Part shown: piece after piece, positions 1-64,000 of the stretch
How positions within the stretch are numbered: position 1 is the first letter of the stretch
Layout: each line of letters starts with the position of its first letter
Source of the DNA: Fimbriimonas ginsengisoli Gsoil 348
GTDB lineage: Bacteria > Armatimonadota > Fimbriimonadia > Fimbriimonadales > Fimbriimonadaceae
Length of the DNA: 64,000 bases
Assembly (NCBI RefSeq): GCF_000724625.1
Contig: NZ_CP007139.1
Coordinates: forward strand, 1,178,001-1,242,000
Direction of reading: 5' to 3'
Notes under the pieces: model-generated
The model's input: only the letters and a program-made list of their open reading frames with translations
Database searches by the model: none
What the model was told of the DNA's origin: nothing
Translations under genes and position numbers: made by a program

Positions 1-2
1 TC

Positions 3-1640
3 ATCCAAACCCGATCCCTGGAAGCGGCGGTTGGCGGCCCAACCCGCGCCACCCGGCCTCCAGAAGGGGTCCGCGAAGTGCTCAATACGGCGATCGAACC
101 GACCCTCCTCGAAGGAAGCTCCCCCGTCGCCGTCTCCGTCGCCCCCGACGGCAAGACCCTGTACGTGGCCAACGCGGACAATAACGACGTCCTCGTCGCC
201 GATATCTCCGATCCTAAGACGACAACCATTCAAGGCTTCATCCCCACGGGTTGGTATCCCACCGCCGTCGCCGCTGGCGAGTCCCAGCTATACGTTGCCG
301 TCGGTAAAGGTCTCCACTCTCGCGCCAATTACCCGAGCAAGGTCGCCAATCCGGAAGAGGGAAGGCAGGGTCAAAAATTCGACTACACCGGTAACTGCTT
401 CGAAGGGTACGTCAGCGCGATTCCAATCGGGAGCGCCCCGGCGCTCACCGCTTGGACCCGGCAGGTACGGGCCAACATCCCGTTCCGGGTCGACAACGTC
501 TTGCGCACCGCCGCGAAGAGCGATTCGATCGTTCCCGACGCCACCAACAAGCCGTCTCCCATCGACCACGTCCTCTACGTGATCATGGAAAACCGCACGT
601 ACGATCAGGTGTTTGGCGACATGAAGGAAGGGAACGGCGAACCGTATCTCTGCATGTACGGCGAGAAAGTAACGCCGAACCGCCACAAGCTCGCCCGCGA
701 ATACACCCTGCTGGACAACCTCTACTGCAACGGCGAAGTGAGCTACGACGGCCATAGCTGGTGCGACGGGGCGATCGCGACGGATGAGATGCAGAAGCAG
801 TGGACCTCCGGCTACTCCGACCACGGCGATATCGTCAATGGGGAAGAGCTTCAGGTTCCCGCCGCCGGCTACCTCTGGGACCTGGCCCGCCGTCATGGAC
901 TCTCCGTAAAGGCGTACGGCGAGGGAGACTCCGACTATCTGGGCGGCCATGCCGTCCCGGTCGATAGTCGCGGCACCTGGTCCGAGGGACGCGATATGAA
1001 CCGCGTGGATGGCTGGATCAAGGATCTTCACAAAGCGGAAACCACCGGGAAGTTGCCCAGCTTCATGATCATGTCGCTTGGCGAGGACCACACCAGCGGT
1101 ACCCGGCCCGGTTCCTTCACTCCGGAGGCGTGCGTGGCGAGCAACGACGTCGCCATCGGCAAGATCATCGCCGCCGCCAGCCGGAGCAAGTTCTGGAAAT
1201 CCACCGCGATCTTCTTCGTGGAGGACGACGCTCAAGACGGCCCCGACCACGTGGACGCTCACCGAACGTTCGGCCTCGTCGTTAGCCCGTGGGTCAAGCG
1301 TCACGCCGTCGACCATACGATGTACAGCCAAGTGAGCATGGTACGGACCATCGAACTCCTCCTCGGCCTCCCGCCGATGACCCAGTACGATGCCGCCGCC
1401 ACCCCCATGTTTGGAGTCTTCGGTCGAAAAGCCGACACCACCCCCTACCAACCGGCCCCCGCCCAAGTCGACCTCCAAGCCAAGAACTCCCCCAAAGCCC
1501 CCGGCGCCAAGGAATCGATGGCGATGAACCTGACGGAATACGACAAAGCCCCCGCCGACGCCCTAAACCAAATCCTCTGGGCCGCCGCCAAAGGCCCCAA
1601 CGTCCCCTACCCCGCCCTCCACCGAACGTTTGGAAAGTAG
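3..1640 (+). CDS. Phosphoesterase (alkaline phosphatase-like) with beta-propeller repeats, 5' end outside window
   Basis: The frame is open to the left edge, so the true start lies upstream. The first in-frame start-like codon is GTG at 78. The N-terminal part has YVTN/YncE-type beta-propeller strands (VAPDGKTLYVANADNND, then VAAGESQLYVAVG). The rest, from about residue 165 of the visible part, is a PF04185-type phosphoesterase domain: the MENRTYDQVFGD segment and the DDAQDGPDHVDAHRT segment are the metal-site regions of the family. Such proteins are secreted or periplasmic phosphodi/monoesterases; substrate unknown. It ends two bases before a REP-like palindrome, and the next gene converges on it. 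Family assignment is firm, function is not. Confidence 0.88.
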   Translation: MQTRSLEAAVGGPTRATRPPEGVREVLNTAIEPTLLEGSSPVAVSVAPDGKTLYVANADNNDVLVADISDPKTTTIQGFIPTGWYPTAVAAGESQLYVAVGKGLHSRANYPSKVANPEEGRQGQKFDYTGNCFEGYVSAIPIGSAPALTAWTRQVRANIPFRVDNVLRTAAKSDSIVPDATNKPSPIDHVLYVIMENRTYDQVFGDMKEGNGEPYLCMYGEKVTPNRHKLAREYTLLDNLYCNGEVSYDGHSWCDGAIATDEMQKQWTSGYSDHGDIVNGEELQVPAAGYLWDLARRHGLSVKAYGEGDSDYLGGHAVPVDSRGTWSEGRDMNRVDGWIKDLHKAETTGKLPSFMIMSLGEDHTSGTRPGSFTPEACVASNDVAIGKIIAAASRSKFWKSTAIFFVEDDAQDGPDHVDAHRTFGLVVSPWVKRHAVDHTMYSQVSMVRTIELLLGLPPMTQYDAAATPMFGVFGRKADTTPYQPAPAQVDLQAKNSPKAPGAKESMAMNLTEYDKAPADALNQILWAAAKGPNVPYPALHRTFGK

Positions 1641-1642
1641 AA

Positions 1643-1668
1643 ACGTAGCATCGGCTCCCAGCCGATGA
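1643..1668 (+). repeat. REP-like palindromic element, copy 1
   Basis: A hairpin (CATCGGCT / AGCCGATG around CCC at 1649-1667) preceded by ACGTAG begins two bases after the stop codon of the upstream gene. The same 26-base unit, with one base changed, starts directly after another stop codon at 42141, followed there by an inverted copy. Dispersed post-stop palindromes of this kind are typical REP elements. Confidence 0.7.
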
Positions 1669-1700
1669 ACCCCACGGCCATCCTTAGTCCGGTGAAAGGG

Positions 1701-1721
1701 CCAGGGGCAGGATGCCCCTGG
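1701..1721. terminator. Short perfect hairpin between convergent genes
   Basis: CCAGGGGCA pairs with TGCCCCTGG (9 bp, 3-nt loop GGA). It lies between convergent genes and could act as a bidirectional terminator, although no T-tract follows. It may equally be part of the repeat-rich spacer. Confidence 0.4.
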
Positions 1722-1727
1722 GACCCA

Positions 1728-1879
1728 CTGGCTTGATGGTCATCAACCAAATAGATTGACGAAACAGATTCACCCGTAGCCCGAGGATTTATCCCCGGTA
1801 GAACCTTGAACCGCGGCTAAAGCCACGGGCTACGGGCAAGATGAATGTCAACCCAATTTGTCAATGACCATGAAGCCAG
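1728..1879. repeat. Nested inverted repeat, 152 bp
   Basis: The outer arms 1728-1743 and 1864-1879 are complementary at 15 of 16 positions. Inside them, 1773-1783 (CCCGTAGCCCG) and 1826-1836 (CGGGCTACGGG) are exact reverse complements. The whole stretch could fold into one long hairpin. It holds no open frame of interest and looks like a small non-coding repeat unit. The 378-base gap 1641-2018 otherwise shows nothing recognisable. Confidence 0.55.
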
Positions 1880-2018
1880 TGCCACGTTACGCGTACCGCA
1901 TTGCCCCCACTAGTATCGAACGTGTCGAGTTCCGTAGGCTATGAAAACCCCAGCGCGTTCATTGCCATGTTCCGGGAGGCGTTCGGAACGACTCCCGGCA
2001 TCTAGTTCAAAGATCCCC

Positions 2019-4199
2019 CTAGTGGGGACCGTTGATCCGCTTCAGCTCCCGCATTAGGAAGTCGATGTTTGTGAACGGGTCGCCCCCGGTTCGCTTCCAG
2101 CGAACTCGACCCTGCGCGTCGATCAGGATCGTCGAGTGCAGCTCTAACTCTTCGAAGTCGTCGTACGATGCGTACCGGCGAGCGTTCTCATGGTTTCGGT
2201 CGGATAGCAGTTGAAGTCCAAGTTTGCCCAGCTTCATCGACTCCTTGTTCTTGGCCGGCGGCGTACTGCTCACCGCCAAGACGACGGTGTCTTCCTTGAG
2301 GAGATCGGCCGCCCGCTCGTTGATCTTCTCCAGTTGCTCCACGCAGTGAACGCACCCCTCGTTTAAGTAGAAGACGAGGAGCACGTTCTTCCCTCGATAA
2401 TTTTCGAGCCTGACCGGTTTCCCATTCACGTCGAGGCACTCCAACTTCGGCGCGGCGAACGGCGCCCAGTTGCTTGGACCGTAGCTAGCCAGTTCTTCGG
2501 GTCGGTAAGGTCGCTCTGCTCCCGGGGTACGGGCAATCGGCGTCGCGTTCAATCCCAGTGCCCGTACCTCAGCCAGCCATCTCAGGCCAGGGTCGGCTCC
2601 CGACCACTCGTATTCCAATCTTCCCGCGTACTCCCGAGCCTTGTCTTTATCGCCCGCCAAGTTCCAAGCGCGAGCCAGTCCGGCGAGGGTGAATCCATCG
2701 TTCGCCTCGTTTTTCAGCGCCCGTTCGTACGCCTCGATTGCCAAACGGGCATCGCCCCTTCGAAGGTGTAGATCGCCGACCAGCCGCATGATCGGCCACG
2801 GCATATCGGGCGGGTCGTTCGAATATTGGTGCTTGTCGCGTAGGGTTTGTTCAGTTGCGGCTGCTTCCAAAAGCAGCCGCTGCCCGTCCAGCGAATTTCC
2901 TTCGGCAAGAAGCACTTCCCCCTCGGCAGCCTTGAGGTGGAGCGAGAACCAGCTTTCCGCTTCCTTCTCCTTTTCGGCCAGCTTATGGACTGCGGCCTGA
3001 AATTCGGCGAGCCTTTCTCGCGCCGCGCGCGACTCCCCTTTCCCGGTGAGCGCGATCGTCTCCGCGAACGCTCGGAAAGCCTGGCTGTAATCGTCGGCCG
3101 GCCATCCGATCGTTCCTGGTTTCAGGATCTCATCCCATCGCTGGAACTTGATGTGCGCTCGCGCCAATGCGATGACCCCCTGGTCGCTGAATCCGGCCGC
3201 CGCCTCTTCCTTGTTCTCCGGGTCAGTCGGCGCGCTCATCAGGTCTTGCCCTCCCCGAATGCTGGCGGCCGCCATTCCTAGCTGTTCTTGCAGGTAGCAG
3301 AGATAGTTTCGGTTATGCGAGTAGTTCCACGTTTCGTACGGCAGGGCGAGCCGGTCGTTCATGTACCGAAGCTCGGTACGAGTGGCGGCGTCCATCGCTC
3401 GCGCCGCCTCGTGCCACATGCCGATCTTGCTGTAGGCGTGCCCCGGCATGTGTAGCGCATGGCCGATGCCCGGCGCGGAAGCGCCGTATAACCGGCAGCT
3501 CTGAAGCGCCTGCACCGCGTCCACGTCGTCCCAGTTATGGATTCGAGCGTGGTGCGCGCCAGGATGCATCGGATTCTTGGCAAGCACCTGCTGTATGATC
3601 AGCTCGTTCGCGTAGGCGCTTCCCTGGCCGATGTTGTAAAGCCCAAGCAGCGCCTTGGCCTCGAGGTCGTCGGGGAACTTAAGAACGATCTCTTGCAGTC
3701 GGCGGGAGAGGATTTTGAACCGTTCCTTTTCTCCGGGAGCGTACGCCTCGTTCCATGCCTCGATATACAATCGCTCCCGCTCGGAGACAGAATCCTTCCT
3801 CTTCATCGCCTCTTTGAGAAAGTCGCGATACCGCTGGTATTGCGGGCTAGCGACATCCCCGGAAACGAACCAAGTCAACCCGGTCCGGGCCAATCCCCAA
3901 TAGGCCATCGCGCAATCGGGATCCAACTTGAGACACCAGCGGAAAGAGCGCTCGGCTTCCTCAAACCAGAAACTGTGCAGTAACGCCTCGCCCTGGTTGA
4001 ACCACAACTGAACTTCGGCGTTCTTCGCGGTCACTGGGAAAGGGGTGTCGCCGATCCCTTCCATCTTCCAAGGCTTCGTGCGCATCCCTGAATCAAACGC
4101 CGCCCCATGGCTGGAGTGGCCTGGTGAAGGTCCGTCGTCCGCAAGTACGGTCGCAGCTAAAAACGTCGAGAATGCGATAAGAAAAAGTGTTCGCGTCAT
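2019..4199 (-). CDS. Secreted TPR protein with C-terminal thioredoxin-fold (redoxin) domain
   Basis: 726 residues from ATG 4199; a TTG four codons upstream is less likely because the signal peptide (MTRTLFLIAFSTFLAATVLA) begins at the ATG. The middle is a long TPR array (segments such as ALLHSFWFEEAERSFRWCLK, LAIEAYERALKNEANDGF) with invariant-looking helix pairs. The last 150 residues are an AhpC/TSA-like redoxin domain with GCVHC where the redox CxxC sits, preceded by NVLLVFYLNE. Likely an exported or periplasmic thiol-disulfide or peroxiredoxin-like protein carried on a TPR scaffold; its partner is unknown. Monocistronic as far as the sequence shows. Confidence 0.85.
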   Translation of the reverse strand: MTRTLFLIAFSTFLAATVLADDGPSPGHSSHGAAFDSGMRTKPWKMEGIGDTPFPVTAKNAEVQLWFNQGEALLHSFWFEEAERSFRWCLKLDPDCAMAYWGLARTGLTWFVSGDVASPQYQRYRDFLKEAMKRKDSVSERERLYIEAWNEAYAPGEKERFKILSRRLQEIVLKFPDDLEAKALLGLYNIGQGSAYANELIIQQVLAKNPMHPGAHHARIHNWDDVDAVQALQSCRLYGASAPGIGHALHMPGHAYSKIGMWHEAARAMDAATRTELRYMNDRLALPYETWNYSHNRNYLCYLQEQLGMAAASIRGGQDLMSAPTDPENKEEAAAGFSDQGVIALARAHIKFQRWDEILKPGTIGWPADDYSQAFRAFAETIALTGKGESRAARERLAEFQAAVHKLAEKEKEAESWFSLHLKAAEGEVLLAEGNSLDGQRLLLEAAATEQTLRDKHQYSNDPPDMPWPIMRLVGDLHLRRGDARLAIEAYERALKNEANDGFTLAGLARAWNLAGDKDKAREYAGRLEYEWSGADPGLRWLAEVRALGLNATPIARTPGAERPYRPEELASYGPSNWAPFAAPKLECLDVNGKPVRLENYRGKNVLLVFYLNEGCVHCVEQLEKINERAADLLKEDTVVLAVSSTPPAKNKESMKLGKLGLQLLSDRNHENARRYASYDDFEELELHSTILIDAQGRVRWKRTGGDPFTNIDFLMRELKRINGPH

Positions 4200-4481
4200 T
4201 GGGAGCCACAAGAACGGTGTTCCGTCCGGTATCCGAAATGCCGGACCGCCGGTCTCCGGTTCCCACCAAATTCGGCCCTGAGAAATAAGTCCCGTTCACT
4301 CCATCGCACGATGCCGACAAACGGGGAAGAAACACCGTGCTTTCCCGTTGTCCGGCATTGAGCCAGGGTGCGGCGGTCCTAATTATTGTTATATATGGGC
4401 AATTAACAGTGATCTCTTGGGAGGGTCCTGGGCCTTTATTAATTTATCGGCAGTTACACCATCTGGCGCGTAAACCCTCGC

Positions 4482-4487
4482 TATAAT
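4482..4487 (+). promoter_or_regulatory. TATAAT -10 box just upstream of lipoprotein start
   Basis: A consensus TATAAT ends 10 nt before ATG 4498, placing the transcript start about 4 nt before the codon. No clear -35 box and no Shine-Dalgarno. It overlaps the alternative ATG at 4486, which argues for 4498 as the start. Part of a recurring near-leaderless pattern in this window. Confidence 0.45.
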
Positions 4488-4497
4488 GCCGGGCGTA

Positions 4498-6243
4498 ATG
4501 CGTCCTAACACTTTCTGGATTTGCGTGTTTCTTCTCGCACTTTTCGCAGTTGGATGCGGCGGCGGTTCCGGTGGTTCGAGCGGTACGCCCTCTGCCAATC
4601 ACTGGACGATCGGCGCTGGTGGCGGAACCTTCCAAACGTCGGCGAACGAAGTCCGCCTCGACGTTCCGGCTGGATCGGTTTCCACAGACACGCCCGTTAC
4701 CGCCACCAAACTCGGCTCGGTGACAAACGCGCCCGCGGGAACGGTCTACGTAGCCGGAACCGGCTGGTCATTCACCCACGTGACTTTCTCCACCCCGGCG
4801 ACGCTTACCATGACGATCCCTCTCGGTACGCCGCTCGATGCGCTCAAAATCTATCGCCGCGCCGATGGCTCCGCCGAATGGACGCCGGTGACGACGACGA
4901 TAAGCGTCGCCGACCACACCGCCACCACCCAGATCTCCTCTTTCTCCAGTTACGCTCTCTTTACTCCGGCGGGCTCCGGCTGGACCTGGACCAGCGCGGG
5001 TGGAACGTTTACATTCAGCAACCTGACCGTTACGCTCCCGGCGGCCGCCGTATCCACATCGGTCGAGGTTCAGCCTCGCCGCACACTCATCAACTTCGCG
5101 CCGCCGACCGGTTGGGTCGCCGTCGCGGACGCCACCTTCGACCTGGGATCCTCCAACACCTCACTGACAACGGCGACCGCGTTTACCGTCGGCTTGTCCT
5201 ACACCTCGGGCGCCGTTCCGTTCGCGAAGCGAGCGAACATCAGGATCTTCCACAAGGTAAACGCTGCAGCCGAATGGGTACCGCTGCCCACCACCTCGGA
5301 CGTTCCAAACCTTAAGGTCTCCGGAACGGCTACGACGCTCGGCACTTTTGCCGCCTTCTACCCGGCCCCTGCACAGACCTCTCTCTATTGGGTGGAGCAG
5401 CGAAGGCTTGGGGAGGACACTTTCCTCGACGTCTACGGCGCTAACGCCGGTGGAAGTGAAACGAAACTCTATTCGCCGTCTCAACGGCAGGGACCGGCCC
5501 AACTCCGTACCAATACATTTCGATGGTCGGACAAGAGCTTCCTTGGCCTCGAATTCGTCAACTCGACCGACACCTATCTGATGTCGTACAACGTCGAGAC
5601 CGGCGTCTCCACTCGTCTCTTCCTTATCCCGCACGAAGCCGGTACGTACATCAGTTCCGCGGAGCTGGTGCGAGCCAATCGAATCGCGGCATCCGACGAC
5701 TACCTTCTTCAGATCTCCCAGCGCAACCCGACAACCGGCGCGAATCGGGACCAGCTGCTCCTGTACCGGAATGGCTCTACCGAACCTCGCGTGCTGATGA
5801 GTCGAGATCACCGGGACGGAGAGGCGGCTGCGTTCATGCGTCCTTGGGATATCGCCGCCGATGGCCGGGCGCTTGCTACCACATCCGACGGGTTGGTGAT
5901 GTTCACCGACAACTCGCAAGTGGTGCTGGTCCCCGCCGCCCTCGGTCCGAGTGAGGCGTACTTCAGCCCAAGCGGCGAGCGAGTTCTGTTCTTCCAGCAG
6001 AATGCGACCGAGTCCCTGTGGCGTGTGGATACGTTGGCCACTTCGACGACCGTCACCATTCCCGGCCTGGACAACGCCAACCGCGTCCGCTGGTCGGCTG
6101 ACGACAACCACGTCATCTCCGCGGTGTACTCGGGCAACGACCGTCAGATCAACCAAGTCGACACCGTCACCGGCGCCGCCTCCCTAATCACCACCGCCGG
6201 CCCCCACTCCACGAGCTTCATCAACGACGTAGGAGTTCGCTAA
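4498..6243 (+). CDS. Lipoprotein with ZU5-like and beta-propeller regions
   Basis: 581 residues. A lipoprotein signal ends in A-V-G-C with the lipidated Cys at residue 20, followed by a Gly/Ser linker. Residues about 45-150 and 160-265 look like two repeats of a ZU5-type all-beta module (VPAGSVSTDTPVT..., then LPAAAVSTSVEVQP...), each followed by a stretch about user-like 'YRRADGSAEW' or 'HKVNAAAEW' strands. From residue 290 to the end there are six or so TolB-like propeller blades (WSDKSFLGLEF, PWDIAADGRALAT, RVRWSADDNHVIS). Surface-exposed, function unknown. ATG 4486 is an alternative start. A strong terminator follows. Confidence 0.8.
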   Translation: MRPNTFWICVFLLALFAVGCGGGSGGSSGTPSANHWTIGAGGGTFQTSANEVRLDVPAGSVSTDTPVTATKLGSVTNAPAGTVYVAGTGWSFTHVTFSTPATLTMTIPLGTPLDALKIYRRADGSAEWTPVTTTISVADHTATTQISSFSSYALFTPAGSGWTWTSAGGTFTFSNLTVTLPAAAVSTSVEVQPRRTLINFAPPTGWVAVADATFDLGSSNTSLTTATAFTVGLSYTSGAVPFAKRANIRIFHKVNAAAEWVPLPTTSDVPNLKVSGTATTLGTFAAFYPAPAQTSLYWVEQRRLGEDTFLDVYGANAGGSETKLYSPSQRQGPAQLRTNTFRWSDKSFLGLEFVNSTDTYLMSYNVETGVSTRLFLIPHEAGTYISSAELVRANRIAASDDYLLQISQRNPTTGANRDQLLLYRNGSTEPRVLMSRDHRDGEAAAFMRPWDIAADGRALATTSDGLVMFTDNSQVVLVPAALGPSEAYFSPSGERVLFFQQNATESLWRVDTLATSTTVTIPGLDNANRVRWSADDNHVISAVYSGNDRQINQVDTVTGAASLITTAGPHSTSFINDVGVR

Positions 6244-6250
6244 CCAATCG

Positions 6251-6280
6251 CCCAAGGGCCCCTTTCCGAGGGGCCTTGGG
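6251..6280 (+). terminator. Intrinsic terminator-like hairpin
   Basis: CCCAAGGGCCCCT (6251-6263) pairs with AGGGGCCTTGGG (6269-6280) with one bulged G and loop TTCCG. It starts 7 nt after the lipoprotein stop codon. The 3' side is TCTGCC rather than a T-run, so efficiency is uncertain. Confidence 0.65.
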
Positions 6281-6460
6281 TCTGCCGGGGAATTGCCCTC
6301 TTTCGCCCCTCCCTTCCTCGTCCGATTTTCGAGGCAGGGAGGATCTGTCGTCGATTCCTGGGTCGATTACGCCACGCGGCCTTTGCAGCTTGAATGGGCC
6401 TGTTTGCCCGGCCGTCCCCTCGCTTCGCTTCCATCCCGAATTTCCATAAATAGAAATTCT

Positions 6461-6489
6461 TTGCGTATTCGATCTTTCTATGTTACACT
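6461..6489 (+). promoter_or_regulatory. Sigma-70-type promoter of the lacI-GH30 operon
   Basis: TTGCGT (6461-6466), a 17-nt spacer, then TACACT (6484-6489). The expected transcript start, near 6496, falls inside the left arm of the operator palindrome described next. Confidence 0.6.
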
Positions 6490-6528
6490 GCTAAAACGCT
6501 TGAGCAAGGGTGCTCAAAGGGTTTAGCA
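6489..6528 (+). promoter_or_regulatory. Operator-like palindrome overlapping RBS of the LacI-family gene
   Basis: Left arm TGCTAAAACGCTTGAGCA (6489-6506) and right arm TGCTCAAAGGGTTTAGCA (6511-6528) are reverse complements at 15 of 18 positions around a 4-nt centre. The palindrome overlaps the -10 box and initiation site, its right arm contains the likely ribosome binding site (AAAGGG, 7 nt before ATG 6529), and it ends one base before the start codon. LacI-family repressors bind such dyads, so autoregulation is the natural reading. Confidence 0.7.
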
Positions 6529-7575
6529 ATGTCGAACGCTTCGGAAAAACAAACGGGAAGAGCGACTCTTATCGAGGTCGCGACTCGTGCCGGCGTCTCG
6601 GCTACCACGGCTTCGCTGGTGCTCTCCGGAAAGGCTCGCAGTCGGCGAATCAGCGCGGATGCCCACTCCCGAGTGCAGCTCGCCGCCGAGGAGCTGAACT
6701 ATGCGCCCAACCTTTTGGTTCGGTCCCTTCGGCGCGGACGGACCCACATCGTCTCTTTCTACAATGCGTTCCGGACTCGTGAATCGCACGACATGTACAT
6801 GGACAAACTGTCGGCGGCGGTGGAGTACGCCGGCGGGACTCTCGGTTACGACATCCTCGTCCATTGCCGCTTCGGCCGCAGCCCGAAAGAGACGTACGAG
6901 TTCCTAAACGGAGGACTCGCGGATGGGGTTCTGCTCTTCGCCCCTCGCCTCGACGATCCGATGGTGGCGCTGCTCCGGCGGAGCAATCTGCCGGTGGTTC
7001 TCCTCAACACCCGCGATCCGCTAAGAGAATTTCCATCGGTGGCCGACGACGGATTAACCGGCATCACGTCGGTCGCCGAGGCGCTGGTCGGCGCTGGGCA
7101 CCGCCATATCGCCGCGGTTTCCAGCGAGGGGCCGACGGTTCGAGACGGCAACCTTCGAATTACCCGTTTGAAAACGGAACTTGGTCGACTCGGAGTCGAT
7201 CTCCCCGACGAACACATCTTCGACAGCGGCAAAGATTACGTGGAGCTCGTAACGAGGATTTTAAACACCGCGCCCCAGACGACCGCACTGTTCTGCTGGC
7301 ACGACCGGCTGGCTTATCAGGTCCTGGAAGCGTGCGAGATTCTCAAAATTTCTATTCCATCCCGCCTTAGCATCGTTGGCTACGATGGCCTTAGATGGCC
7401 CTCTTCAACCAGCCACACGGCGGCTTCCGTGCATGTTCAACTCGACCTCTTGGCCGAGCGAGGCATGCACCTTCTCGACCAGTACATTCAGGGCTATCAA
7501 GGACCGCTCCTCGAAGAGTCCATGCCCACTCTTTTCGATCCTGGGACCACGTTGCGTCCTCCTAAGCAATCTTAA
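6529..7575 (+). CDS. LacI-family transcriptional regulator
   Basis: 348 residues, the usual family length. Residues 12-60 form the LacI helix-turn-helix and hinge (ATLIEVATRAGVSATTASLVL, then DAHSRVQLAAEELNYAPNLL). Residues 70-340 are the periplasmic-binding-protein-like sensor domain with family landmarks GVLLFAPR, VGAGHRHIAAVS, TALFCWHDRLAYQ and SIVGYDGL. It is the first gene of a four-gene unit that ends with a GH30 hydrolase (gaps of 13, 10 and 14 nt), so the ligand is probably an oligosaccharide released from the GH30 substrate. The operator palindrome directly before its start suggests that it controls itself and the operon. Confidence 0.93.
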   Translation: MSNASEKQTGRATLIEVATRAGVSATTASLVLSGKARSRRISADAHSRVQLAAEELNYAPNLLVRSLRRGRTHIVSFYNAFRTRESHDMYMDKLSAAVEYAGGTLGYDILVHCRFGRSPKETYEFLNGGLADGVLLFAPRLDDPMVALLRRSNLPVVLLNTRDPLREFPSVADDGLTGITSVAEALVGAGHRHIAAVSSEGPTVRDGNLRITRLKTELGRLGVDLPDEHIFDSGKDYVELVTRILNTAPQTTALFCWHDRLAYQVLEACEILKISIPSRLSIVGYDGLRWPSSTSHTAASVHVQLDLLAERGMHLLDQYIQGYQGPLLEESMPTLFDPGTTLRPPKQS

Positions 7576-7588
7576 CGGAGAGATTCCT

Positions 7589-8383
7589 ATGAACCATCGC
7601 CATCAACGTCACTCGAGCGGTTTCACGCTCATCGAACTCCTCGTCGTCATCGCGATCATCGCGATCCTCGCCGCTATCCTGTTCCCGGTCTTCGCTCAGG
7701 CGAAGATGGCCGCTAAAAAGACGGCCGATCTGTCCGGCGTAAAGCAGTTGGCCCTCGGAATCGCCATGTACGGCGGCGACACCGACGATACGTACCCTTT
7801 CTGCTGGGGTTGGAACACGGAGTGGAAGCCTTGGCATCAACAGGTCGATCCCTACGTCAAGAACATCCCGATTTGGAAGTCGCCCGTCGACAACTGGGGT
7901 CGCGGCAATGAGGGAAGCGACGCCGGTTGTCTGACCGGTAAGCCCACTCGCGGAGTCACGTACTCGATGGCGTTCACCTGGCCGGCGTTCGGCAGCGCCA
8001 CCGGCGATTGGTGGGGTCCCAGTTCGGAAGGATGCCAGATGTCGGTGACCTGCGATTCCGGCGGCTCGAGCCAGACCGCGGTTCCCGCTCCGGCGTCGAC
8101 CATCTCCATCGCCCCGAGGCCGAACTGGTACCACCAGTGGTGCGAGGGATGGGCAACCGAAGTGTTCTTCAACTACGGTGAATTCAACATGAAGGGTGGC
8201 GGCGCGACCATGTTCAATGGCGGCGCAAACTACGGCTTGGCCGACGGCCACGCGAAGTTCCTGAAGAAAGACGCGACCCTCGCGCCTCAGGGAAGTCAGG
8301 CCACGACTCCGAAACCGTCCTACTGGCCGAACGATCCGGTGAACTGGCCGTGGCCCGTCGGAATGTGGGACAAGCGACAGTAG
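7589..8383 (+). CDS. Prepilin-type protein (type II pseudopilin-like, DUF1559-type layout)
   Basis: 264 residues from ATG 7589, preceded by GGAGAG at 7578-7583. A frame open further upstream (from 7376) only overlaps lacI and is not used. The N-terminus carries the prepilin peptidase site: SSG, then FTLIELLVVIAIIAILAAIL, with the +5 Glu, a hydrophobic helix and the conserved FPVFAQAK. The globular part is Trp/Gly rich, and GLADGHAKFLKK near residue 225 corresponds to the DGH segment of the planctomycete/armatimonad prepilin-like families. Probably an inner-membrane or surface pseudopilin. Its place between a LacI regulator and a glycosidase suggests a role in binding or processing the substrate. 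Confidence 0.88.
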   Translation: MNHRHQRHSSGFTLIELLVVIAIIAILAAILFPVFAQAKMAAKKTADLSGVKQLALGIAMYGGDTDDTYPFCWGWNTEWKPWHQQVDPYVKNIPIWKSPVDNWGRGNEGSDAGCLTGKPTRGVTYSMAFTWPAFGSATGDWWGPSSEGCQMSVTCDSGGSSQTAVPAPASTISIAPRPNWYHQWCEGWATEVFFNYGEFNMKGGGATMFNGGANYGLADGHAKFLKKDATLAPQGSQATTPKPSYWPNDPVNWPWPVGMWDKRQ

Positions 8384-8393
8384 GTTAGAGAAC

Positions 8394-8684
8394 ATGCAAG
8401 AGCGGATGAAGACTCCGATCGTTGTGGTTGCCGTCGTCCTCCTGGTCGCCATGGTTGGCTACCTAGGTTCGAAGGCGATGAAAACCGGCGACCTGGACCA
8501 GGGCCAGGTTCAATACACGCCGGGCAAGCCGCCATGGCTGGAGACCGACGCCGCCAAGCGGGGGCCAGGCGGGCCCCCGCCATCGTCGGCGGCGGCGCCG
8601 GGCGGAGCCACGTCGCCCGCAGCGGCCCCGCCGGGTGGCGGCCCGCCCGGCATGACGGCTCCGACCCTAGGCAGCGGCAAGTAA
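8394..8684 (+). CDS. Small single-pass membrane protein with Pro/Gly-rich tail
   Basis: 96 residues. One N-terminal membrane helix (residues 8-24, IVVVAVVLLVAMVGYLG), a short polar segment, then a low-complexity Pro/Gly/Ala tail of about 45 residues. It starts 10 nt after the prepilin-like gene and ends 14 nt before the GH30 gene, so it is co-transcribed with both. No known family recognised. The layout (anchor plus flexible linker) fits an accessory of the pseudopilin. Confidence 0.65.
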   Translation: MQERMKTPIVVVAVVLLVAMVGYLGSKAMKTGDLDQGQVQYTPGKPPWLETDAAKRGPGGPPPSSAAAPGGATSPAAAPPGGGPPGMTAPTLGSGK

Positions 8685-8698
8685 CATAAGACCCGTTA

Positions 8699-10117
8699 AT
8701 GATCTGCGTGGCCGCCCTCATTTTTGCTGCGCAGATCCCCACCGTCTTCATCGACCCATTCGGCGCGACGGTTCGGTGGGAGGGCTGGGGCGCCTCTTTG
8801 TGCTGGATGGGAAATCCGTTCGGTGAGCGCGACGACGTCGCGGATTCCTTATTCACGACAAAGCTCGCCCAGGTTGGCGACCAGGTCCTCCCCGGGCTTG
8901 GCATGACAATCGTGCGATACAACGCCGGCGCCTGCAGCCCGAACGAAGTCGATGGACGGCGAATGGTTCTCTCCAAGAACGTGCTGCCTTTCCGACAGAT
9001 AGAGGGGTACTGGCTGGACCCGGCCAAGGGGGAATCGGGCTGGGATTGGAGCCGCGACAAAGCCCAACGCGCCATGATGCTCAAAGCCAAGGCGCGCGGA
9101 GCGAACCGCTTTGAGCTCTTTTCCAATTCGCCGATGTGGTGGATGTGCGTCAACGGCAATCCATCCGGAGCGGCGAAAGCCACCGACGACAACCTGCGTC
9201 CGGATATGTACGGCGCGTTTGCTACCTACCTTGCCACCATCGCCGCCCATTCCAAGAAGCATTGGGGCGTGGCTTTCACAAGCGTCGAGCCATTCAACGA
9301 GCCCGCCTCCAACTATTGGAGCGCCACCGGCCGGCAGGAAGGATGCCATTTCTCACCCGCAACGCAGGCCGCTTTCCTTCCTATCCTGCGTGCCGAGCTC
9401 GACCGGCAAGGACTACGGCGATTACCGATCGTGGCCTCCGACGAAACCTCTTTCGATCAAGCGCTTTCAACCTGGCACGCGCTCGGTGAAGATGCCAAGG
9501 CCCTGATCTCGCGGGTAAACGTTCACGGCTATCCCCACACGGAGGGCTCTCGCGCCGCCTTCGCCGAGGCAATCGCGGGAAAGAGCCGCTGGAATTCCGA
9601 GCACGGCGACGGCGACGCGACTGGACTCTCCACCGCCCGCGAGCTGAGCCTGGACCTGAACGTCTTACGCGCATCCGCGTGGTGCTATTGGCAACCTTTG
9701 GACGGCGGAGGATGGGGTCTGATGGACTCCGACATGGTTGCTGCGAAGATCAAGCAAGCCAATCCGAAGTATTTCGTCCTCGCCCACTACATGCGCCATC
9801 TTCGACCAGGGATGGCGCTATTGTCCACCAGCGATCCGCACGTCGTAGCGGCTTACGACGCTCGAAAGCGAAAGCTTGTGATCGTCGTCGAAAACGAGAA
9901 AGAGGCCTCTACCAAGCTCCTCGACCTGTCGGCTTTCCACATTGGACGACGGGTCGCCAAGCGGTGGATCACCACCCCGAAAGGCGCGGAGCGCTACGAA
10001 AAGGTCGACGATCTGGTTTTTGAACCCGGCTCCCTCAAGATCGAGCTGCCCGCTTCCTCGGTCCAAACGTTTGAATTCCCCGAAGTCACGCTCCCGAAGG
10101 TTGCCTCTCGGAGGTGA
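8699..10117 (+). CDS. Glycoside hydrolase family 30 enzyme (endo-beta-1,6-galactanase-like)
   Basis: 472 residues with a short hydrophobic N-terminus. The N-terminal strand (TVRWEGWGASLCW) and the segments GMTIVRYNAGA, FNEPASNYW and WNSEHGDGDATG are typical of the GH30 subfamily that includes endo-beta-1,6-galactanases. Predicted acid/base Glu is in the FNEP segment near residue 201, the nucleophile Glu in NSEHGDG near residue 301. The C-terminal 130 residues form the side beta-sandwich. Expected to cut beta-1,6-galactan side chains of arabinogalactan; substrate not certain. Last gene of the LacI operon, followed by a terminator. Confidence 0.85.
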   Translation: MICVAALIFAAQIPTVFIDPFGATVRWEGWGASLCWMGNPFGERDDVADSLFTTKLAQVGDQVLPGLGMTIVRYNAGACSPNEVDGRRMVLSKNVLPFRQIEGYWLDPAKGESGWDWSRDKAQRAMMLKAKARGANRFELFSNSPMWWMCVNGNPSGAAKATDDNLRPDMYGAFATYLATIAAHSKKHWGVAFTSVEPFNEPASNYWSATGRQEGCHFSPATQAAFLPILRAELDRQGLRRLPIVASDETSFDQALSTWHALGEDAKALISRVNVHGYPHTEGSRAAFAEAIAGKSRWNSEHGDGDATGLSTARELSLDLNVLRASAWCYWQPLDGGGWGLMDSDMVAAKIKQANPKYFVLAHYMRHLRPGMALLSTSDPHVVAAYDARKRKLVIVVENEKEASTKLLDLSAFHIGRRVAKRWITTPKGAERYEKVDDLVFEPGSLKIELPASSVQTFEFPEVTLPKVASRR

Positions 10118-10128
10118 CGGCCGACGGA

Positions 10129-10160
10129 CCCGGGCCAGACGGGATTGCCGTCTGGCCGGG
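10129..10160. terminator. Bidirectional terminator between convergent genes
   Basis: CCCGGGCCAGACGG (10129-10142) pairs with CCGTCTGGCCGGG (10148-10160) with one bulge and loop GATTG. It is followed by TGTTTGCT and lies 7 nt before the stop of the convergent minus-strand gene, so it can serve both. Confidence 0.75.
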
Positions 10161-10166
10161 TGTTTG

Positions 10167-11021
10167 CTAGGGGAGACTCTTAAGCGTCTCAGCCACGGTC
10201 ACCGCCATCGGGGTTGTCGGCCGACCGATCAGATTGGAGAGCTGATGACCTTCGTCGAACAACGCACCCTGCGAGGCGCCGACGTCCCAGCTAGCGATCG
10301 CGTGCGCCAGCCCGTCGGGTAACCCAAAGCTCGCCAGCGCCGCCGCATACTCTTCCAGCGGCAAGTCCTTGTACGGGATAGTTCGGCCGGTCTGGCGCGA
10401 AACCTCGGCCGCGAGTTCGTTCAACGTGAACGAACCGTCCCCGGCAAGCTCATAGGTCCGTCCTTCGTGCCCCGTTCCGAGCGCTACGGCGACGGCGGCA
10501 TCGGCATAGTCGGGGCGGCTCGCGCCCGAAATCCGACCGTTGCCGGCGCTGCCGATCAAGGCCCCTGCCGCGAGCGCACCGGGTATCTGGTCCGTGTAGT
10601 TCTCGGTGTACCATCCGTTGCGAAGGATGGTAATCGGGATCCCGGACGCCCGTAGCGCCTCTTCCGTCCCAAAGTGTTCTTCCGCGAGACTCAGGGACGA
10701 CGCATCGGCCCGCAGCAGGCTTGTGTAGATAATCCACTTCACCCCCGCCTGCTTGGCGGCTTCGATGACGTTCCGATGTTGCGCGAGCCGCTTACCGACC
10801 TCGCTCGCCGAGATAAAGAGCAGCGTGTCGACTCCCCCGAGAGCTGGCCCGAGCGTCTCGGGCCGATCGAAGTCCGCTTTACGAACGTTTACCCCGAGCC
10901 CCTCTGCCTTGGAGGGCGTCCGCGCAAGCGCGACCAGGTCCGAAGCGGGCACCCGCGCCTTTAGCCGATCGACGACAAGGGGGCCGAGTCGCCCAGTAGA
11001 TCCAGTAATAGCAATGGTCAT
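10167..11021 (-). CDS. qorB: NAD(P)H:quinone oxidoreductase, QorB/YtfG-like SDR
   Basis: 284 residues, the same length as E. coli QorB and similar over its whole length: Rossmann start MTIAITGSTGRLGPLVVDRL, FISASEVGKRLAQHRNVI, KWIIYTSLLRAD, LRNGWYTENY, RTYELAGDGSFTLNELA and the C-terminal DVGASQGALFD segment. An NADPH-dependent atypical SDR expected to reduce quinones in the cytoplasm. It is divergent from an AraC-DUF899 gene, which hints that the regulator half of that fusion may act on the shared 122-bp spacer. Symbol given by family resemblance. Confidence 0.88.
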   Translation of the reverse strand: MTIAITGSTGRLGPLVVDRLKARVPASDLVALARTPSKAEGLGVNVRKADFDRPETLGPALGGVDTLLFISASEVGKRLAQHRNVIEAAKQAGVKWIIYTSLLRADASSLSLAEEHFGTEEALRASGIPITILRNGWYTENYTDQIPGALAAGALIGSAGNGRISGASRPDYADAAVAVALGTGHEGRTYELAGDGSFTLNELAAEVSRQTGRTIPYKDLPLEEYAAALASFGLPDGLAHAIASWDVGASQGALFDEGHQLSNLIGRPTTPMAVTVAETLKSLP

Positions 11022-11131
11022 AGCGTTCTAATTCCCTAGCACTTGTTCTACGGTCCGACCGCCCGGACCCTCTTGCGCCGATAAGCTCTCGAATCGCACT
11101 GGCGATCAGATGTTTGCCGTGCGGGGCGTCG

Positions 11132-11137
11132 TAACAT
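11132..11137 (+). promoter_or_regulatory. -10 box placed for a leaderless transcript
   Basis: TAACAT ends 6 nt before ATG 11144, so the start site expected 7 nt after the box is the A of the start codon. No Shine-Dalgarno precedes the gene. Confidence 0.5.
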
Positions 11138-11143
11138 TGGTTT

Positions 11144-12298
11144 ATGGATACGTTGAGCCGCACCGAAGCCGAATACATCGAAGCGATCTCCAAGGTCGTT
11201 CGATTCGTTCAGCTCGCGCTCGACGAGCCGCTTACGCCGCGCCAGTTGGCCGGGGTAGCGGGGTTTTCTCCGCACCACTTTCACCGGATTTTCCGGGCCG
11301 TGGTCGGGGAGTCGGTGATGGATTTCGTCCGGCGCTTGCGACTCGAGCGCGCGGCTTACCGGCTCAAGACGAGTCAAGATTCCGTGGCCTCCATCGCCTT
11401 CGAAGGGGGTTACGGTTCGCAGGAGGCGTTCGCGCGGGTCTTCCAGGTCTACTTCGGCCAGGCCCCGCGCGACTATCGCCAAAGCCACCTAGCGCACCGG
11501 ATTCCGAGCGTATCCACGCTTCACTACGAGCCGGAGGGGGTGGGCCAGATCTTAGGCGTCGCCGACTCCGATATGCTCACCCACGAAGGTCTTTGCGCCG
11601 CCCATCGGCAATGGCCAGACCGATTCGAGAGCCACTGCGAGGGGCTTATGGCGATCCTCACCGGCTTCTCGCTCTTCGTTTTTCCCCCACCCCCTCAGGA
11701 GATCATCATGACTGAAGCCCATTCCGACATAGACCGCGAGATCGAAGCTCTGCACAAAGAGGTCGAGATCGCCAAGCAGCGGCTTACCGAGGCGCGCCGA
11801 CGTCGGCCGAAAGAGCCGGTGATTGACTACGTTCTGCGAAACACCGACGGATCCGAGGTACGGCTCTCCGAGTTGTTCGGAGATAAAGACGACCTCATCG
11901 TCATCCACAACATGGGCACCGGCTGCTCCTCCTGCACGATGTGGGCGGATGGGTTCAGCGGCCTGGCGCCGCACGTGATGGATCGTGCCGCGTTCGTGGT
12001 CTGCTCGCCGGATAAGCCGGAAGTCCAGAAGCGGATCGCCCAACGGCGGAACTGGAGCTTCCGAATGGTCTCCGCCTACGAAAGCCCCTTCTTCCACGAC
12101 ATGGGGTTCTGGGGGAACGGACCGTGGCCAGGGGTTTCCACCTTCCGGCGCGAGCCCGACGGGTCCATCGTCCGCATCGCCAAGGCCGTGTTCGACGCCG
12201 GCGACGATTTCTGTGCCGTCTGGCCGCTCCTCGATCTTTTGCAAGATGGAGCGAACGGCTGGGATCCCAAATTCAGCTATGGAGAAGTAACCCAGTGA
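11144..12298 (+). CDS. AraC-type DNA-binding domain fused in frame to a DUF899 thioredoxin-like domain
   Basis: 384 residues. Residues 12-110 are an AraC/XylS double helix-turn-helix (LTPRQLAGVAGFSPHHFHRIF, then SVASIAFEGGYGSQEAFARVF). Residues about 125-188 are a poorly conserved linker. From residue 189 (Met at 11708) to the end is a DUF899 protein: a charged helix (IDREIEALHKEVEIAKQRL), LSELFGDKDDLIVIHNMGTG, the C-S-S-C motif at the thioredoxin position, and FRMVSAYESPFF. AGGAG at 11697-11701, 6 nt before ATG 11708, suggests that the DUF899 half can also be made alone. This is therefore either a real regulator-sensor fusion or two genes whose intervening stop was lost. The stop overlaps the next start (GTGA). 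Confidence 0.8.
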   Translation: MDTLSRTEAEYIEAISKVVRFVQLALDEPLTPRQLAGVAGFSPHHFHRIFRAVVGESVMDFVRRLRLERAAYRLKTSQDSVASIAFEGGYGSQEAFARVFQVYFGQAPRDYRQSHLAHRIPSVSTLHYEPEGVGQILGVADSDMLTHEGLCAAHRQWPDRFESHCEGLMAILTGFSLFVFPPPPQEIIMTEAHSDIDREIEALHKEVEIAKQRLTEARRRRPKEPVIDYVLRNTDGSEVRLSELFGDKDDLIVIHNMGTGCSSCTMWADGFSGLAPHVMDRAAFVVCSPDKPEVQKRIAQRRNWSFRMVSAYESPFFHDMGFWGNGPWPGVSTFRREPDGSIVRIAKAVFDAGDDFCAVWPLLDLLQDGANGWDPKFSYGEVTQ

Positions 12299-12519
12299 GT
12301 CTCGTCCTTTCGATCCAGCGGCCGGCCCCCCTTCGGGGGTCCGCCCTTCTCGCCCTCGTCCTCATCGGCGCTTTCGCGAGCGCCCTGAGCCTCGCCCCCA
12401 CTCTTACTCGAACCGCAAGCGCGGTTTCCGACCAGAAGGTTTGCGCCTGCGTCCACTGCCCAGGTGGCACGCGTTGCTGCTGCCGCAATAAGGGCATCTG
12501 CCCAACCGGCCTCCACTAA
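12295..12519 (+). CDS. Small exported Cys-rich peptide, translationally coupled to the DUF899 fusion
   Basis: 74 residues starting at GTG 12295, which overlaps the TGA of the previous gene (GTGA), with GGAG at 12281-12284. Residues 15-42 form a hydrophobic segment (LLALVLIGAFASALSLA) ending in an AxA-like site near TASA. The mature 30 residues hold seven Cys in CACVHC...CCC...C, followed by a terminal His. No family recognised. Coupling to a CxxC thioredoxin-like protein suggests a substrate or metal-binding partner. Low GC skew and good coupling support it as real, but size alone makes it tentative. Confidence 0.55.
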   Translation: MSLVLSIQRPAPLRGSALLALVLIGAFASALSLAPTLTRTASAVSDQKVCACVHCPGGTRCCCRNKGICPTGLH

Positions 12520-12571
12520 GGGAGGTTCCTCACCAAATTCAACTAGAGAGCGATTCTATACCTGCTCAAGT

Positions 12572-12599
12572 GCTACTAGTAGCTTATGCTACTTATAAT
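12572..12599 (+). promoter_or_regulatory. 12-bp palindrome followed by TATAAT before the second DUF899 gene
   Basis: GCTACTAGTAGC (12572-12583) is a perfect palindrome that ends 10 nt before TATAAT (12594-12599). The start ATG is 11 nt after the -10 box, with GGAG between. The palindrome covers the spacer between -35 and -10, the classic position for a repressor site. Confidence 0.5.
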
Positions 12600-12610
12600 G
12601 GAGAAAATCA

Positions 12611-13324
12611 ATGACAACCGAAGCCCCCGCCCAACATCAAGTCGTTTCCCTCAGCGAGTGGATCGCCGCCGGAAAGGATCTCTTACAAAAGGAGAAGGAG
12701 TTCACCCGAGCCCGCGACGCCCTGAGCGCCGCCCGCCGTGACCTGCCTTGGGTCAAAGTGGAATCCGACTACGTATTCGAAGGCCCCGACGGTCCCGTAA
12801 GCCTTTCCGAGCTATTCGACGGCCGCAGCCAATTGATCGTGTACCACTACATGTATGCGCCCGGTTGGGACGAAGGATGTATCGGCTGCTCGTTCGTATG
12901 CGACCACGTCGATAGCGCCCGGCAACACTTCGAGCACCACGACGTCGCTTATGTCGCAGTCTCCCGCGCTCCGCTCGCCGAGTTTCAGGAGTTCAAGAAG
13001 CGGATGGGTTGGAGCTTCCGTTGGGTGTCGTCGGCCAAGAACAGCTTCAACTACGATTACGGTGTCTCGTACCGGAAGGAAGAGCTCGAAAAAGGGCCGG
13101 TCCTGCACAACTTCACGATGCAGAAGCTGTCCGGTGAGGAGCAACCGGGGCTGAGCGTGTTCACCAAGGATGCGGACGGCAACATCTACCGGACCTACTC
13201 GAGCTATGAGCGCGGCCTCGACCTCCTCATCGGCGCCTACAACTACCTCGACCTCACGCCCAAGGGGCGCAACGAAACCGGTCCGATGAGCTGGCTGAAC
13301 TTCCACGACCGGTACGAAGACTGA
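12611..13324 (+). CDS. DUF899 family thioredoxin-like protein
   Basis: 237 residues, full length for the family. It starts with a charged helix (EWIAAGKDLLQKEKEFTRARD) as in the domain fused to AraC upstream. It then has YVFEGPDGPVSLSELFDGRSQL, the EGCIGCSF motif at the thioredoxin active-site position, and WSFRWVSSAKNSFNYDYGVS. DUF899 proteins have a thioredoxin fold and are often annotated as dithiol-disulfide oxidoreductase-like; no reaction is established. It is paralogous to the C-terminal half of the upstream fusion, so the pair probably arose by duplication. Own promoter-like region and own terminator. Confidence 0.88.
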   Translation: MTTEAPAQHQVVSLSEWIAAGKDLLQKEKEFTRARDALSAARRDLPWVKVESDYVFEGPDGPVSLSELFDGRSQLIVYHYMYAPGWDEGCIGCSFVCDHVDSARQHFEHHDVAYVAVSRAPLAEFQEFKKRMGWSFRWVSSAKNSFNYDYGVSYRKEELEKGPVLHNFTMQKLSGEEQPGLSVFTKDADGNIYRTYSSYERGLDLLIGAYNYLDLTPKGRNETGPMSWLNFHDRYED

Positions 13325-13368
13325 TCCAACTGCTCACCCCCTGAGCTTCCTTCAAGAGCCCACCCGGT

Positions 13369-13398
13369 GCGCCCCGATGTCACCAGATATCGGGGCGC
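13369..13398 (+). terminator. Perfect 10-bp hairpin after the DUF899 gene
   Basis: GCGCCCCGAT (13369-13378) pairs exactly with ATCGGGGCGC (13389-13398), loop 10 nt. It lies 45 nt after the stop codon. There is no T-tract. Confidence 0.6.
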
Positions 13399-13450
13399 GG
13401 CCTCTGTCCGGTAATTGAACACTGCGCCAGGCTCGACGGTCTTGATTAGA

Positions 13451-14965
13451 ATGTTGAACGACGCCGATCAACTCCCCGGACGGCCAACTTCGCTTTGGAT
13501 GGCGACGACGCCGCCCACCTCTTTTCCACCCTTGGGAGCAGACTTGACGGTCGACGTGGCGATCGTCGGCGGTGGGTTGGCCGGCATTACCACGGCGACC
13601 CTCTTAAAGGCCGAGGGCAAGTCGGTTGCCGTCATCGAGTCCAACCGGGTTGCCGAGGGGGTCTCCGGGTTTACCACCGCTAAGATCACGTCACAGCATT
13701 CGATCATCTACGATCGCCTGATCCACTCGTTCGGCGAACAGAAAGCGAGAGCCTACGGCGATGCGAACCAAGCCGCGATCGAACAGATCGCCTCATTGGC
13801 GAATACCTTCGGGATCGACTGCGACTTCCGGCGGAGCGATGCCTTCGTGTTCACCGAGAAAGAGGAGGAGGTCGATTCGTTTCGAACCGAGGCCGACTCC
13901 GCGCGACGACTGGGGTTGCCGGCCGAGTTCCTCGAGAGCGTGCCGCTTCCATTCCCAGTCAAAGGGGCCGTTCGATTCAGCGGGCAAGCCTCCTTCCATC
14001 CTCGGAAGTACCTCGTGGCGCTCGCTCAGCGGCTGCCGGGCGAGGGTAGTTTCATTTTCGAGAACACCCGGGTCACCGGTCTCCACGGAGGCGAGCCGTG
14101 CACCGTGGAAACGGAACGGGGAAACGTCTACGCCGGCCACGTCGTGGTCGCCAGCCACTTTCCGTTTAACGAGAAGCTGTTCTATGCCCTGAGGATGTAC
14201 CAGCACCGATCCTACGTGTTAGGCCTCCGCCTTAACGGCGAGCTGCCGAACGGAATGTTTATCAGCACCGAGCCAACGCACTCGATTCGCCCACATTTCG
14301 ATGAAGAGGGTGGGTTGCTTCTGGTTGGGGGCGAGGGGCATCGGACGGGCGAAGGGGGAGATACCGTCGCCCGTTACCGACGCCTAGAACAATGGGCGAC
14401 CGATCACTTTCCGGTTCGAACCATCGAGTACCGCTGGTCCACGCAAGACAATAAGACTGCGGACGGTCTTCCCTACATCGGCCGACTGATGCCGACCAGC
14501 GAGCATGTCTTCGTGGCCACCGGCTTTGGTGGATGGGGAATGACGAACAGCACCGTGTCCGGCATGTTGCTTCGCGACCTGATCCTGGGCCGCGAAAACC
14601 CGTGGGCCGACGTGTACGATCCCAATCGGATGGGGTTAGAAGCGGTTTCTGGATCGGCAAAGCATATCGGAAGCGTTGCCAGCCATTTCGTGGGTGACCG
14701 TCACGCCGATGGCGAAATCGCCTCGCTCCGGCCCGGCGAGGGAATGATCGTCCATTCCGACGAAGGAAAGGTTGCCGCGTATAGGGCAGAGGACGGCTCC
14801 ATCCATAAATTGTCGCCCGCATGTCCCCACATGGGCTGTTTCGTCCAGTGGAATTCTGCCGAGAAGAGCTGGGACTGCCCCTGCCACGGCTCCCGATTCT
14901 CGATCGAAGGAGAGGTGTTGGAGGGACCCGCCATCTCACCCCTTAAAGAGTTCGGAGAAAGCTGA
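13451..14965 (+). CDS. FAD-dependent oxidoreductase with C-terminal Rieske [2Fe-2S] domain
   Basis: 504 residues from ATG 13451; a TTG 12 codons upstream is the alternative. The dinucleotide-binding motif VDVAIVGGGLAGITTATLLK is near residue 35. DAO-type landmarks follow: GVSGFTTAKITSQHS, LYVATGFG-like VFVATGFGGWGMTNSTV near residue 360, and a substrate domain between. The last 100 residues are a Rieske domain with CPHMGC and CPCHGS, i.e. the C-x-H and C-x-x-H ligand pairs, 16 residues apart. This is the layout of DadA-like/gamma-glutamylputrescine-oxidase-like FAD proteins with an added Rieske cluster seen in many soil bacteria. Cytosolic; substrate unknown. It lies in a redox-themed neighbourhood. 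Confidence 0.9.
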   Translation: MLNDADQLPGRPTSLWMATTPPTSFPPLGADLTVDVAIVGGGLAGITTATLLKAEGKSVAVIESNRVAEGVSGFTTAKITSQHSIIYDRLIHSFGEQKARAYGDANQAAIEQIASLANTFGIDCDFRRSDAFVFTEKEEEVDSFRTEADSARRLGLPAEFLESVPLPFPVKGAVRFSGQASFHPRKYLVALAQRLPGEGSFIFENTRVTGLHGGEPCTVETERGNVYAGHVVVASHFPFNEKLFYALRMYQHRSYVLGLRLNGELPNGMFISTEPTHSIRPHFDEEGGLLLVGGEGHRTGEGGDTVARYRRLEQWATDHFPVRTIEYRWSTQDNKTADGLPYIGRLMPTSEHVFVATGFGGWGMTNSTVSGMLLRDLILGRENPWADVYDPNRMGLEAVSGSAKHIGSVASHFVGDRHADGEIASLRPGEGMIVHSDEGKVAAYRAEDGSIHKLSPACPHMGCFVQWNSAEKSWDCPCHGSRFSIEGEVLEGPAISPLKEFGES

Positions 14966-14968
14966 GAC

Positions 14969-15766
14969 TCACCTCTCGAGCGTCTTCGCCCGAGAACAGA
15001 TCTCCCGCATCGCCGAATCTACGTTCGGGAGCTTCATCACATCTACTTTTAACTTCGGGGCGGCTTGCTCCAAAAGCCTTGCTGCGGCTTGGACGGTAGA
15101 AAGGGTTCCTCCGAACAGTTTCTTGCCTGGCTTGAAGCGGGAGTTGATTTTTTCCGCCTCGGCAAGTTTCTCCGCCATGGCAAAGATGATCTCCCGCTCG
15201 TGCCCGGCCAACTTGCGGCGAATAGGCGGGTAACTAACGAGCGTGTCAGTGGAAATCAGCCTCATCAAACCGCCATCGGCATAAAATCGTCGGTCCTTGA
15301 GTGGGTCGAGTTGCATGTGCCGGTAGGCGGCCGCGAAGGCCGTCCCCAGATCGTTTCGCTTGACCAACTCCATCAGCGAGGGTGCCGTTAGGGAGGCTCG
15401 ATAGACGCCGATGGCTGCTTTGTCGTACAGCATGTACGTCACAAAGAGCGCCGCCTTGGATGTTTGCGCGATCAGCGCCTCGGACGACATGGTGCGCGCC
15501 TTTGCCGCCGAGACATCCTTCTTGGCGAATATCGTTTGATCCATCGCCCTAACTCCTCTCATATGAGCCCGCAGGCCTTCGACATCGTCCGCGCTCAGTT
15601 CCAACTCTTGCTGAAGGGGGTCGACCTTTTGCACGGCAACGCCCCGGACGGAAACCGGACCGGCCGGCGCGGCGAACTTCACGAGGCTGAGTAGAAGAAA
15701 CCCGTACACGGTGATTGCAACAAGGCCAGTCGAATTTTGGAGCCTGCCATTTCGTAAAGATTTCAC
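14969..15766 (-). CDS. Hypothetical membrane-anchored protein
   Basis: 265 residues from GTG 15766, which puts a Lys/Arg-containing N-terminus directly before the membrane helix (TGLVAITVYGFLLLSLVKFAA). An ATG at 15847 would add 27 residues that look unlike a signal. The remainder is predicted mostly helical and extracytoplasmic (QQELELSADDVEGLRAHMRG, TVQAAARLLEQAAPKLKVD). No known domain recognised. It ends 3 nt from the stop of the convergent FAD-Rieske gene, so there is no room for a separate terminator. Confidence 0.65.
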   Translation of the reverse strand: MKSLRNGRLQNSTGLVAITVYGFLLLSLVKFAAPAGPVSVRGVAVQKVDPLQQELELSADDVEGLRAHMRGVRAMDQTIFAKKDVSAAKARTMSSEALIAQTSKAALFVTYMLYDKAAIGVYRASLTAPSLMELVKRNDLGTAFAAAYRHMQLDPLKDRRFYADGGLMRLISTDTLVSYPPIRRKLAGHEREIIFAMAEKLAEAEKINSRFKPGKKLFGGTLSTVQAAARLLEQAAPKLKVDVMKLPNVDSAMREICSRAKTLER

Positions 15767-15875
15767 CCGCCCTGGGGAACCTGATTCGATTTGCGTAAGG
15801 CCGGACTCCCTGCAATGGGGACCAGGCAATTTTGCGAGTAATCTCATTTGATAGCTGCGGCACGATGAATAATCG

Positions 15876-15926
15876 TTTATATTGCATTCACTGTATTAAT
15901 TTTATATTGCATTGCGTTAAACGCAA
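15876..15926 (+). promoter_or_regulatory. AT-rich control region: 13-bp direct repeat and 15-bp palindrome
   Basis: TTTATATTGCATT occurs at 15876-15888 and again at 15901-15913, 25 bp apart. It is followed by the perfect palindrome TTGCGTTAAACGCAA (15912-15926), which sits 4 nt before the GGAG ribosome binding site of the next gene. The stretch is far richer in A+T than its surroundings and looks like a promoter with regulator sites. Confidence 0.55.
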
Positions 15927-15938
15927 GCTGGAGTGAAC

Positions 15939-17744
15939 ATGGCCTTAAAGAACAAAGTGTCCGGTGCCGATAGTTTGGCGTCGGCAAGTAACAGAGTACG
16001 AAGCAGGATGGGATTGATCGCCGCAACCGCGATTCTTTCCGCGGGGATCCTTACCGGAATGCGCGGCTACGGCCGGCAAAGCTTTCCGCAGAATCCGTAC
16101 AACATGTGCCCCCTCGATAAGCCGATGTTCGACGGCTGGTTTGCATCGGGACAGCCGAGCTTGAACGGCAGGGTCGTTCCGGCCGACAGTCTCGGGCTTG
16201 ACACCAGTACGAACCAAAACTTCTATCGCTGGTCGTATCAGATGTTCTTGTGGCTGACCTCCCCCACCGGGACTCGTATCGACAAAGACGGCAAGCCAAC
16301 CACCCTCCGCACCTTCTTCTCGCCCGGCTTCTACGACGTCTCCTCCAAGGGGGCGGACGGCATGCGGGTGATGACCCCCTACGGCGCTGGGACCCCGCAC
16401 TTCGGACTGCGCACCGGCAAGCCGGGCCCGGACAATTTGCCGGCAGTATTCGACCGTCAGGGCCATCGGCTAAAAGTCGTCCGCGCTCAGCTTTCCGCCC
16501 ATCGCCGTCCAATCGTCAAACTTGCAAATGGTAAGGCAGTCGAGATCGCGAAGATCAAGACTTTGGCCGGTGAAGCCGCCCAGCTCCTCGATACGAACGG
16601 GCATACCCTCCAGAAGCTCTCCGCGCCGGTGAGCCGGACTGTTCAGATGGTGACGATCGGCGGACACCGGGCGTTCGTTAACGCAGCCGGCCAAGTCGTA
16701 CCCACGGAAACCGGCCAGGCGGACGGCAGCGTGCAGCTCACTCAAAAAGGAGCGCTCGTTTACTACAGCATCGCGGTCAACGACCTCTACGCCTATTTCT
16801 TGACGATGACCGACCCGTCCACCAGCAAGACCGACACCTATTTCCCGACAACGCCGGCTCAACTGCAGCAAGTGCTCGACTATGGCCGCAAGCATGGCAA
16901 GACGTTTACCAATCCCGAAGCGCTGACCGTGGAAGTGAAGGCGGCGTGGGTCTCGGTGGCCGCCGTCGCCCACCCGGAAAACTACATGACCATGGTTGCC
17001 ACCGTCCCGATTTACAAAGCCGTCAGCCCCACTCAGTGGTCGCCGACCGGTAAGTCGGAGTCGATCCGGCTGGCCCTCGTCGGCCTGCACGTCGTCGGCA
17101 GCAGCAAGGGGCATCCGGAAATGCTCTGGGCAAGCTTTGAGCATTTCGACAATGCGCCCAACGACTCGTTCGCCTATTTGGCGTCCGATAAGTCGACGCA
17201 GACGTGGCCACGCAGCACAGCCCCAGTTTCGGGTGGTTCCTGGCTCTTTTCCGCCAACGGCGCCACTTCGGGGCTGAACGTGGCAAAAGCGAAGGTAGGG
17301 GGACCGAAGAATGAGTCGATCGTCAGCCCTACGACCGCTCCGATCGGTCCCGGGACGGCGATCCGCTTTACACCGTTCGGCGCGGCGAACGACGTGCCGC
17401 CAAACCAAAAGGACAGCGTCGCGGAATCCAATTCTCAGATCCTGTCGCTGAATCAGAACGTCGCCAAGTTGATGCCGGGTGGCGATCTCCGGAACCAATA
17501 TCACTTCCTCGGCTGCACTTGGACAAACGGCGGCGTCGTGCCCACCACCCCTTATCCGGGCACCGTGATCGGCACGAGCTATCTCTCCAATTCCACGATG
17601 GAGACGTTCACCCAAAAAACGGGTAACTCAAAGACGATGGGCATCTTTTACGGGTGTATGTTCTGCCACGACACGAACACCACTTCCGTAAGCCACATCT
17701 TCACGGACACCAGACCGCTGGTCCTAGCCGCCCAACGGCCCTGA
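15939..17744 (+). CDS. Secreted or membrane-anchored protein with one CxxCH haem motif
   Basis: 601 residues from ATG 15939 (GGAG at 15930-15933). A GTG two codons upstream is possible. An N-terminal membrane or signal segment (MGLIAATAILSAGILTGM) is followed by a conserved-looking FYRWSYQMFLWLTSPTG segment near residue 90. A single C-M-F-C-H motif near residue 570 (FYGCMFCHDTNTTSVSHIF) could bind c-type haem covalently. The remainder is an all-beta-like region without a recognised family. The control region upstream suggests regulated expression. A strong hairpin follows. Electron-transfer or oxidase-like role is inference from the haem motif only. Confidence 0.75.
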   Translation: MALKNKVSGADSLASASNRVRSRMGLIAATAILSAGILTGMRGYGRQSFPQNPYNMCPLDKPMFDGWFASGQPSLNGRVVPADSLGLDTSTNQNFYRWSYQMFLWLTSPTGTRIDKDGKPTTLRTFFSPGFYDVSSKGADGMRVMTPYGAGTPHFGLRTGKPGPDNLPAVFDRQGHRLKVVRAQLSAHRRPIVKLANGKAVEIAKIKTLAGEAAQLLDTNGHTLQKLSAPVSRTVQMVTIGGHRAFVNAAGQVVPTETGQADGSVQLTQKGALVYYSIAVNDLYAYFLTMTDPSTSKTDTYFPTTPAQLQQVLDYGRKHGKTFTNPEALTVEVKAAWVSVAAVAHPENYMTMVATVPIYKAVSPTQWSPTGKSESIRLALVGLHVVGSSKGHPEMLWASFEHFDNAPNDSFAYLASDKSTQTWPRSTAPVSGGSWLFSANGATSGLNVAKAKVGGPKNESIVSPTTAPIGPGTAIRFTPFGAANDVPPNQKDSVAESNSQILSLNQNVAKLMPGGDLRNQYHFLGCTWTNGGVVPTTPYPGTVIGTSYLSNSTMETFTQKTGNSKTMGIFYGCMFCHDTNTTSVSHIFTDTRPLVLAAQRP

Positions 17745-17783
17745 CCGGATGTTTGATTCGGCCGAAGCGAAGTAGCCGAGATC

Positions 17784-17821
17784 GGGGAGCAAGAGACGGA
17801 CCTCACCGTCTCTTGCTCCCC
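17784..17821 (+). terminator. Perfect 16-bp hairpin
   Basis: GGGGAGCAAGAGACGG (17784-17799) pairs exactly with CCGTCTCTTGCTCCCC (17806-17821), loop ACCTCA. It lies 40 nt after the stop of the CxxCH protein. No T-run follows, but the stem is very stable. Confidence 0.75.
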
Positions 17822-17992
17822 GGCGGCCTAAAGAGAATCCAGGTTGAGACGCTACACCGCCAGCTGGGCGCTTCGAAAGAGCTTCAAATATTCTTGGCGG
17901 TGCTCTCACTCAGGCTTCCGATGACGTGATAGCATCTGACGCATGCGCAAAGCCTTGGACATCGTGGCGAGGATGCTTTCCGGAATGGAGCG

Positions 17993-20338
17993 ATGAGTCA
18001 TCCATCCATCCCCGAAGGTATCTCCAGACGAAACCTGATCGCGGGTAGCGTAGCATTCGCGGCGATGCACCCCACGCTCGCACTTTCCAATGCGATGAAA
18101 GCTCCCGATTGCGCCCTGCGATACGACCGTCCCGCGAAGATATGGACGGAAGCTTTGCCGATCGGGAACGGGCGCTTGGCGGCGATGGTCTTCGGCGGGG
18201 TCGCCGAGGAGCGCTTGGCTCTCAACGAGGGGTCGATCTGGGCGGGGTCGCCCCGGAGCTACGATAATCCCCAAGCCTTGACGGCGTTGCCGGAGATCCG
18301 GCAGCTTGTCCTCTCCGGCCACTTCAAGGAAGCGCACGATCTCACCCAGCGCAGCTTTATGGGTCAGCCGATGGGGCAGGCGCCTTACCAACCCCTCGGC
18401 GAGTTGCGGATCACGATGGGACACGGAGAGAACGTGGACTCCTACTCCCGTGAGTTGGATCTCGACTCAGCTACCGCCCGCACGAGCTATGTATCGGACG
18501 GAGTTCGTTACAGCCGCGAGGTCTTTGCCAGCCATCCCGCACGTCTGCTGGTTCTTCGCTTCACGGCATCCAAGAAGGGAAAGCTCAACCTCGGCGTGCG
18601 GCTCGCGAGCCGGCAAGACTCGAAGGTCGCGACCGAGGGCGACACTCTGCGCATCGAGGGTCACAGCGGCGAACATGCGGGCAAGCCGGGCGCCGTTCGA
18701 TTCGTCGGCCTCGCCAAGGTCCGGGCTGCCGGAGGCTCCGTTCGAGCCGAGGGGGACCAGATCGTGGTCGAGAATGCCGACTCCGTTGAAATTCTATTTT
18801 CGGCCGGCACCAATTACCGATCGTACGAAGACCTCTCGGCAAATCCGGAAGAGATCGCACGCGAGCCGTTAAGCCGGGCTCGATCGTTCTCGGAAATGAA
18901 GAGAGCCCACATGGCCGACCACCGCCGCCTGTTTCGGCGGATGACGATCGACCTTGGACCGTCTTCATCGGCGCCTACCGACGCGCGAATTCGAGCCTAC
19001 CGAGAAGGTCAAGACCCGGGTCTCGCCGCCCTTTACTTCCAGTACGGGCGCTACCTTCTCATCGCGACGTCGAGACCCGGTGGGCCGGCGGCGACTTTGC
19101 AGGGCTTATGGAACGACAGCTTGACGCCGCCCTGGGGCAGTAAGTACACGATCAACATCAATACGGAGATGAACTACTGGCCGGCCGAGACATGCGCCCT
19201 TGGCGAATGCCACGAGCCACTATTCGACCTGATCGCCGACATCTCAAAAACCGGGGCACACACCGCTCGAAATCAGTACGGCGCCGGCGGATGGGTGGCC
19301 CACCACAACACGGACGGTTGGCGAGGTACCGCGCCGGTCGACGGCGCGACGTGGGGCATTTGGCCGATGGGCGGAGCTTGGCTTTCAACCCACCTTTGGC
19401 AGCGCTACCTCTTCACCGGCGACCGGCGTGAGCTCGAAAAGCATTACCCGTATCTAAAGGGCGCGTCTCAATTCTTCCTCGATGCGATGGTCGACCTTCC
19501 CGGAACGCCGTACCGGGTGACCTGCCCCTCGATGTCTCCCGAACATGAGCATCATCCGGGAGTATCGATCTGCGCGGGTCCCACGATGGATAACCAAATC
19601 ATTCGCGACCTCTTCGAAGGTTGCATCGGAGCGGCCAAAGCGCTCGGAAGGGATGAAGATTTCGTTGCCAAGGTCGAAGCCGCGCTCCATCGCATCGCTC
19701 CGAACAAGGTAGGCAAAGCCGGCCAGCTCCAAGAGTGGATCGAAGACTGGGACATGGAAGCCGTGGAGCTGACGCATCGCCACGTATCGCACCTCTACGG
19801 CCTGTTCCCCAGCGCGCAAATCTCTCCGGCTACGACGCCGGCGCTGGCGAAAGCGGCGCGGCGGACTCTGGAAATCCGAGGCGACGCCGGAACCGGCTGG
19901 AGCTTGGCGTGGAAGATCAATTTCTGGGCTCGACTGCTCGACGGGGATCACGCGTTCAAGCTCGTGCAAGACGCGCTTCATCCCGCCGAAGGAGGCGGGA
20001 GCGGCGTCTACCCAAACCTCTTCGACGCCCACCCGCCGTTCCAGATCGACGGCAACTTTGGGTTCGTCTCCGGGGTCGCGGAGATGCTGTTACAATCCCA
20101 CGACGGCTCCCTCCACCTGCTGCCCGCCCTTCCCTCGGCGTGGCCCACCGGGTCCATCAAAGGATTGCGGGCCAGGGGCGGATTCGAGATCGACATCGCC
20201 TGGAAGAATGGGAAATTGGAGAACGCGGCAATCCGAAGCCTTTGGGGCACAACGGCGAGGATTCGCTACGAAGGCCGCGAAACCACGGTCACTCTGCGCA
20301 AAAATGAAACGAGGCGCTTAGATCGGGCACTAGCCTGA
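17993..20338 (+). CDS. Glycoside hydrolase family 95 (alpha-L-fucosidase/galactosidase type), Tat-exported
   Basis: 781 residues, standard GH95 length. The N-terminus has a twin-arginine signal ([15 protein letters not shown]). Residues 40-290 form the N-terminal beta-sandwich ([37 protein letters not shown]). The (alpha/alpha)6 catalytic barrel follows with [12 protein letters not shown] near residue 390, the Asn-rich catalytic segment, [16 protein letters not shown] near 590 and [17 protein letters not shown] near 685. GH95 enzymes invert alpha-1,2-L-fucosides, and some act on alpha-L-galactosides; both occur in plant cell walls. A GH51 arabinofuranosidase follows after 22 nt, so the two are co-transcribed. 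Confidence 0.92.
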
Positions 20339-20360
20339 CGCCCCACCAACCGGAAAAAAC

Positions 20361-22262
20361 ATGATTTTGCTCGGGCTCCTGCTTCAGACCACCGCGACCT
20401 TAACCCTCGACTTTTCAAAACCGGGGGTGCGGGTCAGCCCCACACTTTACGGGCTGATGACGGAGGAGATCAACTACTCGTACGACGGAGGACTGTACGG
20501 CGAATTGGTACGGAACCGCGCTTTCCTCGACGACGCGCAGCGGCCCGCGCACTGGACCGCGGTGGGAGACAAATCCTCCGTCTCGTTGGAGCGCACTGGT
20601 CCGACCGCCGCTCGACCCGTCGCGCTACGAGTCGGCGGGGGAGTTGCGAACGATGGCTACTGGGGGATCCCGGTAAAGCCGCGCTCGACCTACCGGCTCT
20701 CCGTCTGGGCGAAGACAGACGGAAGAGGACCGATTTCTGCGAGCATCGAATCGGAAAACGGCGCGACCGTCTACGCAAAGGCTGATCTAGAGGGCGCCGA
20801 TGGGACGTGGCGCAACTTGACTGCCACCCTCAAGACATCTCGAGACGTACCGACGACGGCAGCCGCCCGGCTTGTCTTGCGAACCGGAACGGCCCGTACG
20901 CTGTGGCTGTCTCAGGTGTCGCTTTTCCCACCGACCTTTAACGGCCGGCGCAACGGCAATCGGATCGATCTCGTGGAGAAGCTCCTCGACATGAGGCCGA
21001 AGTTTCTCCGGTTCCCGGGTGGCAATTACCTCGAAGGGAACACCCTGCAAGACAAATTCCCCTGGCGAGACACGCTCGGCCCGATCGAGGGCCGTCCTGG
21101 CCACAAGTCGCCTTGGGGCTACCGGTCGACGGATGGAATGGGGCTGCTGGAGTTCCTGCTTTGGTGCGAGGAGATCAAATCGAAGCCGGTCCTCGCGGTG
21201 TACGCCGGCTACGCGCTCAACGGCGACGTGATCAAGCCCGGCACGCTCCTGCGGCCATTCGTCCAGGATGCGCTGGACGAGATTGAATATGTGATCGGCG
21301 GACCCGAGACCAAGTGGGGCGCTCAACGGATCAAGGACGGCCACCCCAAGCCATTTCCGCTTGAATGCGTGGAAGTAGGCAATGAAGATGGCTTCGATAA
21401 AACCGGCAGCTACGAAGGCCGCTTCGTGCAGTTTTACGACGCGATCAAGGCGAAATATCCCAAGCTTCGGGTGATCTCGACGACCGGCGGAAAGGATTGG
21501 CTGGGCCAGAAGTTCCCCCTGACTCAGCGTAAGCCTGACCTGGTCGACGAGCACTATTACTCGGAGGCGTGGGACATGATGGCGCTCGCCACCAAGTACG
21601 ACGACTACGACCGGTCTGGCCCCAAGGTGTTCGTGGGGGAATGGGCTGCGTTCGATACGGTGGCTCCATGGGTTGGCGGCGCCCGCACCGGACCGACCTC
21701 AAACCTGCGATGCGCCATCGCGGATGCCGCCTTCCTCACCGGCGTCGAGCGCAACTCGGACATCGTGGCGATGTCCTGTTATGCCCCGCTGTTCGTCAAC
21801 GTGAACCCCGGCGGCCGGCAGTGGGCAATCAACCTGATCGGTTACGACGCCCTGAATTCGTTCGGCGCGCCTTCGTACTACGCTCAGACGATGTTCGGCC
21901 AAAACATCGGCGACCGCACGGTGGCAACCACTCTGACTGGCGTGCCCGAGCAACGGAGTGGCGATCGCAAACTGCCGGGCCTCTTCGCCAGCGCGACGCG
22001 GGACACCCGGAATGGGACCCTGTTCGTAAAGGTAGTCAACGCCCTCCCCACTTCCCAGGAGTTGGCGTTCGACCTCAAAGGTGCGCAAATCGCCTCGGAC
22101 GGCACGCTAACCGTTTTGACCGGCGATCCGAAAGACGTAAACACCCTGGCCGAGCCCGCCAAGATCGCTCCGCAAACGACGAAGCTAAATGGTCTTAGCT
22201 CCTCGTTCCGGCGCACGTTCCCGGCCAATTCGGTCAGCGTCCTTAGGCTGCGAACCAAATAA
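20361..22262 (+). CDS. Glycoside hydrolase family 51 alpha-L-arabinofuranosidase, secreted
   Basis: 633 residues with a short hydrophobic start. Residues 15-60 (VSPTLYGLMTEEINYSYDGGLYGELVRNRAF) match the opening of GH51. Residues 65-190 contain a carbohydrate-binding-like beta-sandwich. The (beta/alpha)8 barrel follows with FLRFPGGNYLEG, the acid/base Glu in VEVGNEDGF near residue 343 and the nucleophile Glu in VFVGEWAAF near residue 427. A C-terminal beta-sandwich (FSLKVVNALPTSQELAF-like) ends the protein. Releases terminal L-arabinofuranose from arabinan, arabinoxylan or arabinogalactan. Operon partner of the GH95 gene. Confidence 0.92.
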   Translation: MILLGLLLQTTATLTLDFSKPGVRVSPTLYGLMTEEINYSYDGGLYGELVRNRAFLDDAQRPAHWTAVGDKSSVSLERTGPTAARPVALRVGGGVANDGYWGIPVKPRSTYRLSVWAKTDGRGPISASIESENGATVYAKADLEGADGTWRNLTATLKTSRDVPTTAAARLVLRTGTARTLWLSQVSLFPPTFNGRRNGNRIDLVEKLLDMRPKFLRFPGGNYLEGNTLQDKFPWRDTLGPIEGRPGHKSPWGYRSTDGMGLLEFLLWCEEIKSKPVLAVYAGYALNGDVIKPGTLLRPFVQDALDEIEYVIGGPETKWGAQRIKDGHPKPFPLECVEVGNEDGFDKTGSYEGRFVQFYDAIKAKYPKLRVISTTGGKDWLGQKFPLTQRKPDLVDEHYYSEAWDMMALATKYDDYDRSGPKVFVGEWAAFDTVAPWVGGARTGPTSNLRCAIADAAFLTGVERNSDIVAMSCYAPLFVNVNPGGRQWAINLIGYDALNSFGAPSYYAQTMFGQNIGDRTVATTLTGVPEQRSGDRKLPGLFASATRDTRNGTLFVKVVNALPTSQELAFDLKGAQIASDGTLTVLTGDPKDVNTLAEPAKIAPQTTKLNGLSSSFRRTFPANSVSVLRLRTK

Positions 22263-22275
22263 CCTAATGCCTCCG

Positions 22276-22322
22276 CGCCGGTAGCCCTCGCGATCTCGAG
22301 GAAGGGGGGAGCCAAACCGGCG
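22276..22322 (+). other. Structured intergenic RNA element, unidentified
   Basis: CGCCGGT (22276-22282) pairs with ACCGGCG (22316-22322). Inside, CCTCG and CGAGG form a second stem at 22286-22301, followed by a G-run and GAGCCAA. It lies between the GH51 stop and the HAMP gene. It could be a terminator or a leader RNA; a faint likeness to known riboswitch cores was not convincing. Confidence 0.35.
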
Positions 22323-22392
22323 GCGACCTAAAAACCGGGTCCGAACATGTTGTTACGGAATGGCGTCAGCACTTCGGAGGAATTGCGTCAAC

Positions 22393-22800
22393 ATGGAATG
22401 CTCTGAACTCGCTTCGGCTCTTCGGTCCCTCAGAGAGGGGGATCTTTCGGTAAGGCTCGACGACAACGATCCGGCAGGACAGGAATACAACCGCCTGGTT
22501 TCGCAGCTTGCCGAGATGAACGGCGAGATCAGAAGGATCTGCAACGAGATCGGCGTCCAAGGGTATTTCGGGGGCCAAGCCGAGCTCCCCGATCTCCGCG
22601 GCGATTGGGAAGCCTTGGTAAAGGATGTGAACCTCGCCGGTTACAACTTGACCCTTCAAATGCGAGTTATCGCGAAGGTGGCGGCGGCAAAAGCCGCCGG
22701 CGACATGTCGATGCGAATAACTCTTCCCGCTACCGGAGAAACCCAAGCCGCCTTCGACGCGATAAACGCGATCGGCTCGCAACCCGTACCCGTTGCGTAG
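22393..22800 (+). CDS. Orphan soluble double-HAMP protein
   Basis: 135 residues from ATG 22393. Two HAMP-like repeats: residues 3-45 (ELASALRSLREGDLSVRLDDNDP... LVSQLAEMNGE) and about 75-130 (LRGDWEALVKDVNLAGYNLTLQMRVIAKV... GDMSMRITLPATGETQAAFDAINAI). The second matches the WKDLTDNVN...VRAIA...GDL...I...GE repeat of poly-HAMP arrays in group III (Nik1-type) hybrid histidine kinases. There is no kinase, methyl-accepting or membrane segment, and the frame stops soon after. Either a remnant of a poly-HAMP kinase or a free-standing signalling module. Function unknown. Confidence 0.7.
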   Translation: MECSELASALRSLREGDLSVRLDDNDPAGQEYNRLVSQLAEMNGEIRRICNEIGVQGYFGGQAELPDLRGDWEALVKDVNLAGYNLTLQMRVIAKVAAAKAAGDMSMRITLPATGETQAAFDAINAIGSQPVPVA

Positions 22801-22863
22801 AACGGTTTTCCGACCAGTTTTGGGCCTAGGACTGAAGTGGGGCGTTGTACCCGCTTTTTCGCT

Positions 22864-22892
22864 TGTCACGGGTTTGTTACGCATCTGTCACG
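22864..22892 (+). promoter_or_regulatory. Three TGTYACG repeats at exact 11-bp spacing
   Basis: TGTCACG at 22864-22870, TGTTACG at 22875-22881 and TGTCACG at 22886-22892 recur every 11 bp, about one helical turn, in the 155-bp gap before the next gene. This arrangement suggests co-operative binding of a regulator along one face of the DNA. Confidence 0.5.
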
Positions 22893-22955
22893 CTCGTGGC
22901 TTTGAATCGAATTGCGCTCGACTATGACGTCGACTCAAGCGCGAGGATGATTTCA

Positions 22956-24614
22956 ATGCAAAGGAAAAACTGGAAAACGATTTCGGCCACCTGTGGCCTA
23001 ACGTTGATGGCGATCGCGGCGCCGCAAATGAGCCACGCGACTTGGCCTGTCTATAAGAGGTACGAGGTCCCGGGGTTTGCGAACCTCCCTAACGCGGCGC
23101 TCGCGGTGAACTCTTACAACTACGTGGCCGGCTCGGCGAATTACGGTTCGAACGTCGAAGACTACACGGCGATGTTCGGCGGCGCCAACACCTCCAGCAC
23201 GTTCTACAACATGCCGAATCATTGGAATTCGATGCAGATGAACGGGCTGAACAACAAGGGACAAGCCGTCGGAACGGCCTGGATTTCGGGGCACCCCACC
23301 GCTCTCTATACTCAGCCTGGGCAGCCGACGCAGAATATGCAGGCGGGACTGACCTACACGTACCAGAGCATCGGATCGGGAGTCAACCATTTCGGCATCG
23401 CCGTCGGCTCTTACAACCGCATGGCGAGTTCCGGAGTTCAGATCCACATGTTCCGGTGGGATCCGGTCCAGCAGGCTCGAACCGGCGATTGGCTTAACCT
23501 CATCCCCGGCGGTATCAACGAGGACGGCTTGATGGCGGCCGTGAACATTAAGCCGACCAACTACTACCAACTGTGCGAGCTCGCGCTGGTACCGGCTACC
23601 GGCAACCCGACGATGAAGACGGCCCCCGGCTACTTCACTTGGATGCAGCCGAACAGCATTAGCACCTACGGCGGCATCACCGTCGTCGGCGATATGACCT
23701 CCTATCTGCTGAACGCCTCGAACAGCTACAAAAACGGCTTTGCCTACAACCGGTCGCAGGATAAGTGGCTCATCTTGGACGGAGTGGGCAACCCGTACTT
23801 CGAGACCCACGGTCTCGGCGTCGACGTTTGGGGAACGAAGGCAGTGGGATACACCGTGGACCAAAACGGAGAAAAGACCGCCACCGTTTGGGAATACCAA
23901 AACGGCGCTTGGAATCCTACCCCGGTGAGCGCGTTGCTTCCGGCCGACCTGAACTGGAAGTACACCGAGGCGACCGCCATCAGCCCCGTGGGCGCGATCT
24001 CCGGAATCGGCCTGCGCCGGCAGGGCAAGCGATGGGTTCCGACCTCGTTCGTTCTCACCCCGAACGCCCTCATAAGGTTGGGCACGGTGGAGGGGGGCAT
24101 CTATGGCGGCCTCACCGCCTCGTCGACCGTTCATCTCGATGGGCGCGACCCGTTCTCGCTGAACATCGAAATGGGCGCCGACTCTTCTTTGATCGGCCTG
24201 CTCAACGTGGTCCGGATCGAGGGTGGAGCAACCAGCGCTACCTTCTCCATGCGAACTCAAGGGGTGGATGCGCGAACCCCCGTCTCGGTCAGAGCCAGCC
24301 TGGGCGGCTTCGACACGGTTCAGCAGTATCTGCTTCTTCCCGCCGTGCTTGAAGCGTTGACCGTTCGGCACACCGACGGAGGCGGCGAGGGGACGGTAAC
24401 TCTCCGCGGCAACGCCGGTCCCTCGGGCGACTGGATCCGCCTCACCTCTTCCGACCCGAACGTCACGGTTCCCGCCAAGGTTCGGATCGAAAAAGGAGGA
24501 AACTCCGCTCCATTCCGAATCACGATCGGCAAAGACGCCAAGAAAGGCACGGTGGTCACCTTCACCGCCTACCTCGCCGACGGCAGCGTCCGCCAGACCT
24601 TCACGGTCGGCTAG
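22956..24614 (+). CDS. Large secreted protein with HAF-like repeats and C-terminal beta domains
   Basis: 552 residues from ATG 22956; ATG 22947 and a codon at 22845 are other in-frame choices. GAGG 9 nt upstream supports 22956. Signal peptide residues 1-25 (NWKTISATCGLTLMAIAAP, then SHA). Residues 35-350 carry repeats of the type LNNKGQAVGTAWISG, VNHFGIAVGSYNRMA and VDVWGTKAVGYTVD, like HAF/extracellular repeats. Residues 370-552 hold two Ig-like modules (VRIEGGATSATFSMRTQGV, VRIEKGGNSAPFRITIGKDA) of a kind often repeated in secreted proteins. No enzyme motif. Expression may depend on the repeat array upstream. Confidence 0.8.
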   Translation: MQRKNWKTISATCGLTLMAIAAPQMSHATWPVYKRYEVPGFANLPNAALAVNSYNYVAGSANYGSNVEDYTAMFGGANTSSTFYNMPNHWNSMQMNGLNNKGQAVGTAWISGHPTALYTQPGQPTQNMQAGLTYTYQSIGSGVNHFGIAVGSYNRMASSGVQIHMFRWDPVQQARTGDWLNLIPGGINEDGLMAAVNIKPTNYYQLCELALVPATGNPTMKTAPGYFTWMQPNSISTYGGITVVGDMTSYLLNASNSYKNGFAYNRSQDKWLILDGVGNPYFETHGLGVDVWGTKAVGYTVDQNGEKTATVWEYQNGAWNPTPVSALLPADLNWKYTEATAISPVGAISGIGLRRQGKRWVPTSFVLTPNALIRLGTVEGGIYGGLTASSTVHLDGRDPFSLNIEMGADSSLIGLLNVVRIEGGATSATFSMRTQGVDARTPVSVRASLGGFDTVQQYLLLPAVLEALTVRHTDGGGEGTVTLRGNAGPSGDWIRLTSSDPNVTVPAKVRIEKGGNSAPFRITIGKDAKKGTVVTFTAYLADGSVRQTFTVG

Positions 24615-24623
24615 GATCGCAGG

Positions 24624-24654
24624 CTCCGCCCTGCCGGTTTCCGGCGGGGCGGAG
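24624..24654 (+). terminator. Intrinsic terminator-like hairpin
   Basis: CTCCGCCCTGCCGG (24624-24637) pairs with CCGGCGGGGCGGAG (24641-24654), one G-T pair, loop TTT. It lies 10 nt after the stop codon. Confidence 0.7.
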
Positions 24655-24656
24655 AG

Positions 24657-24905
24657 GTGGCATCTGGCCCGAACTACTCGGCGCTAACGGCGCCGATGTC
24701 TTTCATCCATGGTGATGCAGACGGCGTGCGCCTCGAGCACCTCGCGGAGATGTCTCGCCTCAAAGGTGGCGAGACCCACGGGGACATGGGACCGCGCTCC
24801 ACATCGCGCTTGGCCATCTTGCCCGACACCACCCCCTAAACCCTGATGCAGAGCATGCCAATCATCGTCCCAATGGTGAACGACTTTCTCGACGCTAAGC
24901 CGTAG
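24657..24905 (+). pseudogene. C-terminal remnant of an alpha/beta hydrolase
   Basis: The frame reads [23 protein letters not shown], then [10 protein letters not shown], a stop at 24837-24839, then in the same frame TLMQSMPIIVPMVNDFLDAKP and a final stop at 24903-24905. This is the C-terminal 80 residues of a common alpha/beta hydrolase family ([19 protein letters not shown], PMVxxFLDA), in which the TAA replaces the residue after the catalytic-His position, and that His itself reads Pro. The N-terminal two thirds with the nucleophile elbow are absent. A dead fragment at the edge of the island-like region. Confidence 0.7.
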
Positions 24906-24986
24906 CCTTGCTACGGCTGCGCGGTTTAGCGAACGCGAAAGCATGCCTAAGGTTGGCGGAAAGGGCCGATTTAGGTTCAACTTTGT

Positions 24987-25012
24987 TGGTGGGCCGTACA
25001 GGACTTCAATCC
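24987..25012 (-). other. tRNA 3'-end fragment, possible attachment-site remnant
   Basis: On the minus strand this ends TCCTGTACGGCCCACCA, which matches the tRNA 3' fragment at 31895 at 16 of 17 positions, including CCA, and resembles the acceptor end of the nearby tRNA-Val. No 5' half of a tRNA is present. It lies in the same orientation as the other fragment and bounds the segment that carries ietAS. Confidence 0.5.
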
Positions 25013-25131
25013 ATAATCTATGCCCCTCCAGCGTGAACGAGTCAGGTCGACCGCTTACCACTCCGCATCAGATTCAAAAAACCATCATAGGAGGGTTTGG
25101 AAGGGCGCTATTGTGGTGCCTCGTGTCGTGG

Positions 25132-25155
25132 CGTTTGCTCAAAGTTGAGCAAACG
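25132..25155 (-). terminator. Perfect 11-bp inverted repeat downstream of ietS
   Basis: CGTTTGCTCAA (25132-25142) and TTGAGCAAACG (25145-25155) are exact reverse complements with a 2-nt centre, 20 nt beyond the ietS stop. It may act as terminator or as a protein site. The gap 24906-25174 holds otherwise only the tRNA fragment. Confidence 0.45.
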
Positions 25156-25174
25156 AATCCAAGGCGGAGGACTG

Positions 25175-27490
25175 TCAGGACTCTTTAGTGGATGTGTTGA
25201 TTTCGATTGGAGTGGCGATCTGGTTCGCAACGGGGGTGTAGATGTCTACCCTCTCCGAGGGACTGTGAATTGAAACGACCAGGGCGTATCGGGCAGTCTT
25301 GGACCATCGGCCGACATGGGGGCGCAACTTCCACCATCCCGTAACGGGAAGGATTGCGACCAAATTTGAGGCGGCGAGTTCCGCAGCCGTCCCCTTCCAA
25401 AGGTCAGAGTGAACAGAGCCCTTATCTCTCTGCTGTCCCAGATGCCAATGCTCGTTTGGAGCCGAAGTATCGCCACCCTCAAAGTCTTTATCCCGAACTT
25501 CCTTGTTGATCCGCTCATGGAATTCGTTCTCACTTTCATTCGGCGAGTTCAGAGTGAAGCGTAATCCATGCGAGGCGTAGCTATATCTTTCGCGCCAACC
25601 ACGCTCGCCTGGGTTGGGTTCAACGAAATACGAAAGAGTTATTCGCATTTCAACCGGTGTCTCGCCAAGTTCGGAGAGTGCTTCTTTCGGCCACGGAAGA
25701 CGGTAGAAGTGGAGATCACCTGTTGCAATCGTTCCCTTCTCGTTCCGGGCAAATGGGCGCAACTCGTCTTGAGCAACGATGGTGAGGCGATTGGTCAAAC
25801 AGCTTGTCGCCCGCTCAAAATTTGGCACACCGTATCCGCAGACCCGAAGTAGCTGACGATAGCTCCCCTTAGCCTCGCTACTCAAGAACTGAGTCCGCAT
25901 AGCTGGAGTCCATTCGGCTGAGTGAACGATCAGCGCTCTAAGGGTTTCAGGCCAGAGGTCGGGATACCGGGCCCATATGGAAGCAGCAAAGTTTGCTCCC
26001 TCGGCTGTCGCTGCACTGGTGCCATCGAAGGACATGAAGTGGCGGACAAGGATGTTCCGAGCGGTAGACAAAGGCTTCAGGTCATCGACATCGTCAGCTC
26101 TGCCAGTTGGCGACAGCGCGGCATTACCACCTTCGAACACCACATCTGGCTTTACAGGCCACTTCGACTGCCAAGTGAGAGAAGTCGTGCTGAAAGGAGA
26201 AAGACCACCGGCAGAAGCGATTGGAGAGTGACCGTCCCAATCAGGTGAGTGGATATGAACCTTCGTTGTGTAGGCTCCTATGGTCAGGGCGTTCCATGAT
26301 TGACCAGGATCGTGAACGCTTTTGGTCAGATTACTGGCGGGGTAGTTGGCCCATTCCGCCCTCTCGCCTATGTTCCCACCACTAACGAGCACTAAGCGGC
26401 GATGGTCGTCCAAAGCGCCGGATGTCAACTGATCAAGCTCTGCGGACCATGAAGTAGGCCTTCCTTCGTCCCGCGTTTCCTCGTCCGTGACCGCCATGCA
26501 AATAACGCGCTTTCGGTTTGGTGCGGCCATTTCTGCAAGGGCAATACCTTGCGCCGTCACGTGCCCGTACAATTCAGGAGGATTCTTGCCGCCCGGTGGG
26601 AGAATTTTTGCCGATTCCAAGCGGTGACCAACGTGCAGTCTTTCCGAATTCACCAGCGCTAAGTGGAGGTCGCCGTACCCGGCAATTCCCGCCATTCCCG
26701 TTCCATGCCCATCGTGGTCAGCGACACCCCAGGCCGGATCGAACGCGTGCAGGTCGGTTAGAGACGTGATTGGAGTGAGGAGTGGATGACCTGCGTTCAC
26801 GCCACTGTCCAGAATACAAACCGCAACGTTGGCCGAGTCCTCGAACTCCGTACGGTCGAGAAGCTCTTTGACCCATTCGGTTTGCTCTGCATTGTCAAGT
26901 TCCGTGAAAAAGGTCGATGCTTCCCGTGCAGAACGGAACTCAGCGAGGTGGTCAGAATGGTCAATCAGTCTTACCAGGTCATCGTGGTTGGCGTGAATGA
27001 GCAGTACAATTCGTTCAGGAAACTTGATGAGCGCTGAGCGTGGATGTTCGCTGATCCCAAGTTTCGCCATTGTCGCTCGGAAGGCTCTGACCGTCTCTTG
27101 GTCTTCGGTCGAAAGCCAGACCTCAATGAACATGGGGTGAATCCCAGGCATCAGGTCGGGATCGTCGGTCCACAGGTCATTTAGAAAGGCGACGCGAATG
27201 TCATTGAGGTTGGTGACGAGACTCTCGTTCTTCGGTCGTCCGCTTCGCTTGTCGTCTTCAGATTCGTACGCCTTGATCTTGTTGAGGAAATAGGACCTTT
27301 TGCCTTTCGGCACGTAAGCCGTCGCGATCACCTGATCGCCGTCTCCGTCTTGGAAGGAACGAACGTTTAGAAGTCGAATACCCGAACCCCGACTTTCAAG
27401 GCTTTGCACAGGAAGACTGGCTGTTCCAACAAACTCGACGTACACTCCATCTCGGCTCGAATGGGCGACAGCAAGCCTTTCCCCTGCCAT
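25175..27490 (-). CDS. ietS: Subtilisin-like serine protease of the IetAS anti-phage system
   Basis: 771 residues from ATG 27490. Catalytic triad of an S8 peptidase: Asp in VAVCILDSGVN near residue 226, His in DHDGHGTGMAG near 262, Ser in FDGTSAATAEGANFAA near 492. The N-terminal 200 residues (YVEFVGTASLPVQSLESRGSGIRLLNVR) and the C-terminal beta-rich domain match the cytosolic S8 partner of AAA ATPases known as IetS. IetAS was first seen as a plasmid stability locus in Agrobacterium and later reported as an anti-phage system. Homologous-looking sequence continues upstream in frame to 27625, so this ATG is probably not the native start. GC is clearly lower than in neighbouring genes, a sign of transfer. 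Confidence 0.88.
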   Translation of the reverse strand: MAGERLAVAHSSRDGVYVEFVGTASLPVQSLESRGSGIRLLNVRSFQDGDGDQVIATAYVPKGKRSYFLNKIKAYESEDDKRSGRPKNESLVTNLNDIRVAFLNDLWTDDPDLMPGIHPMFIEVWLSTEDQETVRAFRATMAKLGISEHPRSALIKFPERIVLLIHANHDDLVRLIDHSDHLAEFRSAREASTFFTELDNAEQTEWVKELLDRTEFEDSANVAVCILDSGVNAGHPLLTPITSLTDLHAFDPAWGVADHDGHGTGMAGIAGYGDLHLALVNSERLHVGHRLESAKILPPGGKNPPELYGHVTAQGIALAEMAAPNRKRVICMAVTDEETRDEGRPTSWSAELDQLTSGALDDHRRLVLVSGGNIGERAEWANYPASNLTKSVHDPGQSWNALTIGAYTTKVHIHSPDWDGHSPIASAGGLSPFSTTSLTWQSKWPVKPDVVFEGGNAALSPTGRADDVDDLKPLSTARNILVRHFMSFDGTSAATAEGANFAASIWARYPDLWPETLRALIVHSAEWTPAMRTQFLSSEAKGSYRQLLRVCGYGVPNFERATSCLTNRLTIVAQDELRPFARNEKGTIATGDLHFYRLPWPKEALSELGETPVEMRITLSYFVEPNPGERGWRERYSYASHGLRFTLNSPNESENEFHERINKEVRDKDFEGGDTSAPNEHWHLGQQRDKGSVHSDLWKGTAAELAASNLVAILPVTGWWKLRPHVGRWSKTARYALVVSIHSPSERVDIYTPVANQIATPIEINTSTKES

Positions 27491-27624
27491 ATCCCATGCG
27501 GAAGAGAACCTCGAACTCAGGAGTTGGGCGTGTTCAGCCCGCTCGCGCTTTACAATGTTCCGAGCAATAACAACCTTCCGGGGATTCGTGTATGAGACTT
27601 CGTCTGGATGCCCAGGAAGAATGA

Positions 27625-28617
27625 TTAGAGGGAATTTGTTGATTCGGATCGCCTTTGACCTCCGTGTCCGTGGTGCCGCTCACTCATGGCCCGGTTCAAA
27701 TCGATCGCAGAAACGTTCTTAAGATCACCAAGAACAGCTTCCTTGAGTGCGTCTCGACACGCCTCGACGACCTCGGCGCTACTGAGCCCCTTGCTCCCGT
27801 CAATCGCTGTTTTCCAGCCGAAACGAGACCCCCTGAAGGTGCCAAGCGTGTTCGCAATAAGGCGCTTACGTTCGTCGTCGCTCGGAAGCGCATAGGAAAG
27901 AATATCGTCAAACCGCCGGAATAGAGCGTGGTCAAGCAACTCAGGCGTGTTTGTCGAGGCGATGATGATGCTGTCCGAGGAGTCTCCCTCGATGAACTGA
28001 AGGAGGGCGGTTAGGACCCGGCGCATCTCCCCAACGTCGTTGTCTCGCGTCCTGCCGGCGGCGAGAGCGTCGAATTCATCAAACAGGTATACACCCTCCC
28101 TCTCGCGGATCATCTCAAACATCAGGCGGAGCCGAGCGCCTGTCTCTCCCATGAACTTCGTCACCAGTCGATCCGCTTGGACAGTGAACAATGGTAGCCG
28201 TAATTCGTGGGCCAGAACGCGAGCGGTCAGTGTCTTCCCTGTCCCAGGAGGGCCGGTAAGCAGAATCTTCCGTCGATGGGACAATCCATGGAGGCGAAGT
28301 TTGTCGCGCTGTCGATATTCGCTAATGACCCGGTGAATCCTATCCAACAAACTCGTAGGCAGCACGAGAGCGGACAAGGGTACACCAGGCAAATCAGCTT
28401 CGATCAGGGTGTCCAATTCGGTGGGTAGACCTTGGACCGTGCGACGTTTTTTCTCGGAGCGAGCACGATCAACCAGGTCGCGAATCTCGTGTGCGAGAGG
28501 TCCGTGCCCCTGCTTCGCCTCGTGCGCCGCGACCTGCAAGGCAAGCGTGAAGAAACGTTCCGAGTCGTCGCTTAGGTGCGACCTGATCAACGCCTTAATC
28601 TGCTCAGCGGTCGCCAT
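27625..28617 (-). CDS. ietA: AAA+ ATPase of the IetAS anti-phage system
   Basis: 330 residues from ATG 28617, with AGGGAAG 4-10 nt upstream. Helical N-terminal domain, then an AAA core: Walker A GPPGTGKT near residue 120, Walker B YLFDEFDAL near 177, sensor 1 in IIIASTNTPELLD, arginine-finger region LFRRFDD and sensor 2 in GLSSAEVVEACRDA. Orthologous in layout to the ATPase that precedes cytosolic S8 subtilases. It is expected to control or deliver substrates to the protease after phage infection; the trigger is unknown. Its stop touches the beginning of the ietS coding frame, so the two form one translational unit. Confidence 0.88.
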   Translation of the reverse strand: MATAEQIKALIRSHLSDDSERFFTLALQVAAHEAKQGHGPLAHEIRDLVDRARSEKKRRTVQGLPTELDTLIEADLPGVPLSALVLPTSLLDRIHRVISEYRQRDKLRLHGLSHRRKILLTGPPGTGKTLTARVLAHELRLPLFTVQADRLVTKFMGETGARLRLMFEMIREREGVYLFDEFDALAAGRTRDNDVGEMRRVLTALLQFIEGDSSDSIIIASTNTPELLDHALFRRFDDILSYALPSDDERKRLIANTLGTFRGSRFGWKTAIDGSKGLSSAEVVEACRDALKEAVLGDLKNVSAIDLNRAMSERHHGHGGQRRSESTNSL

Positions 28618-28639
28618 TGTCTTCCCTCAGCTTACATGA

Positions 28640-28975
28640 GGAGACGTTGATTCGGCTCGCTTCGGAGCGGCTATCGCCGACACGAAACGCGGGAAGGTCC
28701 TCGATCTAAAAAACGCGCGGCTGACGACTCTTCATGATGGGACCAACTCGTTTGCATGTAGCCAACCACCTGGCAGCTCTGACGACCCCTTCAGCGATGC
28801 CGAAGTGTCAACCAACAAATTTGAACCCAAGAAGCGGCCGAGATTGTATTTGGTCGCTCAAATATCCGAGAGGCTAATTGAGGGTCGCAACGCGCTAGAG
28901 CCTCAGGCAGGCGGTTCCACATTCAGATTCCTGGATGCAATACGGAAATCGAACATGTGTCCCCCGTCCGTGTGA
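28640..28975 (+). other. Gene-poor stretch with a start-less open frame
   Basis: The 581-base gap 28618-29198 holds one notable item: a plus-strand frame open for 111 codons (28640-28975) without ATG, GTG or TTG in its first 58 codons. Its translation resembles nothing familiar. It may be the tail of a decayed gene at the ietAS boundary, or chance. Base composition is lower in G+C than the flanking genes. Confidence 0.25.
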
Positions 28976-29184
28976 ATGATAAGATGCGCCGTTCTCCACT
29001 CCATTTTGAGTTCAGGACCGACCCGTAATGTCCCCATCCGTTTCGCCAATTGAGCGCCCTTCGAGTGACCGTGGCCACATTGGGGCAGGAATCGAAAGCC
29101 GAGAAGATCTCGGGACCGCGACCCACGGTCGAGTCGAACAACCGAGCTGGCACAGTGTCCGAGGCTGAATGTTTCCACTCATGG

Positions 29185-29190
29185 TAATAT
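29185..29190 (+). promoter_or_regulatory. -10 box placed for a near-leaderless transcript
   Basis: TAATAT ends 8 nt before ATG 29199, giving a leader of about 2 nt. No Shine-Dalgarno precedes the start. Confidence 0.45.
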
Positions 29191-29198
29191 AACCAACA

Positions 29199-29768
29199 AT
29201 GGAAATGACGGGCGACAGCCGCTCCAAGATATCGCTGGTGACCCACCCGGTTCGGGCGAGGGTTCTGCTGACCTTGATGAGGCGCGAACTTACCACGCAG
29301 GAGATGGCGGATCTTTTGCCCGATGTTTCGAAGACGTCCCTCTACCGGCATATCCGCGAGCTCGCGGAGGCGGGGGTTATCAAGGTGGTCGGCGAGACGG
29401 CGATACGAGGAACCGTCGAGAAGCGGTTTGCGGTTCAGTCCAACGCCGTGACGTTTTCAAACGAGGACCTGCTCGACGCCGGGCACGAGGAGTACTTGCG
29501 GCTCATAAGCGGGCTGCTGGAAAGCGTCTTGGCCGTCGTTCAAGGCTATCTTGCGCGTAAGGAGCCCACGCTGGCGGAGGATACGCTGTTTCGGGTCAAT
29601 GCGGCGAACCTCACCGACGAGGAGTTTTGGGCCCTTCGAAAGCAACTGACCGATCTGCTTTCCTCGGCTCGCGATAACCCAGCCGCACCGGGCAGGCGCA
29701 GGCGCGTGATCAGCCTGCTCGCGGTCCCCGATGAAGGCCCTGTCTCCAAAGAGGAGGCAGAAAAGTGA
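29199..29768 (+). CDS. Winged helix-turn-helix (ArsR-like) transcriptional regulator
   Basis: 189 residues. Residues 8-80 are a winged-helix domain: SLVTHPVRARVLLTLMRRELTTQEMADLLP, recognition helix SKTSLYRHIRELAEAGVI and wing VVGETAIRGTVEKRFAV. This is the HTH_20/ArsR-like subgroup without metal-binding cysteines. The C-terminal half is helical and probably dimerises. Its stop overlaps the start of the M13 peptidase gene (GTGA at 29765-29768), so it likely regulates that peptidase or responds to peptides it produces. Confidence 0.85.
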   Translation: MEMTGDSRSKISLVTHPVRARVLLTLMRRELTTQEMADLLPDVSKTSLYRHIRELAEAGVIKVVGETAIRGTVEKRFAVQSNAVTFSNEDLLDAGHEEYLRLISGLLESVLAVVQGYLARKEPTLAEDTLFRVNAANLTDEEFWALRKQLTDLLSSARDNPAAPGRRRRVISLLAVPDEGPVSKEEAEK

Positions 29769-31798
29769 AGCTCATCGCGGCTCTTCTATTCTTGACCGCA
29801 CACGGCCAAACGCAAAGCGGGACGGCTTTCGGGACTTGGGGCATCGAAATCGAGCGCATCAGCAAGACCGTCCGCCCCGGAGACGACTTCTTCACGTACG
29901 TCAATGAGGGTTGGCTCAAATCGACCCGAATCCCCGATGGCTATTGGGACTACGGGCAGACGTCGATTCTCGAAGCCGACGTCAAGCGAGAAGTGCGGGA
30001 GATCGTCCAGGAGGCCGTAAAGAGCTCGGCTGCCGCCGGAGATCCTCGCCGCCTGATCCGAGACCTCTACAAGAGCTACGTGGACACCGCTCGTGTCGAA
30101 CAGCTTGGCTTGGCTCCCATCCGCGCCGACCTGGGCCGAATCCTAAAGATCGAGACTCGTGAGGAAGCCGCAAGGTGGATGGCCGACCCGAGGTCTAGCT
30201 GTCTCTTCAACACCTACGTCTTTCTCGACGATGGAAACACCAATCGCCGGCTCGTGCACTTCGATCAACAGGACCTGGGTCAACAACCCTTCCTAGGTTT
30301 GCCTCAACCCGAATACTACAGTCGAACGGACGGCGCCTACCCGGATCACCGCAAGGCCTACTACGCCTACCTGGTTAAGATCTTCGAATTCGCCCAGATC
30401 GACCGGCCGCAGCAACGCGCCGAAGAGGTCCTCTCGTTTGAGACGAAGATTGCCGCTCCGCACTGGAATATCGAGCAGCTCCGCGACCGAAAAGCCAACT
30501 ACCACCTCCTGTCCGTACAGGGCCTGAAAGCCTTCGCCCCCGGCTTCCCCTGGCAGACCTTCCTTTCCGCGAAGAAGCTTGGAGCCGTACGCGAGGTCAT
30601 CCTCGGAACCGACACCGCCGTACAAGCCGCCGCAAAGATCTTCGGGGACGCCCCGCTCGACACGCTGACAAGCTACCTGGCCTTCCACTGGATTCAGAAC
30701 CAGATCAACTTTCTCCCCTCATCGTTTCGATCCGCGAGTTTCGAGTTCTACAACAAGCGGTTTTGGGGTCAGAAAACGCCGCCGCGTCGAGACGACGAGG
30801 CGTTCGACTTCGTGAATCGCCAAGTCAGGGAAGCCGTCGGCAAACTTTACGTCCAGCGATACTTTCCCGCCTCCAGTCGAGCCCGCGCGGAGGAGCTGTT
30901 CGGCTACCTGCGCCGCGCGCTTAGACAGAGGATAGCGACCGTGGACTGGATGGATGCGAGCACTCGCTCCGAAGCGGAAGCCAAAGTGGCAAGCTATCGA
31001 TTCAAGGTGGGGTATCCGAACAAGTGGCGCGACTACAGCGGAGTGGCCATTCGCCAAGACGATCTGATCGGAAACGCAAGACGGCTGAAGGCGTTCGACT
31101 GGGCCCAAGAGCGCGCTTTACTGAAGGCCGGCCATGAAGCCCTCGGCTGGAACGACTCGCCCCAGACCGTCAATGCCAGCTACAGCCCCCAGATGAACGC
31201 CATTGAGCTCCCTGCCGCCTTCCTGCAGCCGCCGTTCTTCGACGCGAACGCCGACCCGGCCGTCAACTTCGGCTCGATCGGAGCGATCATCGGCCACGAA
31301 ATGGGCCACGGCTTCGACGATCAGGGATCGCACTTCGATTCCAAAGGCATCCTCCGCGACTGGTGGACCGCCAAGTCCGCGCAAGGCTTCAGAGATCGCA
31401 CGAACACGCTCGTCGGGCAGTACGACGCCTACACCCCGTACCCGGGCCTGCACCTCAACGGCAAGCTGTCCCTCGGTGAAAACATCGGCGACCTGAGCGG
31501 CGTATCGATCGCCTACCGCGCCTACCGCCTCTACCTAGACGACCACCCGGATCAGAAGGACAAGGTGCGTGACGGCTTCACCGACGACCAAAGATTCTTC
31601 CTATCCTGGGCGCAAACGTGGCGCTACCTCGCGCCCGAAAGCGCCATCCGCTACATCGTCCAAAACGGCTACCACAGCCCGGCGCCCTACCGTGTGAACG
31701 GGGTCGTCCGCAACATCGACGCTTGGTATAAGGCGTTCAACGTGACACCTGACCAGAAGCTCTATCTTGCTCCCACCGAGCGGGTTCATCTTTGGTAA
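29765..31798 (+). CDS. M13 family (neprilysin/PepO-like) zinc metallopeptidase, secreted
   Basis: 677 residues, normal for M13. A short signal peptide (KLIAALLFLTAHGQT) precedes the mature start. IERISKTVRPGDDFFTYVNEGW marks the M13 N-domain. Zinc site: HEMGH near residue 511 in IGHEMGHGFDDQGSHFD, with the third ligand Glu in GENIGDLSG near 571. NASYSPQMNAIELPAAFLQPPFF and the C-terminal AFNV...LAPTERVHLW are also characteristic. Cleaves oligopeptides outside the cytoplasm. Co-transcribed with the winged-helix regulator in front of it. Confidence 0.95.
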   Translation: MKLIAALLFLTAHGQTQSGTAFGTWGIEIERISKTVRPGDDFFTYVNEGWLKSTRIPDGYWDYGQTSILEADVKREVREIVQEAVKSSAAAGDPRRLIRDLYKSYVDTARVEQLGLAPIRADLGRILKIETREEAARWMADPRSSCLFNTYVFLDDGNTNRRLVHFDQQDLGQQPFLGLPQPEYYSRTDGAYPDHRKAYYAYLVKIFEFAQIDRPQQRAEEVLSFETKIAAPHWNIEQLRDRKANYHLLSVQGLKAFAPGFPWQTFLSAKKLGAVREVILGTDTAVQAAAKIFGDAPLDTLTSYLAFHWIQNQINFLPSSFRSASFEFYNKRFWGQKTPPRRDDEAFDFVNRQVREAVGKLYVQRYFPASSRARAEELFGYLRRALRQRIATVDWMDASTRSEAEAKVASYRFKVGYPNKWRDYSGVAIRQDDLIGNARRLKAFDWAQERALLKAGHEALGWNDSPQTVNASYSPQMNAIELPAAFLQPPFFDANADPAVNFGSIGAIIGHEMGHGFDDQGSHFDSKGILRDWWTAKSAQGFRDRTNTLVGQYDAYTPYPGLHLNGKLSLGENIGDLSGVSIAYRAYRLYLDDHPDQKDKVRDGFTDDQRFFLSWAQTWRYLAPESAIRYIVQNGYHSPAPYRVNGVVRNIDAWYKAFNVTPDQKLYLAPTERVHLW

Positions 31799-31894
31799 AC
31801 CGGCTTACCGTTGATTAAGAGACCCATTGAGTGGCCGGCACTCATAATCTTCTGCACGAGCGGGCCATTGGGATTGTTTCTTAGCCGTGCAAAT

Positions 31895-31928
31895 TGGTGG
31901 GCGGTACAGGATTTGAACCTGTGACCCC
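31895..31928 (-). other. Displaced tRNA 3' half (T-arm and acceptor with CCA)
   Basis: Minus strand reads GGGGTC, ACAGG-TTCAAAT-CCTGT, ACCGCCC, ACCA: a complete T-arm and 3' acceptor strand with encoded CCA. There is no matching 5' half. The acceptor strand would pair perfectly with the 5' end of the tRNA-Val located 53 nt upstream on the same strand, so it may be the original 3' end of that gene, displaced by an insertion. Confidence 0.6.
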
Positions 31929-31980
31929 TTCCACCTTCGCTCTTCGAGCTTCGGCGGACGAGTTGGGGTGGCTGAGAGAG

Positions 31981-32052
31981 TGGGCGATATAGGACTTGAA
32001 CCTACGACCCCCAGAATGTGAAACTGGTGCTCTACCACTGAGCTAACCGCCC
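31981..32052 (-). tRNA. tRNA-Val (anticodon CAC)
   Basis: 72 nt, minus strand, from GGGCGGT at 32052 to the discriminator A at 31981. Acceptor GGGCGGT/ATCGCCC (one G-U), D-arm GCTC-AGTGGTA-GAGC, anticodon arm CCAGT-TTCACAT-TCTGG with anticodon CAC and a T-T mismatch at the loop-closing pair, 5-nt variable loop, T-arm GTAGG-TTCAAGT-CCTAT. CCA is not encoded. The mismatch and the missing CCA contrast with the well-formed 3' half lying downstream. Confidence 0.88.
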
Positions 32053-32150
32053 GCTCTCTCTCTTTTCTGGCTCTCGGAGTGAACGACGTGCTAAAGCTGA
32101 GCCGCTCTGCCGAACCGGGGTTGATGATACCCAAAGGGGAGTTCCGAGAG

Positions 32151-32184
32151 AAAAAAGCGCCCTGACCGGCTGGGCGGGCAGGGC
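32151..32184 (-). terminator. Rho-independent terminator, minus strand
   Basis: Minus strand: GCCCTG, a 14-nt internal part, CAGGGC, GC, then six T. It ends transcripts that come through the GH140-like gene (stop at 32401) before tRNA-Val. Confidence 0.75.
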
Positions 32185-32335
32185 GAATATAGGGATTCTC
32201 CGTCCGCCTTGATGGCGAATCTTGCTTGATCGTGAATCGTGTTGGGGACGATTCGGATGAACTACGAGTTGGCTCTCCTTTCCGAGGCCTGGCGCTACCA
32301 TCGCAGCGCCTAATAGGTTGATCATCCACATCGGG

Positions 32336-32355
32336 TGTGCACGGCCCCGTGCACA
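32336..32355. repeat. Perfect 9-bp inverted repeat downstream of the GH140-like gene
   Basis: TGTGCACGG (32336-32344) and CCGTGCACA (32347-32355) are exact reverse complements. A second 6-bp hairpin lies at 32291-32310 (GGCGCT/AGCGCC). The gap 31799-32400 also holds tRNA-Val, the tRNA fragment and the terminator; no protein-coding gene is supported there. Confidence 0.45.
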
Positions 32356-32400
32356 GCGCCGCCACTCTGCCAAAAGGCCTACCGAATTTCTGCACGACAG

Positions 32401-33705
32401 TTACCGTGCCGCGATGAGAAGAACCCAGTCTTGGATCCGTCCACCGCGGTCGGGCGTGTGAAACATCCCTTCCGCATCGGGTTCGGCGAACCTACGGTGT
32501 CCGGTCGTGGGATCGAACCACTCGGCGCTGCCCGACGGTAAGCCGGCAACCTCGAGCGTCCCCGGTTCGGCGAAATATACGGCCGCGGCATCCCCCTCCG
32601 CGGTCGCCAAGCCGAACTTGAACGGGCTACCCACCTGGAACGGCGCGAGGCGAAGGAAAGGAAGCGATAGCATCAGCTCCTTCAGATGTCGCATCTGGCC
32701 CGCGCCCGGCAGCCCGAGGGAATATCGCCAGTGCGAAATCGGATTGTTGACCGGGTCATGGCGATCTCCGGCGAACTGCCAGATCGCGTGACAACCGTAA
32801 GTGACGCCGCATCCTCCGCAGAACACACCGGCGTAAGCCGCCTGCCGCGCATCCCCGTCGTCGTAGTAGCCGCGGCGCATGTCGAAACCGATCGGATGGT
32901 TCTCGTACCTCGGCTCGCCGTCGAGCACTGGCTTCGTCGGGGTCCGACGATATGTCTTCCGGGTCATCTCGGCGACGAAGTCGAGGTCGCGCGCACCATG
33001 GCCGGTTTGGAGCATGTTCATATCGAGCCACTTCTCGTCGTGAAAATGGTCGGCCGAGCTCTGCTCACCGCAGGGATGGAACGTCATCAAATGGCCGGCG
33101 GAGTCATCCCCTTCGCGCAATCCCGCCGCCAGCGCTCGCCAGGTGGATTTGAATTCCCCGGGATCGCGGTCCCCGCCATTCACCCAGATAACGTTATCTC
33201 GCCCACCATATCGCTGGGCGACCAGCCGACCGAATTCACGAGCGTTCGCCTTATCGAAGATGAGCGGTCCCGCGCCCCAAACCGTTCTATTGATCTTGTC
33301 CCCCCACGTCGGGAGCAATGCGACGTATAGCCCCAACTCGGCGGCCAGGTCCACGACCTCATCTATATGCCGCCAATACGGCTCGTTTAATCGTGTTGGG
33401 TCCTGATCCACGAGCGGCAGATCGCCGTAATAGTTCGGAGTGCGGATACCATCCAATTCGGCCAACGCGACGGCCTGAATGACGTTGAAACCTTGCCCCG
33501 CGCGAGTCCGGAGGTAGTGCTCCGCCTCCTCCATACTCAGCCGGTGGAACAGCTCCCACGCCGTGTCGCCGAGCCAGAAAAATGGGGAACCATCCGGCAG
33601 AGCTAGATGCCTTTGGTCGTCGGAGATTCGCGGACGGAGAAGCACTCCGGCAGTTTGCCCCAACTCGACAACTACTCGAAAAGAACTCGTAACGTGGGAC
33701 GCCAC
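32401..33705 (-). CDS. GH140-like glycoside hydrolase (apiosidase-like, DUF4038)
   Basis: 434 residues if read from 33705, which overlaps the preceding gene by 34 nt. GTG 33645 (residue 21) is an alternative nearer the conserved domain. Family landmarks: FFWLGDTAWELFHRLSMEEAEHYL, GFNVIQAVALAE, NVIWVNGGDRD, PVLDGEPRYENHPIGF and GVTYGCHAIWQF. Members of this family include endo-apiosidase of rhamnogalacturonan II. Catalytic residues are expected at the Asp of GGDRD and the Glu of DGEPRYE. No signal peptide, so it is probably intracellular. Preceded by the DUF4037 gene in the same operon. Confidence 0.82.
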   Translation of the reverse strand: MASHVTSSFRVVVELGQTAGVLLRPRISDDQRHLALPDGSPFFWLGDTAWELFHRLSMEEAEHYLRTRAGQGFNVIQAVALAELDGIRTPNYYGDLPLVDQDPTRLNEPYWRHIDEVVDLAAELGLYVALLPTWGDKINRTVWGAGPLIFDKANAREFGRLVAQRYGGRDNVIWVNGGDRDPGEFKSTWRALAAGLREGDDSAGHLMTFHPCGEQSSADHFHDEKWLDMNMLQTGHGARDLDFVAEMTRKTYRRTPTKPVLDGEPRYENHPIGFDMRRGYYDDGDARQAAYAGVFCGGCGVTYGCHAIWQFAGDRHDPVNNPISHWRYSLGLPGAGQMRHLKELMLSLPFLRLAPFQVGSPFKFGLATAEGDAAAVYFAEPGTLEVAGLPSGSAEWFDPTTGHRRFAEPDAEGMFHTPDRGGRIQDWVLLIAAR

Positions 33706-34754
33706 TCCGGGTGCGAAATAAGGTCGGTGCTATCGCTAAACAGGTCGATTCCCCCGATCTTCCGCCGGGCGGCGATCCGCTTGACCTCGGGATCGACGAT
33801 CAGCGCTTCCAAAGCTCCGGCGAAACCGGCATGCAGGTGGATCACGTTAAAGGGGCGCCCGAAAAACGGGGCCGCCGTCTCCGTCCGCTGCTCCGTCAGG
33901 CCAAGTCCATTCTGCATCCGCGCCACGTATTCGTAGGCGAGGACGAGCCGGGCGTCGCGCTCTTGCCAGCCCGATGCCGAGAGAATGGCGGTGAGAAGCG
34001 GCCCCAACTCGCTTGAACTGCGCAACCGAGCAAAAGCGGTCCCGAACCACTTCGGATAAGGTGCATAGACCCTTTCGATTAGGAACGCGATCATCGTCAA
34101 ATCGCGAACGAGCCGAGCGGCAATGATCGACGCGCCGATCTCGTCCCCCACGAATCCCGCTCGGCCGACAAGGTGCTCCTCTTGGCCCACCCGTTCCCAT
34201 GCCGACGCGAGCTGATACAGCCAGACGTCGCGAGGATAGTACGCGAACCGTTGGCACTGTTCCTTTAGGCCGATCTCGTCGTAAAAGACCGAACCTGAGG
34301 TGACGGTTCGAAGCTTCTTCTGAGGAACGGTAAGCCAGTCGGCGGGCTCGATCTCGCGGTCGATGTCGAACGCGAGATACGCTTCGAAGAAGCGCCTCAT
34401 CGAAGTTGGCTCGACCCCATGGCGCCCCGCTTCCTCTCCCATGTGAGTGGTGCCGTCTTCGTGCTCGCCGTAACGGGTAGGAAGGCCTCGGTATCGCGCC
34501 GGAAGTCGCTCGCCAAGGGCCTGAACGATCGCCGGCCCATACGTCACAAGGTCGTCGTCCGACAAGAATAGATCGAGCCGGGGTCCCCAGTCGTGGTCCA
34601 TGGACATTTCGGTGTCGAACCCGAGAACATCGGAACCACCGCCGATTCGGGCGGCGGCGTACGGCAGCTCGGGAAAAGCGTCCGCGAGGATCGGCCGAAC
34701 GGCTTCACGGAAGAACCCTTCGTTCAGAACCGAACCGGGGATGAACGACTCCAT
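33672..34754 (-). CDS. DUF4037 nucleotidyltransferase-like protein
   Basis: 360 residues. The N-terminal IGGGSDVLGFDTEMSMDHDWGPRLDLFL has the GS...D.(E/D).S.D pattern of nucleotidyltransferase-fold proteins. The remainder (AFDIDREIEPADWLTVPQKKLRTVTSGSVFYD, FYYPRDVWLYQLASAWERV-like, LARRKIGGIDLFSDSTDLI) is the DUF4037 domain of unknown reaction. Its end overlaps the beginning of the GH140-like gene by up to 34 nt, implying coupled translation. Confidence 0.85.
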   Translation of the reverse strand: MESFIPGSVLNEGFFREAVRPILADAFPELPYAAARIGGGSDVLGFDTEMSMDHDWGPRLDLFLSDDDLVTYGPAIVQALGERLPARYRGLPTRYGEHEDGTTHMGEEAGRHGVEPTSMRRFFEAYLAFDIDREIEPADWLTVPQKKLRTVTSGSVFYDEIGLKEQCQRFAYYPRDVWLYQLASAWERVGQEEHLVGRAGFVGDEIGASIIAARLVRDLTMIAFLIERVYAPYPKWFGTAFARLRSSSELGPLLTAILSASGWQERDARLVLAYEYVARMQNGLGLTEQRTETAAPFFGRPFNVIHLHAGFAGALEALIVDPEVKRIAARRKIGGIDLFSDSTDLISHPEWRPTLRVLFE

Positions 34755-34759
34755 GCGCC

Positions 34760-34765
34760 AGATTA
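34760..34765 (-). promoter_or_regulatory. -10 box placed for a leaderless DUF4037 transcript
   Basis: TAATCT on the minus strand, 5 nt before ATG 34754, without a Shine-Dalgarno. It separates this unit from the VanW operon upstream by a 49-nt gap. Confidence 0.4.
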
Positions 34766-34803
34766 TGAGGAGCCGCCGCGAGTTAGGGCACGTACCCCGA
34801 AAC

Positions 34804-35538
34804 TCACCTCACTTCGACCACTCGGTTCATCGCTGGATAGTTGTCGTGAGAGATGAGCTCGCGACGTGGCCCAGTGATGCGATAGACAGAGACCTCAAAC
34901 CCGGATTTGCCGGTGTTCCGAACCCGACGACGCCCCGAAGGCGCGCCTAAAACGAAGGTCTCGGGGCTCTGGACGTCGTGTACATCGGAGACGACCTCCG
35001 GGCGAATCGCCGGAGCTTGTGGCGCGACAAATCGGATCTCGAGGCGGCTTCCCGCGATCGTCCCCTCGATTCGCACCGGATACGAATAAGGGTTGGTGAA
35101 CCGCAGGTCGATATTCGAAAACGCCACCGCGGCGTCGCGCCCCGGCGGCACGTACGAGGGTTGGAACCGGTGCCGGTTCCGCTCCACAATCCGCATTCCC
35201 GCGAGGAGGGCCGCGTTATACAAAGTCGTGCTCGTCTGGCAAACCCCGCCGCCCCAGTCGTCGATAAGCTGGCCGTTGTAGCTCACCGGCGCCTTTCGAT
35301 ATCCCTGATCTCGGGAGAACGTTCCGACCCGCTGGTTGAACGAGAAGGTCGCCCCCGTCGGAATCTCCGCCCCCACAAGCCGGCTCAGGGAAAGTTGTGC
35401 GTTATGTCGTTGCGACGTGCTCCGCTCCGCGAGCGAGGTGGAGTACGCGCCGAGGGTCGCCTCACGCGGCACCGCACAGATGGCCAAACCTCCGCCGGCT
35501 ACCGCGAGCATCGCGAAGACCGCGCTCCAGGCCCTCAC
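34804..35538 (-). CDS. VanW family protein, exported
   Basis: 244 residues from GTG 35538, which overlaps the alpha-2-macroglobulin stop as GTGA. A frame open further upstream runs into that gene and is not used. Signal/anchor segment VFAMLAVAGGGLAICAV, then the VanW domain: TGATFSFNQRVGTFSRDQGY, GGGVCQTSTTLYNAALLAGM (the family signature), ERNRHRFQPSYVPPGRDAAV and FTNPYSYPVRIEG. VanW is known from glycopeptide-resistance clusters; its action on the cell envelope is unresolved. Here it is tied to an A2M gene, not to van genes. Confidence 0.9.
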   Translation of the reverse strand: MRAWSAVFAMLAVAGGGLAICAVPREATLGAYSTSLAERSTSQRHNAQLSLSRLVGAEIPTGATFSFNQRVGTFSRDQGYRKAPVSYNGQLIDDWGGGVCQTSTTLYNAALLAGMRIVERNRHRFQPSYVPPGRDAAVAFSNIDLRFTNPYSYPVRIEGTIAGSRLEIRFVAPQAPAIRPEVVSDVHDVQSPETFVLGAPSGRRRVRNTGKSGFEVSVYRITGPRRELISHDNYPAMNRVVEVR

Positions 35539-38500
35539 TTTGCCACCTCCAACGTCGCCTCGGCGGTGGAAGCAGAGGTTGCCGGGTCGTACATATTCGC
35601 GGCCCTCGTCGGAAGCACCCGCACCCGGCCCGCCTGCTCCGCGCGCATCGTGTAGGAGATCTTGCTCACCCCCTTCGGCACCCAGGTCGCGAAGAACGCA
35701 ATACGGTCGTCGCGGATTACGGTGCGAGACCACCAGTAACCCCACTCCTCGTACTGCCCGATCGCGTCCCGCTCTTGCACCCGGCACGAGCTCGGCGTCG
35801 GCTCCTCGATCATTACGAACTGCCGGGGAACGTCGCTGTTCACCACCAATTCCACTCTGACGAGCTCGCCCGACCTAAAGCTATCCACCGGCGTTGGGCT
35901 CGGCAGAAGCTTCATCGTTCCATTCTCGAGCCGGCGCGGTTCGAGCCGGTAGTAGCGCCGCTCGATCTTCAGTCCCGGATCGGTAGATTCGGCTTGGAGC
36001 ACCGGAGGAGCGTCGAACTGCCTCAGCTCCGTCGAGTAATAGCACGCCCCATCCCCCACCTTTTGGATCTCGATGCGCGCTTCGCTCCCCAGCTGGGCGC
36101 GGGGAATCTCGATCGTGCGGCTCTTGTCGTCGAGCACCCGCGGATCGAGCGAAACGGTGCCTACGACCTTCCCGTTCACGCGTACGGTGGCGGTCGCATT
36201 TCCGTTCAGCTCCTTCGTGTGAGAGAGGTAAGCGGTGAGGCCGACCAGCGAGTACGAAGTGTCGCGAGTCGACTCCCACATGTCTCCCTTGCGCGTGGTC
36301 ATCAGGTGTCGCACGATGCGAGGGACGATCGGGTCCTCCGGCCGAATCGTCTCAAACGCCACCAGCGTCAGCGCCGTCGGCTCCGCCCCCCAGGCATCGT
36401 CTTCCGGAGGCCAGTACGCTACCCCCTCGCTCCCCTGGGCGGACTTCACCAACAAGCCAAGCGCGGCGTCGGCCCGTGCCGCATCGCCCGCTTCGTGGAA
36501 TGCCAACGCCGCGTTGGCAAGCGCGTCGGGCGAGAGCTTGGCGAGGTCGACCGACTTCAGGTAATTCGCCGCCTCCTGTTTGCCATGCCGGAGCAGGGCG
36601 TAGGCGAGGTAGATCTTGTCGCGAACCCGGTCGTCCTTCCCCTTCGCGGTCTTCAGCCGTTCCATTCCCCAGTTCAGGGTTTGGGTGAGGTCGAGATTCG
36701 TGTCGTACCCCGCACGCTTGGCGCGGTCCAAGCCATCCAGCACCAGCGCGGTCATGAACGGGTTCGACTCGTCGTATTCCCACCAACCCCATCCGCCGTC
36801 GCCGTGCTTCATGTACTCCAGTCTCGCTACCGAATCGCGGACGATACGGGGCAGGTCGCGAAGCTTTTCCGGCTCGGGCAACCCGAGATCCTTTATGGTT
36901 CGGGCGGCGAGCACGCTCGGCAGGAACCGGCTCATCGTTTGCTCGGTGCATCCATAGGGGAAGCCGATCAGACGGTCGAGGGTGCCGACCAAGTCTCCGG
37001 CCAGCGTGGGGCTGAGGGTGATCTTCAGCGACCCCGCTTTGGGATCGGCGGTCGGAAGGATCGGAAGCGTAAAGTCGGCATTCCCTTCGCCCGCCTTCGC
37101 GTTCAGTACCGGCCGGCCGTGCGCGGCGATCGGGAACGATTGCCGCACCCCATCGTTCGGCCCCTGGTCGATCCACGCCCGCGCGGTGACGGCCGCTACG
37201 CCGGCCGGACCGGCGGTGACATCGAATTCGACCGTCTGCGGTTTCCCGTTCGGTACGTGGACTCTCTGCTGCCCGGCGTTTGCCACGACAAGTCCTTCCG
37301 CGGTGATGTTCAGGTTGACGTCTTGATCCTGCCCGGTGTCGTTGGCGACGACCACCGTCATCCGCTGCCGGTCGCCGTCGACCAGGTACTGCGGAAGTTG
37401 CAGCCGCACCATCAGCTCCTTCCGAGCCCGGAAGGTGTGCGTCGTCATCCCCACGTCGGTAGCGTCGCTAACCCCGACGGCGGTCACTCGCCACTCGGTG
37501 AGGTTGTCCGGCAACGGTACCGGAACCGTCGCTTCGCCTCGGGCGCCGGTCCAAACCGTTGGCAGCCACCCTGCGGTGTCCTTGAACTTGGTTCGAAGCG
37601 GAACCTTGGAACTCCCCTTATCCCCGCCGTCGAGGTAGATCTCGGGGAACGAGTACGACGTGACCACCCCCTCCGACCGGTCAGGGTAAAGCGCTTCCCG
37701 GATGTTCGTGGCATCTTGCGCGATCGCATAAATCCCTTCGTCCACCACCCCTAGCGAAACCTCGGCCGCCTTGGGTCGGCCCTGGCTATCGAACGTCCGA
37801 ACCGTGACGCGGGCGGTATCCCCGGGCTTATACACATCCCGATCGCTCTTCACCTCCACCCGCAGGTCGTGATCGTTTCGCGCCACCTTCAAGCGCTTGT
37901 CGGCCTCCAAGAATTTTTTGTTCTTGATGTAGGCGACCGAGACCCACACGTTAGGCGCGTAGTCTTTGACGATCGGAACCGTGACGAGCGTGCTCGACGA
38001 CGTGACTGGAATCACCTTGCGCCAGAGCACTCCTTGGCCCTGGACGCAAACCAGCGCCGATCCGCCGGGGAGATCCGTCTGAATCAAAACTCGGGCGTTC
38101 GACCCCGCCGAGTACTCGCGGTGGTCGAGAGTTACGGCAAGGCTCCCCTTCAGCCGCTCCGCCATTGCCGGCGACCCTTCCACGTAAGCCGAAGCCTCCG
38201 CCACCACTTCGCGCCCCGCCGCGTCTCGCGACGTAGCCCGGAAGGTCAGCGAATCCGCTTTGTCGACCGGAATTCGAAGGTGGGCTGTACCGTCCGCCCC
38301 CGTGGTCGCCTGAAGCTTCTCTCGCGGAACGAACACGGATTCATCCTTTGTCCAGACCTCGCGCCCCACTTCCACCGTCACCATATGGTTCGGCGATGGC
38401 AGATCACGCTTGACCGCGTCCGTCGTTTTCAGGAGGAGATCGACAGTCTCGCCGGGCTGAATGATCGGGTTCTGAACCTCCAAAGTGAGGTCGTGGTCCC

Positions 38501-40175
38501 CTCGGACGACGCGCACCTCGCCCTGGCCGTCGAAGTACTTGCCCCCTTCCTCCGTTACCGACGCGCTGACGTTATAAACGTAGTCGTTGGTGAAGAAGCT
38601 CGGGTCTCCCTCGACCCGGGTCGGGAATTCGATATGGGCGCGCCCACTGGCGTCGGTCACCGCATCGATTTGCTCGGAATACTCTCCCGCTCCGCTACTC
38701 GTGATCCCGGCTTCCTCCCCCTCTCCTTCGTATTGCCATGCCGGCGACCGAAAGACGCTAACCTTCACCTTCGCTCCGACCACGGGGCCGCCGTAGTAAT
38801 AGCGGCACTCGATCGCCGCCGCCGCGGTGTCTCCCATCACGTAATACGACCGGTCCGAAGTGACTTCGACCGAATACTCCGGCTTTCGGTAAGCCACGAC
38901 GTTGGCGTAGATCCCACTGCTTTCGGCGCCGAACGCCTTGCACTTGACATCGTAGCCTCCCGGTTTGCTTTCCGGACTGGTGGTGAACGACCCGTGGAAG
39001 GTGCCGTGCTCGGAGATCGGCAGCGACATCGTTTGAATCGGATTGCCGTCCGGATCCTGGATCGTCACCGAGGTTGTCCCGGCTCCGGGAAGGAGATACC
39101 CGTCCTTCGAAATCCTGCGGACGATCCCTTTGAACTGGATCTCGTCGCCCGGCCGATAGGCGGGGCGCTCGCAATAGCCGACGATGCGGACGTTCTCTTG
39201 GTTTGCGCGCTCGTCGAAGAACCCGACGAGGGCGATCGACTTCCCTTGCCGAGCGACCAGAACCGCTCGATTCTCCTTTCCGGGAGGGAGCGCGACTTCC
39301 GTGGACCCTTGCGCGTCCGTCTTCCCAAGGCTCTCGAGCGAGCTCTTTCCTTGCCCGAGGATCTCTACCCCGCTCGCCGGCTGGCCCGAAGCCAAACCGG
39401 TCGTATAACAGACGGCGCGGCCCCGGAACGACTTGGTGACGAGCGCTAGATTCGAAACGTTGATCGCGGTGCTCGCCCGCTTATCCCCCGCCGTGCAGGT
39501 GATGAAGTAGAAACCTTCCGCGAGCTTGCCGACGGTGAGAGGTTCGATAAATGCGCCTTCGGCGTCGCGCTTGACGATGCGATGCGAGAGGTCTGCGACC
39601 CGCTCGCCAGCTTCGTAGAGATGGCGAACGTCCCCCGCGTTCGGGCCGGCAAGGGGAGATAGCGTTTCCTGCAGTCCGCCTTTGGCCGCGATTTTCGCGA
39701 CATCCAGACGGTAAACCGCGATTTTGACTTCGTCGGACCGGACGAACCCCTGGAGCTCGATCTTCGGCGTTTCGTCCGGGGTGAACACCCGCTGACTCGC
39801 GTAAAGGCTCAGGTGCGGATCGTTGGGCGTTGCTTCGAGCGAGAGCGTTTGGACCTTTCCCTCCTCAACCATCACCACTTGGCGCTTCAGGTGGTGCTCA
39901 TTCGCGGAGATATCGAGGTTGTAAGGGCCGGCCGGCAGCGGCGGAAACGCGAAGGTACCGTCGGCTTTCGTCTCCACCCCTTTTGCGCGTGGCCGCTCCT
40001 CTTCGGGAGCCCCAATCAGGCTCAACGTAACCACCGCGTCGGCCAGCGGCTTGCCGTTTTCCTTCATCGTTAGGTGGCCGGAGACCCGGCCCACCGGGAC
40101 CTCTTCCGTTACTCCGTAACTCAGCAGGACTCCGCAGAATAACGCGCCGATCAAAAGTCCAACCGCTCGTTTCAT
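35535..40175 (-). CDS. Bacterial alpha-2-macroglobulin with thioester domain
   Basis: 1546 residues. An N-terminal signal segment (AVGLLIGALFCGVLLSYG) without a clear lipobox; a carboxypeptidase-regulatory-like beta domain (GRVSGHLTMKENGKPLADAVVTL) at 28-105; then macroglobulin repeats (RPAYRPGDEIQFKGIVR, YVMGDTAAAAIECRYYYGGP, DRDVYKPGDTARVTVRT). The thioester sits in FPYGCTEQTMSRFLP with Cys near residue 1076, inside an alpha/alpha toroid thiol-ester domain. The C-terminal receptor-binding-like domain follows. Such proteins trap proteases at the cell surface. No penicillin-binding protein 1C partner is nearby. Overlaps the upstream membrane-protein stop (ATGA) and the downstream VanW start (GTGA). 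Confidence 0.94.
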   Translation of the reverse strand: MKRAVGLLIGALFCGVLLSYGVTEEVPVGRVSGHLTMKENGKPLADAVVTLSLIGAPEEERPRAKGVETKADGTFAFPPLPAGPYNLDISANEHHLKRQVVMVEEGKVQTLSLEATPNDPHLSLYASQRVFTPDETPKIELQGFVRSDEVKIAVYRLDVAKIAAKGGLQETLSPLAGPNAGDVRHLYEAGERVADLSHRIVKRDAEGAFIEPLTVGKLAEGFYFITCTAGDKRASTAINVSNLALVTKSFRGRAVCYTTGLASGQPASGVEILGQGKSSLESLGKTDAQGSTEVALPPGKENRAVLVARQGKSIALVGFFDERANQENVRIVGYCERPAYRPGDEIQFKGIVRRISKDGYLLPGAGTTSVTIQDPDGNPIQTMSLPISEHGTFHGSFTTSPESKPGGYDVKCKAFGAESSGIYANVVAYRKPEYSVEVTSDRSYYVMGDTAAAAIECRYYYGGPVVGAKVKVSVFRSPAWQYEGEGEEAGITSSGAGEYSEQIDAVTDASGRAHIEFPTRVEGDPSFFTNDYVYNVSASVTEEGGKYFDGQGEVRVVRGDHDLTLEVQNPIIQPGETVDLLLKTTDAVKRDLPSPNHMVTVEVGREVWTKDESVFVPREKLQATTGADGTAHLRIPVDKADSLTFRATSRDAAGREVVAEASAYVEGSPAMAERLKGSLAVTLDHREYSAGSNARVLIQTDLPGGSALVCVQGQGVLWRKVIPVTSSSTLVTVPIVKDYAPNVWVSVAYIKNKKFLEADKRLKVARNDHDLRVEVKSDRDVYKPGDTARVTVRTFDSQGRPKAAEVSLGVVDEGIYAIAQDATNIREALYPDRSEGVVTSYSFPEIYLDGGDKGSSKVPLRTKFKDTAGWLPTVWTGARGEATVPVPLPDNLTEWRVTAVGVSDATDVGMTTHTFRARKELMVRLQLPQYLVDGDRQRMTVVVANDTGQDQDVNLNITAEGLVVANAGQQRVHVPNGKPQTVEFDVTAGPAGVAAVTARAWIDQGPNDGVRQSFPIAAHGRPVLNAKAGEGNADFTLPILPTADPKAGSLKITLSPTLAGDLVGTLDRLIGFPYGCTEQTMSRFLPSVLAARTIKDLGLPEPEKLRDLPRIVRDSVARLEYMKHGDGGWGWWEYDESNPFMTALVLDGLDRAKRAGYDTNLDLTQTLNWGMERLKTAKGKDDRVRDKIYLAYALLRHGKQEAANYLKSVDLAKLSPDALANAALAFHEAGDAARADAALGLLVKSAQGSEGVAYWPPEDDAWGAEPTALTLVAFETIRPEDPIVPRIVRHLMTTRKGDMWESTRDTSYSLVGLTAYLSHTKELNGNATATVRVNGKVVGTVSLDPRVLDDKSRTIEIPRAQLGSEARIEIQKVGDGACYYSTELRQFDAPPVLQAESTDPGLKIERRYYRLEPRRLENGTMKLLPSPTPVDSFRSGELVRVELVVNSDVPRQFVMIEEPTPSSCRVQERDAIGQYEEWGYWWSRTVIRDDRIAFFATWVPKGVSKISYTMRAEQAGRVRVLPTRAANMYDPATSASTAEATLEVAK

Positions 40176-41500
40176 GACGCCACCTCCACTTTCGCCGGGC
40201 GAGATACGAGCGCCAGCAGTGCGGCGATCACCACCAATCCTCCGCCCGTGTAAGCGAACAGGTGCACCTTCTCATCGCGACTCAGATCGGCCGAATCGCG
40301 AAGCCATCCCAGGAGGGCGACCGTCGTCGCCGAGAGTCCTGCCGCCACCGCCAGCGGCATCAGGCTCCGCTCCCGGCGCAACGCCTGGCACAGACCGGAG
40401 AGACCAAGCCCGGCTACGAAGCCGACCGCGCCCTTACCACCCAGCATCACCACTACTAACGCCGGAAATCCGAGGGCCAATACGCTCCAGAGGAACGCCC
40501 CCGCCGCGCCCCGCCAACCGCGGCGGCTCAACCAGTCGCTTGGCAAAAGCGGAACGACCGCGCCAAGCGCCACCCCGAGCATCGCGTAGTGCTGGCCGAT
40601 GTCGAGAGCCCGAGACAGATCGGGATGTTGCTCGCGCAGGAGGCGATAAAGGACCAATCCGACGAGCGGGCCTACGGTCAAGAACGCCCGCCGGTGATTC
40701 GATCCCAGAAGAACGGCCGCCATCGTGACCAAGGCGAGTGCCATTCCCGCGCCTTTTGCAAGACCAAACGCGATCGTCGCTACCCCAATCGCGATGACGG
40801 TGGAAAGTCCGATCCGTACCGCGTCCGCCTCCTCTTCCGGCAAGACGAAGTAGACCACGACCCCGGCCAGCGCGCCGAGCCCCACCGCCACAAGCATCGC
40901 CGTCTCGCTAAGCGGCCGGGTGGCGAAAAATGCGCCCGCCACCGTAACCGCGCCGATGACCACCGGTTTCAGGGCGATCAGGCGGTCGGGCACATACATC
41001 GCCAGGAACGTCCCCACTACCGCGCCGAGTCCGACCATCGTTCCGACCACTGCCGCCGCCGGCGCATTCGCGTGAAGTGCCCCCAGCCCGTCCGCCGCCG
41101 CGCAAACCGCCGCCGCCAACGACGCGATGACCGCGCCCTCGATCCCTAACGCCAAAGTTCCCAACCCGACCCCGCAAATCAGCGCCAACTGAGCGGATGA
41201 GATCAAAGGCGTCTTGAGGAAATGGAGCGCGGCCGCGCCGGCGACGCCGACCGCGAGCGGAGCCACGATCCCGCCGAACAACTCTCCTCCGAGCGCGACC
41301 ACCGCGCCAATTACTAAGCCTGCGACCACCCCTCCCGAGTCTTCGGAGGGTCCGTACCGCGAGGCAAGGATGCAGGAGAGCGCGGTAATGGCGACAAGGG
41401 CGCCGATACGGACGGCCTCAGGACGTGCCGGAGCAGGCCCGCGGCCACGAAAAGCGATGAAGGAGAGAAAAGCGAGCGCAAGCGCGATCAACGAAAACAT
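40172..41500 (-). CDS. Polytopic membrane protein, Ala/Gly/Val-rich
   Basis: 442 residues from ATG 41500, where the first membrane helix begins (MFSLIALALAFLSFIAF). A start 11 codons upstream (41533) is possible but adds a polar segment. About 13 hydrophobic helices with short polar loops (REQHPDLSRALDIGQHYAM, WLSRRGWRG). No transporter or enzyme signature recognised. Its stop overlaps the A2M start by 4 nt, so it is the first gene of the membrane protein / A2M / VanW unit. Plausibly an envelope or transport partner of A2M. Confidence 0.72.
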   Translation of the reverse strand: MFSLIALALAFLSFIAFRGRGPAPARPEAVRIGALVAITALSCILASRYGPSEDSGGVVAGLVIGAVVALGGELFGGIVAPLAVGVAGAAALHFLKTPLISSAQLALICGVGLGTLALGIEGAVIASLAAAVCAAADGLGALHANAPAAAVVGTMVGLGAVVGTFLAMYVPDRLIALKPVVIGAVTVAGAFFATRPLSETAMLVAVGLGALAGVVVYFVLPEEEADAVRIGLSTVIAIGVATIAFGLAKGAGMALALVTMAAVLLGSNHRRAFLTVGPLVGLVLYRLLREQHPDLSRALDIGQHYAMLGVALGAVVPLLPSDWLSRRGWRGAAGAFLWSVLALGFPALVVVMLGGKGAVGFVAGLGLSGLCQALRRERSLMPLAVAAGLSATTVALLGWLRDSADLSRDEKVHLFAYTGGGLVVIAALLALVSRPAKVEVAS

Positions 41501-41777
41501 AGGGCCTCGAGCATCCGCCCCCAGGACCACCACTCAGGAGAGCGGCATTGTTGCCCCCTTAGCGATCGCGAGGGCAGGATTTCTCGTCTCCATTGACGCA
41601 CAGATCGCCTCCGTCGGTATGGAGATTTTTAGAGATTTTTCCAGTTGGGCCGTTCGACCCATCGCCACCTCCCCCACCTAAGCGGCGTCGAAGGACCAAG
41701 AAAGGTTAACACCTCGTATTTTTGATGGCCCCGTACCGGCAATTCGAGTCCAAAGCGTCGTATTCTGATGTGTAGCG

Positions 41778-42140
41778 GTGGTTAACTCGACTAGCAAAGA
41801 ATCGCTCGAACTGGAGATCGCGAACGTGGTCAGCCGGTACCACCGGGAGCAGCAGGGCCGTGCTCCCGGAAGAATCCACGTGACCGTGTCGGGAAGTCTC
41901 GTCGTTGTTCTCACGAACGAGATCTATACGCCGAACGAAGAACAACTCAGCACAACCGAAGAAGGCCGCAAGCTGATCAAGAGCGCCCGGCGCGAGCTCC
42001 GCTCTCTCACCCGCGATTCCGTGCACGCCGCCATAGCCCGAGTCTGCGGCTGCCCCGTCCTCCGAAGCTACTGGGATCTCGACGTGCGAGTAGGCGAGCA
42101 ACTCGAAGCCTACGTCCTGGGCGAGAACCTCGAAAGCTAA
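41778..42140 (+). CDS. MpsC-like protein (DUF2294)
   Basis: 120 residues, family length. YHREQQGRAPGRIHVTVSGSLVVVLTNEIYTPNEEQL, TEEGRKLIKSARREL and the C-terminal VGEQLEAYVLGENL match DUF2294/MpsC, named for the third component of the Na+-translocating MpsABC system. MpsA and MpsB are not in this window, and DUF2294 proteins are often encoded alone, so the name does not prove that role. Starts at GTG 41778; TATTCT lies 11 nt upstream. The stop codon is followed at once by the REP-like element. Confidence 0.82.
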   Translation: MVNSTSKESLELEIANVVSRYHREQQGRAPGRIHVTVSGSLVVVLTNEIYTPNEEQLSTTEEGRKLIKSARRELRSLTRDSVHAAIARVCGCPVLRSYWDLDVRVGEQLEAYVLGENLES

Positions 42141-42199
42141 ACGTAGCATCGGCTCCTAGCCGATGACCGGAATGTTCATCGGCTGGGAGCCGATGCTAC
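42141..42199. repeat. Pair of inverted REP-like elements
   Basis: 42141-42166 repeats the unit found at 1643-1668 with one base changed. 42176-42199 is the same unit inverted. Together they form a large imperfect palindrome between two co-directional genes. Like copy 1, the element starts directly after a stop codon. Confidence 0.7.
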
Positions 42200-42233
42200 T
42201 CAGGCGGTACGCTTTTCCCGGAGACACAACGAC

Positions 42234-43301
42234 GTGACATCTACCCAGATTCAAACCCTGCTCGGCGCCGACGCCGAGTCCCTGCTTGGGCATACGTGCC
42301 GCACCATTTCCAAAGACCGGCTGCACCTTCCCGGACCCGATTTCGTGGACCGGATTTTCGTGCCGATGGACCGGCCGCCACAGGTGCTGCGCTCCATGCA
42401 GGCGCTCTATGGCCACGGGCGGCTGGCCGGGACAGGCTACCTCAGCATCCTCCCGGTCGACCAAGGCGTTGAGCACAGCGCGGGCGCCAGCTTTGCCGCG
42501 AATCCCGACTATTTCGACCCCGAAAACATCGTGAAACTCGCCATCGAAGGTGGATGCAACGCGGTTGCTTCCACTTTGGGGGTGCTCGGTTCGGTGTCGA
42601 GAAAGTACGCGCACCGAATCCCGGTTCTCGTCAAGATCAATCACAACGAGCTACTGACCTTCCCGAACAAATTCGACCAGATCATGTTCGCGAGCGTCGA
42701 GCAGGCGTGGGACATGGGCGCCGTGGCAGTGGGCGCCACGATCTACTTCGGTAGCGACGAAAGCACCCGCCAGATTCAGGAGGTCAGTCAAGCTTTCGCC
42801 CGCGCCCACGAGTTGGGAATGGCCACCGTTCTGTGGTGCTACCTCCGCAATCCCGCCTTCAAGAAGGACAAGGACTACCACGTCGCCGCCGATCTTACCG
42901 GCCAAGCGAACCACCTAGGCGCAACCATCCAGGCAGACATCCTCAAGCAAAAAATGCCAGAGAACAACGGGGGCTACAAGGCGCTCAAAGGTGAAGCCGG
43001 CGACTACGGTAAGACCGACGAGCGGGTCTATTCCGAGCTGACGACCGACCACCCGATCGATCTCTGCCGGTACCAGGTCGCCAACGGCTACATGGGACGC
43101 ATCGGCCTTATCAACAGCGGCGGGGCGTCTGGGAAGAACGACTTGGCCGATGCCGTTCGTACCGCGGTGATAAACAAACGAGCCGGCGGCGCCGGTCTTA
43201 TCAGCGGCCGAAAGGCATTCCAAAAACCAATGCCCCAGGGGATCGAACTTTTGAACGCCATTCAGGACGTCTATTTGGATACTGGAATAGACATCGCCTA
43301 A
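42234..43301 (+). CDS. fbaB: Fructose-bisphosphate aldolase, class I (DhnA-type)
   Basis: 355 residues from GTG 42234 with CGGAG 12 nt upstream. Match to the DhnA/FbaB family over the full length: [31 protein letters not shown]-type opening (kept short here), [66 protein letters not shown] and [19 protein letters not shown] Schiff-base aldolase that splits fructose 1,6-bisphosphate into DHAP and glyceraldehyde 3-phosphate in glycolysis and gluconeogenesis, cytoplasmic. Stands alone between the REP pair and a MarR gene. Confidence 0.95.
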
Positions 43302-43421
43302 CCGCAGAGGGATCTACGCGACAGATAAGTAAGGAAATCATAGTGTTTCGCAGATTATGGTGGGCCAGTTGTCGAGGTCTTGCGCGATGTGCCCCTCGAA
43401 GCTGTAGCATATAGATCGCCG

Positions 43422-43865
43422 ATGCCGACGCACTACGAGGGATCCGAGGAGGAGCGGCGATCGCTCGATCTGTATATAAAGTTGGTTCGTGCATCGAACC
43501 GTGTGTTTGAAGCGGCGCACGACGGCCTAGAAGGATTGACCCCCACTCAGTTCGGAGTCTTGGAGGCGCTGTTGCACCTCGGTCCGCAAATGCCGAGCCA
43601 GCTCGCGCAGAAGCATTTGAAGAGCCCGAACAACATGACGTCCGTGCTCGACGGACTGGAAAAACTGGAACTCGTCCGCCGAGAAAGGTGCCGCGAGGAC
43701 CGTCGCGTTCTTTGGATCCACCTTACAGAGGCCGGGCGAGAGCTGATTGCCGCCGAATTCCCGAAGCACGTTCGGCGGGTCGTCGACCTTACTTCCGCCC
43801 TTACTCCGAAAGAGCAGCAAACGCTCGATTCGCTGCTCCGCAAGCTCGGCCACCAAGCGGCTTAG
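43422..43865 (+). CDS. MarR family transcriptional regulator
   Basis: 147 residues from ATG 43422; a TTG 14 codons upstream is unlikely. MarR winged helix: LTPTQFGVLEALLHLGPQMPS, recognition helix SPNNMTSVLDGLEKLELV and wing RRERCREDRRVLWIHLTEAG, flanked by dimerisation helices. No cysteines placed as in redox-sensing OhrR. TATAGA 6 nt before ATG suggests a leaderless mRNA. The target is not evident. Confidence 0.88.
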   Translation: MPTHYEGSEEERRSLDLYIKLVRASNRVFEAAHDGLEGLTPTQFGVLEALLHLGPQMPSQLAQKHLKSPNNMTSVLDGLEKLELVRRERCREDRRVLWIHLTEAGRELIAAEFPKHVRRVVDLTSALTPKEQQTLDSLLRKLGHQAA

Positions 43866-43949
43866 CCCAGCTTCCCGCTGGGCGGATCCAGTGAGGACAG
43901 TTCCGAATGGCCATCGCGACGTTGCTATCATGGGTTGGGAGCGCAACTG

Positions 43950-44312
43950 TTGAACCGGGGGCTTTACTTTTCTATCTTGGCGGTGCTCGTCGCCGGTTGT
44001 TCCCAGCGTCCGCCACCGAATTCTTTGCAGGGTGAATGGCGTCTCAACCCGAGAGAGGGGAGCGCCTATATGAGGCTGGCCGGAAACGGCTCCTTTAGCA
44101 TGTCGCTTGGCGCCGGCGTTACCGCCGCCGGCTTGGTCGGCAAATACGAGCGGTCGGGGAACGTGCTCATCATGCACGTCCGTGAAAACGATCGGGTCGC
44201 CAACTTGGCATGGGTATTCCGGTGGCTTGGCCCGAACAAGATCGCTCTAAAGCTGCCTCAGGGAAACGGGAAGGAGATGATCTTTATCCGGGGCGATTCA
44301 CCGTCGAAATAA
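43950..44312 (+). CDS. Small lipoprotein, hypothetical
   Basis: 120 residues from TTG 43950, with GGGAG at 43937-43941, 8 nt upstream. A TTG at 43935 is the longer option. Lipoprotein signal MNRGLYFSILAVLVAGC with lipid-Cys 17. The rest (LQGEWRLNPREGSAYMRL, GLVGKYERSGNVLIMHV, NKIALKLPQGNGKEMIFIR) reads like a lipocalin-type beta-barrel of the sort that scores a value against a baseline. No family assigned. Confidence 0.65.
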   Translation: MNRGLYFSILAVLVAGCSQRPPPNSLQGEWRLNPREGSAYMRLAGNGSFSMSLGAGVTAAGLVGKYERSGNVLIMHVRENDRVANLAWVFRWLGPNKIALKLPQGNGKEMIFIRGDSPSK

Positions 44313-44337
44313 ACACCTGCGCTTCGGCCGCATCATT

Positions 44338-44343
44338 TAAAGT
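44338..44343 (+). promoter_or_regulatory. -10 box placed for a leaderless transcript
   Basis: TAAAGT ends 6 nt before ATG 44350; the expected start site is the A of the start codon. No Shine-Dalgarno in the preceding 20 nt. Confidence 0.45.
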
Positions 44344-44349
44344 CTAGCC

Positions 44350-45183
44350 ATGAAAGAGTCCGCACTGCAGCATCTTCTCACCGACGGAGAAAGGCATACC
44401 TTCGAGACGACCGGTTTGCTGGTGGTAGAAGATGCCCTCTCGCCACAACAGGTGGCCGAATTAACGCAGGCGACGGATCGGATCTACGCCGCGCGGTTAG
44501 CGTCGGGCGGCGATCCGAAAGCCGCGCTCTTTCATCCAAACTTTATCCCGGACGACCCGCTCTTCCAGGAGCTCGTCGACTACGACCGGGTGCTTCCAAA
44601 GGTTTGGGGCATCCTTGGCTGGAACATCTATCTCTATCACGCCCACCTGATCGTGACCCCGCCCACCGGCCAGGCTCCCGACAATAAGACGTTCGGCTGG
44701 CATCAGGACAGCGGGCGCGTGAACCGCGAAATCGAAACCCACCCGCGTCCTCGGCTATCACTTAAAGTCGCTTACTTCCTATCGGATGTAAGCATGGAGG
44801 GGCGCGGTAATTTCTGGGTCGTCCCCGGCAGTCAGTTATCCGATTCGCTCCCGATGCCGCCGGACGGAGTCGGACAACCGGACGGAGCCGTTCCGGTGCT
44901 CGTCAAGGCGGGATCGGCGGTGCTGTTCGATCGGCGGCTTTGGCACACCGCGAGCCCAAACTGGTCGGACGTCACGCGCAAGGTTCTGTTCTACGGATAC
45001 GGTTACCGGTGGATCCGCACCAAGGACGACATGACCGTCCAAAGTCTCTGGCCCAATTGCGATCCGATCCGAAAGCAGCTTCTCGGCTTCGGTGAGACGT
45101 GCAACGGGTTCTACACACCGCAAGACGCCGACGTGCCGCTACGGGTTTGGCTCCGGGAGCACAGCCCCGGCGAGGCGGAGTAG
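44350..45183 (+). CDS. Phytanoyl-CoA dioxygenase family protein (first of two)
   Basis: 277 residues. Fe(II)/2-oxoglutarate site: H-x-D in FGWHQDSGR near residue 117, distal His in LWHTASPN near 199 and the 2-oxoglutarate-binding Arg in the segment VTRKVLFYGYGYRW just after. Flanking strands (LLVVEDALSPQQVAEL, GRGNFWVVPGSQL) fit PhyH. Bacterial members hydroxylate varied small molecules; the substrate is open. A paralogue, diverged, lies at 48488. A terminator follows. Confidence 0.88.
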   Translation: MKESALQHLLTDGERHTFETTGLLVVEDALSPQQVAELTQATDRIYAARLASGGDPKAALFHPNFIPDDPLFQELVDYDRVLPKVWGILGWNIYLYHAHLIVTPPTGQAPDNKTFGWHQDSGRVNREIETHPRPRLSLKVAYFLSDVSMEGRGNFWVVPGSQLSDSLPMPPDGVGQPDGAVPVLVKAGSAVLFDRRLWHTASPNWSDVTRKVLFYGYGYRWIRTKDDMTVQSLWPNCDPIRKQLLGFGETCNGFYTPQDADVPLRVWLREHSPGEAE

Positions 45184-45231
45184 CCGATATGGCCGGTTAG
45201 CGCTCAAGATCTTCTTCGGGCAGTTCGATGC

Positions 45232-45272
45232 TTGTCCGCACACCCTAATTTACTCCGGCAGGGTGCGGACAA
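45232..45272 (+). terminator. Hairpin after the first PhyH gene
   Basis: TTGTCCGCACACCCT (45232-45246) pairs with AGGGTGCGGACAA (45260-45272) with a 2-nt bulge and 13-nt loop. It is followed by ACGTTTTC. Confidence 0.6.
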
Positions 45273-45332
45273 ACGTTTTCGGCATCGTCGGCAGGGGCGT
45301 CGACGCTACGGTAGGTTACGCTAAGCTAACTC

Positions 45333-46997
45333 ATGACGAAACCGGTATTGCTTGCGGTGGATGATGACGCCGAGGTGCTGCGGGCGGTGCAGCGGGACCT
45401 CCGAGGTGCTTTTGCGGATCGGCTGAGGATCGTGGGAGCTGGATCGGGCGCAGCCGCGCTGGAAGTGGTACGGCAACTGAAGGAGCGGAACGAGGCTCTG
45501 GCGCTGATGCTGGTGGACCAAAAGATGCCGGGCATGACCGGCGTCGAGTTCGTCGAGCAAGCCCTCGATCACTTTCCGACCGCCAAGAAGGTTCTGCTCA
45601 CCGCGTATGCCGACACCGACGCGGCAATAAGGGCGATTAACGGCGCGCGGATCGACTACTACCTGCTGAAGCCCTGGGACCCGCCGGAGGAAAAGCTCTT
45701 CCCGGTGGTCGAGGATCTGCTGTGCGACTGGTTTGCCGATTACACTCCTCCGTTCGAGGGGATCCGTGTGTACGGGCACCGCTATTCGCCGGAGTCGCAC
45801 GCGGTGAAGAACTTCCTGGCCCGAAATCAGATCCCGTACCAGTGGTTCGATGTGGAGGCGCAGAAGGACGATCCCGAGGTGCGGAAGGTGATCGAGTCGG
45901 CGCCCGGGAAGTTCCCGCTTGTAACGCTGCCCGACAACGGTCCGTGCCTGGAAATGCCGACCCCCGCGCAGCTAGGCGAACGGCTCGGCCTCAAGACGCA
46001 CGTGGAGCGTCCGTTCTACGACCTCGCCATCGTCGGCGCCGGACCGGCAGGATTGGCGGCGGCAGTCTACGGAGCATCGGAAGGGTTGCAGACGGTAGTC
46101 GTCGAGCGCGAGGCGCCCGGAGGCCAGGCCGGGTCGAGTTCCCTGATCGAGAATTACCTTGGCTTCCCTACCGGTCTTTCGGGAGCCGATCTCGCCCGCC
46201 GCGCCCGCGATCAGGCGATCCGGTTCGGTGTTGAGATGCTCACCCCGTCCGAAGCCACGAAGTTGGAGGCGCGAGATGGTTACCGGGTCCTTCACCTCGC
46301 GGATGGACAAGAGATCGTGGCGCACGCGGTGATCCTTGCGATGGGGGTTTCCTACAAGCGGCTGAACGTGGCCGGAGAGGAAAATCTCTTCGGGAAAGGG
46401 GTCTATTACGGCGCCGCGCTCACGGAGGCGATCAACTGCCGCGACGAGGAAGTTTGCATTGTGGGAGGCGCAAATTCCGCCGGACAGGCGGCGATGCATT
46501 TCGCTCGCTACGCGGGAAAAGTGACGATGCTGGTGCGCGGAGACTCGTTGGACAAGGCGATGTCGCAGTATCTCGTCGATCGAATCGGAAAGACCCCCAA
46601 CATCGAGGTCAGGCTGAAGAGCCAGGTTAAGGAGATGATCGGCAACGGCCGGCTTGAGAAGGTCCGGATCGAGGGCCCCAAAGGGGAGGACGTGATCTCG
46701 GTTAGCTCGATCTTTATCTTCATCGGCGCGGAGCCGCTGACCGATTGGCTCGACGGCACCATCGTCCGCGACCAACGTGGTTTCATTCCCACCGGCCCCG
46801 AGCTGTTGGAAATCCCCGAGGGTAAGGAGCGATGGACCGAGAAGCGCCCTCCTTCCCTTCTTGAGACTTCCATGCCGGGGGTTTTTGCGGCGGGCGACGT
46901 CCGATCTGGGTCGGTAAAGCGGGTGGCGAGCAGTGTGGGGCAAGGAAGTATCGCGGTCCAAATCGTCCACGAGTACCTGCGAGAGGTGCGGGCGTGA
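45333..46997 (+). CDS. Receiver / glutaredoxin-like / thioredoxin-reductase-like fusion without CxxC
   Basis: 554 residues in three parts. 1-130: response-regulator receiver (LAVDDDAEVLRAVQ, phospho-acceptor Asp 62 in MLVDQKMPG, TAYAD, Lys in LLKPWD). 140-220: a glutaredoxin/GST-N-like fold (IRVYGHRYSPESHAVKNFLA) with Ser in place of the redox Cys. 225-554: FAD/NAD(P) thioredoxin-reductase fold (DLAIVGAGPAGLAAAVYGA, EREAPGGQAGSSSLIENYLGFP, EVCIVGGANSAGQAAMHF, GVFAAGDV). The usual CAxC active site is missing: the segment reads GVYYGAALTEAINC. So it probably does not reduce thioredoxin by dithiol exchange. GTGA-coupled to a CNB-histidine kinase. Confidence 0.88.
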   Translation: MTKPVLLAVDDDAEVLRAVQRDLRGAFADRLRIVGAGSGAAALEVVRQLKERNEALALMLVDQKMPGMTGVEFVEQALDHFPTAKKVLLTAYADTDAAIRAINGARIDYYLLKPWDPPEEKLFPVVEDLLCDWFADYTPPFEGIRVYGHRYSPESHAVKNFLARNQIPYQWFDVEAQKDDPEVRKVIESAPGKFPLVTLPDNGPCLEMPTPAQLGERLGLKTHVERPFYDLAIVGAGPAGLAAAVYGASEGLQTVVVEREAPGGQAGSSSLIENYLGFPTGLSGADLARRARDQAIRFGVEMLTPSEATKLEARDGYRVLHLADGQEIVAHAVILAMGVSYKRLNVAGEENLFGKGVYYGAALTEAINCRDEEVCIVGGANSAGQAAMHFARYAGKVTMLVRGDSLDKAMSQYLVDRIGKTPNIEVRLKSQVKEMIGNGRLEKVRIEGPKGEDVISVSSIFIFIGAEPLTDWLDGTIVRDQRGFIPTGPELLEIPEGKERWTEKRPPSLLETSMPGVFAAGDVRSGSVKRVASSVGQGSIAVQIVHEYLREVRA

Positions 46998-48367
46998 GGC
47001 GGCAGGAGCATCTCTTTCCGGTATTAACGGAAGAGCAGATCCAGTGCTTGGAGCCGTTCGGCGACATCGTGGAAGTGCCGCCGGGCGGAGAGATCTTCCG
47101 CGAGAAGGAGCGGTCGGACAGCTTCTTCGTCCTACTGGAAGGGGAGATCAAGATCACCCGTCAGGTGAATGGGCAGGAGCTCTTCATCGTCAACCACGGC
47201 CCGGGCGAATTCACCGGCGAACTCTCGGTGCTCACCCATGGCGAAAACCTGGCGACCGGCACCGCGCTCGAGCCAAGCCGTCTACTCAAGATCGACTTCT
47301 TCTGTGCGATGCACACCGTCTCCGGCGCATGCCCGGAGCTGATGGCGATCGTGATTCCCGCCCTGGCCCAACGGAGGCCGGAGGCCATGACGCTCGACAA
47401 TCAGCGAGCCAAGCTCGCCTCACTCGGCGTGCTCGCCGCAGGTTTGGCCCACGAGCTGAATAACCCGGCCTCCGCGGCCCGCCGCTCGGCCGCGCACATG
47501 CGCGAACGTCTGGGAGCCCAACGAGAGGCTGCGATTCGGCTTTGCGAACATGGTGTCGGGCCGGACGGCCTGCACGCTCTGCAAAAGGTGCTCCACGAGA
47601 TGGCGGAAAGGCCCCCGGTGGAATTGGGGCCACTTGAGCGAAGTGACCGGGAAACCGAGATTGGCGACCGCCTGACGGAGCTTGGAGTACCCGATCCCTG
47701 GGAAGTGGCGTCGGCGCTGGTCGAGGCGGGATTCGCACGGGCGGATGTCGACGCACTCGGACTCGCGCTCCCATGCGACGCGGTGAAGGTTGGACTCGAC
47801 TGGTTGGCGAACGCGCTGATCGTCCAGTCTCTTTCGCGGGAGATCGAGACCTCGACCGGACGGATCGCCGACCTCGTGTCGTCGATCAAAGGATATTCGG
47901 CGATGGATCAGGCGTCGGTGCAGAACGTCGACGTTCGTCCCGGGCTCGAAGACACCCTCACCATGCTGGGTCACAAGATCCGGCGTAAGGAAATCCGAGT
48001 GGTGAAGGAGTTCGCGCCGGATACACCGGTTATCAATGCGATCCCTGGCGAGCTGAACCAGGTTTGGACCAACCTTATCGACAACGCGGTAGACGCCATG
48101 GCGAACGGAGGCACTCTTAAGGTTCGTACCGAAGCAGAGGGAGATTGTCTGTTGGTCGAGATCGAGGATAACGGTTCGGGAATTCCAGAAGAGATCCGCG
48201 ACCGGATTTTCGATCCGTTCTTCACGACCAAGCCGGTGGGCGAAGGAACGGGACTGGGGCTCGACATCGCCTATAAAATCGTGACCGACCACCACGATGG
48301 AGACATTCGCGTGGACTCGGAGCCGGGGCGAACGGTGTTTCAGATTCGACTACCGGACGGTAGTTAG
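46994..48367 (+). CDS. Cyclic-nucleotide-binding-domain histidine kinase
   Basis: 457 residues, soluble. 10-115: CNB/Crp-like beta-roll ([35 protein letters not shown]); the Arg that binds cNMP phosphate in Crp aligns with Asn ([11 protein letters not shown]), so ligand binding may differ. About 140-290: dimerisation helices with H-box [20 protein letters not shown], phospho-acceptor His 153. 330-455: HATPase with [39 protein letters not shown]. Start GTG 46994 overlaps the previous stop. The obvious partner is the receiver of the gene in front: an inverted pair, receiver on a flavoprotein, kinase on a CNB sensor. Confidence 0.9.
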
Positions 48368-48487
48368 CTTCCGCGCAATGGGATCCGGTGGATCGCTGGT
48401 CTCCAGACCGGCCTCCGGACCATCGGCGAGGACGCCGACGCTACCATTCCAGGTGCGACGTTGCACAATGGAGTAGGAGACTCGAAG

Positions 48488-49495
48488 ATGAGCATTGCCG
48501 CCGCTACCCATCCTTGGCTTGGCATCGAGCCGTATCGCGTAAGCGTCGACCAGTACCGGGCGTTTCGGCGCGATGGGTTCCTTGTCGTTCGCGGAGTCGT
48601 CTTACCGGAACACGTGCGCGAGCTCGCGCAGCACTGCGACGATCTGCTCGCGGACCGGGTCGACGTCAGCGAGTTCGTGTACATCCCGCCGGGGCCGAGG
48701 CCCAGCACGCGCGATCTGCTCCACCGGATCCATATGGGGCACCAGAAGATCGAGCTTTGGGAGCGATACCTGCTCTATCCGCGGGTGCTCGACCTGGTCT
48801 CGGCGTTGATCGGGCCGGACGTGGCGGCGATGCAGACGATGCTGTTTACCAAGGCGCCGGGGGCCAATGGGCAGGGTTTCCACCAGGATAGCTACTACAT
48901 TCCGACCTTCCCGGACACGCTCATCGGGGCTTGGATCGCAATCGACAAGGCAGATGTCGAGAACGGATGTCTATGGATGTCGCCCGGAAGCGGGAACGAG
49001 CCGATCTATCCGCCTGAAAACGGATACGGGTATGGAAACACGGATTTGGAGGGGATTCCGAGCGTGCGGAACGTGGGTGGATACGCGAACGACGACGACG
49101 ATCCCCTCAACACGCTAAAGCCGATCGCCGAGCGGTACAAGGCGGTGGAGATTCCAGCCGAAATGGAGCCGGGCGACGTGGCGTTTTTCGGCGGGCACGT
49201 GCTGCACCGATCGCTTAAGAACCGAAGCGAGACCCGGTTCCGCCGGAGCTTCGTCAACCACTATTGCAACGCCCGGAGCTTTACCACTTGGGGCGGCGGA
49301 AACAAGGAGCAGATTTTGGCGCGGGGAAACACCCACCTGGAATTCGGCCTCCCCCGGTTCGGCACCCCCTGCGCGGCGACCGATCCCGAGCGTTGCTCGG
49401 TCAGCGACTCCGGCATGGTCCACACCATGATGATGGCCACTCCGGACGGGATGATGACGGCCCAAGAGCCGGGCAAAGAGGATCACGACGAGTAG
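48488..49495 (+). CDS. Phytanoyl-CoA dioxygenase family protein (second)
   Basis: 335 residues from ATG 48488 with AGGAG at 48475-48479. PhyH-type site: H-x-D in QGFHQDSYY near residue 136, distal His in GGHVLHRSLKNRS near 240 and Arg in FRRSFVNHYC. TTG 48461 is a less likely start. The C-terminal 60 residues, Met/Asp rich, are variable. Clearly related to the enzyme at 44350 but with a different flanking set of loops. Substrate unknown. Converges on the MocR-like gene with an 18-nt gap. Confidence 0.88.
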   Translation: MSIAAATHPWLGIEPYRVSVDQYRAFRRDGFLVVRGVVLPEHVRELAQHCDDLLADRVDVSEFVYIPPGPRPSTRDLLHRIHMGHQKIELWERYLLYPRVLDLVSALIGPDVAAMQTMLFTKAPGANGQGFHQDSYYIPTFPDTLIGAWIAIDKADVENGCLWMSPGSGNEPIYPPENGYGYGNTDLEGIPSVRNVGGYANDDDDPLNTLKPIAERYKAVEIPAEMEPGDVAFFGGHVLHRSLKNRSETRFRRSFVNHYCNARSFTTWGGGNKEQILARGNTHLEFGLPRFGTPCAATDPERCSVSDSGMVHTMMMATPDGMMTAQEPGKEDHDE

Positions 49496-49513
49496 CCCCG
49501 GAACGTAACTCTC

Positions 49514-50905
49514 TTACCGGACTCGATCTCGAACCAGCCGGCCTAAGATCGCCATCGCCTCTTGAATCGACTCGGGCCGTTGCGTGCCGAACGATAGGCG
49601 GAGCGTGTTTGAGGGAGCCCCGAACAGCGCTCCGGGCGCGAACGGGACGCCCCGGATCAGCGATTGCTCGTACAGATCCTCGTACCGGCCGCCGGTGGGT
49701 AGGGTTACCCAGACCGAAAGGCCGCCAAGGGGCTCGAACCATGCCGACTCGTCCGGCCATTCAAACCGTAATCCGGACGTTAAGGCGGCTCGTCGGGCGC
49801 GGTAGCGCGGGATGACCCGTTCCAAATGAGCGGCGAGCCGCCCTTTTCGCAAGTAGCCGGCCAGCGCCAATTGCGAAAAGCCAAGTCCCGCACTCCCGGT
49901 CCCTCGTACTCTCTGCTCCAAGCGCCCGATCAGCTCCCGATCGGCAATGACCCAGCCCGCGCGGAGCCCGGGTGCGAGGTAGCCGGAGAGCGAGTCGACT
50001 TCGACGACGAACCGCGAACGGGACAGGGAACGCAAGCGAGGCGGTTGACCGTAAAACGCGATCGGGCGGTAATGCGCATCCTCGACGACGTAGATTCCCC
50101 GCTCTTCGGCCAGCCTCACTATCTCGCGGCGAGTTTCTAAAGGCGCCAGCGACCCGGTCGCCGGTCCAAAACTCGGCCAACAGAGGATCGCTTTCACACC
50201 CTTAACAAGGGAGCGGAGGGCATCTAGATCCAGGCCCGCCGAACCCGAGGGCGCTCGTACGGCCACCAATCCCCGCATCGTCAGGAAGCTCTCCATACCA
50301 AGAAAACCGGGCTCCTCCACCAGAATCTGGTCGCCCGGCGAGCAGAGCTCGTCGAGCAAGAGGCCGATCGCGTGGTTCGCGCCGAGGGTCACCAGCAATT
50401 CCGCTTCCGCGGTCTCACGCTCTCGAGCCAACGCATACCGAAGCTCCGGGAGCCCAGCCGGCGGCGCGTAATAGAACGCCCAGGGTGATGCGTTACGCAA
50501 CTCGGCGATCTCGGCGAGGAACTCGTCGTGCAAAAACAGCGCGGGGTCCGGGACGGCGGTGGCCAACGACCGCAGCCCACCCGCCGAGCTGAGCGGTTCG
50601 TAGTCGGCCATGGGTCCGCTCGCTAGCAATGCGGCAAGTCTCTCCCTTGCCTCCGCACTCGGCAATTCGCGGACTACGCGCGTTCCGTCTCCGACTCTCG
50701 CCTCGGTCAGTCCCCAGCTCCCGAGCAGACGGTAAGCCTCCAATACCGTCTGTCGCGCGACATCCAACGAGCCGGCCAAGGAGCGGACGGTTGGCAGGCG
50801 GCAACCAAGCGGCAAGGCGCCCGAAGCGATCTGCGACCGAAGCTGCTCCGCAATCTGCTGGTAGATCGGCTCCGATGAATCACGTTCAAGTCTTAGTCCG
50901 GTCAA
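49514..50905 (-). CDS. MocR/PdxR-like regulator lacking the PLP lysine
   Basis: 463 residues from TTG 50905. Residues 8-80: GntR winged helix (SEPIYQQIAEQLRSQIASGALPLGCRLP, DVARQTVLEAYRLLGSWGL). 110-463: type I aminotransferase fold (ELLVTLGANHAIGLLLDEL, VEEPGFLGMESFL, YVVEDAHYRPIAFYG, LAPGLRAGWVIADR). In MocR proteins the Schiff-base Lys sits in S(F/L)SK(T/S)LxPGLRxGY; here the segment is DSLSGYLAPGLRAGW, with Gly in its place. The NPTG loop reads GPATG. Two cofactor contacts are thus lost and PLP is unlikely to be bound as an internal aldimine. No cognate PLP-pathway gene nearby. Confidence 0.88.
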   Translation of the reverse strand: MTGLRLERDSSEPIYQQIAEQLRSQIASGALPLGCRLPTVRSLAGSLDVARQTVLEAYRLLGSWGLTEARVGDGTRVVRELPSAEARERLAALLASGPMADYEPLSSAGGLRSLATAVPDPALFLHDEFLAEIAELRNASPWAFYYAPPAGLPELRYALARERETAEAELLVTLGANHAIGLLLDELCSPGDQILVEEPGFLGMESFLTMRGLVAVRAPSGSAGLDLDALRSLVKGVKAILCWPSFGPATGSLAPLETRREIVRLAEERGIYVVEDAHYRPIAFYGQPPRLRSLSRSRFVVEVDSLSGYLAPGLRAGWVIADRELIGRLEQRVRGTGSAGLGFSQLALAGYLRKGRLAAHLERVIPRYRARRAALTSGLRFEWPDESAWFEPLGGLSVWVTLPTGGRYEDLYEQSLIRGVPFAPGALFGAPSNTLRLSFGTQRPESIQEAMAILGRLVRDRVR

Positions 50906-50957
50906 TTCACCTGCATTGTCCTATATGGGTGGCTACTCTAACGACGGATAACGATGC

Positions 50958-51440
50958 ATGGTTGCCGCAATGCTCGCCGTCTCTCTCGCCAGCCTCGCCG
51001 TCACGGACGAAAAGTCGCTCGATTTCTGGGTAGGAAATTGGGATGCCGTCGGCCGCTCTCTAAATCCGGACGGCAAGACTTGGTCTCAAACCAAGGCCGA
51101 AAATCGGATCGAAAGGGTATTGGGCGACAAGGTCGTCCAAGAGAGCTTTACGATGGGAACGTTCGCCGGTCAAAGCTGGTCGGTCTATGCCCCCAAAGCG
51201 AAAATCTGGAGGCAGACCTGGGTGGATAACCAGGGCGGATACATCGACCTCGTCGGCGGAATGGAAAACGGCCACATGGTCCTCCATACCATCCCGCAAA
51301 AAGCAAAGCCGAAGCTCGCCAATCGAATGATCTTCCAAGACATCACCCCTCAAGCCTTCACCTGGCGCTGGGAAAGCACCAAAGACGGCGGCAAGAATTG
51401 GCAGCTTCAGTGGGAGTTGAAGTACACGAGAAGGGCGTGA
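50958..51440 (+). CDS. Hypothetical protein, DUF1579-like beta protein
   Basis: 160 residues from ATG 50958 with a short signal (MVAAMLAVSLASLAVT). KSLDFWVGNWDAVGRSL, ESFTMGTFAGQSWSVYAPKAKIWRQTWVDNQGGYIDLVG (shortened) and FTWRWESTKDGGKNWQLQW resemble the lipocalin-like DUF1579 family, in which W-N-W and W-E-x-x-x-D-G-G-K-x-W segments are common. Function unknown. Divergent from the MocR-like gene, so it may be its target. Confidence 0.75.
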   Translation: MVAAMLAVSLASLAVTDEKSLDFWVGNWDAVGRSLNPDGKTWSQTKAENRIERVLGDKVVQESFTMGTFAGQSWSVYAPKAKIWRQTWVDNQGGYIDLVGGMENGHMVLHTIPQKAKPKLANRMIFQDITPQAFTWRWESTKDGGKNWQLQWELKYTRRA

Positions 51441-51556
51441 TTCTCCGGAGCCCCTCCTCTTGCCGTCGTGGCTAAAGCGCCGCAGAAGCCGGCAACGTAG
51501 ATCGCGAACGGGAGGAGGAGGGGTTGGGGTGGAGGTTCCCGGAATCACAAGAACGA

Positions 51557-52645
51557 TTACGATGCCCGCATCCGAACCGGCCGGCCCGTCCGGGCTGATT
51601 CGTACAGTGCCTGGACGATCCGAATGTCCCTGAGCCCCTCCTCGCCCGGCGTCCTAACCTTGGTGTGGTTACGGATGCACTGCGAGAAGTGGTCGATCTG
51701 CGCCGCGAACTGGTCGTTCGCGGTAACCGGGAACGGATTTCCGTCCAGAGTCAAGGTGTTTCCGCCATACGAAGTCGCCGGCTCGCTGACGAGCGTGTGC
51801 TTATCTCCCACGACCTCGTAACGGTTCTTGCCGGGCTGCCAGGAGTAGCCGCTGGTTCCATGCCCGATCAGCCCGCTTGGGAACCGCAAGGTGAAATCGA
51901 CGGTGTCCTCGACATCCCTAAATCGATCGTCGTTCGGCGGATTCGTGATTTTTGCCGTCACCTCCACCGGCTCTTCCCCGGAGAGATACCGAAGCGCTTG
52001 GAGCGAATAGATGCCGATATCCATCATCGAGCCGCCACCCGCAAGCGCGCGTTGAGTTCGCCACGTACCACCCGGCATGTTGAATCCGTGATCGGACCGG
52101 ATCGACTTGATGTGCCCAAGCTCGCCCGATCGACAAGCCTGGATCGCCCGCATGTTATGCGTTTCGTAGTGCGATCGGTAGCCGATCTGCAGGAGCCGAC
52201 CCGCCTTGCGGCAGGCGTCGATCATCCGGCGGCAGTCGGCCGGCGTCGGCGCCATCGGCTTCTCCGAACAGACGTGCTTTCCGGCCTTCGCGGCACGAAC
52301 CGCAAACTCTGGGTGCGTGGCCGGCGGGGTGATCACGTACACCGCCTCGATCTCGGAGTTGTCCCGGATCGCGTCCATGGTTTCGTACAGGTAGCGGCTC
52401 TTCTCCGGCACGCCGTATCGATCGCCGACCCGCTTCAGTTTGTCGGTATGTCCACTAATCAGCGCCACGATCCGCGAGTGATCGCAGTGGGCGAAGGCGG
52501 GCATGATCTGGTTTTGAGCGTAACCGCCAAGGCCAAGAATCGCCCAGCCGACCGGCTTGGTCTTCTCTTGCCGCCAAAACATATGCGGCGACAAAGCCAG
52601 CGCGCCGGCGCCGGCGATCAACTCTCGTCTCGTAAGCTCTCCCAT
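51557..52645 (-). CDS. Gfo/Idh/MocA family oxidoreductase, Tat-exported
   Basis: 362 residues. ATG 52645 is chosen because the TACAAT box 6 nt upstream would make the transcript start there; GTG 52651 would lie before it. A twin-arginine signal (LTRRELIAGAGALALS) is followed by the Rossmann fold VGWAILGLGGYAQNQIMPAF, EKP motif in VCSEKPMAP with catalytic Lys, and the C-terminal domain GGGSMMDIGIYSLQALRYLSG with the DIGIYSL helix. Tat-secreted members act on sugar substrates with bound NADP as in glucose-fructose oxidoreductase. The preferred sugar is unknown. Confidence 0.9.
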   Translation of the reverse strand: MGELTRRELIAGAGALALSPHMFWRQEKTKPVGWAILGLGGYAQNQIMPAFAHCDHSRIVALISGHTDKLKRVGDRYGVPEKSRYLYETMDAIRDNSEIEAVYVITPPATHPEFAVRAAKAGKHVCSEKPMAPTPADCRRMIDACRKAGRLLQIGYRSHYETHNMRAIQACRSGELGHIKSIRSDHGFNMPGGTWRTQRALAGGGSMMDIGIYSLQALRYLSGEEPVEVTAKITNPPNDDRFRDVEDTVDFTLRFPSGLIGHGTSGYSWQPGKNRYEVVGDKHTLVSEPATSYGGNTLTLDGNPFPVTANDQFAAQIDHFSQCIRNHTKVRTPGEEGLRDIRIVQALYESARTGRPVRMRAS

Positions 52646-52651
52646 AGCCAC

Positions 52652-52657
52652 ATTGTA
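52652..52657 (-). promoter_or_regulatory. -10 box placed for a leaderless Gfo/Idh/MocA transcript
   Basis: Minus strand TACAAT, 6 nt before ATG 52645: start site at the A of ATG. No Shine-Dalgarno. Confidence 0.5.
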
Positions 52658-52676
52658 GGCCGGAGGCCGGCCGAAG

Positions 52677-55208
52677 CTAATTACCGCCGAAAAGAATGCT
52701 GTTCAGGACAAGCTTGTTGAGACCCGGCCACATGGCTCGGTCGGTAGGGTCTTGCGTGAAGAGGAGAACGTGGCCTTGCCCGATCGGGGCGTCTTGGAGA
52801 AAGACGGTATTGCGGAGCGCTTTCTCGGTTTCCGTGGGCCACTCCCAGCCGCTGAGCAGCTTGGTAACTTTCTCGTCGGCGCTAAAGGCGACGATGCTTC
52901 CGCCCTCTTTGCGCACGTCGTAGAACGTATCGCCGGAGATCGGGACCGCGATATCGATCTTGCCGGTCGCGGGCGCGGCGTAGCCGTAGCTGAGCGGGCT
53001 GCGAGGGTCGAGCTCGGCTCGGAAGAGCGAACCGGGCAGGCTTTGGCTTTCCTCTTTCGACTTCGTCAGGTCGGCGAAGGCGTCTTTGCCGATCGCCCAC
53101 TTAGGGGCATCGAGCATCACCAGATGGCCTCCCGCGCTCACCCAGTCCTTCAGATGAGGAGAGATCGAACTCGCCCCACGAGAAGGGAGGATGATAGCGG
53201 TAAAGCGGCCCAGATCCCCTCGGCTCAGGGCGTCGCCGGAAATAGGAGTGAACGGCACATGCCAAATGCGCTCGAGCAAGAACCAAGCCGCGCCGGACTC
53301 GGCGAGATTGGTATTGGATCCCATCACGAGGGCGATCTTCGGCTTGCGCAACGAGCCGACGGTGCCGCTGCCCGGTCCCTCGCGATCGACCTCTGGATAG
53401 CCGCTATTGAGCGAGATGGCTTCCGCCTTTCGGCCGCGGAGAGCGGTTTCCAACAGTTTCTCGTACCCATCGTCGTTTCGATCGGCCAATACCAGGAAGG
53501 TCCCGCGGGGGAGCGACTGTCCGCCGACCGTCATCGGCTTATTCGAATAGGAGACTCTCACCCCGGCGTTGAGCGCGTCGAGCGCCGCCAGGGCGTCCTC
53601 TTCGTCCCGGTACGGCAAGGCATAACCTACCGAGCTGGGGAGGAGTTTGAAGGCGTAGACCGGATCCGGCAACGCTCGGACCGCGGGAGCGCTCTCGCAC
53701 CACCAGGCGCGGAGGTTGTGGGCGAACGGGAGCGCCCATCCGGTCATGTCGTAGAATTCGCTCCCCTCCGGTCCGGGGTACTCCTCCCCTTCCGGCGCGG
53801 TCTTCTTTTTGCCCGTCTGGGCTTTCACGAATTCCGGCTCGAAGTCACTTTGCATTTCCAGCAGCGCCTTCGCCAAGGGACCTTGCGGTTGCGCCATGTC
53901 GACTACAAGGACGTTCCCCTGAAAGTCGGCCGGGCCGGCCGCGCCGGTCCAGTAGTCGTGGGCGTCGTTTTGATGAAACGGCGCGGCGAGGGTGGAACGG
54001 ATTCCGGCAAAGCCGAGCTGTTCGCGCAGCCGCATCAGCGGGCGCGGGTCGGGGGAGGTCATCACCACTCGTTGGAACTTGCCGGCGAACGAGCCGTTGT
54101 TTGCGTTCCGCTTGAATTTAGCGTAGTCGGCGAGCAGCGGCTTCGCGTTCTCCGACGCGGCCCTCACGACGGTGAGCGCGCTCAGGAAATGCTTTTCCAT
54201 GCCTCGGCGGAGGGTGAGAATGCTGCCGTCCTCCCGCTCGCTGGCAAGACGGCGGCCCCCGTCGGTCTCGTGGGTCATTCCAATCGCGCCGCTAAGGGTG
54301 GTGCTGGAATCGAGGTAGCCGGGATAGTAGAGGTCGAACTCGTCCTTGGTGAAGTAGCCGAAGCCCGCAGAATCGAACGCCTTTCCGGTGGCACGGCCGA
54401 AAAGCTCCGTCCATTTGGCATTCCTCGCTCGGTTGACATTCGGGTTGATGGACATCGGCTCGGGCGGGAAGAAGTAGCTGTTGACCTGGCCGTGCTGATC
54501 GATGTAGACCTGAGGCCCCCATCGAAGCATTTCCGCAAATTCCTGGCGCGTCTCGTCTTGGCTGAACGCGACCCGGTCGCGATTCATATCGAATCGATAG
54601 TGGTTTAGCCGCCCATAGACGGTGCTCGGCTGGAATCCCTCGAACGCGGCCGGGTCGGACGAGCCGACGGCGAGCGAGTTGTAATAAACGACATACCGCT
54701 CATGCCCGTCCGCGTTGTAGACCGGGTTGAGCATGACGACCGACTCGTCGAGCGCCTTGGCCAGCGGCCCGCCGCGCGCGGCGGCGAGATTGTAGAGGGT
54801 CCATATGCCACTCTCGAAGCTGGCAGTCTCGTCGCCATGGATACATTCGTTGATCCAGATGATCGGGACCGTCTTGGCCGGATCTCCTTTGCCGCTTGCG
54901 AGGTCGGCGTGCTCCTGGCGGATCGCCTCCAGGCGAGCGATATTGCGGGGAGAGGAGATCGCGAGGATACGAAGCGGGCGGCCTTCCGGGGTCTTGCCGT
55001 ATTGGATGACTTTAACGCGGTCGTGAGCCGCGGCCGCGATCGCGGAGATCACCCGCTCCTGGTCCCGAAAGTTCGTGTGATGTTCGCCAGGCGCGTAACC
55101 GAGCACCGATTCGGGTTTCGGAACCGAGGCATCGTAGGGACCGAAGGAGTAGAAGTCGAACGGTCGCGGTCCAAGCAGCGCGAGACCCGCGATCAGGGTG
55201 GCGAACAT
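52677..55208 (-). CDS. M14 family zinc carboxypeptidase, secreted, two-domain
   Basis: 843 residues. Short signal peptide (MFATLIAGLALLG). Zinc carboxypeptidase core: HxxE in NECIHGDETASFESG near residue 124, third ligand His in YIDQHGQVNSYFF near 238, and the catalytic Glu in GMTHETDGGRR near 312. NPVYNADGHERYV and RFDMNRDRVAFSQ are M14-specific. Residues about 560-843 add a class-I-glutamine-amidotransferase-like domain (KIALVMGSN, AIILPSRGASSISPHLKDWVSAGGHLVML shortened), seen in large bacterial M14 enzymes. Expected to trim peptides or murein-derived peptides outside the cell. Confidence 0.9.
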   Translation of the reverse strand: MFATLIAGLALLGPRPFDFYSFGPYDASVPKPESVLGYAPGEHHTNFRDQERVISAIAAAAHDRVKVIQYGKTPEGRPLRILAISSPRNIARLEAIRQEHADLASGKGDPAKTVPIIWINECIHGDETASFESGIWTLYNLAAARGGPLAKALDESVVMLNPVYNADGHERYVVYYNSLAVGSSDPAAFEGFQPSTVYGRLNHYRFDMNRDRVAFSQDETRQEFAEMLRWGPQVYIDQHGQVNSYFFPPEPMSINPNVNRARNAKWTELFGRATGKAFDSAGFGYFTKDEFDLYYPGYLDSSTTLSGAIGMTHETDGGRRLASEREDGSILTLRRGMEKHFLSALTVVRAASENAKPLLADYAKFKRNANNGSFAGKFQRVVMTSPDPRPLMRLREQLGFAGIRSTLAAPFHQNDAHDYWTGAAGPADFQGNVLVVDMAQPQGPLAKALLEMQSDFEPEFVKAQTGKKKTAPEGEEYPGPEGSEFYDMTGWALPFAHNLRAWWCESAPAVRALPDPVYAFKLLPSSVGYALPYRDEEDALAALDALNAGVRVSYSNKPMTVGGQSLPRGTFLVLADRNDDGYEKLLETALRGRKAEAISLNSGYPEVDREGPGSGTVGSLRKPKIALVMGSNTNLAESGAAWFLLERIWHVPFTPISGDALSRGDLGRFTAIILPSRGASSISPHLKDWVSAGGHLVMLDAPKWAIGKDAFADLTKSKEESQSLPGSLFRAELDPRSPLSYGYAAPATGKIDIAVPISGDTFYDVRKEGGSIVAFSADEKVTKLLSGWEWPTETEKALRNTVFLQDAPIGQGHVLLFTQDPTDRAMWPGLNKLVLNSILFGGN

Positions 55209-55215
55209 GAGGGAA

Positions 55216-55221
55216 ATTGTA
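55216..55221 (-). promoter_or_regulatory. -10 box placed for a leaderless M14 peptidase transcript
   Basis: Minus strand TACAAT, 7 nt before ATG 55208, implying a leader of about one nucleotide. It is divergent from the box at 55265. Confidence 0.5.
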
Positions 55222-55264
55222 GCCGACTATGTCTTTGGCAGGAACCTAAGGAGACCGGGCGGGC

Positions 55265-55270
55265 TACCAT
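55265..55270 (+). promoter_or_regulatory. -10 box placed for a leaderless small-protein transcript
   Basis: TACCAT, 6 nt before GTG 55277; expected start site is the G of GTG. Confidence 0.4.
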
Positions 55271-55276
55271 TTAGAG

Positions 55277-55471
55277 GTGCTAAAGAAAAATCAGCGAGTC
55301 ATCCGGACCTCGGACAAGAAGGAGTTCAAAGCGAACGGCGACAGCCGGATCACGCACATGGACGAGGACGGTCGCGAATGGCAGGAAACGGAATATCGGG
55401 CCGTTGCTGAAGACGGAAGCGTCGTGTGGGTGGGGGAATCGTCCCTGGCCAAGTTTAAGGTCCTGGAATAA
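55277..55471 (+). CDS. Small protein, hypothetical
   Basis: 64 residues from GTG 55277. Basic N-terminus (MLKKNQRVIRTSDKKEFKANG), then acidic beta-like strands (REWQETEYRAVAEDGSVVWVGESSL). No known family. It starts 68 nt from a divergent gene and is followed after 16 nt by a cupin gene, so both may be read together. Confidence 0.5.
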   Translation: MLKKNQRVIRTSDKKEFKANGDSRITHMDEDGREWQETEYRAVAEDGSVVWVGESSLAKFKVLE

Positions 55472-55487
55472 GGGCACATAATCGGCA

Positions 55488-55892
55488 GTGCTTAAGATTC
55501 CACTTGCCGGTGACTTCGTTGGCGCTTCGGACAGCGATTTTGTGATCGCGGAGTGGACTCAGGATGGGCCGGAATGGGTTGCTCCCCTTCACTACCATCG
55601 GAATTGCGACGAGGCTTGGTACGTTCTGGAAGGGGTTCTGAGCTTCCTTGTAGGAGAGGACGAGACGCTGGTGCCGGCGGGATCCGCCATCTTGGTTCCG
55701 AAAGGGACCGTGCACAGCTACCGAAACGCCGGCGAAGTCCCCGCGAGGTACCTCCTCGTGATGACGTCCAAGACCCACCAGCTCATCGACGCGATTCATT
55801 CCTCATCGGACCGATCTCCGGAAGGGATGGCGGCGGTTTTCGAGCGGTTCGATGCCGTCCTGCTCGGCTGGCCCCGACAAACGAAGGTTTAA
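55488..55892 (+). CDS. Cupin domain protein
   Basis: 134 residues from GTG 55488. Cupin motif 1: PLHYHRNCDEAWYVLEG (two His and Glu), motif 2: PKGTVHSYRNAG (His). The metal ligands of a mononuclear cupin are complete. A small single-domain cupin of unknown substrate, perhaps a dioxygenase- or sugar-binding-type protein. A GH43 gene follows with a 7-nt gap. Confidence 0.85.
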   Translation: MLKIPLAGDFVGASDSDFVIAEWTQDGPEWVAPLHYHRNCDEAWYVLEGVLSFLVGEDETLVPAGSAILVPKGTVHSYRNAGEVPARYLLVMTSKTHQLIDAIHSSSDRSPEGMAAVFERFDAVLLGWPRQTKV

Positions 55893-55899
55893 TAGCCGG

Positions 55900-56775
55900 A
55901 TGTCTTCCGGCAACCCTGTTCTGCCCGGCTGCTACGCCGACCCCGAGATCCACCACTTCGCGGGGCGCTTCTGGATCTACCCGACCTTTTCGGCTCCGTA
56001 CGAGGAGCAGACGTTCTTTGAAGCATGGTCCTCAGCCGACCTCACGGGTTGGCGGAACGAAGGGCGAATATTGGATTTCGCCGACGTCCCGTGGAGCACG
56101 AACCGGGCCGCCTGGGCTCCGAGCTGCGCGGAAAAGGATGGTCGCTACTACTTCTATTTCTCGGCCGGAGACGGGGCCGGCCTGGGGGTCGCGGTCGCAG
56201 ACGCGCCCGATGGCCCCTTTCACGATGCCCTTGGCCATCCGCTGGTGAAGGAATATCACCATGGAGCCCAGCCGATCGACGCCCATGCGTTTATCGACGA
56301 CGACGGCACGCCGTACCTGTATTGGGGAGGCTGGAAGCACGCGGTCATGGCCCGGCTAGGCGACGACATGACTTCCATCCAGGGCGAGATCGTTGAAATC
56401 ACTCCCGAGAATTATGTGGAGGGGCCGTTCATGCTTAAGCACGCGGGTCGTTATTACTTCATGTGGTCCGAGGGAGGCTGGACCGACCACACCTACCTGG
56501 CCGCCTATGGCTCCGCGGACACGCCGTTTGGACCGTTCAAGAGGGAGGGCGTTCTCCTTCAAAACGAGCCTTCGGTCGCGAACGGCGCCGGGCACCACTC
56601 GGTGCTTCGCCTTCCGGACAGCGAGCGTTACGTGATCGCTTACCATCGGCGTCCCTTGGAGGCGGAGAGCCCACACCATCGGGTGGTCTGCCTTGACGAG
56701 CTAATTTTCCGGGACGATGGATCGATCGAGCCGGTCAAGTTAACCAACCTGGGAGTGACCCTCGATACCGTTTAG
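55900..56775 (+). CDS. Glycoside hydrolase family 43 protein
   Basis: 291 residues from ATG 55900. Five-bladed propeller: first catalytic Asp in GCYADPEIHHF near residue 14, second Asp in AQPIDAHAFIDDDGTPYLYWG near 128, and Glu in YVEGPFMLKHAGRYYFM near 169. NRAAWAPSCAEKDGRYYFYFSAG is also family-typical. No signal peptide, so probably acts inside the cell on transported arabino- or xylo-oligosaccharides. Linked to the cupin gene in front. Confidence 0.9.
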   Translation: MSSGNPVLPGCYADPEIHHFAGRFWIYPTFSAPYEEQTFFEAWSSADLTGWRNEGRILDFADVPWSTNRAAWAPSCAEKDGRYYFYFSAGDGAGLGVAVADAPDGPFHDALGHPLVKEYHHGAQPIDAHAFIDDDGTPYLYWGGWKHAVMARLGDDMTSIQGEIVEITPENYVEGPFMLKHAGRYYFMWSEGGWTDHTYLAAYGSADTPFGPFKREGVLLQNEPSVANGAGHHSVLRLPDSERYVIAYHRRPLEAESPHHRVVCLDELIFRDDGSIEPVKLTNLGVTLDTV

Positions 56776-56826
56776 TTGAAGTGGCACAGACGCTTCGCCC
56801 GAGCTAGTTTCTGAGGAGGATTCTCA

Positions 56827-56867
56827 GGGGCGGGCCGCCCCGTGATACCCACGGGCGAGCCGCCCGT
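56827..56867. repeat. GC-rich palindromes between convergent genes
   Basis: GGGGCGG (56827-56833) with CCGCCCC (56835-56841), and ACGGGCG (56851-56857) with CGCCCGT (56861-56867, loop AGC). The 3' flank GTGCCACGTTA (56866-56876) also occurs at 1879-1889 after another hairpin-rich spacer. Could act as terminator for both convergent genes. Confidence 0.5.
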
Positions 56868-56873
56868 GCCACG

Positions 56874-57770
56874 TTAGCGCAGGATCTCGACGATTAAGAC
56901 GGAAAGCTTTTCGAGCTTCGAGGTGCGGGCTCGAGCGGAGAAGACGTCGTAGCCGTTCGCTTCGACGCGGTCGAGAATTCGAGAGTAAAGGATTCGGGCG
57001 AGACGGACCGCCTTGCGAGCACGCGGTGGAAGCAGCGGGATACCCACATCGGCTTGGGAATAGAGATTCCGGGCTCGCTCGATCTCGAAGCGGATCAGCT
57101 CTCGAAATCGAGGCGTAGGTTCCAGATCGGCCTCAGTCACTCCAAAGCGAGCCATGTCCTCGGCGGGAAGGTAGATCCGGCCCCGGTTGTAATCTTCGCT
57201 TACGTCACGAATAAAGTTGGTGAGCTGCATTGCCTCACCGAGGGCGACCGCCGCTTCCAACATGGCCGGATTGTTCCCCGCTTCCAAGACGGAGCACATC
57301 ATCAAACCGACGGCAGAAGCGCTCCCTCGCATGTAGTCGCGCAGGTCCTCGTAAGTTTCGTATCGGGAAATCGAAAGGTCCTGAGCCATCGCGTCGAGGA
57401 ACCGTAGCGGCTCGTCGAGGGGCATACCGACTTCGTGCATGACGTCGCAGAAGGCTCGCAGCACCGGCTGGGTGGGGCAAACCCCGTCGAGGGCGCGGAT
57501 GAGCTCGCTTCGATACGCTTCGAGACGATTCCGACGTTCGATATCGCCGCCCACCGGGTTGTCGACCCACTCATCGGGCACGCGGACAAATCCGTAGAGG
57601 GCGTTGACCCGCTCCCGGGTGCGGCGGCCGAAAAGCCGGGTCGCGAAATAGTAGGTGGTCCCGAATTTCCGGTGGAGACGCCGGCATTCGGCATGATCGT
57701 TCGGCGACGCGAACCGGCTAGGGGGTCGCGTTTCGACTGGTTCGCTCTCCATCGAACTGCCGACGTGCAT
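56874..57770 (-). CDS. Phytoene/squalene synthase family protein
   Basis: 298 residues from ATG 57770; ATG 57752 is also possible. Head-to-head prenyl synthase motifs: first Asp-rich region FVRVPDEWVDNP near residue 67 (DExxD variant), and second region FIRDVSEDYNRGRIYLP near 190 (DxxED). TTYYFATRLFG and GSASAVGLMMC are also typical. Condenses two GGPP (or FPP) to phytoene/squalene-type products. An acyltransferase gene precedes it 4 nt away; the pair fits synthesis of acylated carotenoids. Phytoene desaturase is not in the window. Confidence 0.88.
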   Translation of the reverse strand: MHVGSSMESEPVETRPPSRFASPNDHAECRRLHRKFGTTYYFATRLFGRRTRERVNALYGFVRVPDEWVDNPVGGDIERRNRLEAYRSELIRALDGVCPTQPVLRAFCDVMHEVGMPLDEPLRFLDAMAQDLSISRYETYEDLRDYMRGSASAVGLMMCSVLEAGNNPAMLEAAVALGEAMQLTNFIRDVSEDYNRGRIYLPAEDMARFGVTEADLEPTPRFRELIRFEIERARNLYSQADVGIPLLPPRARKAVRLARILYSRILDRVEANGYDVFSARARTSKLEKLSVLIVEILR

Positions 57771-57774
57771 TTCA

Positions 57775-58530
57775 CTACTGGCTACGAGGTTCTTCCGACT
57801 TATATTCGCCCATCTTAACCCTCAACCGAGAAAAGCCGGGCATCTTGCTTAGCTGCATTCGCTCGTTCACATCTTTGGTTCCGGCGTGCAGCAACTGGAA
57901 CCGATCGGGCGCAACCGAAAGGTCGACGGCGATCCGGTCTAGCTGCTTTGCGACGGCGAGTCGAGTGCGGCGGGACATTTCGGGCCCCTCCTCCATCGGC
58001 TCTCCAAATCGCAGGAAAGCCTCCGGCCTTTCGTGCATCGAGTGTTCGTACCGGATGCCGACCGGGATCACAACCGCATCGGGCACCTTTTTGACGAGCA
58101 GATCCAACGACTTTCCGAACGGCAACAGCTCCGGCGGGCGGTGCAGGATCCCTTCGGCGAAAAGCATCAAGCTTCTTCGGTCCCCTTTCATCAGCCGGAT
58201 CGTGCGGCGGATCGTCGCCGCGCGACGGACCGGATCGTCGGATGGAAAGGGCATGCCGCCGATTTTCCCGAACAGCGGAAAGCGGTCGAACTCCTCGATC
58301 CAATCGTGAAATCCTCGGAGGCCGAGCTGCGAAAGCGCGAGATACATGACGTATCCATCGTGCCAACCGTGGTGGTTCGGCACGAAGATCGCCGGCTCTC
58401 CCACCGGCAATTGGGGAGGCTGCCAGTAGACGCCGCGAAACGTGCGGCGAACCGACCGCCGAATCATCCGATCGACCATCCGGCCGATCGCACCGTCTAT
58501 CTGGGGCGCCTTAGTGGGAGACAACCCCAT
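57775..58530 (-). CDS. Lysophospholipid acyltransferase-like protein
   Basis: 251 residues. PlsC-type: HX4D in FVPNHHGWHDGYVMYLAL near residue 53, GKIGGMPFPSDDP near 90, FAEGILHRPPELLPFGKSL near 125 (EG motif), PVGIRYEHS near 165. No membrane helix. Position directly before the phytoene synthase gene (4-nt gap) suggests a carotenoid glycoside acyltransferase rather than a phospholipid enzyme, but this is inference from context. Confidence 0.85.
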   Translation of the reverse strand: MGLSPTKAPQIDGAIGRMVDRMIRRSVRRTFRGVYWQPPQLPVGEPAIFVPNHHGWHDGYVMYLALSQLGLRGFHDWIEEFDRFPLFGKIGGMPFPSDDPVRRAATIRRTIRLMKGDRRSLMLFAEGILHRPPELLPFGKSLDLLVKKVPDAVVIPVGIRYEHSMHERPEAFLRFGEPMEEGPEMSRRTRLAVAKQLDRIAVDLSVAPDRFQLLHAGTKDVNERMQLSKMPGFSRLRVKMGEYKSEEPRSQ

Positions 58531-58586
58531 CCATGTACCTGATCCGATGGAATCGTCGGTCGTCGCTCGGGCTCATAATCGGGGTG

Positions 58587-59243
58587 ATGCGGAGCCTTTT
58601 TCCTCTCGTCGCTCTTCTTGTTTTACTGGCCGCGGTCACAGGGTGTTCGAATCAAAACGACGCCGAACCGCCAAAGCTGGCCGAGCCGGCCGGAAAGCAG
58701 GCGACGAGCGTCAAACCGAATGCTCCGAGCTCCCCCGAAAAAGTGAACATGCCCCCGGTGGCGACGCCAATTGCAAGTTCCACAGACGATCGCGATGCGC
58801 TCGACAAATACAGCCAGTCGCTACACACCATTCTTCAATCGCATTCGCTGGCGGTAAAGATTTTCCGCGACGAGATGCGGAAGCAGGTCACCGACATCGA
58901 CAAGAAGGGGATGAAGGCTTTCCTCGGACCATACTCCAGGTTCGATTCGTCCGTCGAACGGTCGGTCAAGAAACTCGAAGCGCTCAAGCCTCCGGCTAGC
59001 GCGCGACGGGTGCATGATGCCATTCTAAGCGCACTTGATCGTTTAAACGAAAATCTCGATTCTGCGGTCGCAGCAATTAACGAGGGGAACGACCAAGAGG
59101 TAGCGAACCTAGCCCAAGAGCGCAACACGCTCACGGACGAAGGCGCAAAAGGGGTGGACGAGGCTCTCGCTTCCGGAGGTTTTGACGCCGAAGAGTATTG
59201 GAGGAACGTCCGGCTCGTCCGAAAGAGTGACAAAGGAAAATAG
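58587..59243 (+). CDS. Helical lipoprotein, hypothetical
   Basis: 218 residues from ATG 58587. Lipobox A-V-T-G-C with lipid-Cys 20 after MRSLFPLVALLVLLAAV. Pro/Ala linker to about residue 75. Then about 140 residues of helices: YSQSLHTILQSHSLAVKIFRDEM, ALKPPASARRVHDAILSALDRLNENLD. It shares the [L]xPPxxxxxVHxALL...RL pattern with the next gene, 2 nt downstream, so the pair is probably duplicated. Function unknown. Confidence 0.7.
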   Translation: MRSLFPLVALLVLLAAVTGCSNQNDAEPPKLAEPAGKQATSVKPNAPSSPEKVNMPPVATPIASSTDDRDALDKYSQSLHTILQSHSLAVKIFRDEMRKQVTDIDKKGMKAFLGPYSRFDSSVERSVKKLEALKPPASARRVHDAILSALDRLNENLDSAVAAINEGNDQEVANLAQERNTLTDEGAKGVDEALASGGFDAEEYWRNVRLVRKSDKGK

Positions 59244-59245
59244 CT

Positions 59246-59767
59246 ATGACCGGCAAACTGATCGCTCTCTTCATCGCTCTTTTGACCTTCGCGCTCGCCA
59301 GCGCCAACCCTCCGGCCCCTTCCGAATACGAGAAGGCGCTCACCAAGGCGCTGAATCTTCATGACAAGGCTTCGCAGGGGTTCTATCAAGGGGTCGAAAA
59401 GGCAACGACAGAACCGGGGACGGATGGGGATTCGGCGGTGGCGAAACTGATCCCGGTCTACGAGGCTTACCGCGCGGCGACCGACGAATTGGTCGACGCG
59501 ATTCTGGACGTAGTCCCTCCCAAGGAGCTTAAGAAGGTCCACAAGGCGCTTCTGATCTCCAAAATCCGGCTGGCCGACGGCCTGGAGGAGCAAATGGCCG
59601 CTTTCAGGTCGAAAGATCCCGACCAAATGAAATCGGCCGAGAAGCACCTCAACGCAATGGGAGTCGCCGCCGTCAATGAGTTGCGCAAACAAGTTGAAGC
59701 GGCTGGATACGATTTTGTTCGTTTTGCAAAGGACAACGTGTTAGTAAAGAAAGCCGGGCAAGGCTGA
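59246..59767 (+). CDS. Helical exported protein, paralogue of the upstream lipoprotein
   Basis: 173 residues. Signal peptide KLIALFIALLTFALASA. The mature part is helical: LNLHDKASQGFYQGVEKAT, VVPPKELKKVHKALLISKIRLADGLEEQM, EKHLNAMGVAAVNELRKQVEAAGYDFVRF. The same order of features as in the upstream lipoprotein: P-P-x4-VH segment, helix, then a G-[YF]-D near the end. It starts 2 nt after that gene's stop and is co-translated. Confidence 0.72.
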   Translation: MTGKLIALFIALLTFALASANPPAPSEYEKALTKALNLHDKASQGFYQGVEKATTEPGTDGDSAVAKLIPVYEAYRAATDELVDAILDVVPPKELKKVHKALLISKIRLADGLEEQMAAFRSKDPDQMKSAEKHLNAMGVAAVNELRKQVEAAGYDFVRFAKDNVLVKKAGQG

Positions 59768-59887
59768 TGGACTCGCCTTTAACCCCGACTTTCGGCCCTT
59801 TCACTGTAAAAATTGCTGGGCCATTAGGGCATCGACCCTAGATAAAGACACAGAAAATGCGCAAGAATCCATAAGGGAGAGACAAGG

Positions 59888-60271
59888 ATGCCTAGAGTTC
59901 TAGTTGCGGATGATTCTGAGCTCGACCTCCAACTCACGCGTCGTGCGCTAAGGAATGCGCTGCCGGAGTGGGAGATCGAAACGGTAGTCGACGGTGAATC
60001 CGCCGGTCGCGAAATTCGCGAAGGTGTGACCCCGGCGCTAATATTGTTGGACTTCAAAATGCCCGGCATGGGCGCGCCCGAAATCCTCGCCGCCACGTCG
60101 GAAGAGCTACGTGCGCAAGTGCCGATCGTGCTTTTCTCATCCTCCGTAAGTCCTTCCGACATCGCCCGATGCGAAGCGCTGGGAGTGCGTGAGTACGTAG
60201 AGAAACCGACCGACCCGTCGGCCTACGCCGATGCGGTGACGGCAATCTGCACAAAATGGGCGTCTGGATAA
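59888..60271 (+). CDS. Single-domain response regulator
   Basis: 127 residues with AGGGAGAGACAAGG upstream. Receiver only: LVADDSELDLQL acidic pair, phospho-acceptor Asp 56 in LILLDFKMPGM, Ser/Thr in VLFSSSVSP and Lys in YVEKPTDPSAY. No output domain. Its kinase could be the GAF-PAS kinase at 61156 or another. Likely a relay or CheY-like protein. Confidence 0.92.
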   Translation: MPRVLVADDSELDLQLTRRALRNALPEWEIETVVDGESAGREIREGVTPALILLDFKMPGMGAPEILAATSEELRAQVPIVLFSSSVSPSDIARCEALGVREYVEKPTDPSAYADAVTAICTKWASG

Positions 60272-60282
60272 CACCGGCCGCC

Positions 60283-60969
60283 TCAGTTAGGCGTTATCCA
60301 CTCGCGTAGATCGTCCGCTCCCAAGCGGTAGTAAGTGGCGCTTGGCGCGGCGTCGCTGATTTCCGCTTCTAAAATATGGCGCTCGAGGACCGGAATAAGG
60401 TCTTCCACCCGTTCCAAAGTGTCTGTCGTTTCCAATAACCGCTGCTTCTCCAGGTTCGCCATCTGGAGAAGGTTCGCGATAGTAAAGGAGAGGACCACCG
60501 GATCGCTGGGAAAAACCACCTTGACGCTGATTTCCTGCCGCTCGATTTGACGCCGGATCAGCATCTCGAATTCGGTCCTCGCTCGGGAGAGCAATTCTTC
60601 CGCTCGCCCCACGTCCTCGATCTCGTGTTCGATCACCGGCTCGACTTGACCCATGAAGAACGGGCGGGAATCGTCGATCTCTCGAATCCTGAACCGGCGC
60701 TCGCCCACGACGTGGACGTCCAAGCGACCATCGTCGTACGTGTGGACCCGCTGAATCCGGCAAGCGGTTCCGACGAGGTAAGGCTCGGCGCGGCCGCCCA
60801 CCTCAGGACCGGATCGAATCAGGACGACGCCAAACGGCCGATCCTCGTGCAGACAGAGCCGAACCATTTCGCGATACCGCTCCTCGAAAACATGAAGCTG
60901 AATCGATGCGTACGGGAACAGCACCGTGTTGAGCGGGAACAGCGGCATTTCTTCTAGCTCTCGTGCCAT
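60283..60969 (-). CDS. Lon protease substrate-binding (LON/PUA) domain protein
   Basis: 228 residues. The LON-N domain opens PLFPLNTVLFPYASIQLHVFEERYREMV, then FGVVLIRSGPEVGG, VGTACRIQRVHTYDDGRLDVHVVGERRF (shortened), and ends with the helical subdomain LSFTIANLLQMANLEKQRLLETTDTLERVEDLIPVLERHI (shortened). No ATPase or peptidase part, as in stand-alone LonN-type proteins. TATACT 9 nt before ATG suggests a near-leaderless mRNA. Confidence 0.9.
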   Translation of the reverse strand: MARELEEMPLFPLNTVLFPYASIQLHVFEERYREMVRLCLHEDRPFGVVLIRSGPEVGGRAEPYLVGTACRIQRVHTYDDGRLDVHVVGERRFRIREIDDSRPFFMGQVEPVIEHEIEDVGRAEELLSRARTEFEMLIRRQIERQEISVKVVFPSDPVVLSFTIANLLQMANLEKQRLLETTDTLERVEDLIPVLERHILEAEISDAAPSATYYRLGADDLREWITPN

Positions 60970-60978
60970 TCCGAATCC

Positions 60979-60984
60979 AGTATA
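60979..60984 (-). promoter_or_regulatory. -10 box placed for a near-leaderless transcript
   Basis: Minus strand TATACT, 9 nt before ATG 60969; leader of about 3 nt expected. Confidence 0.4.
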
Positions 60985-61155
60985 ACGCTCTCCAAGTCGA
61001 ACGCTTGACCGCTAGACCGACGTCATCAATGGGTAGTTCCCAAGACAAGCGCGCCCATGGTCGTGTGTCTTGCTGTCATTGGGGCAAACGTCCCGTGCAA
61101 CGGCGCGGCTAGGAGAGGTAGAGTGGTGCACGTGTCCCTGGGTACACAAAAGACG

Positions 61156-62871
61156 ATGAGCGACGAGAACGAACTGAACTCGCTCAGAGAGCAACTAGAC
61201 GCCGCCTTAAAGCGGAACGCCGAGTTGGAGCAAAAACTCCAACAACAAGAAACGGCGGCCGCTCAGTCGGCGTCTGTTCGTGGCTCCGCCGAGTCCGTGG
61301 ACGTCGCCCCGATTAACGAGGCCGACGTCACCCTTCGACGCCTGGTACAGCGCATTGCGATGATTCTCCAAGCGGAGAAGATCGTAATCATGTTCCACGA
61401 CCGCGAAAGCGGGGAGTTGATGGGGATTCCGCCTAGTTATGGTGTGGAAGAAGAAAAGCTCAAGCTGTTCCGCATCCGGGCGAGCCATGGCATTTCCGGC
61501 CATGTCTTCCGCGAAGCGACGCCGCTGATCTTCCACGACATCATGAACGACCCTCGCGCTCAAGAGGACCCGTTCGCGCTACTGCATGTCTCCAACGGTC
61601 TCACCGTTCCCCTCGTTATCGAGAAGCGGGATGAAGAGAACCGGGTAATCGAGCGCACGACCATCGGCGTGCTGCACGCGTTCAATAAGCGGCACGGAGA
61701 AGATTTCAACGACGAGGACGTCCGGCTGCTCGAGCGGATGGCTCGAAACGTCGGATCGATCATCGCGAACCTGCAACTCTACCAAGAGGCGATTCAGAAG
61801 CGCCAAGAGCTGGTCCAAACGTTCGAGGCACTTACTGCCGGCCTCATGCTCGTTTCGAGTGAAGGACGCATCAGCCAGATCAACTCGTCCGCTCGGGCGA
61901 TCTTCGATCTCGGACCCGAGACCGTCGGCAAGGACCTGCAAGCGACGATCCCCGTTCCGGAGCTGTTTAACATCGTCCAGAACGCCCGAGAGAACACCGA
62001 AGGCGGCAAGGGCGAGATCCAAGTCCATGTCGCCGGCAGCGAGCGGATTTACGAAGCGCAGGCCGCTTCGGTGCACGGCGAGGACGGTAAGGACCTCGGC
62101 GTCGTGGTCATCCTCAACGATGTCACCGACATGCGGAACATCGACAAGATGAAGTCCAGCTTTGTCGCGATGGCTTCGCACGAGCTCCGAACGCCGCTTA
62201 CCGCGATCAAGGGTTTCAGCTCAACGCTTCTCGAGGGTCTCGATGCCGACCTTTACACGAAGGAAGACCAGCGCGAATTCCTCGGAATCGTGGTCTCCGA
62301 GTGCGACCGGCTTCGGCGCCTCATCGACGACCTCCTCAACACCTCTCGGATTGAATCGGGCGAGTCGCTCCAGCCTAACTACTCGCGCTTCCCGCTTCTC
62401 CCGCTTCTCGAGAAATCGGTCGCGGTTCAGCAGCAGGCAAGCAGCAAGCACCGCGTTCTGCTTCAGGTCCACAACGCCCTGCCTGAAACGATCGTCGGGG
62501 ACGAGGACAAGCTCGATCAGATTCTGACGAACCTGCTCAACAACGCCATCAAGTACAGCCCGAACGGCGGCGACGTCACCGTTCACGCGAAGAACGAAGG
62601 CGAGTCGACGCTGATCGGCGTGGAAGACCAGGGAATGGGAATTCCGAAGGAGCACCTCCAGAGGGTCTTCGAGAAGTTTCACCGGGTCAACAACGACGAC
62701 AACCGGAAGATCTACGGCACTGGACTCGGCCTCTTCCTAGTCCACCACTTGGTCACTCAAGTTCACATGGGTGAGATCTGGGCGGAGTCGGAAGTCGGCA
62801 AGGGCTCAACCTTCTGGGTTCGCATCCCGAACGAGTTGGACATCGAGAAGGCCAAGCAAGCGAACGAGTAG
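61156..62871 (+). CDS. GAF-PAS sensor histidine kinase
   Basis: 571 residues from ATG 61156; other in-frame codons up to 61057 are possible and the ribosome site is weak. 5-35: coiled coil (NSLREQLDAALKRNAELEQKLQQQ). 60-225: GAF domain (LVQRIAMILQAEKIVIMFHD, IRASHGISGHVFREA, VGSIIANLQLYQEA). 230-330: PAS (TFEALTAGLMLVSSEGRISQINSSARAIF). 345-571: HisKA with FVAMASHELRTPLTAIKGF, phospho-acceptor His near residue 339; HATPase with DQILTNLLNNAIKYSPNGG, VEDQGMGIP and GTGLGLFLVHHLV. Cytosolic redox- or ligand-type sensor. A very strong terminator follows. Confidence 0.93.
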   Translation: MSDENELNSLREQLDAALKRNAELEQKLQQQETAAAQSASVRGSAESVDVAPINEADVTLRRLVQRIAMILQAEKIVIMFHDRESGELMGIPPSYGVEEEKLKLFRIRASHGISGHVFREATPLIFHDIMNDPRAQEDPFALLHVSNGLTVPLVIEKRDEENRVIERTTIGVLHAFNKRHGEDFNDEDVRLLERMARNVGSIIANLQLYQEAIQKRQELVQTFEALTAGLMLVSSEGRISQINSSARAIFDLGPETVGKDLQATIPVPELFNIVQNARENTEGGKGEIQVHVAGSERIYEAQAASVHGEDGKDLGVVVILNDVTDMRNIDKMKSSFVAMASHELRTPLTAIKGFSSTLLEGLDADLYTKEDQREFLGIVVSECDRLRRLIDDLLNTSRIESGESLQPNYSRFPLLPLLEKSVAVQQQASSKHRVLLQVHNALPETIVGDEDKLDQILTNLLNNAIKYSPNGGDVTVHAKNEGESTLIGVEDQGMGIPKEHLQRVFEKFHRVNNDDNRKIYGTGLGLFLVHHLVTQVHMGEIWAESEVGKGSTFWVRIPNELDIEKAKQANE

Positions 62872-62899
62872 CACGAAGCCGGCAATTTGTTGGCTCGAA

Positions 62900-62938
62900 C
62901 ACGGAGGCTCTGAATTCTACGAATTCAGAGCCTCCGTG
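62900..62938 (+). terminator. Perfect 18-bp terminator hairpin
   Basis: CACGGAGGCTCTGAATTC (62900-62917) pairs exactly with GAATTCAGAGCCTCCGTG (62921-62938), loop TAC, 28 nt after the kinase stop. The most stable hairpin in the window. Confidence 0.85.
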
Positions 62939-62976
62939 ACTAATGGCCTATTCTATTTGCACCGATTATTAGCAGC

Positions 62977-63990
62977 GTGGGGGCGACAGCCAGGCTCAAT
63001 CGGGAATCTGCTTACGGAATCGCAGAAACAAGCCGCTCCGAAGCGCCTGCCTCGGAGGTTCGATCCGGGCTGCCCACGGTCCCGGGCACGGATGCTCCAA
63101 AGCTCAGTGAGAACATCCTTGCCTTCCGGATTCTCGGTTTGTACCTCGCGATTGGGTTGGTCTATCTTTTGATCGCATCGAGAGGAGCCCCGCTCCTCCG
63201 CAACCCCGACGGCCATTGGCGAGAGCTGATGCTGGAAAACGCCATCTTTCTGGTGGTCACTTCGTTCGTTGTCTTCTTTCTATCTCGTCGCGGCTTTCAC
63301 GAGCTCTTATTGGCAAGGCAAGACGCGGCAAGGTCCAAGGTCGAACTTGTGCACCGCTTGGCCGTGGTGGCGGAGTGGAAGGACGACACGATCGGTGGGC
63401 ATAACTACCGGATCGCGCGAAGCGCGCAAATTATCGCCATTCGCATGGGTGTCCCGGAGCAGCGCGCCCGGCTGATCTTCCATGGGGCGGTGCTGCACGA
63501 CATAGGGAAAGTGGGCATGCCGGACTACCTCCTCCGCAAAGACGGCATTTTCACGCCCGAAGAGCGGCGTCTCATGGAACGCCACGTTCTATTGGGAGCC
63601 GCCCTCTTGGAAGGGAGCGACGACGACCTGCTCAGCGTCGCCCGGACGATCGCCCTGACCCACCACGAGAACTGGGACGGGTCCGGCTATCCGCACGGCT
63701 TGGCCCGTACAGAGATCCCGGTGGAGGGCCGGATCGTGGCGGTCTGCGACGTTCTTGACGCGTTGCTCAGCGAACGGTCATACAAGGACGCCTGGAACGC
63801 TTCCGCGGCGGTGCAGTTCATCATCGAGCAAAGCGGCCGTAAATTCGACCCCGCCGTGGTCGATACGATGCTCCACACCCTGCCGGACATCGTCGCAATT
63901 CGAGAGGAAGTCCCCAACGACCCTTGGATCGCCTGGCAGCATCAGAAGAACCGCCTAATGCGCGATGAAGCCACCCGGGTTCGGCTCTAA
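62977..63990 (+). CDS. HD-GYP-like phosphodiesterase with membrane anchor
   Basis: 337 residues from GTG 62977. Two membrane helices (AFRILGLYLAIGLVYLLIA near 50, LENAIFLVVTSFVVFFL near 88). HD domain: HNYRIARSAQIIA, HD in AVLHDIGKVGMPDYLLRK near residue 175, HHE and DGSGYP in LTHHENWDGSGYPHGL near 230, and EGRIVAVCDVLDALLSERSYKD. The full set of HD-GYP metal ligands is present, so it should hydrolyse c-di-GMP or a related signal. Membrane sensing part is short. It follows the GAF-PAS kinase but behind a strong terminator. Confidence 0.9.
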   Translation: MGATARLNRESAYGIAETSRSEAPASEVRSGLPTVPGTDAPKLSENILAFRILGLYLAIGLVYLLIASRGAPLLRNPDGHWRELMLENAIFLVVTSFVVFFLSRRGFHELLLARQDAARSKVELVHRLAVVAEWKDDTIGGHNYRIARSAQIIAIRMGVPEQRARLIFHGAVLHDIGKVGMPDYLLRKDGIFTPEERRLMERHVLLGAALLEGSDDDLLSVARTIALTHHENWDGSGYPHGLARTEIPVEGRIVAVCDVLDALLSERSYKDAWNASAAVQFIIEQSGRKFDPAVVDTMLHTLPDIVAIREEVPNDPWIAWQHQKNRLMRDEATRVRL

Positions 63991-64000
63991 CCGCTCGTAA

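Follow-up and report, generated by a model that had tools for sequence, protein, structure and literature searches.

In this study we describe a tRNA-Val(CAC) gene of Fimbriimonas ginsengisoli Gsoil 348 that may have acted as a repeated insertion site, with the gene pair ietAS as acquired cargo beside it. One scar next to the gene would stem from an older tRNA that was split, and a second, distant fragment from another event; we give this reading a probability of about one half. The genome is a single contig of 5,231,762 bp, equal to the published size (PMC4072686). The window, to which all unlabelled coordinates refer, is the whole stretch of 64,000 nucleotides that was analysed. Genomes are designated by G codes (F. 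ginsengisoli being G000) and loci in various genomes by L codes.

The tRNA-Val(CAC) gene and its fragments

Read along the minus strand, the intact tRNA-Val(CAC) gene is followed downstream by a hairpin, a tRNA 3' half, the oppositely oriented M13 peptidase operon, the ietA and ietS genes, a far tRNA fragment and a hydrolase remnant. The features are, in window order:

24678-24908, plus strand: C-terminal remnant of an alpha/beta hydrolase (73% identity over 74 amino acids to an intact hydrolase of G014)
24987-25009, minus strand: far tRNA-Val 3'-end fragment comprising part of the T-arm, the acceptor and CCA (21/23 to tRNA-Val(GAC))
25175-27490, minus strand: ietS, S8 subtilase-family protease (PADLOC IetS, E 5.3e-35; Pfam Peptidase_S8, E 6.6e-60)
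27625-28617, minus strand: ietA, AAA+ ATPase (PADLOC IetA, E 3.8e-72; Pfam AAA, E 2.5e-30)
29199-29768, plus strand: helix-turn-helix (ArsR/HTH_20-like) regulator (Pfam HTH_20), overlapping the start of the M13 gene
29765-31798, plus strand: M13 metallopeptidase (Pfam PF05649/PF01431; GC3 0.77)
31895-31928, minus strand: near tRNA-Val 3' half with CCA, of an older or other tRNA-Val type (33/34 to the genome's own tRNA-Val(GAC))
31931-31957, minus strand: imperfect hairpin CCGCCGAAGCTCGAAGAGCGAAGGTGG, immediately before the near 3' half (weak, z -0.96)
31980-32052, minus strand: intact tRNA-Val(CAC) with a CCAG-type anticodon stem (ARAGORN)
32074-32117, minus strand: degenerate 5' half of an older-type tRNA-Val(CAC), including the anticodon arm GCACGTCGTTCACTCCGA (local alignment score 28)

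The initial annotation had noted a 3' half with CCA and a second fragment near 24987 that matches it at 16 of 17 positions, and both of these proved to be real. The near half, which ends in ACCGCCCACCA, agrees at all 34 bases with the tRNA-Val(CAC) of G017 and G034. The far fragment reads TTGAAGTCCTGTACGGCCCACCA on the minus strand. Its alignment score of 36 lies above the random level (300 shuffles of the 11.9 kb around it reached at most 28), and by an arithmetic estimate a 21/23 match would be expected by chance about 3e-4 times per genome. The 16-base core CCTGTACSGCCCACCA is present in only three copies in the genome: in tRNA-Val(GAC), in the near fragment and in the far fragment. The near fragment is part of a unit of about 85 bp that adjoins the tRNA and is separate from the 6.9-kb interval; next to the far fragment a palindrome is absent.

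In our analysis we also found the degenerate 5' half, which had been overlooked before (p about 0.0005 by shuffling). It sits 21 bp upstream of the intact gene and is of the same older type as the near 3' half. With a 5' half upstream and a 3' half downstream that share this type, the intact tRNA is most simply read as lying inside a split older tRNA-Val, as one degenerate match suggests. An insert of about 145 bp carrying the present intact tRNA-Val(CAC) would have interrupted the older gene close to the 3' side of the anticodon stem, and the near scar and the upstream 5' half would be what is left of that older gene. The far fragment would then be the scar of a separate event, with ietAS within the resulting interval. 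The tRNA-Val of the window has probably been hit more than once. No 5'-half remnants were found upstream of the same tRNA-Val(CAC) in G004, G012 and G040.

These three genomes are the nearest relatives with a CCAG-type tRNA-Val(CAC), and they bear on the simple att geometry. The window gene ends in ATCGCCCA, followed by CTCTCTC, and does not encode CCA. The initial annotation had predicted that the tRNA-Val of an empty site should end in ACCGCCCACCA; this failed, as the genes of all three relatives end in ATCGCCCA too. The near fragment is therefore not the displaced native end of the window gene and belongs to another tRNA-Val type, and the simple att model is not supported. When we searched the relatives for an empty site, we found no true one, as only about 75-90 bp of DNA similarity were shared around the gene. 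G004 does not qualify, for both flanks differ although the tRNA is 98% identical and free of fragments. The CCAG-type gene has different surroundings in each of these four related genomes, which look as though the tRNA gene itself had moved. In the window and in G004 it lacks an encoded CCA, and its acceptor stem is prolonged by GAGAGAG/CTCTCTC flanks.

ietAS and the genes around it

The window carries the gene for an IetA AAA+ ATPase and, adjacent and co-directional on the minus strand, that for an IetS subtilase-like protease. By family membership the two proteins would form a two-protein anti-phage system. The arrangement is that of the IetAS system in PADLOC, with the genes for an AAA+ ATPase and an S8 subtilase next to each other and strong profile matches, but the IetS of the window is moderately diverged, and the tRNA linkage seen in the class is absent from the system definition. 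The lower GC content of the pair reported earlier was borne out, with GC3 values of 0.58 (ietS) and 0.64 (ietA) versus 0.72-0.79 in the neighbours. The ietS frame is open upstream of its listed start, to about 27679 (window 27490-27679); relatives suggest a longer IetS N-terminus that overlaps the end of ietA.

Relatives of IetS (E < 1e-40) were found in three of 113 class genomes (G000, G014 and G064), and not everywhere among the relatives. In all three carriers the pair is tRNA-linked: near tRNA-Val(CAC) in F. ginsengisoli and G014, and at tRNA-Gln in G064, where the end of ietS is 17 bp from the tRNA. At the G014 site the distance between tRNA-Val(CAC) and ietAS is about 2 kb; two tandem units, each made of a palindrome plus a 3' half, come before the pair, whose orientation is inverted relative to the window. 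Within the class, ietAS is an accessory, acquired, tRNA-linked defence pair. A comparison at the G014 site is offered by its sister species G013, which shares with G014 the tRNA-Val and the flank upstream of it (88% identity), has neither the units nor ietAS, and loses homology to G014 one base past CCA. G013 was rejected as a marker of the distal boundary: its other flank maps to a different G014 contig, so that the distal end of the G014 insertion is not visible.

The dead alpha/beta hydrolase that had been placed outside the far fragment was confirmed. Its 74 C-terminal residues, encoded by 24678-24899, correspond to a gene (76% DNA identity over 216 bp) that is intact in G014 on the far side of ietAS, where no tRNA fragment lies beside it. 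The M13 operon has a native-like composition (GC3 0.76-0.77). We found no close orthologue of the M13 peptidase in 11 same-genus genomes (best 34% identity); for this reason the peptidase provides no synteny anchor, and we discarded it as a marker of the native locus.

Rival origins of the interval

tRNA genes are classic landing sites of integrase islands, and the initial annotation had proposed an integrated island, or several insertions, without a surviving integrase. Part of this stands: ietAS is accessory, deviant in composition and tRNA-linked, and more than one insertion is likely. What does not hold is the simple att geometry, with a near fragment that is not the end of this tRNA. The missing integrase was likewise confirmed, as none was seen among the open reading frames profiled in 24.6-32 kb and the integrase of the type found in the genus (that of G040) had no match in the window (best tblastn E 1.2). 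A classical tyrosine-integrase island would have used the tRNA-Val 3' end as attB and left direct repeats, with later loss of the integrase and ietAS as its cargo. Such islands do exist in the genus: G018 carries one of 44.7 kb at tRNA-Val(GAC), and G040 has a 59%-identical integrase at its own tRNA-Val(GAC). Since the G018 island is a true integrase island, integrase and unit routes both operate at these tRNAs. Also the tRNA-Val(GAC) locus of F. ginsengisoli itself has a fragment that begins at the anticodon loop. The window shares with these islands the tRNA 3'-end direct repeats and the accessory and defence cargo. However, the att repeats at tRNA-Val(GAC) in the genus start at the anticodon loop (in G018 from ATGACAC), whereas in the window the near repeat starts only past the anticodon arm and the far one within the T-arm, and the 3' end of the resident tRNA is the native type of its lineage and not derived from an element. 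With the integrase lacking as well, we consider this origin less likely than repeated insertion of units. The G018 island is bounded by exact 3'-half repeats (L309 2044-3216; repeat at L307 about 1527-1553) and contains a tyrosine integrase, a recombinase-like gene and a gene for a 1515-aa protein.

Less probable still is a local tRNA duplication whose decay left the fragments, with ietAS inserted between them by unrelated recombination. The far fragment is indeed short and without a palindrome, the deviant composition is limited to the ietAS part and spares the M13 operon, and the link between ietAS and the hydrolase is common to G014, where no fragment adjoins the hydrolase. Yet this account has to contend with the tRNA linkage of ietAS in every carrier of the class and with defence genes in three other fragment-bounded intervals, a small number, that were located by their tRNA scraps and not by the defence genes. 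One of them is the tRNA-Val(GAC) locus of F. ginsengisoli (L080), with a palindrome plus 3' half, the fragment from the anticodon loop, AbiEii, AbiEi and a further AbiEi-like gene; on its far side a degenerate 3' half is directly followed by a truncated GIY-YIG frame, a remnant. In G039 type III restriction and modification genes, DUF3800 and a DrmD-like helicase come after a tRNA-Ala unit, and the other end of the interval is formed by a terminal GIY-YIG gene with a palindrome and a partial 3' half. In G004 the interval is bounded by tRNA-Val(GAC) and by an exact 3'-half copy and encodes a TIR protein and an Avs4-like NTPase; it spans two contig ends, so its join is only inferred. That the region is ancestral and not an island at all seems very improbable: the native composition of the M13 operon is the one point found in its favour, and it is opposed by the rarity of ietAS in the class (3/113), the lower GC3 of the pair and the lack of a close M13 orthologue in the 11 same-genus genomes. 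Beside these alternatives we prefer repeated insertion at tRNA-Val(CAC). A 13-bp copy of a tRNA-Val 5' end is also present just upstream of the genome's own tRNA-Val(GAC) (L080 2013-2030).

A family of tRNA, GIY-YIG and palindrome units

In same-genus genomes we found tRNA genes with 5' halves on their upstream side and 3' halves on their downstream side; at the position of the anticodon arm each half has a palindrome, for example TCCCGA..TCGGGA. Free-standing GIY-YIG genes lie directly 3' of tRNA-Ala (L096), tRNA-Val (L121, L095) and tRNA-Ile (L101). In general plan, a unit has an intact tRNA with, in many cases, a small GIY-YIG gene immediately 3' of it; a palindrome and a copy of the tRNA 3' part come next, and some units have a 5' half ahead of the tRNA. 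When 84,980 species genomes were scanned for the GIY-YIG proteins, 80 loci emerged; tRNAs played no part in the scan, and the query proteins themselves had been picked next to tRNAs. At 39 of the 80 loci the GIY-YIG gene is immediately preceded by a same-strand tRNA, where about one such locus would be expected from tRNA density. A 3'-half copy of the same tRNA follows the open reading frame in 27 of these 39, usually with a palindrome replacing the anticodon arm. A 5' half is found upstream in 11 of the tRNA-linked loci and a 3' half upstream in only two. Downstream, 5'-half sequence occurs in 11 GIY-YIG loci, because some copies are near-complete pseudo-tRNAs. For the same reason splitting is not the sole reading of such loci, and a copy carried by the unit fits equally. 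The loci span Armatimonadota, Bacteroidota, Ignavibacteria, Acidobacteria, Verrucomicrobia, Phycisphaerae and others. The exact palindrome pattern gave 32 matches in 15 genomes (113 class and 291 Armatimonadota genomes searched) and none with reversed controls; nearly all matches adjoin tRNAs, and within Armatimonadota they are limited to one family.

The window would be a decayed example of the unit, without GIY-YIG and integrase and with a weak hairpin. The intact tRNA is followed by a 3'-half copy on the same strand (31980-32052 and 31895-31928), and among 46 tRNAs examined in the genome such copies occur at only two, the two tRNA-Val genes. The hairpin occupies the position where related units have the palindrome in place of the anticodon arm, but it is weak and not of the TCCCGA type, and a search of the window for a GIY-YIG remnant gave none. 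Membership of the near scar in the GIY-YIG/palindrome family is plausible. We infer that GIY-YIG would drive the insertion of the units, that such units may have formed the site in the window and that one of the insertion events there may have brought ietAS, for which a since-lost integrase is also a candidate.

A more general scheme can be put forward tentatively. Mobile units spanning phyla might nest into tRNA genes: GIY-YIG would cut the anticodon arm and the unit would supply a replacement tRNA, so that the host survives and the old gene is left as palindrome-capped 5' and 3' halves. Repeated rounds might build arrays able to collect ietAS, AbiE and type III restriction-modification genes. 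If this were true, tRNA-anchored units would include, besides integrase islands, a second kind that does without an integrase, is linked to GIY-YIG and bears its own marks, namely palindromic pseudo-anticodon arms and half-tRNA arrays. These units would provide a new way to locate mobile DNA and defence systems and would account for the half-tRNA arrays passed over by gene finders. A further, testable question is whether mobile units replace the tRNA genes themselves.

The unit resembles known systems in part. Free-standing GIY-YIG homing endonucleases, such as the Seg proteins of T4-like phages, are likewise encoded by small genes beside their target genes. The GIY-YIG genes of the units, at most putative homing genes, instead stand between an intact tRNA and a 3' copy with a palindromic anticodon arm, and they occur in many bacterial phyla. 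A partial likeness may also exist to REP palindromes with their REP-associated tyrosine transposases, in which small dispersed palindromes go with one enzyme gene; the units differ in having GIY-YIG as the enzyme and palindromes set within sequence derived from tRNAs. In open papers on GIY-YIG units in tRNA genes or on tRNA-linked defence islands (with subscription journals and preprints outside the scope) we found no description of this architecture. The family is widespread and apparently undescribed, the literature search being weak evidence of novelty.

Further arrangements were noted in other genomes. In G006 intact tRNA-Val genes are immediately preceded by tandem arrays, each of three tRNA-Val 5' halves with palindromes, with periods of 95 bp and 84 bp (L083 9829-10188; L084 9789-10115). 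In several candidate-phyla-radiation genomes tRNA-Tyr(GTA) is found near GIY-YIG, and a 3'-half copy is absent (L141, L175, L184, L188, L200, L201). The window hairpin was rejected as a family-wide repeat, its sequence type being without tRNA linkage elsewhere in the class; in G042 dispersed CCGCCGAAGC..GCGAAGG hairpins lie within a longer conserved repeat that has no link to tRNAs (L313, L316, L318, L320-L322).

Follow-up and report, generated by a model that had tools for sequence, protein, structure and literature searches.

Receiver (REC) domains fused to a thioredoxin reductase (TrxR)-like domain constitute a response-regulator class catalogued as 'TrxB' under the P2CS/P2RP label, and the accessible text of the catalogue lists the Streptomyces coelicolor proteins SCO7297/SCO7298 as an HK/TrxB (RR-HK) pair (PMC9739842). 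The REC-thioredoxin reductase combination is also mentioned in PMC5847659. SCO7298 is induced by polysulfide, in a study whose overexpressed genes did not include it (PMC9952706), and by acid shock (PMC2631018). We found no function for the TrxB class in the accessible parts of the printed record, and no biochemistry on any family member in the literature.

Other described proteins resemble the output of this class. Bacterial thioredoxin reductases (TIGR01292) share its overall fold and its FAD and dinucleotide motifs, AhpF likewise has a thioredoxin-fold part ahead of a TrxR module, and TrxR-like ferredoxin-NADP reductases (FNRs) likewise have no CxxC. Also related are the proteins annotated as 'cyclic nucleotide-binding domain-containing thioredoxin-disulfide reductase', which carry the same output as the protein described here, a glutaredoxin (Grx)-like part followed by a Cys-less TrxR-like module (~42-50% identity over residues ~140-550), together with a similar cyclic nucleotide-binding (CNB) sensor; in these proteins, however, the sensor is fused straight to the output, with neither receiver nor kinase.

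In this work, we characterized by comparative sequence analysis a gene pair in a 64,000-nucleotide stretch (the window) of the Fimbriimonas ginsengisoli Gsoil 348 genome, in which a receiver-Grx-TrxR-like flavoprotein is followed by a histidine kinase. As in the TrxB class, a receiver stands on a TrxR-like domain beside a histidine kinase; the accessible part of the class entry makes no mention of missing cysteines, of a Grx-like part or of a CNB domain (PMC9739842).

Organization of the gene pair

The features of the locus, in window coordinates, are as follows:

45333..46997, + strand: flavoprotein open reading frame, 554 aa, with receiver, glutaredoxin-like and Cys-less thioredoxin-reductase-like parts
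45348..45713, + strand: receiver, residues 6-127 (PF00072 match 7-118, 5e-13)
45516-45518, + strand: putative phospho-acceptor Asp62, conserved
45759..46010, + strand: glutaredoxin-like domain, residues 143-226, matched by profile against PDB
45786-45797, + strand: former CxxC site, now S152-P-E-S155, replacing the glutaredoxin active site
46014..46991, + strand: TrxR-like FAD/NAD(P) module, residues 228-553 (PF07992 match 229-538, 8e-36)
46407-46430, + strand: YGAALTEA in place of CxxC, context GVYYGAALTEA
46994..48367, + strand: histidine kinase open reading frame, 457 aa, soluble, with CNB-like sensor and GTG start
47006..47377, + strand: CNB-like sensor, kinase residues 5-128 (PF00027, 1.3e-15)
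47246-47248, + strand: Asn85, at the position of the canonical phosphate-binding Arg
47414..47482, + strand: H-box, 23 residues, with His153 at 47450-47452
48050..48358, + strand: HATPase_c, residues 353-455 (PF02518, 9.7e-28)

The kinase start and the flavoprotein stop share four bases (GTGA, 46994-46997), and the coordinates, reading frames and overlap given for the pair in an earlier note on this DNA proved correct. The intact frames of both genes and the conservation of the family rule out a decaying pseudogene; the conservation of these features likewise excludes chance.

Receiver, kinase and CNB-like sensor

The intact Asp62 claimed for the fused N-terminal receiver was borne out by the alignment, where D10, D11, D62 and K113 are invariant in 16/16 sequences (alignment A1, which holds 16 of the 18 receiver-type homologues; L049, whose receiver is degenerate, is excluded from the 18). 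With the acidic pair, Asp and Lys present and a TrxR-like output at the C-terminus, the protein belongs by architecture to the TrxB class; the Streptomyces representative compared was the S. fungicidicus homologue, not SCO7298. In the predicted structure the Grx-like fold is confident at residues 143-217 and the receiver is poor (pLDDT mostly <50), since the input alignment held almost no receivers, and the model was not used for conclusions on domain arrangement.

The neighbouring protein is a histidine kinase with both the H-box His, aligned in 19/19 kinases, and an HATPase_c domain. It is soluble, with no transmembrane segment found in its sequence (best 19-residue hydropathy 1.47), and it bears the Crp-like sensor described earlier, with Asn85 opposite the Arg of the kinase L083. 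The canonical Arg is clear only in L083 among 18 aligned CNB-bearing kinases, L040a having an Arg near the site; canonical cAMP sensing is thus disfavoured, as the position is not conserved across the kinases. In one N. edaphicum kinase a receiver-like N-terminus replaces the CNB domain.

A first-pass small local BLAST on the relation between the kinase CNB and the CNB-TrxR fusions was unspecific, PDB CNBs scoring alike, hence the comparison was repeated against all CNB matches in 291 genomes, with row labels assigned from coordinates. There, the CNBs of CNB-TrxR fusions made up 10 of the top 14 non-kinase matches (9 without the unverified G082). The p-values computed for this ranking, like those for gene co-occurrence, take no account of shared ancestry. 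The kinase sensor is therefore closest to the CNBs fused in relatives to the same flavoprotein; a single sensor/output pair is thus found in two wirings.

Absence of the redox cysteines

The middle domain is a true relative of glutaredoxins: a profile built from 20 of 28 sequences matched 2lqo, the Mycobacterium tuberculosis glutaredoxin Rv3198.1, at E=5.9e-8, and also 7c10 (1e-5). Rv3198.1, a mycoredoxin, is the best sequence-profile match of this domain, and both cysteines of its WCGYC motif face the S-P-x-S of the profile alignment; the window protein thus has the thioredoxin-fold homology and neither active-site Cys, in agreement with the claim of a glutaredoxin-like part devoid of CxxC.

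The same holds for the TrxR-like module, which indeed reads YGAALTEA at the site where thioredoxin reductases have CAxC. The whole flavoprotein has only four cysteines (131, 205, 369 and 375) and no CxxC in its 554 residues. A CxxC shifted elsewhere in the chain of homologues had been named beforehand as evidence against such a loss; such a shift is rejected, since of 29 aligned proteins only L018 has any CxxC, a CVPC placed in a variable loop, and the TrxR site held no CxxC in any of 30 viral_contigs relatives. The absence of both Cys pairs extends over the aligned family, including the CNB-fused and sensor-less forms, and is a new observation. As the CNB-type proteins also align without CxxC, the product name 'thioredoxin-disulfide reductase' is misleading. 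Alignment A3 included 23 of the 30 viral_contigs loci and one L020 receiver stretch, and the tree 20 of the 30; as the tree has just two outgroups, each a single protein on a long branch, and some of its forks are open, it falls short of proving a single origin of the Cys loss. Across it, the N-terminal module is REC, CNB or none, interchanged.

As the earlier note had claimed, the nucleotide-binding sites are retained: the FAD motif, the GGxNSAGQ dinucleotide motif and Arg402 are conserved among homologues, and binding of FAD and of a dinucleotide is predicted from these motifs. Of the three Arg that serve the NADPH 2'-phosphate in TrxR, two are lost and the HRR motif is down to one conserved Arg, so that the use of NAD(P)H is putative. 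The protein scores 225.7 bits against TIGR01292, under the curated cut-off of 343.45, and 161.7 bits against the AhpF model TIGR03140 (cut-off 502.9). It differs from TIGR01292 enzymes in the missing CxxC and the reduced HRR, and from AhpF, whose structure 4o5q is the top Foldseek match, in having no CxxC in either part and a single Grx-like fold, the N-terminal part of AhpF being larger than one such fold. A housekeeping TrxR role is ruled out, as another TrxR, bearing CATC, is encoded in the same genome.

Distribution of the gene pair

The same architecture and gene pair were sought in other genomes, as the earlier note had proposed, and the kinase was found adjoining or within 2.7 kb of 16 of the 18 receiver-type homologues examined; no kinase was found near the two deeper receiver-type proteins, G046 and G051. 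The pair occurs in Cyanobacteriota, Deinococcota, Actinomycetota and Pseudomonadota as well as in the window's own phylum, and the 4-base overlap seen in the window recurs at four annotated plasmid loci, these cases together spanning four phyla, that of the window included. With the same pair found across several bacterial phyla, the Cys loss resembles a stable design and not decay.

Of 291 genomes from the window's phylum, 7 have the kinase (searched with residues 1-290); all 6 genomes with a close receiver-type flavoprotein carry it, versus 1/285 of the others (Fisher p ~9e-12, uncorrected for phylogeny). In G214 the contig that bears the kinase is 7.8 kb long and lacks the flavoprotein. Among plasmids, 14 records have the kinase, 10 of which are the 10 records with a close flavoprotein; four fall outside these, and Paraburkholderia plasmids hold kinase copies without a close flavoprotein. 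A single-sequence scan of genome_contigs gave four loci (two receiver-only, one short receiver fragment and one weak flavoprotein match of 24%), and the picture of the distribution comes from the phylum search and the named plasmids. The earlier view of the genes as a two-component pair is supported by the genome and plasmid counts, while its description of the layout as unassignable does not hold, the TrxB class being already catalogued.

Thiol-related neighbours

A small UBP-type zinc-finger (zf-UBP) gene is present in 13 of 23 flavoprotein-carrying genomes versus 5 of 268 non-carriers. On plasmids, it is adjacent to the flavoprotein in 18 of 19 shared records among the matches listed (51-467 bp between matched segments), these being 60 of 134 flavoprotein records and 60 of 87 zf-UBP records; 34 of the 60 listed zf-UBP matches were entered, and the other 26, by eye, lie outside the 60 flavoprotein records. 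In the genome G063 the locus order is Trx, two ADH, Grx (CGYT), HK, Trx, REC-Grx-TrxR, zf-UBP, FGE-type EgtB-like and EgtD-like, and trxA is linked to relatives in Streptomyces and Rhodococcus. In F. ginsengisoli itself, ~370 kb separate the zf-UBP gene from the pair and no Trx or Grx gene was found beside the pair, so any partner proposed here is borrowed from relatives.

Discussion

The sequences themselves establish the domain content, the conserved phosphotransfer residues, the Cys loss, the gene pairing and the zinc-finger linkage, and from them the putative two-component wiring of kinase and flavoprotein is well supported; the chemistry of the flavoprotein is a matter of inference. Our best reading, to which we give an even chance, is that, under thiol stress, the flavoprotein may donate electrons from its flavin or act as a sensor, gated by phosphorylation, and that its thiol partner resides on another protein. 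The degenerate CNB-like domain would let the soluble kinase sense an intracellular signal, probably by some means other than canonical cAMP binding; the kinase would autophosphorylate at His153 and pass the phosphate to Asp62 of the receiver, which could then alter the conformation of the flavoprotein or partner access. The flavoprotein would take electrons from NAD(P)H, and its FAD would hand them directly to a partner docked at the Grx-like face, the leading candidate being the zf-UBP protein or a free thioredoxin or glutaredoxin, as part of a response to thiol or sulfur stress. In kinase-less relatives, the similar, directly fused CNB would control the flavoprotein without phosphotransfer.

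The loss of both dithiols and of two NADPH-phosphate Arg, with nucleotide-binding motifs retained, would also suit a regulatory pseudoenzyme without turnover, in which conformation depends on the redox state of FAD or on whether NAD(P)H is bound, and receiver and flavin state together gate partner binding or feed back on the kinase as a redox and phosphorylation sensor. The swapping of REC, CNB or no module at the N-terminus is typical of such a regulated switch; however, the strongly conserved flavin site, the Trx/Grx/ergothioneine linkage in G063 and trxA in Streptomyces and Rhodococcus suggest electron flow, and we consider the pseudoenzyme rather unlikely. We hold it quite unlikely that FAD delivers its electrons to oxygen or a one-electron carrier, as in a ferredoxin-NADP reductase or NAD(P)H oxidase, with phosphorylation controlling turnover. 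The FNR-like protein of the same genome (L103) does share the YYG, with GIYYGVKD at the same site, and its K..IA.GxGE near the C-terminus resembles KRVASAVGEG, but TrxR and AhpF rank far above FNR in sequence searches, and (non-systematic) inspection of the neighbourhoods turned up neither a ferredoxin nor a flavodoxin gene. TrxR-like FNRs carry a flavin-stacking C-terminal extension; the chain here stops soon after its GEG motif.

That kinase and flavoprotein are independent and merely adjacent, the receiver serving other kinases or being a docking relic, would accommodate the kinase-less G046 and G051 and the kinases of G214 and Paraburkholderia plasmids without a close flavoprotein; set against the genomic co-occurrence, the overlap shared in four phyla and the invariant phosphotransfer residues, it appears very improbable. 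In a further reading, which we regard as unlikely, the TrxR flavoprotein would be 'naked', its thiol having been transferred to the zf-UBP protein, as electron acceptor or redox switch, and it would be wired to a similar CNB either by fusion or by His-Asp phosphotransfer.

Annotation labels the family members thioredoxin reductases, whose defining chemistry they lack, and one S. coelicolor paper counts a family protein as TrxB3. With a paired kinase, a CNB fusion as the alternative wiring and a linked zinc-finger gene, the question of function becomes concretely testable. If the proposed wiring is true, a redox enzyme, and not transcription, would be under the direct control of this two-component system; and if the thiol has indeed moved to the zinc-finger protein, the family would represent a widespread new disulfide- or sulfur-handling system, with a role for bacterial zf-UBP proteins.

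Gene organization and domain content

The observation made in the earlier note, which had proposed a two-component pair with a cysteine-less flavoprotein as its output, was confirmed in the window, where the gene of a receiver fusion devoid of redox cysteines shares four bases with that of a kinase carrying a CNB domain:

45333-46997, same strand as the kinase gene: flavoprotein, with a receiver (REC), an 84-residue glutaredoxin-like stretch and a thioredoxin reductase (TrxR)-like FAD/NAD(P) module
46994-48367, same strand as the flavoprotein gene: soluble histidine kinase, with a CNB-like domain at its N-terminus

The flavoprotein scored 225.7 bits against a curated TrxR model that requires 343.45 bits, and a separate TrxR with CATC is encoded elsewhere in the same genome. 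In its AlphaFold model, the glutaredoxin-like and TrxR-like parts were confident and the receiver poor, with AhpF and TrxR as top Foldseek matches. On either side of the pair, and on its strand, lies a PhyH-family (phytanoyl-CoA dioxygenase-like) gene (44350-45183 and 48461-49495); no such gene was found beside the annotated homologous pairs inspected. The window also encodes a large bacterial alpha-2-macroglobulin-like protein (35535-40175, 1546 aa) in which bait-region and TED domains are present.

Loss of the redox cysteines

An alignment of 29 proteins was built, comprising that of the window, 17 other receiver-type proteins, a further protein whose receiver is degenerate, and 10 CNB-type proteins, in which CNB is fused instead of REC. 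Neither the TrxR site nor the glutaredoxin-like part shows a CxxC in any of the 29; the alignment contains a single CxxC, the CVPC of L018 (a CNB-type protein), which falls in a variable loop. In most receiver-type proteins the TrxR position reads [YF]-Y-G-[AS]. Likewise, no CxxC occurred at the TrxR site of 30 further relatives from viral_contigs, most of them without the glutaredoxin part. A 20-sequence profile of the linker retrieved glutaredoxins from the PDB (best, Mycobacterium tuberculosis Rv3198.1, E=5.9e-8), its Ser-Pro-x-Ser aligning over the Cys-x-x-Cys of Rv3198.1, while the Pfam glutaredoxin model matched 4 of the 20 members taken singly. The HRR motif of TrxR binds the 2'-phosphate of NADPH; only one Arg of this motif, Arg402, is conserved. 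The absence of the redox cysteines is real and common to the family. The 30 relatives from viral_contigs lie on IMG/VR contigs (L104-L133), where they may be either viral genes or host DNA, and they mostly lack a sensor domain.

Conservation of the kinase-flavoprotein pairing

By tblastn, 134 of 72,556 plasmid records contained a flavoprotein relative, 12 at a query coverage of at least 80%, and the best 11 of the 134 were inspected. The best ten were receiver-type, with 50-57% identity to the window flavoprotein, and belonged to Nostoc (2), Gloeothece, Deinococcus, Streptomyces, Nonomuraea, Nocardia, Tsukamurella, Paraburkholderia and Caballeronia. All ten records also carry the kinase, adjacent in nine; in Nostoc edaphicum, transposase and bestrophin genes separate the two. 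The four-base overlap recurs in Deinococcus, Caballeronia, Streptomyces and Tsukamurella. A second, paralogous kinase lies upstream of the flavoprotein in Deinococcus (L040, 1032-2429), Paraburkholderia (L043, 3433-4836) and Caballeronia (L048, 3484-4914).

Among 291 genomes of the phylum, the flavoprotein family was present in 23 and the kinase in 7. Six of these seven coincide exactly with the six genomes that encode a close receiver-type protein; in the remaining one, G214, the kinase sits on a 7.8-kb contig that lacks such a protein. No kinase was found near two deeper receiver-type proteins (G046 and G051), and overall the kinase lies within 2.7 kb of 16 of 18 receiver-type proteins. Residues D10, D11, D62 and K113 were invariant in all 16 aligned receiver-type proteins, and the H-box was found in 19/19 kinases. 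The genomic evidence lends good support to a predicted His-Asp relay between kinase and receiver.

Two wirings of one sensor

Nineteen other members of the genus were examined; four have the flavoprotein, in every case with CNB fused in front and without a receiver. When the kinase CNB domain was searched against the 291 genomes, leaving out five kinase-family rows (window included), CNB-TrxR proteins accounted for 10 of the top 14 of the 52 ranked rows (13 such rows in all), or 9 of 14 after one unverified fusion row was dropped (12 rows; hypergeometric p about 9e-5, shared ancestry ignored). The kinase CNB scored up to 51.4 bits against the fused CNBs, versus up to 45.6 bits for the non-specific similarity to PDB CNBs. 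One sensor/output pair is thus wired in two ways, either through a kinase or by direct fusion of CNB to the flavoprotein.

In the tree of TrxR modules, the window protein falls in a 13-row set (support 99/94) together with receiver-type proteins from other families, from cyanobacteria, from Deinococcus and from Paraburkholderia. It does not join the CNB-type proteins found in its own genus, a placement that suggests lateral transfer. The N. edaphicum kinase homologue (L046, 9287-10678) has a receiver-like rather than CNB-like N-terminus, so the kinase's sensor module is itself exchangeable.

Zinc-finger and thiol-related neighbours

In Streptomyces fungicidicus and Tsukamurella, a gene annotated as encoding a UBP-type zinc-finger protein (zf-UBP, PF02148) comes next after that of the kinase, and an ORF search placed one there in Nocardia; in Paraburkholderia dioscoreae a zf-UBP gene adjoins a sensor-less Grx-TrxR, and in Streptomyces angustmyceticus and Rhodococcus CNB-TrxR genes are adjoined by zf-UBP, trxA and clpB. 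Such clpB-trxA-zf-UBP-CNB-TrxR runs, seen on Streptomyces and Rhodococcus plasmids (L058, L062), suggest a protein-damage or heat-stress context. PF02148 was detected in 18 of the 291 genomes, that is, in 13 of 23 flavoprotein carriers versus 5 of 268 non-carriers (p about 6e-13, phylogeny ignored); of 14 control genomes, only 2 gave a hit. Of 60 flavoprotein plasmid records listed (of 134), 19 were also among the zf-UBP rows, and in 18 of these the matched segments lie 51-467 bases apart. In the window's genome the zf-UBP gene is about 370 kb from the pair, so the link there is one of co-occurrence only. The zf-UBP protein is a candidate partner of the flavoprotein. In one genome (G063), the receiver-type gene belongs to a run that includes the kinase, zf-UBP, two thioredoxins and a glutaredoxin whose site reads CGYT. 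Also in this run are an FGE-domain protein and a histidine methyltransferase, with the domains of the ergothioneine enzymes EgtB and EgtD.

Discussion

The layout is a recognised, yet uncharacterised class to which this locus belongs. Published sources list an enzymatic response-regulator class TrxB, with SCO7297/SCO7298 given as a pair (PMC9739842), count one TrxB regulator in thermophilic cyanobacteria (PMC9953108), and mention a "Mycobacterium-like" REC-thioredoxin reductase combination (PMC5847659). SCO7298 is treated as trxB3 and induced by polysulfide, and is not among the genes overexpressed in that study (trxA, trxA3, trxA4 and trxB; PMC9952706); acid shock strongly upregulates it (PMC2631018). 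Cyanobacterial thioredoxin reductases of the FFTR and DDOR groups are described as bearing CxxC, as does NTR (PMC9025218). We assume, by analogy with the S. fungicidicus homologue, that SCO7298 is cysteine-less. No functional study of the REC fusion, the CNB fusions or zf-UBP with TrxR was found in the open-access journal literature searched.

The reading we favour is that the FAD of the flavoprotein would pass electrons directly to a partner, the thiol sitting in a second protein. Flavin-direct chemistry is supported by the YYG motif that the flavoprotein shares with an FNR-like protein of its own genome, and a thiol context by neighbouring genes for thioredoxin, glutaredoxin, zf-UBP and ergothioneine enzymes. 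A flavoprotein acting purely as a redox-sensing pseudoenzyme is less favoured than such direct transfer, as is an FNR-like or oxidase activity. Of interest to specialists would be the loss of cysteines throughout the family, the wiring of one sensor in two ways, and the link to the zinc-finger protein.
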